21,411 nt of DNA from a virus, in the IMG/VR virus record IMGVR_UViG_3300010397_000095, positions 1 to 21,411 of that record; one strand, 5' to 3'. The notes below the pieces were generated by a model. That model worked only from the letters and a program-made list of their open reading frames with translations. It was not told where the DNA came from and did no database searches. This document shows positions 1 through 21,411 of this stretch, in pieces (within the stretch, counting starts at the first letter, position 1; every line of letters begins with the position of its first letter). The position numbers and the translations under genes are program-made.

Positions 1-2
1 AC

Positions 3-575
3 TTCGGCTATTCCCCTGATCCGACCGAGATCACCATCTGGAATATCATCGGCAAGAAAGACCGGCTGGTGGCAAGGCTCCAACTGAAACAGGTGACCTA
101 TGACCAGCAGTGCCAGGCGCTGGATACCATGGACGATATTTACGGCCCGCAGTCTTCTCTTTCCTGGGGGACTGACTTCGGCAATGCCGGTTCGGCAGTA
201 GCTCATGACCTGCAGGGGTTGCAGATATACGAACACAAGAATTACGACAGCCGCCTGACCGGGTTCAGTTTCCAATCCAATAATGAGCACATCGATGAAG
301 AAGGCAACGAGATCAGGGATGGCAAAAGCGAGAAAGCGGCAAAGGTCAATCTGAAGGAGCTGGCCACGGAATGGCTGGTTAAACGGGTACAGCGCCAGGA
401 GGTGGAGTATCCGGCCGATGAAGATCTTATTACCGCCTACACCAATCACACGGCCCGCAACGGCGAGCGGCAGAAGATATACAGCAAGGATAACGACCAT
501 CTTATCGATTCCAACAGGGTAGCCAAGCTGCAGGCGGTACTGGCGGAATTTGGTGACGATCTTTTCGACTGTTGA
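3..575 (+). CDS. phage terminase large subunit, C-terminal part (5' end outside window)
   Basis: The frame is open from the first bases of the window, so this is the 3' end of a longer gene. The product would be the motor and nuclease subunit that cuts concatemeric phage DNA and pumps it into the prohead. The visible part matches an RuvC/RNase H-like terminase nuclease domain. It begins with FGYSPDPTEITIW, the usual first acidic strand, whose Asp probably lies just upstream of the window. A second acidic strand reads WGTDFGNAG, and near the end comes DHLIDSNR, the usual HxxDA-type third site. It is followed after 12 bases by the portal gene, the normal order. The ATPase half is not visible. 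The internal GTG at 69 is not the true start. The assignment is confident as a terminase nuclease domain; the subfamily is not certain. Confidence 0.85.
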   Translation, partial: FGYSPDPTEITIWNIIGKKDRLVARLQLKQVTYDQQCQALDTMDDIYGPQSSLSWGTDFGNAGSAVAHDLQGLQIYEHKNYDSRLTGFSFQSNNEHIDEEGNEIRDGKSEKAAKVNLKELATEWLVKRVQRQEVEYPADEDLITAYTNHTARNGERQKIYSKDNDHLIDSNRVAKLQAVLAEFGDDLFDC

Positions 576-587
576 CAGGAGTAGACC

Positions 588-2756
588 ATGAGCGGATTCG
601 GATGCAGGATAAGACAGAAAGGGGCTACAGATACCGGCAGCGGTCTATCAGCCGGGGCACAGTTCGTCAACTTTTCTCCCCAGGGGGCGCTGTCTCCGGT
701 TTTTGCTCAAGTGGCAATGCTCCGGAAGGTGCAGGGCGATTTCTACGAAGTCCTGCGCGAGAAGATACCCATTTTCGACGCGGCCATTAATCGGCTGGTA
801 TCGCTTAACGGCACGGTGAAGATCGTTGGGGACAACGCCAAGCTGGTTTCCGAGCTGGAGGATATCGCTCTCAATATTCCGGTGAACGATCATCAGAAGG
901 GGATCAACGCTTTTCAGGCCTGCCATTCTAATGAGGCGTTCGAACAGGGTTTCGCCTATGGCGAAATGATCGCCACCAGGGATTTGAAGGACATCTCAGA
1001 GCTCCGTGTGGCTGATTCCAAGTTCGTAGTTTTCCGCCTCAACGCCGAAGGCCGAAGCGAGCCGTGGTATCGGTACGTCAATGCCTTGGCCAATACCAAC
1101 CGTTTTTATTCCGGCCGGGACCAGAACAACATCATGCAGGCTCTCAACCGCCCGCTTATCTCCCCTTTCGCTTCCTCGACCTTTATCGGTGGGCAATGGG
1201 AGGCGAAGCTGAACGCGGAGAACAAGATCTATCTCAGCTTCAACAATGAAAACACCGACCCCCACGGGGTTTCGATCATGCGTTCTACCGAGTTTGTTGC
1301 AAGTATCCTGGCAACAATCCAGACCTCTTTTCAGCACGCATTCCGCCGATGGGGGGAACCTTCCTACCATGTCGATTATAAGACCAGCAAGAAGAACCTG
1401 GGAACCGATACGCTGAAAGAGCGGCGGATAGAGCTTGAAAACAAGTTTGCTGCCATTGCCCGCGCCAAGGCTCAGGGAAACAGTGTCGATCTGGTCACCG
1501 CCCACGATCCGGACAGTGAGGTGTCAGTCAAGGTCATCGGCGCCGAGGGCAAGTTCATTCCTGCACAGATTCCGTTGCAGCATCTTATGGAGCAGATCAC
1601 CGCAAAGACCGGACTCCCCCCCTGGATGTACGGCATCTATTTCGGGACCGCTTCCGGGACTTCGAAGCTGGAAATAGAGAATGTTCTCCAGGATACCAAA
1701 GTCCGGCAGTTTGCCATGATGCCGGAATATATCCGCATATTCTCCAACATCCTCGCCCTGCGCGGGCGTACCTGGAAAAGCATCAATGCCAGCATGGACC
1801 CGAACAAGCCGGGGGATTGGGGAGTTGTTTTCGAGACGCCGAACCTGCGCGACGAAGTTGCCCGCGCTAATGCCCGCTTCCTCAACGCCGAAGCCGATCA
1901 CCTGCTTATGCAGGTTCAGGCTGGCAGTACGGGGCTTCCTGTTGACATAACTCCCCCGAAGCCTGGGAAAGCTGCTCATGACATCGCTTGCAGTTGCGGT
2001 TGCAAGGACGTTGACGGTGAAAAGGAGATCACCCGCACTAGGCCCTGGCCGGAACTGGACCGGGTGGAGACCGATTACGAGAACAAACTGAAGGCCGGTT
2101 GGAACGAACTCAGTCAGAAGTGCCTGGCTATCCTCAGTCTCGGCCCCATGCCGAAAGGGGTAGACGGGGAGACCTTCACTTTCAGTGGAGACGAGCGCAA
2201 GCGGATCATGACCGAAATGGAAGCTTTTATCGGCGAATTCGAGCCAGTGGATGGTTCCCCCCTGCGCTGGTATTACGGCCAATCCTACAGCCTCGGCCTT
2301 ATCCAGGCCGCCAACCTGATGGGAGAATCCCGCCCTATTCTCGATATTATCAAGAACCGGGAGATATATGACGAGCTGGTGAAGAACGGCTTTGAACTGC
2401 TCAAGGACAACGTCACCAAGCAGATAATAGGCAAGATCATTCCCGAAATGCAGGCCCACGTTCTTGCCGGCAGTAACCCTCTAAATGTTGCCGAACGGTT
2501 GAAGAATCTTTTCGGAGCACAGAACAGTAACTGGGAACGGCTCGCCCGAACGGAAATGAGCATGGCTGCTGAAACAGCCAAGGTTGATGAATGGGGCAAG
2601 CGGGGAATCAACGTCAAGAACGCGATCATTGCCGGCAAGAACACCCATCCGCATTGCCGTTGTGCCAACACCGTTCAGCAGGTGGACAGGGAATGGGTGC
2701 TGAAATTCGTCCCGGCTCCGGACGCCTGCGGGATATGCCGGGCGCTGGCCACTTAA
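588..2756 (+). CDS. portal protein fused to Mu gpF/SPP1 gp7-like head morphogenesis domain
   Basis: A 722-aa protein whose N-terminal 450 or so residues look like a phage portal, the dodecameric ring that forms the DNA entry vertex. The supporting stretch is TGLPPWMYGIYFGTASGTS (about residues 340-360), followed by a helix-rich C-part. A linker holds C468, C470 and C472 (CxCxC). The last 200 or so residues resemble the Mu gpF/SPP1 gp7 minor head family: a long helical section, then LARTEMSMAAETAK and THPHCRCAN (C690, C692), the usual end motif of that family. A further C714xxC717 pair lies six residues before the stop. In Mu these are two genes, so this is a fusion. The start ATG is preceded by CAGGAG. 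The TAA stop is followed by 25 in-frame coding-like codons, described separately. Confidence 0.82.
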   Translation: MSGFGCRIRQKGATDTGSGLSAGAQFVNFSPQGALSPVFAQVAMLRKVQGDFYEVLREKIPIFDAAINRLVSLNGTVKIVGDNAKLVSELEDIALNIPVNDHQKGINAFQACHSNEAFEQGFAYGEMIATRDLKDISELRVADSKFVVFRLNAEGRSEPWYRYVNALANTNRFYSGRDQNNIMQALNRPLISPFASSTFIGGQWEAKLNAENKIYLSFNNENTDPHGVSIMRSTEFVASILATIQTSFQHAFRRWGEPSYHVDYKTSKKNLGTDTLKERRIELENKFAAIARAKAQGNSVDLVTAHDPDSEVSVKVIGAEGKFIPAQIPLQHLMEQITAKTGLPPWMYGIYFGTASGTSKLEIENVLQDTKVRQFAMMPEYIRIFSNILALRGRTWKSINASMDPNKPGDWGVVFETPNLRDEVARANARFLNAEADHLLMQVQAGSTGLPVDITPPKPGKAAHDIACSCGCKDVDGEKEITRTRPWPELDRVETDYENKLKAGWNELSQKCLAILSLGPMPKGVDGETFTFSGDERKRIMTEMEAFIGEFEPVDGSPLRWYYGQSYSLGLIQAANLMGESRPILDIIKNREIYDELVKNGFELLKDNVTKQIIGKIIPEMQAHVLAGSNPLNVAERLKNLFGAQNSNWERLARTEMSMAAETAKVDEWGKRGINVKNAIIAGKNTHPHCRCANTVQQVDREWVLKFVPAPDACGICRALAT

Positions 2757-2834
2757 AAAAAGTGTCCTCATCTGCCAGAACAGGACCTTGATCTATGGTA
2801 CGCAGAAACCTACTGCATAAAAAGGTGCTCATAA
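2757..2834 (+). other. in-frame coding-like extension after the portal/gpF stop codon (zinc-ribbon-like)
   Basis: Directly after the TAA at 2754-2756 the same frame stays open for 25 codons and ends in a TAA at 2832-2834, immediately before the ATG of the next small ORF. The translated stretch starts KKCPHLPEQDLDLWYAE and ends TYCIKRCS. With C714 and C717 just upstream of the stop it would complete a CxxC...C...CxxxC pattern typical of a zinc ribbon. It has no start codon or ribosome-binding site of its own. It may be an ancestral C-terminus cut off by a nonsense change, a readthrough extension, or a sequence error. Nothing here proves it is translated. Confidence 0.4.
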
Positions 2835-2918
2835 ATGGCTAAAGAAGGCAGAGCGGAAAACATGACCGGCAAGCAGCCCGCACCCGACGGGAAAAACGTG
2901 GAGGGGACCAAGAAATGA
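2835..2918 (+). CDS. small 27-aa hypothetical protein
   Basis: This very short ORF encodes a hydrophilic 27-residue peptide beginning MAKEGRAENM and rich in Lys, Gly and Pro. Its ATG follows the preceding TAA directly (TAAATG) and has AGGTG about 8 bases upstream. Its stop overlaps the start of the protease gene (ATGA at 2915-2918), the coupling seen elsewhere in this operon. The protease ATG also has GGAGGGG upstream, so the ORF may act mainly as a translational lead-in. No function is recognised. It could equally be non-coding spacer, but the neat fit between two stop/start junctions favours a real ORF. Confidence 0.4.
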   Translation: MAKEGRAENMTGKQPAPDGKNVEGTKK

Positions 2919-4021
2919 AGATGAAGACTGGTGATAAGGAGCTGTTTTACGGCCTGAAGGTCTCCCCTACTTCTCCGGACACTGCCCAGCTTGCCAAGAT
3001 CAACACTTTCACCAAGCGCCCTTTTACTGCTGCCGAGCTCTACATCGGGCAGATGCGTCTAGCGAACAACTGCATCGATCGCGACAACGAGCGCTTCAGT
3101 GAATTTACCCTGAAAGGCTTTGTCGATACCGCTGTCCGCAAATCCATGATGCTCGATCATTCCCGGTCAGTAAAAAGTGCCATCGGCAAATTCTTCGACT
3201 GCGAACTGGAGAAAATGCCCCTTGCCCAGGCTATTGCCGAGACCGGAGCAGAGCTGAAGCTTCCTGACGGCATGAACGAAGTGCAGTTCATGTCCCCCTG
3301 GTTTTACATCCCCAAGAAAGGCATTGAAGAAACAGACCTGGTGAAGCTCGAAGCCGGGATCTTCGATTTTGCCTCCATCGGTTTCAAAACCAAATGGCCG
3401 GTACCGGTCAATGACGGTGTGGGAAATATCCTTTTCTACGAATACCAGGGACAGGGCGAAACCCGCGAAGGTTCCCTTGTCTATCTTGGCGCTCAATTCG
3501 GCGCTTCCGTCAAATCCGCTGACAACGAACCAGAGCATAAAGAATCCACACGAGGAGAAGAGAGCATGAAAATACTGATTGCAGGGCTCGGAGCACTTCT
3601 GGGCAAGAGTTTCGGAGATGGAACCAGCGAGCAGACGCTGCTTGACGAGTTCAAGAGCGCCTTTACCGGCCAGACCGCGAAGATCACCACGCTTGAAGAC
3701 AAGATCAAGGCATTGGAGCCGCTGGCAGAAGACGGCAAGGGCTTCCGCTCCGGGCTGGTCAGCGACACCGTCAAGTTTCTTGTTCTTTCCGGCGACGTGA
3801 AAAACGATGCTGACAGCCAGAAGACTGAATCTGATTTCCTCTCCGGTCTTCCTCTCGATCGTCTGAAAGCGATGCGGGATAAGGCGGAAGGCGACGCCCG
3901 TAAAAAGCACCCGAGTCACACCGAGTTCAAAGGGAAAGAGACAACCACGGAAGAACCGGCAGCCGGCCGCAAGGGTCTGGTCGATGCCATTTCCGCCGGT
4001 ATGGGTTCGACCGCGAAATAA
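2915..4021 (+). CDS. prohead maturation protease (S78/HK97-type) with C-terminal scaffold domain
   Basis: A 368-aa protein expected to cleave scaffold and other head proteins during capsid maturation. The protease region is about residues 35-200. MMLDHSRSVKSAIGKF carries the likely catalytic His82 (family pattern: His followed by an IG strand), and IFDFASIGFK carries the likely nucleophile Ser154 (family pattern: vSIGF). The C-terminal part, from about residue 218, is acidic/basic and helical (TLEDKIKALEPLAEDG) and ends with DAISAGMGSTAK, as expected of a scaffold or delta-like region. A nested start at 3566 probably makes that part separately. The arrangement parallels Mu I/Z and lambda C/Nu3. 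It lies directly upstream of decoration and capsid genes, as expected. The fold assignment rests on these motifs only. Confidence 0.8.
   Translation: MKMKTGDKELFYGLKVSPTSPDTAQLAKINTFTKRPFTAAELYIGQMRLANNCIDRDNERFSEFTLKGFVDTAVRKSMMLDHSRSVKSAIGKFFDCELEKMPLAQAIAETGAELKLPDGMNEVQFMSPWFYIPKKGIEETDLVKLEAGIFDFASIGFKTKWPVPVNDGVGNILFYEYQGQGETREGSLVYLGAQFGASVKSADNEPEHKESTRGEESMKILIAGLGALLGKSFGDGTSEQTLLDEFKSAFTGQTAKITTLEDKIKALEPLAEDGKGFRSGLVSDTVKFLVLSGDVKNDADSQKTESDFLSGLPLDRLKAMRDKAEGDARKKHPSHTEFKGKETTTEEPAAGRKGLVDAISAGMGSTAK
3552..3559 (+). promoter_or_regulatory. internal ribosome-binding site for nested scaffold gene
   Basis: GAGGAGAA lies 6 bases before the in-frame ATG at 3566, inside the protease gene. 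It is as strong as the ribosome-binding sites of the neighbouring genes, and the preceding codons (ESTRGEES) look like a linker. It supports independent initiation of the scaffold. Confidence 0.65.
3566..4021 (+). CDS. nested capsid scaffold protein (in-frame internal start of the protease gene)
   Basis: Starting at Met218 of the protease gene, this in-frame nested ORF gives a 151-aa protein beginning MKILIAGLGALLGKSF. Scaffold proteins template assembly of capsid subunits and are then cleaved by the cognate protease. A nested 3' start within the protease gene is the known arrangement for lambda Nu3 and Mu gpZ. In the sequence the support is a strong Shine-Dalgarno (GAGGAGAA) at good spacing, and a helical, charged product of scaffold-like size. 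The product shares its stop with the full-length protease. The short hydrophobic Gly/Leu-rich N-terminus is unusual for a scaffold. Confidence is moderate because initiation is inferred. Confidence 0.62.
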   Translation: MKILIAGLGALLGKSFGDGTSEQTLLDEFKSAFTGQTAKITTLEDKIKALEPLAEDGKGFRSGLVSDTVKFLVLSGDVKNDADSQKTESDFLSGLPLDRLKAMRDKAEGDARKKHPSHTEFKGKETTTEEPAAGRKGLVDAISAGMGSTAK

Positions 4022-4050
4022 TCACAAAATAACGTTTTCAGGAGGAAAAG

Positions 4051-4449
4051 ATGTCAACCGATACTTTCAAACGCTTAATGCTCATCATCGCCGGGTGCAA
4101 CCTCTTTCCCGTCGCGGTGACTCTCAAGTCTGGGCAGATCTACCCGAAAGGGGCAGTTCTCGCCTCGATCACGGCGGGTGGAGCTTCCGATGAAGACCGC
4201 CTCTTCACCCTGGTGGACAGCTCCAAAAATGACGGCACGGAAAAGCCGAAATACATCCTGTCCGAAGAGGTGGATGCTACTTCCGCCGATGTCCCCGGTA
4301 TCGCCTACAGACAGGGCAAGTTCAACGAAGCCGCCCTTACCTTTGGCGGGGCCGATACTGCCGACACGCACCGTGACGCTCTTGAGCTCCGTGGGGTTTT
4401 CCTCGGCAAAATCTCTTACGCACCCGATTCCCCGGCTTCCTTCGCATAG
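4051..4449 (+). CDS. head decoration protein (lambda gpD family)
   Basis: A 132-aa protein of the lambda gpD type, a small trimeric protein that binds the capsid surface at threefold sites and stabilises the expanded, filled head. Family hallmarks are visible: TLKSGQIYPKGAVLASIT near residues 25-40 (the usual kGavLak strand), then DGTEKPKYILSEEVDATS (the usual dGt....gIL.edvda segment). A clear AGGAGG precedes the ATG. It sits between the protease/scaffold and the major capsid gene, exactly where lambda D sits between C/Nu3 and E. The N-terminus (MSTDTFKRLMLIIAGCNLFP) is moderately hydrophobic, but no cleavage site is obvious. Confidence 0.85.
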   Translation: MSTDTFKRLMLIIAGCNLFPVAVTLKSGQIYPKGAVLASITAGGASDEDRLFTLVDSSKNDGTEKPKYILSEEVDATSADVPGIAYRQGKFNEAALTFGGADTADTHRDALELRGVFLGKISYAPDSPASFA

Positions 4450-4482
4450 GTCGCTGAAACTTCTTTCTTGGAGGATACACAA

Positions 4483-5661
4483 ATGAAAAAAGCCTGTCTC
4501 ATTTCGTTCCTGGTCTGCGCTGTAGTGGCGCTGGCCGTGTTTTTTGGGTGGGAACCGCACCTGACCGTTGCCGGGCTGCCGCTTCTGGGGTTCGCTTTCG
4601 GCACGATCGACGTTGACCTCTACAGCCCCGTCACCATGATGGAGCCGTTGGAGATCCGCAAGGCCCCTAAGACCGTGTTTAAGGACACATTCTTTTCCGG
4701 GCAGCCGGACATGTTCCACGATACCCAGGAAGTTCTGGTGGACAAGCTCCGGATGGGTGAAGAGGTTGCTGTCTACTGTGCCCCTACCCATGACGGCAAG
4801 GCGGTCGACCGTGAAGGGTACATGACCAACAAAGTCAAGGCGGCATACGTCAAACCGTTCCGCCCCCTCACTTTCCAGGATCTCATCCCCCGTGACGCCG
4901 GTGAGATGTTGATGCAGCCCCAGGGAGTGGCAGGCCGTCTGCAGGCGAAAGCCGCCCGTCTGCTCGGTCGTGACATGGTGCAGCTCGATGATCTGATCAC
5001 CCGCCGCGAGGAAGCCATGTGTGCCGAAGTTCTTGAAACCGGCCAGATTCATGTTGTCGGAGAGGGTGTGGACTTCACTGTCGACTTCCTCATGCCGGCC
5101 GCCAATAAGGGAACTCTTGTCGGCGATGCTCTCTGGACCAGCGCCTACTGCGATCCGTACACCTGGCTGTACGGCCTTTTCCGCGGCATGATCGTGCGCG
5201 GCTGGCGGACCCCGAGAAAGATGTTCCTCGGCGGCAACGTCATCGATCCGTTCATCACGAACCCGAACGTTAAAGACCGCCTTTCCACTCAGCGTGCCAT
5301 CGACTCAGGCCGGATCAACCCGCAGGACCTCCCGGACGGCACTACCTACCAGGGGACTATCAACGTCAACGGGTATCAGATCGATGTTTATGGTTATGAC
5401 TACAGCTACACGGAAGCCGGTGTCCGTAAGTATGCCATGCCACAGGACAAGATCATCGTCGGCCCGAGTGAGACCACCAACCACATGTGCTACGGAGCCA
5501 TCCAGCACCTCAAGGCCGCAGAACTCGGCATGGTGGAAAAGAAACGCTTCCCCAATACCTACACCAACCAGAGCGGCTCTATCCGTTATCTCCAGATCGA
5601 GAGCTCACCGCTGCCGAACCATCGCGAAGCCGATAACTTCGCTTGTTTCAAGGTCATCTAA
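4483..5661 (+). CDS. major capsid protein (lambda gpE family) with hydrophobic N-terminal leader
   Basis: A 392-aa protein that forms the capsid shell. The body from about residue 41 (TIDVDLYSPVTMMEPLE, then VFKDTFF) and the KAAYVKPFRPL and DIL-type helices fit the lambda gpE/HK97-fold family. The central TRREEAMCAEVLETG and the MVRGWRTPRKMF region also fit. Gene order (protease, D, E) agrees. The start at 4483 has GGAGG at 7-base spacing, better than the alternative at 4468. The odd feature is residues 1-40: MKKACLISFLVCAVVALAVF is a basic N-terminus plus a hydrophobic core with an ALA site, followed by a second hydrophobic stretch. Such a leader is not normal for a capsid protein. It may be removed by the phage protease or target assembly to the membrane. 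The capsid call is confident; the role of the leader is unknown. Confidence 0.85.
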   Translation: MKKACLISFLVCAVVALAVFFGWEPHLTVAGLPLLGFAFGTIDVDLYSPVTMMEPLEIRKAPKTVFKDTFFSGQPDMFHDTQEVLVDKLRMGEEVAVYCAPTHDGKAVDREGYMTNKVKAAYVKPFRPLTFQDLIPRDAGEMLMQPQGVAGRLQAKAARLLGRDMVQLDDLITRREEAMCAEVLETGQIHVVGEGVDFTVDFLMPAANKGTLVGDALWTSAYCDPYTWLYGLFRGMIVRGWRTPRKMFLGGNVIDPFITNPNVKDRLSTQRAIDSGRINPQDLPDGTTYQGTINVNGYQIDVYGYDYSYTEAGVRKYAMPQDKIIVGPSETTNHMCYGAIQHLKAAELGMVEKKRFPNTYTNQSGSIRYLQIESSPLPNHREADNFACFKVI

Positions 5662-5669
5662 GCAAAAAA

Positions 5670-5692
5670 GGGCGGACCCCAAGGGTCCGCCC
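5670..5692. repeat. perfect 10-bp hairpin after capsid gene (REP-like; minus-strand terminator shape)
   Basis: GGGCGGACCC and GGGTCCGCCC form a perfect 10-bp stem around a CAA loop, nine bases after the capsid stop, and are followed by CCTAC. On the plus strand there is no T-run, only an A-run before the stem. On the minus strand the stem is followed by six T, a complete intrinsic terminator shape. The form recalls dispersed palindromic repeats in bacterial genomes. On the plus strand it may protect the capsid mRNA 3' end. Confidence 0.6.
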
Positions 5693-5718
5693 CTACAAAA
5701 TCACACACGAGGTGAACC

Positions 5719-6081
5719 ATGGCGAAATATCTTGCAAATACCACCATCGGCTACGCTCACGGGAAAGAGATGATCCCGGCGAAGGCCGTTTTTGATCCTG
5801 CTTCCCTGGAGATTTCCGAAACCGTAGTCGCGCAGATGCTGTCCGGGAAACTGATCACCATCGCTGCCGATAGCGAACCGGTCACTTTCGGCCCGAAGGA
5901 GGCGGAATCACAATTACCGACTTCCCAGCCGTCGAAGCGCCCGAATGCTCCCGACGCCATCAAGGCCGTTGAAGCAGTAGAGACGCTGGAGGCACTGAAC
6001 GCCCTTGCGGAAGGCGAAGAGCGGGTAACTGTCGTTGCCGCTATCGAGAAGAAGCGCAAAGAGCTGACACCCGCAGAGTAG
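5719..6081 (+). CDS. small head/connector-region protein, function unknown
   Basis: A 120-aa protein not recognised with certainty. GAGGTGA precedes the ATG. The N-terminal half (MAKYLANTTIGYAHGKEMIP) looks like a short beta domain. A Ser/Pro linker (SQLPTSQPSKRPNAP) follows. The C-terminus (about residues 78-120) is a charged helix with ETLEALNALAEGEERVTVV and AIEKKRKEL, a helical tail seen in small phage morphogenesis proteins. The position right after the capsid gene matches the slot of lambda FI or other head-completion accessory proteins. That placement is the only functional hint. No export signal is present, unlike the next gene. Confidence 0.7.
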   Translation: MAKYLANTTIGYAHGKEMIPAKAVFDPASLEISETVVAQMLSGKLITIAADSEPVTFGPKEAESQLPTSQPSKRPNAPDAIKAVEAVETLEALNALAEGEERVTVVAAIEKKRKELTPAE

Positions 6082-6120
6082 CCCCGTGCGGAAAATCAAC
6101 AGTAAGGAGGGAATTCTCCC

Positions 6121-6528
6121 ATGTTCAGAAAATCGATTATCCCGGCTCTCATCATAACCGCCCTCATTGTCGGCTTCGCCTTTGCGATGCCAGCGGGGCA
6201 GCTCCCCTTGCCGGTGGGGAAACCGCAGACGCCTATTCAGAACCTCAAGGCCCCCGCCTCCTCTTACGTAAAATCCCGTTGCGATACCGTTACCGGCACT
6301 TCTGCCGTTCAGAAACGGTACAGCGCGGCCGGTAAAGTCGGATTCTTCGCCACCTCCTACCATCCAACCACAGGGGCGCCTATCGTGACGAAATGGCAGG
6401 AAGACGGGAAGCAGGTTTGGGTGGGGTCATCCTATGAACTAACCAATAGCGAGGGAACGGCCGTGACTTATGTAACTTCGGTCGCATTCACCAACCGCAC
6501 AACCGCCTTCTGTGCCAGACGGCAGTAA
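6121..6528 (+). CDS. small exported protein with signal peptide, function unknown
   Basis: A 135-aa protein with a strong AAGGAGGG ribosome-binding site. Residues 1-22 (MFRKSIIPALIITALIVGFA plus FA) form a clear Sec signal peptide ending in AFA, so the mature part should be periplasmic or beyond. It has a Pro-rich start and two cysteines, in SRCDTV and TAFCARRQ, that could form a disulfide linking both ends. The middle (VGFFATSYHPTTGAPIVTKW) looks like a small beta domain. It is immediately followed by an intrinsic terminator. An exported protein inside a head operon is unusual. It may be a lysogenic-conversion or superinfection-type gene, or part of an unusual virion, but its function is not recognised. 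Confidence 0.75.
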   Translation: MFRKSIIPALIITALIVGFAFAMPAGQLPLPVGKPQTPIQNLKAPASSYVKSRCDTVTGTSAVQKRYSAAGKVGFFATSYHPTTGAPIVTKWQEDGKQVWVGSSYELTNSEGTAVTYVTSVAFTNRTTAFCARRQ

Positions 6529-6550
6529 CTGCTCGGACGTTGTGACCAAG

Positions 6551-6579
6551 GGCAGGAGGCTTCTAGCTTCCTGCCTTTT
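6551..6579 (+). terminator. intrinsic terminator after exported-protein gene
   Basis: GGCAGGAGGCT and AGCTTCCTGCC pair over 11 bp (one G-T wobble) around a TCT loop and are followed by TTTT. It lies 22 bases after the stop of the exported-protein gene and would reduce readthrough into the connector genes, separating the operon here. Confidence 0.7.
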
Positions 6580-6616
6580 CCAGAGTGCCCGATCTTTTAA
6601 CCTTTCCGGAGCCAGC

Positions 6617-7030
6617 ATGCCGACCATAGTGAAACCAGAAGATCTGCAAGCCCTTGGCTTTTCGGCTGAATCATTCGGTGCCGTTGTGGACTTTCCGGGC
6701 TACCTTCAAGCGATCCTTGATGAACAGGAGGCACTGCTCACTTTCAGGATCAGCGCGGCAACGGTAGCCGACTCCGCTCTCAATACACTGGTTGCTCTCG
6801 CCGAAAAATCCCTCTCTGCTTCGGAACTTTGTCAACGCCGTATCAACCGGCTGATGGAGAATATCAATCAAGACACACCCGCCATGATCGATAAGATCCG
6901 TAAGCAGCAGGACAAGTATATTGAGACCGCAGAGAACACGATCAAGCGGTTGCTTTCGACTCCTCTTTCGCAGGATAGCAGCGGGTTTTCGGTTGGCGTA
7001 GTTGAATCCTCCTCTTTGGGGTGTAGCTGA
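6617..7030 (+). CDS. putative head-tail connector (adaptor) protein
   Basis: A 137-aa, mostly helical protein without recognised motifs. The ATG at 6617 has CCGGAG upstream. The frame is open from 6512, but that would run through the terminator hairpin, so 6617 is preferred. Visible segments are MPTIVKPEDLQALGFSAESF, then helices SALNTLVALAEKSLSASELC and IDKIRKQQDKYIETAENTIK. Length, helical content and position between the capsid module and a gp10-like protein fit an adaptor or stopper protein that bridges portal and tail. The function is inferred from synteny only. Its stop shares a base with the next start (TGATG). Confidence 0.6.
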   Translation: MPTIVKPEDLQALGFSAESFGAVVDFPGYLQAILDEQEALLTFRISAATVADSALNTLVALAEKSLSASELCQRRINRLMENINQDTPAMIDKIRKQQDKYIETAENTIKRLLSTPLSQDSSGFSVGVVESSSLGCS

Positions 7031-7572
7031 TGTTTACCCTCGGCGTCACAGTCTCTGGCGATAAGGTCGTCCTGAGCAACCTACAGAGGTTTGAGACTGC
7101 CGTGTTTACGGGTGCTCAGAGGGGGCTGCAGAAATCAGTGCGAGGGATTCACCCCCTGGCAATGGCGTTTCTGAATGGAGCAGGTGGGGCAGGCCGCAAG
7201 GCGCAGATCGTCGGCCCGTCTAGGGGATTTACCAAGAAATCCGGCGAGACCGTCAATTTCAAACCGCAGCTTTCCGGAGCTGGCGCTTATCCGGTCCCTG
7301 TACGGACTGCAAACCTGAAACGCCTGCTTGATTTTGTCGATCCCGGGCAGAGCAAATTTTCAAACGGGGTCACCTTTGTTGCCGGCCCGAATGAGGCAGT
7401 TCTGTATGACTCGGCAGAGTACGCCATGACGATACACCAGGGGACCGGCAGCAGCGAGAAATTCGGTCGCCGGCCTTATGTCGAGGATGCTCTGAAAGCC
7501 TTCAACCAAGGGGCAGGCATCGTTAAAGCTGTTGAGCAGGAAATTGCCGCTGAGATTCAAAAGGTTAAATAG
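7030..7572 (+). CDS. tail completion/minor tail protein (HK97 gp10-like)
   Basis: A 180-aa protein resembling the HK97 gp10/lambda gpZ group, which acts in head-tail joining or tail completion. A basic middle stretch (FTKKSGETVNFKPQ) precedes AYPVPVRTANLKRLLDFV at about residues 90-105, matching the usual pattern of proline, then RTGxLRRS. This is followed by a strand-rich core (VAGPNEAVLYDSAEYAMTIHQGTG) and FGRRPYVEDALKAF, the usual RPFlxxAl C-terminal pattern. The start overlaps the previous stop. In most siphophages the tail terminator gene follows directly; here a 4.2-kb accessory cassette intervenes before it. Confidence 0.75.
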   Translation: MFTLGVTVSGDKVVLSNLQRFETAVFTGAQRGLQKSVRGIHPLAMAFLNGAGGAGRKAQIVGPSRGFTKKSGETVNFKPQLSGAGAYPVPVRTANLKRLLDFVDPGQSKFSNGVTFVAGPNEAVLYDSAEYAMTIHQGTGSSEKFGRRPYVEDALKAFNQGAGIVKAVEQEIAAEIQKVK

Positions 7573-7580
7573 GGGGGGGT

Positions 7581-7859
7581 GTGAAGTCATCGTCACTTTT
7601 CAGTCTAGTGCTTGTTGTCGGGATCGTTGTCTTCTCCCTGAGCGTCGCGGAAGCTGCCGAAGATCTGATCGTCGCAGTTGACAAGGCTACTTTGGTCAAG
7701 GCAATCGGCTTTGCGATTCTCGCCTTCCAGGCGGAGATCTGGCGCAATCAACGGGCACTGTTCAAGAGTAACGAGACACTCGGTAAAGAACTGAAAGCGC
7801 TGCAGGGTTATTGCCGCGGTAAGAATGGCGACTGCGCCGATGACAGTGGGGAGGAATAG
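7581..7859 (+). CDS. small membrane/exported protein upstream of lysozyme (holin candidate)
   Basis: A 92-aa protein starting with GTG at 7581; a run of eight G directly upstream serves as the ribosome-binding region. Residues 5-22 are strongly hydrophobic (LFSLVLVVGIVVFSLSV) and end in AEAAEDL, so they form either a signal peptide with an AEA site or a transmembrane helix. A second weaker hydrophobic stretch (KAIGFAILAFQAEIW) is followed by a charged helix and two Cys near an acidic C-terminus. The placement 3 bases before a lysozyme gene makes it a holin or antiholin candidate. No holin family motif is recognised, so the call rests on size, hydrophobicity and location. Confidence 0.6.
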   Translation: MKSSSLFSLVLVVGIVVFSLSVAEAAEDLIVAVDKATLVKAIGFAILAFQAEIWRNQRALFKSNETLGKELKALQGYCRGKNGDCADDSGEE

Positions 7860-7862
7860 AGA

Positions 7863-8531
7863 ATGTATCTACTGAGAACTTTTACCAAAACTCTCCTGCT
7901 CCTGCTGGCTCTGTCGCTGCCGATCGGGTTGCTGGCGGAGCAGATCAAGTCGGTCGAGTCCGCTGCCCGCTGTCAGATTGCCCTGACAACCATCTTCAAG
8001 AATGAGGGCGGCTTCCAGAAACTTAAGAACGACAGCGGCAACTGGACCGGCGGCAAGATCGGCGTCGGCCGTCTCGTCGGCACAAAATACGGGATCTGCG
8101 CGGCAAGTTATCCAAAGGTGGACATTCCCAACCTAACTCTGCAGGAGGCGGCCAGGTACTACCAGAGGGACTATTGGAATCCGCTGCACCTCGGAGACAT
8201 CAAGAGCCAATGGCTCGCCACCATGTTTCTGGACACAGCAGTCAATTGCGGTACCGGGACGGCCGCTATCCTGATCGTGAGGACCAGTAACGTCTTGAAT
8301 GGCCAGGAGGAAGACTCTCCGGCTGATCCGGCTTTAACAGCGAAAGAGGTGGACTGGATCAACGCCTACACTAAAACCCGCTGGTATGAGGGGGAAAAGG
8401 ACAAGTCACGCCGCGCCCTGTTCGGTGCCGTATTCAAGGAAATGCGCAGTCGCAGGTATGTGGCTATTGTCCGGCATGATCCGAAAAAGCTTGTCTGGCT
8501 CCCCACTTGGATGGAGCGGGTTTATGAGTAA
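7863..8531 (+). CDS. exported endolysin, GH108 N-acetylmuramidase type
   Basis: A 222-aa lytic enzyme that should hydrolyse the glycan strands of peptidoglycan. TIFKNEGGF (Glu48) is the family's catalytic EGG motif, followed by a D-x-G-x-x-GG segment, TKYGICAASYP (usual TkyGIt), LTLQEAARYYQRDYW and FLDTAVNCGTG, all in the expected order for GH108. Residues 1-25 (RTFTKTLLLLLALSLP then IGLLA) form a signal peptide or signal-arrest anchor, so the enzyme is exported by Sec rather than depending on a large holin hole. GGGGAGGAATAGAG precedes the ATG. It sits between two membrane-protein genes, forming a lysis cassette. Confidence 0.85.
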   Translation: MYLLRTFTKTLLLLLALSLPIGLLAEQIKSVESAARCQIALTTIFKNEGGFQKLKNDSGNWTGGKIGVGRLVGTKYGICAASYPKVDIPNLTLQEAARYYQRDYWNPLHLGDIKSQWLATMFLDTAVNCGTGTAAILIVRTSNVLNGQEEDSPADPALTAKEVDWINAYTKTRWYEGEKDKSRRALFGAVFKEMRSRRYVAIVRHDPKKLVWLPTWMERVYE

Positions 8532-8555
8532 TGCTAAAGTGAAAGGAGAGGAACA

Positions 8556-8993
8556 ATGAACCGGTTAAATCTGTATCAGGTAATACAGCTCATTCTGCTT
8601 TTTCTCTTAATTGCATTCGGGGCCGCTCTGCTGATCGGCTGGGTAACGGTCCCAGATGGGACGTCCGGGGAATGGTTCAAACAGGTATGGGTAGTGTTTC
8701 TGCTTATCCTTTCCCCGCAGTCTCTTGCCGCGATCATCGCCAAGTCTGACGGAGTGGATAATAGCACCTCGGTCAAACTCCCTGACATCGCAGCAGACAA
8801 AACAGCCGGTTTCGCCTCTCTCCGCTTGCTTCTGGCGCTGACATGCCTGGTGACAATCCTTATCGTCATGGCTGGCTGTACGACCGTCAGCTGTTCGCTC
8901 CAATCCGGTGAGCGGAATACTATCAAGTCCGATCAGGACCAGACACCCACCTCCCCAATATCGACAACAGTGCAAGGGATCCCGAAGCTATGA
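8556..8993 (+). CDS. multi-span membrane protein with internal lipobox (holin/spanin candidate)
   Basis: A 145-aa protein with three hydrophobic segments: residues 9-31 (LLFLLIAFGAALLIGWV), 41-62 (VWVVFLLILSPQSLAAII) and 90-107 (LLLALTCLVTILIVMAG). The last is followed by C108, giving VMAGC, which resembles a lipoprotein signal site. The remaining 37 residues are polar and rich in Ser, Thr, Gln and Pro, like the exposed part of a small outer-membrane spanin. It lies just after the lysozyme with an AAGGAGAGG site. It may be a holin with a membrane-anchored tail, or a holin and o-spanin read as one protein. Whether Cys108 is lipidated cannot be told. The start of the next gene overlaps its stop (ATGA). 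Confidence 0.6.
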   Translation: MNRLNLYQVIQLILLFLLIAFGAALLIGWVTVPDGTSGEWFKQVWVVFLLILSPQSLAAIIAKSDGVDNSTSVKLPDIAADKTAGFASLRLLLALTCLVTILIVMAGCTTVSCSLQSGERNTIKSDQDQTPTSPISTTVQGIPKL

Positions 8994-9442
8994 AACACTT
9001 TCTGCTCACTATTTTCGTGGGAGTGTTGGGGCTCGCCGCGATTATTGGCACTTCAATGGCGGCAGATATGGGTGTTTACAACATCATCATGCAAGCGGGG
9101 GAGGATTTCCGCCTGCCCTTGACGATGAATAGTTGCGCCGACAATCCATTGCCCGTAGATCCCTCTAAGTGCAAAACGCTTGTACCGATAAAGTTGAACG
9201 GTTACAGCTACAAGGCTCAGTTCCGCCAGGCTCCAGCTCCAGCCGGAGCGGTTTATGCCACGTACAGCGCCGTGTTTGTAAATCTGTCGGCCGGCCGGGT
9301 TGACGTACGGCTGTCCAAAGCTCAAACCTCCGGGACCAGCGGGAAAAGCGGCGTATGGGACCTTCGGGAAACGAATCCGAGTGGACTTAGTTCCTATCCG
9401 ACGGGCGGCACTGCTACGTGCAAGCCGACTGCGACCAGATGA
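8990..9442 (+). CDS. signal-peptide-bearing fibre-type domain protein
   Basis: A 150-aa protein whose mature part resembles the small phage structural domain often encoded just before collagen-like fibre genes. It has YNIIMQAGEDFRLPLTM (usual QGxDF..pl pattern), then LNGYSYKAQFRQ (usual GyxaxmqiR), then NLSAGRVDVRLSKAQTSG and GVWDLRE (usual G.i.l.lsa..T....G.Y.Dl). Unlike those relatives it starts with a Sec signal peptide, MKHFLLTIFVGVLGLAAIIG, with site SMA at residues 22-24. The start is fixed by a 4-base ATGA overlap with the upstream stop. It is coupled to the collagen-like gene downstream in the same way. The role of the exported domain is unknown. Confidence 0.7.
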   Translation: MKHFLLTIFVGVLGLAAIIGTSMAADMGVYNIIMQAGEDFRLPLTMNSCADNPLPVDPSKCKTLVPIKLNGYSYKAQFRQAPAPAGAVYATYSAVFVNLSAGRVDVRLSKAQTSGTSGKSGVWDLRETNPSGLSSYPTGGTATCKPTATR

Positions 9443-10443
9443 AAACGCGAGTCTCGATCATAGCCGTTCTTTCGGTGTTCTGCGCAACGATGGCTTTAGC
9501 TGTCCCTGCGACTATTGTTATCTCCCCCCCTCCGGCAAATGTTATCCAGATCACCGGCCAGAACCCGCCGAGCATAACCATTACCCGGCCGGTTTCCGAT
9601 GTCGTCACTATTACTACTCCAGGCCCTCAGGGGCCGAGGGGGATAGACGGATCCATTGGCGTCGATGGTGCCCCAGGTCCCACCGGCCCCCAAGGTCCGG
9701 CAGGAGCAACCGGAGCCACCGGACCTCAAGGACCAACCGGGGACACCGGCTCACAGGGGCCGAGGGGTTACGACGGTTACGACGGAAGCCAGATTTTCAC
9801 CGGGACCGGAGCTCCAGTTTCCGGTACCGGCACACTCAGTGACTATTACCTCAATACCTTCAACGGCGACATCTACCTCAAGGAGGGGAGCCCTGCCGCC
9901 TGGACGCTGAAGGGTAATCTCAAAGGCCCGTCGGGCACCAATGGCGCTAATGGAACAAACGGCACCAATGGCACCAATGGTAAGACCGTCCTGAACGGCA
10001 TCGATGCACCGGGGAACGGCCTCGGCGTTGATGGCGATTTTTATCTCGACACCGCCAATGCCCATTTTTACGGACCGAAAACGGCCGGCGCCTGGGGAAC
10101 ATACATCGATCTAGTAGGCCCCCAGGGACCGCAAGGTCCGCCTGGTGCTTCATCCTCTATCACTCAGACCGGAGTGCTCCAGGTGCTCGATGATGCCACC
10201 GATGGTTCAACACTCTGGGTACAGCAGGGCGCGACCGAGCAGGCCACTGACGCTAAAATGGGTGTCAAGGACCGTCTCGGCAATGCCAAGCAGTGGGTGG
10301 ACAGCAACGGCACCATGGTACGTCAGTGTATCACCAGCGACACCTCGCCAGCCTTCAAGATGCTCAGCAGCGGCGGTGCTGTTATCTACACGGTCAGCTG
10401 CGACAACACCATGACCTTCAGCGGTACGGTGACCATAAAATGA
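9439..10443 (+). CDS. collagen-like repeat protein with signal peptide (fibre-type)
   Basis: A 334-aa protein beginning with signal peptide MKTRVSIIAVLSVFCATMAL (ALA site at about residue 22). The ATG at 9439 overlaps the upstream TGA; the in-frame ATG at 9418 lies inside the previous gene and is not used here. Gly-X-Y triplets run from about residue 62 to 112 (GPQGPRGIDGSIGVDG and onward). They recur as TNGANGTNGTNGTNG near residue 175 and as GPQGPQGPPG near 230. Between the collagen blocks lie two related modules, one with YYLNTFNGDIYL and one with GDFYLDTANAHFYGPKTAG, the kind of spacer found in trimeric collagen-like fibres. The C-terminal 100 residues are a globular beta domain. It should form an exported trimeric stalk or fibre. 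Confidence 0.75.
   Translation: MKTRVSIIAVLSVFCATMALAVPATIVISPPPANVIQITGQNPPSITITRPVSDVVTITTPGPQGPRGIDGSIGVDGAPGPTGPQGPAGATGATGPQGPTGDTGSQGPRGYDGYDGSQIFTGTGAPVSGTGTLSDYYLNTFNGDIYLKEGSPAAWTLKGNLKGPSGTNGANGTNGTNGTNGKTVLNGIDAPGNGLGVDGDFYLDTANAHFYGPKTAGAWGTYIDLVGPQGPQGPPGASSSITQTGVLQVLDDATDGSTLWVQQGATEQATDAKMGVKDRLGNAKQWVDSNGTMVRQCITSDTSPAFKMLSSGGAVIYTVSCDNTMTFSGTVTIK
9946..9981 (+). repeat. short tandem 9-bp repeats encoding Asn-Gly-Thr units
   Basis: Units of nine bases close to GGCACCAAT/GGAACAAAC follow each other in frame and encode Asn-Gly-Thr triplets inside the collagen-like gene. Each unit adds or removes exactly three residues, so copy number can vary without a frameshift. Confidence 0.6.
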
Positions 10444-10700
10444 GAATCGTCCTCCTGATAACGTTACTCCTGGCCGTTGCCATCGGGGCAATCGCCGAGA
10501 CCTGCACCCCCTCCGGGGAGAATTACATCAGGTTCTATCCTCCGCAAGGGACCGTGCTGAATCATCTCCCGGCTACCGACCCGCGTTGTGTGCCGTATTC
10601 GAGAGATACGTTTTCCGACTCCAAACAGACCCCGCTCTGTTTTCAATGTCATCCCCATCAATATCAAGGCTGGATGGCGAAATACTGGAGGAAAGCATGA
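10440..10700 (+). CDS. small exported protein with CXXCH heme motif (mini-cytochrome candidate)
   Basis: An 86-aa protein starting at an ATGA overlap with the collagen-like gene. Residues 1-19 (MRIVLLITLLLAVAIGAIA) are a signal peptide with an AIA site. The mature part is 67 residues and contains C67-F-Q-C70-H71, an exact c-type cytochrome heme-attachment motif, followed by HPHQYQGWMAKYW. Two more cysteines (C22, C50) could pair, and H42 or H73 could be the second axial ligand. Export to the periplasm, where heme c is attached, fits a monoheme cytochrome. A single CXXCH can occur by chance or bind zinc, so this is a candidate. A ribosome-binding site for the next gene lies at its 3' end, and the two overlap by ATGA. 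Confidence 0.6.
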   Translation: MRIVLLITLLLAVAIGAIAETCTPSGENYIRFYPPQGTVLNHLPATDPRCVPYSRDTFSDSKQTPLCFQCHPHQYQGWMAKYWRKA

Positions 10701-11356
10701 AACGATTTTTACTGTTGCCTCTGCTTATCCTGCTGACCACATGCAGCGAATGTTACGCCGGGTACACAATTATCATCCGCGAGCAGGTCACGCCTAAAAC
10801 CATCATGGTCCAGGGAGTCGGCAAGCTCGAAGCGGCGCTGAACCCCGGACCGGTTCCGGTTTATCCGGCAACAGCCAAGCGTCTGGTTTACAGGCCTGCC
10901 GACTTTGACATTTACAATCCGGATACCGCCAAACGCGCTGAACTTTGGGAAGACGACAACGGCACTGCCACCAGCAGCCAGATATTTGCCACATTCCCCC
11001 AGATCCGACAGAAAAAAGAAGCGGAGATCCGCGCCGAAGGTTCCCGCCGTCTGCTGGCCTTGGCACAACCCTACAGCGCCGAAGAGAGGGAGAGCTGGCC
11101 GCAGCAGAAAGAGGAGGCGGTGGAGTTTCACGACACTTACCAGCCCGAAACGCAAAGCAGCCCCTGCCCTTGTGAAATGATTCGCAACATGGCCACCGCC
11201 CGCGGCATTCCCGTATCCGTTATGGCCGACAAGATCCTTGAGAACGCAGCCCTGTTCAAAGCCGCTGCCGGTCAGATTTTGGGGATTCAGCAGGGGCTTA
11301 TCGACAGCATCGCCACCATTACCGACTTCGAAACCCTGGAGAATCTGACATGGTGA
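10697..11356 (+). CDS. exported protein with tail-fibre-assembly-type C-terminal domain
   Basis: A 219-aa protein. The ATG at 10697 has CTGGAGG upstream and overlaps the previous stop; the longer reading from 10586 is rejected. Residues 1-21 (MKRFLLLPLLILLTTCSECYA) form a signal peptide. The C-terminal two thirds resemble phage proteins encoded next to tail fibres: AEGSRRLLALAQPYSAEERE, SWPQQKEEAVEF, then MIRNMATARGIPVSVMADKI and KAAAGQILGIQQGLIDSI. This matches the pattern of la..y...E..sW..Q..EA, then RGi....la.kI, then a.ilg.qQ seen in fibre-adjacent proteins. Relatives would act in the cytoplasm; the signal peptide here is unexpected. A C-P-C pair (SSPCPCEM) lies before the last helices. 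Confidence 0.7.
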   Translation: MKRFLLLPLLILLTTCSECYAGYTIIIREQVTPKTIMVQGVGKLEAALNPGPVPVYPATAKRLVYRPADFDIYNPDTAKRAELWEDDNGTATSSQIFATFPQIRQKKEAEIRAEGSRRLLALAQPYSAEERESWPQQKEEAVEFHDTYQPETQSSPCPCEMIRNMATARGIPVSVMADKILENAALFKAAAGQILGIQQGLIDSIATITDFETLENLTW

Positions 11357-11763
11357 AGCAGCGGATCTATTACTGCGCCGGCTACAAGTACCAGCTGGCA
11401 ACTGATTATGAGACCCTCATCAGCATCAAGCCGGGGGCGGACATCGTGTCCGATTTCATCATCCTCGATACCGTCGGCAACCTGACGATCAGGACCGGTT
11501 ATGCGTGGGACGGTCCGAGCGGTCCATGCCTCGATATCCCGAGTTTTATGAGGGCGTCCCTGGTCCATGACGCGCTTTACCAACTTATGAGAGAGGGGAG
11601 CTTGCCGCAGTCAGCAAAAGAGCAGGCAGACAAGGAGATGCGCCGGATATGCAAACAGGATGGCATGACCTCGGTACTGGCGGAAGTCGCCTACCAGGGT
11701 GTGGATCATTTCGGGTATAGCAGCTGCGAAAAACAAGAGCGGGAAGTGTTGACCGCACCGTAA
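11350..11763 (+). CDS. DUF1353-like phage protein
   Basis: A 137-aa protein overlapping the previous gene by 7 bases. It has no export signal, unlike the four genes before it. Family-like motifs are IRTGYAWDGPSGPCLDI at about residues 45-60 and MRASLVHDALYQLMREG at about 64-80 (usual HDxLY pattern), then ADKEMRRICKQDGM. DUF1353 proteins are common in tailed phages near tail, fibre or lysis genes; their function is not established. It closes the accessory cassette; the next gene begins the tail module. Confidence in the family is moderate to good, and no function is claimed. Confidence 0.72.
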   Translation: MVKQRIYYCAGYKYQLATDYETLISIKPGADIVSDFIILDTVGNLTIRTGYAWDGPSGPCLDIPSFMRASLVHDALYQLMREGSLPQSAKEQADKEMRRICKQDGMTSVLAEVAYQGVDHFGYSSCEKQEREVLTAP

Positions 11764-11772
11764 GAGGGATTA

Positions 11773-12210
11773 ATGGCATCGTTCACCTATTCACTGAAAG
11801 AGCTCAAAACCATACTGGCAGACGGCCTTTACAACTTCTGCAGCGAGAATTTCGGTAAGGTCATGAACGTCGCCATCACTTACCGGAATAAGCAGGAGAT
11901 ATTGCCATCCGATCTGCCGTTGACATTCATCACTCGCCCCTCGACAGTCCCGGCCGGCGGGCTGGTGGGTCAGCTCAAGAAAGATCATACGGTATTGCTG
12001 TATGTCGGTTTTTATTGCGAGGACAAGGAAAAAGCGGCAGCAGCCACCGTCGAGATCGAAGAGCTGATCGAGCGCATACTGAGAGCCAATTTCAGCCTGA
12101 ACAACACTGTCGAATCGGTCACGGTGGTCAATTCGGCGAATGACGAAGGAAAGTTTCACCCGACTTATTTCCAGGTCATCGAACTGAAAGCAGCCAAATA
12201 TAACGAGTAA
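11773..12210 (+). CDS. tail terminator protein (gpU-like)
   Basis: A 145-aa protein with the size and character of a siphophage tail terminator, the ring that caps the growing tail tube and joins it to the head. It shows LKTILADGLYNFCSENFGKV, a strand VLLYVGFYCEDKE, a long charged helix KAAAATVEIEELIERILRAN, and strands VTVVNSANDEG and YFQVIELKA, the alternating pattern of that alpha/beta fold. The main support is the position directly before the tail tube gene. GAGGGATT precedes the ATG. No single diagnostic motif is present, so the call rests on size, predicted structure and synteny. Confidence 0.65.
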   Translation: MASFTYSLKELKTILADGLYNFCSENFGKVMNVAITYRNKQEILPSDLPLTFITRPSTVPAGGLVGQLKKDHTVLLYVGFYCEDKEKAAAATVEIEELIERILRANFSLNNTVESVTVVNSANDEGKFHPTYFQVIELKAAKYNE

Positions 12211-12222
12211 AGGAGAAAGCAA

Positions 12223-13467
12223 ATGCCACAAGCCCAGCGTCCATTTTCCCAGATAGTGCTTCAGATGCAGACCGATCCCAAGGTTCTGCCGGCAAACGTG
12301 AAAGGGAAGAAGATCTATTTCGAGAGCTTCGACCCCGGTTCCAGCCGCGGGCAGGAACAATCGAAAGTCATGCGTGGTTCGTCACGCCAGCCTACGGCAC
12401 CGCTGCGGGGCAATTACGAGTGTGCACCATCGATCACCACGGAACTGCAGGCGACCGACGCCCTGCTTTACGCCGGTTTCGGTTCCATGGAGAGCACCAT
12501 GGTCGGTGGAGCTATGGCTGCCGATCTGGCGGTTACCGCCGGGGTAATCGATCCAGTTGCTCAGACTCTCACCCTGACCAAGAATGCCCACGGGTTGGTG
12601 GTGGGGGACTCGGTAGAAATCGCCGCCCTTACCGCCCCGGCTTCGCTCAATGACAAGATCTATCCCGTGGTTGCCGTACCTACAGCCAATACCTTCGTGG
12701 TCCGGATAGCCATGGGGACAACCGCTGTTTTCACCAAGGGACCAGGTACTGTCAAAAAGGTTACTGCAGCAGGGGTCCTGACACACGTTCTGAAAGCCGG
12801 TGGTAATCTGCCGTACTACGCCCTTGAATTCGGCGCTACGGACATCAACCAGTATCAGCAGGAGTTGGGCTGTAAACTCTCCACTCTCAGTTTCTCCATC
12901 GGGGCGAAGGGTCCTATCGCCCTTTCTACCAAGTGGCTCGGCCTGAAAGAACTTCAGGCGGTTGCACCGTTCGATGCTGCTCCGCTTGATAACGGCAAGC
13001 GCAGTTTCGACAACATGGGTATAGCCGCTGCCGACATGAAAGAGGGGGGAGGGGCTTGCGCCCAGATCCTCAGTATCGACAATATCACTCTGGACAACTC
13101 CGTCACCGGTGACGCATTCGTTGTTGGCGGCGGTGGTGTCCGATCATCTGTCAATACCGATGTTTACAAAATCACCGGTACGGTCAAGGCCATTTTCGAG
13201 GATACAGCCTTGTATACCAAGGCCATCAACTCTACCGAGACAATCCTCGACTTCAAGGTCAAGCGTGGCAACGGTGACGGCACGGATGGTAACGAAACCT
13301 GCCAGTGCGTGATAACCGAAATCCAGTATACGCCGAAGGCTCCAACCATCCCGGCCAGCGGCGGAATAGTGGAACTCCCTTTCGTCGGCTACTTCGACAA
13401 CTCGGCAGACAATACGGCGCTGAAGATGGTTATCGTCAACAGCGTACTGCCGGGAGCAATGATCTAG
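12223..13467 (+). CDS. major tail tube protein with inserted beta domain
   Basis: A 414-aa protein that should polymerise into the tail tube. The start has AAAGGAGAAAG upstream. The outer parts fit a tube protein: RPFSQIVLQMQTDPKVLPAN at the N-terminus, FGATDINQYQQELGCKLSTL in the middle and ELPFVGYFDNSADNTALKMV near the C-terminus. Residues of about 105-180 look like an insertion: QTLTLTKNAHGLVVGDSVEI and ANTFVVRIAMGTT follow the pattern of HGl.vGd.V...ntF.v of small beta modules found in phage tail and fibre proteins, which often decorate the tube surface. Ordinary tube proteins are shorter. A strong terminator immediately downstream fits a highly expressed structural gene. Confidence 0.75.
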   Translation: MPQAQRPFSQIVLQMQTDPKVLPANVKGKKIYFESFDPGSSRGQEQSKVMRGSSRQPTAPLRGNYECAPSITTELQATDALLYAGFGSMESTMVGGAMAADLAVTAGVIDPVAQTLTLTKNAHGLVVGDSVEIAALTAPASLNDKIYPVVAVPTANTFVVRIAMGTTAVFTKGPGTVKKVTAAGVLTHVLKAGGNLPYYALEFGATDINQYQQELGCKLSTLSFSIGAKGPIALSTKWLGLKELQAVAPFDAAPLDNGKRSFDNMGIAAADMKEGGGACAQILSIDNITLDNSVTGDAFVVGGGGVRSSVNTDVYKITGTVKAIFEDTALYTKAINSTETILDFKVKRGNGDGTDGNETCQCVITEIQYTPKAPTIPASGGIVELPFVGYFDNSADNTALKMVIVNSVLPGAMI

Positions 13468-13538
13468 GACGGTTGGCGGGGCTCCTTTTCCTCCTCCGGG
13501 GGCCGGGAGCCCGGCCAGCTCCCTTACCGTCTTTTTTT
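13468..13538 (+). terminator. intrinsic terminator after tail tube gene
   Basis: GACGGT at 13468-13473 pairs with ACCGTC at 13526-13531, which is followed by seven T. Between them lies a G+C-rich branched region with an internal perfect stem (GGCCGGG/CCCGGCC). It starts one base after the tube stop. It would end most transcripts, so a high tube-to-tape-measure ratio could be set here. Confidence 0.75.
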
Positions 13539-13604
13539 ACTTGATATGCAGGCAGTACATAAAGGGGAACGTGCAGGACAATTTAATTGAAAAGGAGAAG
13601 GAAA

Positions 13605-14135
13605 ATGACTCAGCAAGCAGTGGTAGATTTGATGGATTTTTGTACTGAGGAGATGGCGGATCTCGGAATTGATATCGAGATATTCGACCCGAGAGGGAAC
13701 CCCATGGGGCTCATCATCAATATGAAGGGGTCGGACTCTCAGACCTATCTCGATGTTGATCGCAAGATCAAAAACCGGAACATCGAAACAGCGAAGCGCA
13801 AGCGGGATTTTACCGTAGGGATGGACCCGGAGACGACCGAAGCGAACCTCATCGAACGGATGAAGGCCTGCTTTAACTTCTGGAAGCAGAAAACTGGCGA
13901 GGATGCAGAGGGGAATCCGATCTATAAGGACACCATCAGGATAGGCGGGCAGGAGCTGCCGTCCAACAAGAACGAATTCGGCAAGCTCATCGCCCGGCGC
14001 GGTTTCTTCTTCATTCGTCAGCAGGTTCAGGAAGGGATGGATAAGACAGCCAATTTTTTGCCGAAGGTGCAGACCGCCTCTGCGCCTACGCCGAGTTCTC
14101 CTACAAATATGACCGACCCGGAGAAAAAGGAGTAA
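13605..14135 (+). CDS. tail assembly chaperone, short form (gpG-like)
   Basis: A 176-aa cytoplasmic chaperone that keeps the tape measure soluble and recruits tube protein in siphophages. The ATG at 13605 has AAAAGGAGAAGG upstream; a TTG 18 bases earlier would include that site and is rejected. Features are MTQQAVVDLMDFCTEEMADL, IDIEIFDPRGNPMGLIINMK (a beta pair typical of these chaperones) and a helical region ANLIERMKACFNFWKQKTG. The C-terminus past residue 152 is low complexity (ASAPTPSSPTNMTDPEKKE), as expected for the part after a frameshift site. Position after the tube gene and before the tape measure gene is diagnostic, as is the overlapping -1 frame ORF. Confidence 0.8.
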   Translation: MTQQAVVDLMDFCTEEMADLGIDIEIFDPRGNPMGLIINMKGSDSQTYLDVDRKIKNRNIETAKRKRDFTVGMDPETTEANLIERMKACFNFWKQKTGEDAEGNPIYKDTIRIGGQELPSNKNEFGKLIARRGFFFIRQQVQEGMDKTANFLPKVQTASAPTPSSPTNMTDPEKKE

Positions 14136-14422
14136 CCCTCCGGGAAGAGCTGGAGGCGGTAGAGCAACGCTCCGGCAAGAAGTATATGCCGGAAGAACCG
14201 GAGTTTCCGGAGGTATTTCGATACCTCTGGAACTGGTTTCTGGATCTCAGCAGAAGAAGGGGCGGAGGCTTCGGTCCCGCCCCGATAACCTGGCTGGAGT
14301 TCAACGCCTGGGCAGAGCGGACTAAGAGCGACCCTTCACCCTGGGAAGCAGCAGTTATCATGCGGCTGGATGATGTGTATCTGAAGAGCACATCGGATAA
14401 GAGTGACAAACCTTCCACTTGA
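13605..14422 (+). CDS. tail assembly chaperone, frameshifted long form (gpGT-like)
   Basis: A -1 shift at T TTT TTG (14054-14060) would join residues 1-152 of the short form to 120 residues encoded in the -1 frame, giving about 272 aa and ending at 14422. The -1 frame is open only from 14045, just upstream of the slip site. Past it reads protein-like sequence: YAEFSYKYDRPGEKGVTLRE, FRYLWNWFLDLSRRRGGG, FGPAPITWLEFNAWAER and VIMRLDDVYL. No plausible start codon with a ribosome-binding site lies before this stretch. G/GT frameshifting is conserved in siphophages including lambda. In the long form the T domain binds the tape measure. The exact slip codon is inferred. Confidence 0.75.
14054..14060 (+). 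promoter_or_regulatory. -1 programmed frameshift heptamer T TTT TTG
   Basis: In the chaperone frame the codons read TTT TTG preceded by T, a canonical X XXY YYZ slippery heptamer. A -1 slip leads straight into the only open -1 frame. A second, poorer candidate (G AAA AAG at 14123-14129) lies close to the zero-frame stop. Confidence 0.72.
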
Positions 14423-14443
14423 TAGATCTTCAGCGAGGATGTC

Positions 14444-17400
14444 ATGAACAACGGCAACGGTACAATTACATTAACGCTTGCAGTCGACGGACAGGGGAAT
14501 GTAACCGGTGCGGTCAATGACGTCTCACAATCCGTCGGCAGAATGGCGAGTGAAACCAGATCGGCAAGCGGACGTATGGCTTCGGATATGGACAATATCG
14601 GATCATCTTTCGGGCGAATGGTTGCCGCATTCACTACCGGAAATCTGATAACTTCTGCCATCGAGAAAACCATTGAACTGCTGCAGCGGCTAAAAGGAAA
14701 AGTCGAGGACTCCGCCCGCTATGCGGCGCATGTGGACACTCTCGGCGTTGCCATGCACGCAGTCGGCAACAACGCCGGGTATACGTCCGCGCAAATGGAC
14801 GAATACGAAAAATCTGTTAAACGGATGGGCATTACCACCGAAGCGGCCCGACAGACACTTACCCAGACCGCCGGCGCCGAGATGGATGTGACCAAAGCTG
14901 CCCAGCTTGCCAGGGTTGCCCAGGATGCAGGCGTGATTGGCACTATCAACTCGTCTGAAGCATATATGCGGATGGTGCAGGGGATCAGGTCCGGCGAGAC
15001 TGAAATCCTTAAAACCATCGGCATCAATGTCAGTTTCGAACGTTCCTACCAAAAGCTGGCCGACTCGCTCGGCGTTAGTACCACTGCCCTTTCTGAACAT
15101 CAAAAGGTTCAGGCCCGGCAAAATGCCGTCCTCGAGTACGGCATAAATATTTCCGGTGTCTATGAAGCTTCAATGACAAGTACCGGGAAAATGATCACCT
15201 CCATGTCCCGCTACTATGACGAACTGAAACTGAAATTTGGCGAATCTTTCGCTCCTTCCCTGGGAATCCTTATCGACAACACAACTCACAGGCTGAAGGA
15301 GCTGCTTCATTGGGCCGAGGAGAACAAGGGGGCGATTGCCGAGTTTGCCAAGAACATGGCAACTATCGTTAACGCCGGGGTCAATACCATAGCTCACCCG
15401 ATCGATACCCTGGGGAAAGTCCTTATATCCCCTTTTGTCGGCGGTGAAGAGGATATTGCTGAGGAGAACCGGCAGGCCGAAGTCGAGAAGAAGTATAACG
15501 AGATGATGGCCAAAAAAACTGAAGCCGATCGTATGAAGAAAATGGCTGAAGCACGGCGGATCAGGGACAAAGCCGAGGCCGACGCCTTGTCTGCCAAGGC
15601 CGCGGAAGCCGAGATCAACCAGTACAACCAGTTCGTAGTGGCCTTTAATGACAAGATCCGTGCTATTGAGGCGGGTGATACCACATTGAGCGCCCATGAG
15701 CGAGAGATCCAGAAGGTCCGTGGGGAATATGAAAAGCTGATCGAGCAATACCCGAAAGAGCGGTCTGAGCTGGAAGCGTTGGAGCGCTACCATGTCCAGG
15801 AAACGCGCAAGAGGCAGGAGCAGGCGGACGCCATTAAAGCAACGTCTGACGAATTCAAGGCGCTGTGGCAAGTCTGGGAGCATACACCAGCGGAGGGGCC
15901 GCTGGTCATCGGCCGGACCGGCGAGGAGATGAAAGCGGAGCTTGACCTTTCCAGGCTGAGTCTAGAGATGAAACTCTCCGAGATCGATGCTCAGGAGAAA
16001 TTTTACCAGATAACTACCGGCCAAGCGGCACAAGAGAGAACGTCCATCCTGGCCCAGCAGCTCCAGCTCGAAACCGATATTTACAACAAGATCACTGAAG
16101 AGGGAGCGGTTGGGGATCTTGCCCGGCAGCAGCAGTTGCAGAGGATAGTTCAGATTAACGAGAAGCTCCTGGAACAACAGAAGATCTTAAACGACTCCAC
16201 CGCCATAGGTGGCGCTACTTCAGCCCTTCAGGAATACGCTCGGGCGGCTGCCGATATCGGCAGTCAGACGAAAAATCTTGTGGCGGACATGTTCAAGGGG
16301 ATGGAGGATGCCCTAGTTTCCTTTGCCCGCAACGGAAAGTTCGAATTCAGGGCGCTGGCCGACAGCATCATCAATGACATGCTCAGGATAGCCATCAAGC
16401 AGCAGATTACCGGGCCGTTATCTAACGTCAACTATGCAGAACTGATAGGCCGTGGCGGGAGCATGCTGAGGGGGTTATTTGGAGGCTCTGGCAGTACTCC
16501 AGCGGTAGAGGATAATGGGTTGGACACCGGTAATGGGGTTACTGGGGGTTCCTCTGTAGTAGCTGCTGGTGGTGGGGGTGGTGGCTCAGGGTCAAACTGG
16601 ACTTCTTACCTCGGGGGGTTAGGGGGCGGGGTAGGCATAGCGGCTACTGTACTCTATAAAATGGGCCAATCTTACTTTGGTTCTGGTGGGACTTGGAATA
16701 AGCATGATAGTGAGCAAAAGTATACCATGGGAGGGTTCAATTCGATTGGTGCCGGGGTTCCCATGCTTCTTGACTATTTCACCAAAGGTGGGCTGATGGG
16801 GACGGCCTGGAAAACTACTGGAGCAGGGGTGGAGTTGGGCCTTAATAATGGGCAGTTGAGTGCTCAGCAGTACCTGGATCAAAATCGGAAAAAGAGCTGG
16901 TGGCGAGGCACTGAAACTGCCCCCACGGCTTACACTGATCTTGATTCTCAGTGGTCTGATTTTGTGGCTCGTCAGTATGAGGGTATTCGTAATGCTATCA
17001 AGAACCAGGGTAGCACCATCGGCATGACCATCACGGATGAGATGTTGGATGCCGTGAATGTCGAGAAGATCAAGATTGATATGCACGGCAAATCTGCCGA
17101 GGAGCAGCAGAAGGCGATTGAGGCTGGCTTCCGAGACCTCAATAATCAGATGATTGAGAAAGCCAATCCTGCCATCGTCAATATGGAGCGGCTAGGGGAA
17201 GATGCCGTCGCCGCCATGGAGCGGTTGACCAATCTCAAGCTGACCAATAACGCCCTGCAGATGCAGATTCTGGAAGCGCAGAACCTGCAGAAAACATCTG
17301 AATACATGGGGCTGGTCAATGTCCAGCGTGAGCACGAACTGGTGGGGCTGGACGCCTCCACTCAGGCGCTGCAGAGATATCTCTGGGCGCTGCAGGATCA

Positions 17401-18598
17401 GAAAAAAGCCGTGGAGGATATCTACAATGCCGCCGGCGGCAAGGAGAACCTGCTGATCCGCTCCCTCCGCGCTACCGGCAACGATGCCGAGGCGAGCCTG
17501 CGCGAGCTGATGGCGAACCACTATAAGGAGCGCCGGGACGCGGAGCAATCCGGTCTGGTGGATCTTGCCGAGCTGGACAAGGTCCAGACCCTGGAGCGGA
17601 ACAAGCTCATCAGCGATATCCAGACCCAAGCCAACAATAATATGCTGGCGGCCCAGCAAAACTACGCCGATCAGATGACCAGCATTGCACGGGAGATGGA
17701 GAACAGTGTCAAGATCAGTGCCCTGAATATGATCAAGGAACTCCGAACCGGCCCTCTCTCCGGGCTCTCTCCTGAGGCCGCCTACCGCCAGGCGCAGGGG
17801 CTCTTTGCCACTTCCAGTAATGCCAGCGATATAAAGATGTTCGTGGAAGCTTCCCGCGCCTACAACGGCAGCGGCCCCGGCTTCCAGTCGGATCTTCAGG
17901 CGGCCCTCAACAAGCTTGGTGCCCTTGCGGGGATCGGCGACAACCCAACTCTTGATCTGGCCCAAAAGCAGCTCGACCAGCTGGAGATGATCCGGCAGAG
18001 CACTGAGAATACAACCTCTGCGGTAATGTCCCTGGCAGCTATGAAGGATGCCCAGCAGGCCGCCGCTGTCGCTGCAGCGCTTCCTTCCGTAGCTGCGGCA
18101 GTAACATCTACCCAGGCAGCTACTACGGCAACGGCTGCTGCTGCGGTGGATTATGATGCGGCCATGGCAGCCAAGGCGGGCGGGATTGCTCAGTCTGTCA
18201 TGAATTATGCTGTCGGCCTCACTTCTACTTCAGACTCCCGTTGGGATCTCACCAAAGACGGCATTATTAACATCGGCGATGCGGTGGTCTGGCAACAAAT
18301 CGCTTCCGGAGCCCGCAAATGGTCGAGCCTGGGGCTGCCGGCATTCGCCATGGGTGGAGATTTTAACGGCGGTTTAAGGATTGTCGGCGAATTTGGCCCT
18401 GAACTCGAAGCTACCGGCCGGTCACGTATTTTCAATGCCGATCAGACCCGCAACATTTTGTCGAGTGGCTCTGCCGACAACCGCGAGATGGTGGATGAAC
18501 TTAAAGCGATCAAGTCTGAGCTTGCCGACGTTAAACGCCAGCTCGTTGCAAAGCTGACTGATATCGAATCCCCCTTGCGCAGGGTTGTGAACAAGTGA
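14444..18598 (+). CDS. tail tape measure protein with dockerin-like calcium loop
   Basis: A 1384-aa protein that sets tail length and is ejected during DNA entry. At the known rate of about 0.15 nm per residue, the tail would be near 200 nm. GAGGATGTC precedes the ATG. The N-terminal 330 residues resemble siphophage tape measures (LITSAIEKTIELLQRLKG, LGVSTTALSEHQKV). Coiled-coil-like charged helices span about residues 345-450. A Gly-rich hydrophobic stretch follows at about 682-735 (AAGGGGGGSGSNW). The C-terminus has FAMGGDFNGGLRIVGEFGPE, the usual tape-measure end motif. Residues 1268-1279 (DLTKDGIINIGD) match a dockerin/EF-hand calcium loop. Codon use and base composition change at about 16.49-17.0 kb. 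The stop overlaps the next GTG start. Confidence 0.85.
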   Translation: MNNGNGTITLTLAVDGQGNVTGAVNDVSQSVGRMASETRSASGRMASDMDNIGSSFGRMVAAFTTGNLITSAIEKTIELLQRLKGKVEDSARYAAHVDTLGVAMHAVGNNAGYTSAQMDEYEKSVKRMGITTEAARQTLTQTAGAEMDVTKAAQLARVAQDAGVIGTINSSEAYMRMVQGIRSGETEILKTIGINVSFERSYQKLADSLGVSTTALSEHQKVQARQNAVLEYGINISGVYEASMTSTGKMITSMSRYYDELKLKFGESFAPSLGILIDNTTHRLKELLHWAEENKGAIAEFAKNMATIVNAGVNTIAHPIDTLGKVLISPFVGGEEDIAEENRQAEVEKKYNEMMAKKTEADRMKKMAEARRIRDKAEADALSAKAAEAEINQYNQFVVAFNDKIRAIEAGDTTLSAHEREIQKVRGEYEKLIEQYPKERSELEALERYHVQETRKRQEQADAIKATSDEFKALWQVWEHTPAEGPLVIGRTGEEMKAELDLSRLSLEMKLSEIDAQEKFYQITTGQAAQERTSILAQQLQLETDIYNKITEEGAVGDLARQQQLQRIVQINEKLLEQQKILNDSTAIGGATSALQEYARAAADIGSQTKNLVADMFKGMEDALVSFARNGKFEFRALADSIINDMLRIAIKQQITGPLSNVNYAELIGRGGSMLRGLFGGSGSTPAVEDNGLDTGNGVTGGSSVVAAGGGGGGSGSNWTSYLGGLGGGVGIAATVLYKMGQSYFGSGGTWNKHDSEQKYTMGGFNSIGAGVPMLLDYFTKGGLMGTAWKTTGAGVELGLNNGQLSAQQYLDQNRKKSWWRGTETAPTAYTDLDSQWSDFVARQYEGIRNAIKNQGSTIGMTITDEMLDAVNVEKIKIDMHGKSAEEQQKAIEAGFRDLNNQMIEKANPAIVNMERLGEDAVAAMERLTNLKLTNNALQMQILEAQNLQKTSEYMGLVNVQREHELVGLDASTQALQRYLWALQDQKKAVEDIYNAAGGKENLLIRSLRATGNDAEASLRELMANHYKERRDAEQSGLVDLAELDKVQTLERNKLISDIQTQANNNMLAAQQNYADQMTSIAREMENSVKISALNMIKELRTGPLSGLSPEAAYRQAQGLFATSSNASDIKMFVEASRAYNGSGPGFQSDLQAALNKLGALAGIGDNPTLDLAQKQLDQLEMIRQSTENTTSAVMSLAAMKDAQQAAAVAAALPSVAAAVTSTQAATTATAAAAVDYDAAMAAKAGGIAQSVMNYAVGLTSTSDSRWDLTKDGIINIGDAVVWQQIASGARKWSSLGLPAFAMGGDFNGGLRIVGEFGPELEATGRSRIFNADQTRNILSSGSADNREMVDELKAIKSELADVKRQLVAKLTDIESPLRRVVNK

Positions 18599-20334
18599 GC
18601 TGTGAATACGCATATGCCCTGGAGATAAATGCTCACACTGGTTTCGAGCTGACAACTCTGTATATCTCTACTTCTCCGGCGCTGGTCACCGGTCCTGCCG
18701 ATACTCCCCCGTCAACCGCTTTCCTTCCCCTCCTGATCCAGCCGGGCAACTATTCCATCAGCTGCTTCCAGGGTGGCAAAACCTACGGCAAGGCCTCCAT
18801 GGGTTTCGGCGAGATCATCCTGGAGAACCGGGTGCCGGAAGGCGAAACCGTCGGCGTACTCGATTATATACTTAATTGGGCGTTCGACGGTCGTGAAGCG
18901 GTTCTGCGGCGCAGTAAGGATATCACCGCCCCCTATCCGTCCGGATGGCGTACCGTCTGGACCGGCACACTGGATCAGCCCCTGCCGAAAATAGACGGCT
19001 ACAACTCCGGCACCATGACTATCCCTTGGCGCGACCGGATGGTAGAGCTGCAGGTACCACTGCCGCTGGCCGTATTCAAGGGGGACAATGATCTCCCGAA
19101 CGGGACTGAAGGCACGGCAGACGATCTCAAAAACAAGCTGAAGCCGCTGATATTGGGACAGGTTTTAGAGGCCGGCATGGTCTGCGTGAACACAGCAAAA
19201 CAGATCTGGGCGGCTGCCCCTCCAATCGGCGGCATGCTGGATCTGGTTGAAGATTTCGACGCGCTGCCCGATGTCGACGCCGTGACCGATTTCTTCGGGG
19301 TGATCATGGCCGGTTCCGCCGGGGAAGATTTGATCGAGGATTTCGACGCATTGCCTGATGTCGATGCGGTCAACGAGTTTTTCGGAGTGCGGCGCAGCGG
19401 CATAGCGAATGCGACCGTCCGGATCGCGGGTGGGGTAATCCCGCAGGAAGCGGAATATGCCGATGTGGACGACATGATTGCCAATGCCCCCACTCCCGGT
19501 TATTGCCGGATTTTGAGAACGCATGGCTATGCGCGTTTTGATGATCTCCCGGTCGGACCGGTGACGGTCAGCTGTACCGATGCCAGCGGCGCCCGGCATA
19601 CCATCGGCAGCCTGGTGCGGAGTTCCTTGCGCGATTACATGCGCTGGCCGATCACCAGGCTGAACTCGGCAGACCTGCTCACCCTGGAAACCAATTGCAC
19701 GCTGCCCATGGGTGTTTGGATCAAGGATTCATCCTGGAACGTCGATCAACTGCTCGACTATTTCTGCCAATCGTATGGTGTCTGCTATTTCTTCGATGAG
19801 CTCGGAATATTCCGGATCTTCCAGGTGACCGATCCGGCCCTGCAGCCTGTCGATTTCACCCTAACCCAGCTTCAGATCAAGTCGATCACAAGGGTCAGTA
19901 ACGAGGGTGTCCCGGCTAAAGCCGTCCGACTCCGGCAACAACGCAACTGGACCGTGCAAACTTCCGGCTTGGTCGGCGGAGTATCCGCAGTGGACCGGGC
20001 CTTTCTTGCCACCGAATGGAGGGAGGCTCTTTCGAATAACAGTGTCACCGCCGGTAAACATTTATTGGCTCAGACGCTCCAATTCGATACCGCCTTCGCC
20101 GTGGATGCCCAAGTGGAAGCAGATCGAAAGAAAGACCTCTATAGCGTTCGAAGGGATTTTTATGAAATAGACCTCGATCATAATGAGATCGATTTTACAA
20201 CGCTTCGGATGGGGATGGCCGGCAATATCGAGTTTGCCGGTCGGCTTGAGTGTGGGCTGTGGAAGAAGATGCTCATGACCGGTCTATCAGCTGATATTAG
20301 GAACAAAAAAATTACACCGATTGTATGGGGGTAG
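18595..20334 (+). CDS. tail hub/tip-type protein with internal duplication
   Basis: A 579-aa protein starting at a GTG that overlaps the tape measure stop (GTGA). It belongs to a phage family encoded between tape measure and fibre. The N-terminal part has YTGTLDQP-type strands (VWTGTLDQPLPKIDGYNSGT) and TIPWRDRMVELQVPLPL. Later come NAPTPGYCRILRTHGYARFD with VTVSCTDASGARHTIG, then NVDQLLDYFCQSYGVCYFFD, a strand-helix pattern found in hub or baseplate proteins. Residues from 219 and 248 (29 residues apart) repeat EDFDALPDVDAV..FFGV. It seems to replace the several separate lambda tip proteins. The exact family name is not certain, and its role as hub is inferred from position and size. Confidence 0.65.
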   Translation: MSCEYAYALEINAHTGFELTTLYISTSPALVTGPADTPPSTAFLPLLIQPGNYSISCFQGGKTYGKASMGFGEIILENRVPEGETVGVLDYILNWAFDGREAVLRRSKDITAPYPSGWRTVWTGTLDQPLPKIDGYNSGTMTIPWRDRMVELQVPLPLAVFKGDNDLPNGTEGTADDLKNKLKPLILGQVLEAGMVCVNTAKQIWAAAPPIGGMLDLVEDFDALPDVDAVTDFFGVIMAGSAGEDLIEDFDALPDVDAVNEFFGVRRSGIANATVRIAGGVIPQEAEYADVDDMIANAPTPGYCRILRTHGYARFDDLPVGPVTVSCTDASGARHTIGSLVRSSLRDYMRWPITRLNSADLLTLETNCTLPMGVWIKDSSWNVDQLLDYFCQSYGVCYFFDELGIFRIFQVTDPALQPVDFTLTQLQIKSITRVSNEGVPAKAVRLRQQRNWTVQTSGLVGGVSAVDRAFLATEWREALSNNSVTAGKHLLAQTLQFDTAFAVDAQVEADRKKDLYSVRRDFYEIDLDHNEIDFTTLRMGMAGNIEFAGRLECGLWKKMLMTGLSADIRNKKITPIVWG

Positions 20335-20337
20335 AAG

Positions 20338-21186
20338 ATGAGCCAGAACGATTATAATCAGACCCGTGAAGAGGCTATGAGCGGTGAAGCTTTACGAGCG
20401 GCATTTAACTTAGCTGATCAGGCGCTCGCGTCGAACAACATCGGGGCAGCCGCGCCGGCGACTACATATCCGGGCATGTGGTGGCCGGACACGACTAGCG
20501 GCTGGATGAAACAACGCAATGCTGCAAACTCGGCATGGGTCAATATATTCCTGTTGGCAGTCGGTCCCGCCCAGTTGGACAGTAACGGCAATTTAGCTGT
20601 AACGGCAACTGCCAACAGCGCGGGGTCTCATAAAATGTTTAAATCTTGTACCGGGACCGCAGCAGTTATCGAAAACGGTCATGCGACAACGCCCAATGGA
20701 TCCGATATTACTTTCAGTGGGTGTGTCCCAAATAACACCACTCAGTATTTCCTTCGTGGCAACGATACGTCGACCAGCCGGTTTTTCATTTATTCCAATG
20801 GAAATATGCAAAATGCGAATAATTCCTACGGGGCCATCTCTGATGTGAAGCTGAAACAGGATATTGTTGATGCGGACTCACAGTGGAACGATGTTAAGGC
20901 GTTCCGGTTCCGTAAATACCACCTCAAATCAGATCCGGCCGGGCCTCTTTTGCTAGGGGTTATTGCCCAGGAGCTCGAACAAGTCTCGCCGGGCTTGATC
21001 GATGAGACGCCCGATTTCCAGGAGCGAATAATCGTTGGAGACGATGGTGAGGAATATGTAGAACGAATTGAGTTGGGGACCACTACTAAATCCGTAAAAT
21101 ACAGCGTACTGTATCTGAAGGCTGTGAAGGCGCTGCAGGAAGCCATGGCGCGGATTGAAGCGCTTGAGGCGAGAGTAGGCGTGTAA
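20338..21186 (+). CDS. tail fibre/tip protein with C-terminal S74 self-cleaving chaperone domain
   Basis: A 282-aa receptor-binding-type protein. The N-terminus has TTYPGMWWPDTTSGWMKQRN and AANSAWVNIF, typical of the head-proximal part of tail fibres. The middle is a beta-rich region with TNGS-like turns. The C-terminus is an intramolecular chaperone of the S74 (endosialidase) type: ISDVKLKQDIVDADSQWNDV carries the Ser168-Asp169 site where self-cleavage should occur. FRFRKYHL, LLLGVIAQELEQVSPGLI and KSVKYSVLYLKAVKALQEAM follow in family order and end in a coiled coil. The domain trimerises the fibre and is then released. GGGGGTAGAAG precedes the ATG. It is the last phage gene before the boundary. 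Confidence 0.85.
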   Translation: MSQNDYNQTREEAMSGEALRAAFNLADQALASNNIGAAAPATTYPGMWWPDTTSGWMKQRNAANSAWVNIFLLAVGPAQLDSNGNLAVTATANSAGSHKMFKSCTGTAAVIENGHATTPNGSDITFSGCVPNNTTQYFLRGNDTSTSRFFIYSNGNMQNANNSYGAISDVKLKQDIVDADSQWNDVKAFRFRKYHLKSDPAGPLLLGVIAQELEQVSPGLIDETPDFQERIIVGDDGEEYVERIELGTTTKSVKYSVLYLKAVKALQEAMARIEALEARVGV

Positions 21187-21187
21187 A

Positions 21188-21232
21188 TCAGTCTTTGATC
21201 CGGTCAAGATAATCCGCCCAGGCCTGCATCAT
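21188..21232 (-). pseudogene. 3' remnant of a P4-type tyrosine integrase gene
   Basis: On the minus strand, MMQAWADYLDRIKD followed by TGA closely matches the C-terminal end of P4-type integrases (usual RRpMMQaWADYL). Only 14 codons are recognisable; the frame upstream toward the tRNA (YRLILLS) does not continue the family pattern and soon meets the tRNA terminator. It lies where an integrase gene would adjoin a tRNA target. It is probably a deletion or recombination scar at a prophage or island boundary. It is short, so a chance match cannot be excluded. Confidence 0.55.
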
Positions 21233-21240
21233 AGAAAGAA

Positions 21241-21260
21241 GTATGAGGCGGTATGAGGCA
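21241..21260. repeat. 10-bp tandem direct repeat near prophage boundary
   Basis: GTATGAGGCG is followed at once by GTATGAGGCA (nine of ten bases identical). It lies between the integrase remnant and the tRNA terminator. Short direct repeats beside attachment sites can be recombinase or excisionase binding sites; here that is a guess from location. Confidence 0.5.
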
Positions 21261-21266
21261 TGCAAT

Positions 21267-21301
21267 AAAAAAAGGGCTTACGGAAAATCCGTAAACCCTT
21301 T
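21267..21301 (-). terminator. intrinsic terminator of the tRNA-Pro gene
   Basis: On the minus strand AAAGGG-TTTACGGA and TCCGTAA-GCCCTTT form a stem of about 13 pairs with one mismatch around a three-base loop, and end in seven T. It starts seven bases after the CCA end of the tRNA, so it terminates that transcript. Confidence 0.75.
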
Positions 21302-21307
21302 ATTTAA

Positions 21308-21384
21308 TGGTCGGTGCGACAAGATTCGAACTTGCGACCACTAGACCCCCAGTCTAGTGCGCTACCAGGCTGCGCTACGCACCG
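21308..21384 (-). tRNA. tRNA-Pro (anticodon GGG)
   Basis: On the minus strand the sequence begins CGGTGCGTAGCGCAGCCTGG and folds as a complete tRNA. The acceptor stem is CGGTGCG with CGCACCG, the discriminator is A, and CCA is encoded. The anticodon stem CTAGA/TCTAG encloses CTGGGGG with anticodon GGG. The T arm is GCAAGTTCGAATCTTGT-like. The 3' end faces the prophage, the usual arrangement for a tRNA-targeting integrative element. Confidence 0.93.
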
Positions 21385-21411
21385 ATATCCTGATACCTGC
21401 TATTCTATTAA

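Follow-up and report, generated by a model that had tools for sequence, protein, structure and literature searches.

Four consecutive genes in the analyzed stretch of viral DNA (21,411 nucleotides; hereinafter the window), denoted A to D, are predicted to encode a tailed-phage collar, a collagen-like fibre and two helper proteins, each with a Sec-type leader at the N-terminus. We propose, with a probability of about 0.4, that this cassette represents a tailed-phage collar-plus-fibre unit that has become a Sec substrate and docks on virions at lysis; export of the cassette proteins, judging from their sequences, appears highly probable. Synthesis and assembly of tailed-phage tail and fibre proteins are assumed to be cytoplasmic and, to our knowledge, export of fibre parts is unusual for these phages; we found no report of Sec leaders on tailed-phage fibres in the open literature. 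In a group of uncultivated tailed phages, a fibre and its prospective anchoring collar both bear predicted secretion signals, as do two helper proteins in most cases. The same cassette was detected on four other viral contigs (L002, L003, L032 and L065, with a contractile-tail sheath gene on L003), which together with the window make up the sample of five analyzed here.

Predicted Sec leaders of four coupled genes

The cassette genes are joined in an uninterrupted chain of ATGA overlaps that begins at the upstream membrane protein gene (Table 1), each start lying inside an ATGA with the preceding stop; the coupled starts described in the initial annotation (8990, 9439, 10440 and 10697) were found to be exact. 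Leaders were called with a home-made rule that requires a positive n-region, an uncharged hydrophobic core (h-region) and small residues at positions -3 and -1. This sequence rule recovered 12 of the 12 textbook E. coli signal peptides used as controls and gave 21 positives among 1010 genes (2.1%) from other phage loci. All four window proteins satisfy it as Sec/signal peptidase I substrates, in agreement with the earlier claim that the four genes carry Sec-type leaders. The predicted cuts fall between MKHFLLTIFVGVLGLAAIIGTSMA and ADM in A, between MKTRVSIIAVLSVFCATMALA and VPA in B, between MRIVLLITLLLAVAIGAIA and ETC in C, and between MKRFLLLPLLILLTTCSECYA and GYT in D. Given the 2.1% base rate, four leaders in a row are far from a chance expectation (approximately 2e-7, assuming independence), and chance was rejected as an explanation.

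That the leaders are not annotation artefacts, as had been argued from the overlaps, is borne out by the lack of any other usable start near the N-termini of B and C and by retention of the leaders in relatives. In D, the next Met is only at codon 37. In A, there is an internal ATG at codon 27 (position 9068), which is the exact start point of the leaderless relatives; the leader-bearing relatives lack this Met, and their starts lie upstream of the leaders. A wrong start is thus rejected for B and C and is unlikely for A and D. We also rejected the possibility that the leaders are lipoprotein signals: a lipobox-like LAS-C is present only in D of L065, and LTT-C in the window does not fit.

Table 1. 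Features of the cassette region, in window coordinates
Feature	Position	Strand	Basis or remark
Endolysin (glycosyl hydrolase 108) with its own predicted N-terminal leader	7863..8531	+	PF05838, E 3.3e-15
Upstream membrane protein of the lysis region, two hydrophobic segments	8556..8993	+	coupled to A by ATGA
Gene A: predicted Sec leader (residues 1-24) and T5 p132/BppU-N-like Ig-fold collar (adaptor) protein	8990..9442	+	PHROG 1084; AlphaFold2 model compared with T5 p132
Gene B: predicted Sec leader (1-21), then a beta-rich segment, a Gly-X-Y collagen-like stalk containing GDFYLDT/YGPK modules, and a C-terminal domain in which two Cys are invariant	9439..10443	+	PF01391, tail-fibre PHROGs
Gene C: 86 aa, rich in Pro, Tyr and Cys; predicted Sec leader (1-19) and, at the C-terminus, the c-type haem motif LCFQCH	10440..10700	+	sequence
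Gene D: predicted Sec leader (1-21) followed by a small beta domain and a helical PHROG 2618 domain at the C-terminus; probably an accessory or chaperone protein linked to the fibre	10697..11356	+	PHROG 2618
PHROG 1158/DUF1353 gene, overlaps the 3' end of D, no leader	11350..11763	+	E 3.3e-21

A predicted T5-type collar, a collagen-like fibre and two helper proteins

The match of A to PHROG 1084 (E 3.6e-12) spans residues 25-149. In an AlphaFold2 model of A (built on 4 sequences, mean pLDDT 71), the leader is disordered, and the top PDB match of the model is the collar protein p132 of phages T5 and DT57C (Foldseek E 1.5e-7). Residues 28-150 of the model align with residues 6-140 of p132, with Z 10.0 and rmsd 3.6-3.9 over 115 aligned residues for T5 p132 (7qg9_J) and its DT57C counterpart (8hqz_Q). 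The relatives of A in the viral structure library BFVD are often 105-120 aa in total, which suggests that mature A corresponds to an entire p132-type protein, to which the leader has been added. According to the model, mature A is predicted to be an Ig-fold collar-adaptor protein of the T5 p132/BppU-N type, and as such it may contact the tail tube.

In T5, p132 is an Ig-fold collar that carries the grafted long tail fibre, and an unassigned density between the p132 monomers most probably corresponds to the fibre N-terminus (PMC10038345). The p132 collar and long tail fibre pb1 of T5, the DT57C homologues and the N-terminal domain of BppU from TP901-1 resemble the A-B pair in that the p132 Ig fold covers the entire mature length of A and a fibre gene is next to it: in the window and the other leader-bearing loci, the gene immediately after A is B, and in 25 of 29 leaderless loci A is followed by a collagen-like partner. 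In contrast to A, but like its 29 leaderless relatives, T5 p132 has no leader; the cassette further differs in that its fibre is collagen-like and that C and D are added.

B contains a collagen domain (E 5.6e-12). The two Cys of its C-terminal domain are invariant in the window, L003 and L032 (alignment A5) and are also kept in L065. A Gly-X-Y stalk in a phage fibre is likewise found in the collagen-like prophage fibres of E. coli, the EPcl proteins (PMC3368898), which have phage-fibre N- and C-terminal domains; B differs from them in its leader and in its C-terminal domain, which contains the two conserved Cys. Neither "signal peptide" nor "signal sequence" was found in a search of the EPcl paper text (PMC3368898).

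The C-terminal LCFQCH of C is a CxxCH motif, the attachment site of c-type haem. The motif occurs along with a leader in the window and L003 and with a weak leader in L002, and is absent in L065; among other genes, its frequency is 8 in 1463. From its sequence, C possibly binds haem, and we do not file it as a cytochrome. Since Cys are present in leaderless fibres as well, those of B and the CxxCH of C hint only faintly at an oxidising, haem-loading compartment.

For D, matches are limited to PHROG 2618 (residues 79-217, E 9.5e-14) and PHROG 1604, both uncharacterised families, and a fold search yielded no significant structural match. The other members of PHROG 2618, which share the C-terminal helical domain with D, adjoin tail-fibre genes in other phages and, outside the cassette, have no leader. 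The L065 protein retains the exported-type N-terminal half and has a different C-terminal half. D is probably a fibre-linked accessory or chaperone protein, and a leader on it would be understandable if the fibre that it assists folds outside the cytoplasm. L002 additionally encodes, between B and C (7541-7753), a small exported-looking protein that ends with a hydrophobic stretch and RRRRK, resembling a C-terminal sorting signal. The description of the products as fibre-type in the initial annotation stands, with A as a T5 p132-like collar, B as a collagen-like fibre and D as a PHROG 2618 protein; the specific identity of A, the CxxCH motif of C, and the leaders on the 6121 gene and the major capsid protein (see below) had been missed.

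Conservation and distribution of the leaders

Conservation of the leaders in relatives, proposed with the initial annotation as a check, was observed. Leaders are present on A and B throughout the five cassette phages (5/5 each); the leader of C is clear in three and weak in L002 (no positive charge in the n-region), C being cut off in L032; and D has a leader in the window, L003 and L065 but not in L002, that is, in 3 of the 4 phages where D is seen. Among these same-clade homologues, the starts are not downstream of the leaders. The identity of the leaders between cassette phages is only about 21-52% (21-26% for A, 24-43% for B and 43-52% for D), with all Sec features retained. For A and most pairs of B, similarity is higher between the mature parts than between the leaders; in D, the leader is conserved at least as well as the mature part.

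A profile search of all loci at hand identified 29 further relatives of A in other phages, none of them with a leader (0/29), and the 25 collagen-like B partners identified next to these genes also have none (0/25, two of these gene calls being doubtful). In a tree of mature A domains, in which many branches are long and the exact placement is soft, the leader-bearing proteins form one group (support 85/81) that implies 1 change of leader state, and 0 of 500 shuffles gave a value as low as one. Taken together with the pairing of leaders on A and B, this grouping suggests that the collar and the fibre gained or lost their leaders together, and is compatible with a single origin. Two A genes depart from the common layout: in L032, the leader lies inside an open reading frame fused in frame to the upstream head-tail adaptor gene (6607-7827), which is either a real fusion or a sequencing error, and in L065 (6979-7440) there is an in-frame TAA within the domain.

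Among cultured phages, there are no close relatives of A and D, and for B only one short fibre-motif match. A plasmid search with D alone yielded no relative. A host genome scan with A1 gave no match, and a scan with alignment A5 gave mostly fibre-motif matches; A was not matched in 395 genomes of one phylum, a result that is uninformative on the host.

Predicted leaders are also found outside the cassette, and those of the 6121 gene and the major capsid protein widen the phenomenon. The former encodes a small protein of the head module with a Sec leader (window 6121-6528; L154 8485-8913), in which the leader sequence changes between the two phages and its character stays; leader-bearing proteins are encoded at comparable positions in L032 (6270-6713), in L150, which belongs to the L065 phage (4337-3894), and in L148, which belongs to the L003 phage (4602-4210). 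The frame of the major capsid protein (window 4483-5661; L154 6836-8011; L065/L150 5974-4835) is preceded by a strong ribosome-binding site, and its product has two hydrophobic segments at the N-terminus, the second weaker than the first. This extension is absent from the homologues in cultured phages, which align no earlier than residue 46-48 of the TTG-started frame, and between the window and L154 its sequence drifts while hydrophobicity is kept. The terminase large subunit of the L065 phage (L150 12517-10886) has a signal-like hydrophobic N-terminus of approximately 30 residues, and its start overlaps the upstream gene. The window endolysin has a leader, in contrast to those of L002 and L003. 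Leader-bearing fibre-like proteins are encoded in the structural regions of L115 (7653-10981) and L035 (4851-8630), apparently a separate case, the A/B pair of L115 being leaderless. The L003 phage further carries what looks like a diversity-generating retroelement (L148/L149 record positions 18064-21061), with a reverse transcriptase, an Avd-like gene and two targets, the 3' ends of which match the template with adenine-biased mismatches; the targets have no leader and are not cassette genes.

Timing and site of action of the predicted unit

In the cassette phages, A is coupled to, or lies directly 3' of, a late gene (encoding a lysis-region membrane protein, a tail terminator or a head-tail adaptor), the endolysin gene is upstream of the cassette in 4 of the 5 phages, and a scan for promoter-like sites gave nothing above chance level. 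Conventional leaderless fibre genes are located elsewhere in the window (an S74-type fibre, 20338) and in L003 (fibre and fibre-assembly-type genes). This organization indicates that the cassette is, as far as can be read from the genomes, an extra appendage unit that is expressed late. A lysogenic-conversion gene with its own promoter was rejected on the same grounds, namely the coupling of A to upstream late genes and the lack of a promoter signal; these also leave the suggestion that the fibre is built on the surface of the lysogen with no positive support.

Under the proposed scheme, the four proteins would be translated late in infection from the lysis/head-tail operon, exported via Sec and cleaved by signal peptidase I. 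The collar A and the fibre B would fold outside the cytoplasm, with the help of D, itself exported in most of these phages, as a putative chaperone; the periplasm would allow disulfides to form in B and possibly haem to be attached covalently to C. At lysis, the mature collar and fibre would leave the cell alongside the virions and most likely attach to them, forming an additional appendage distinct from the conventional tail fibre made in the cytoplasm. Export itself, the disulfides and haem, the chaperone role of D and docking on virions are all steps that we infer. Against this scheme, an exported collar could meet the tail only after the inner membrane opens, for which we found no precedent; the cassette is not uniform (leaderless D in L002, interrupted A and missing CxxCH in L065, fused A in L032); and the fold of D has no significant match.

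The main competing possibility, which we consider rather unlikely, is that the exported collar and fibre never join virions and instead work in the periplasm or at the surface of the cell that makes them, perhaps in masking the phage's own receptor against trapping of progeny on debris, in superinfection exclusion or in cell adhesion. The outward orientation of all cassette leaders, the adjacent lysis genes and the availability of other fibre genes for the virions of the window phage and L003 are consistent with such a role, and there is a precedent in PblA and PblB of Streptococcus mitis phage SM1, structural proteins that act outside the producing cell, although they reach the surface through holin and lysin and bind phosphocholine (PMC2920869); the likeness drawn here is one of role. 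However, A keeps the p132 collar fold, the known role of which is a ring on the tail, and no outer-membrane anchor or autotransporter domain was recognised in the cassette; for action in the lysogen, the late-gene coupling and the lack of a promoter signal above chance are additional obstacles. Because of the virion-collar fold of A, docking on virions is favoured over a purely envelope role; considering also the conventional leaderless fibres in both phages with enough sequence, we infer that joining virions at lysis probably fits better than a fibre on the lysogen surface.

It is improbable that the hydrophobic N-termini remain uncleaved and, together with the N-terminal extension of the major capsid protein, tether virion proteins to the inner membrane for assembly there. 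The two hydrophobic segments of this protein in the window, L154 and L065 and the N-terminus of the L065 terminase would suit such anchoring, but the h-regions of A to D are short, with small residues at -3/-1 as is typical of cleaved signals, their positive n-regions predict that the protein body is outside the cytoplasm, and the capsid protein of L003 has no such segment. Least credible of all is that the leaders are unused, through internal initiation or decay of the genes into passengers: the codon-27 ATG of A, the stop in L065 and the fusion in L032 would allow for this, but B and C have no alternative start, the internal Met of A is missing from leader-bearing relatives, and leader character is retained across five diverged phages.

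More broadly, and with still more caution than for docking at lysis itself, these phages might represent a clade that builds a virion part outside the cytoplasm, with the collar, the fibre and mostly the accessory proteins exported, disulfides and perhaps haem acquired in the periplasm, and the product joining DNA-filled particles at lysis; the head-module protein and a membrane-anchored capsid protein may share this strategy. Secretion signals on a conserved collar-fibre unit would imply one of two things: a virion part that matures in the periplasm, with access to disulfides and haem, or conversion of a phage fibre into an envelope protein. In either case, signal peptides predicted for phage structural genes should not be put down to misassigned start codons.
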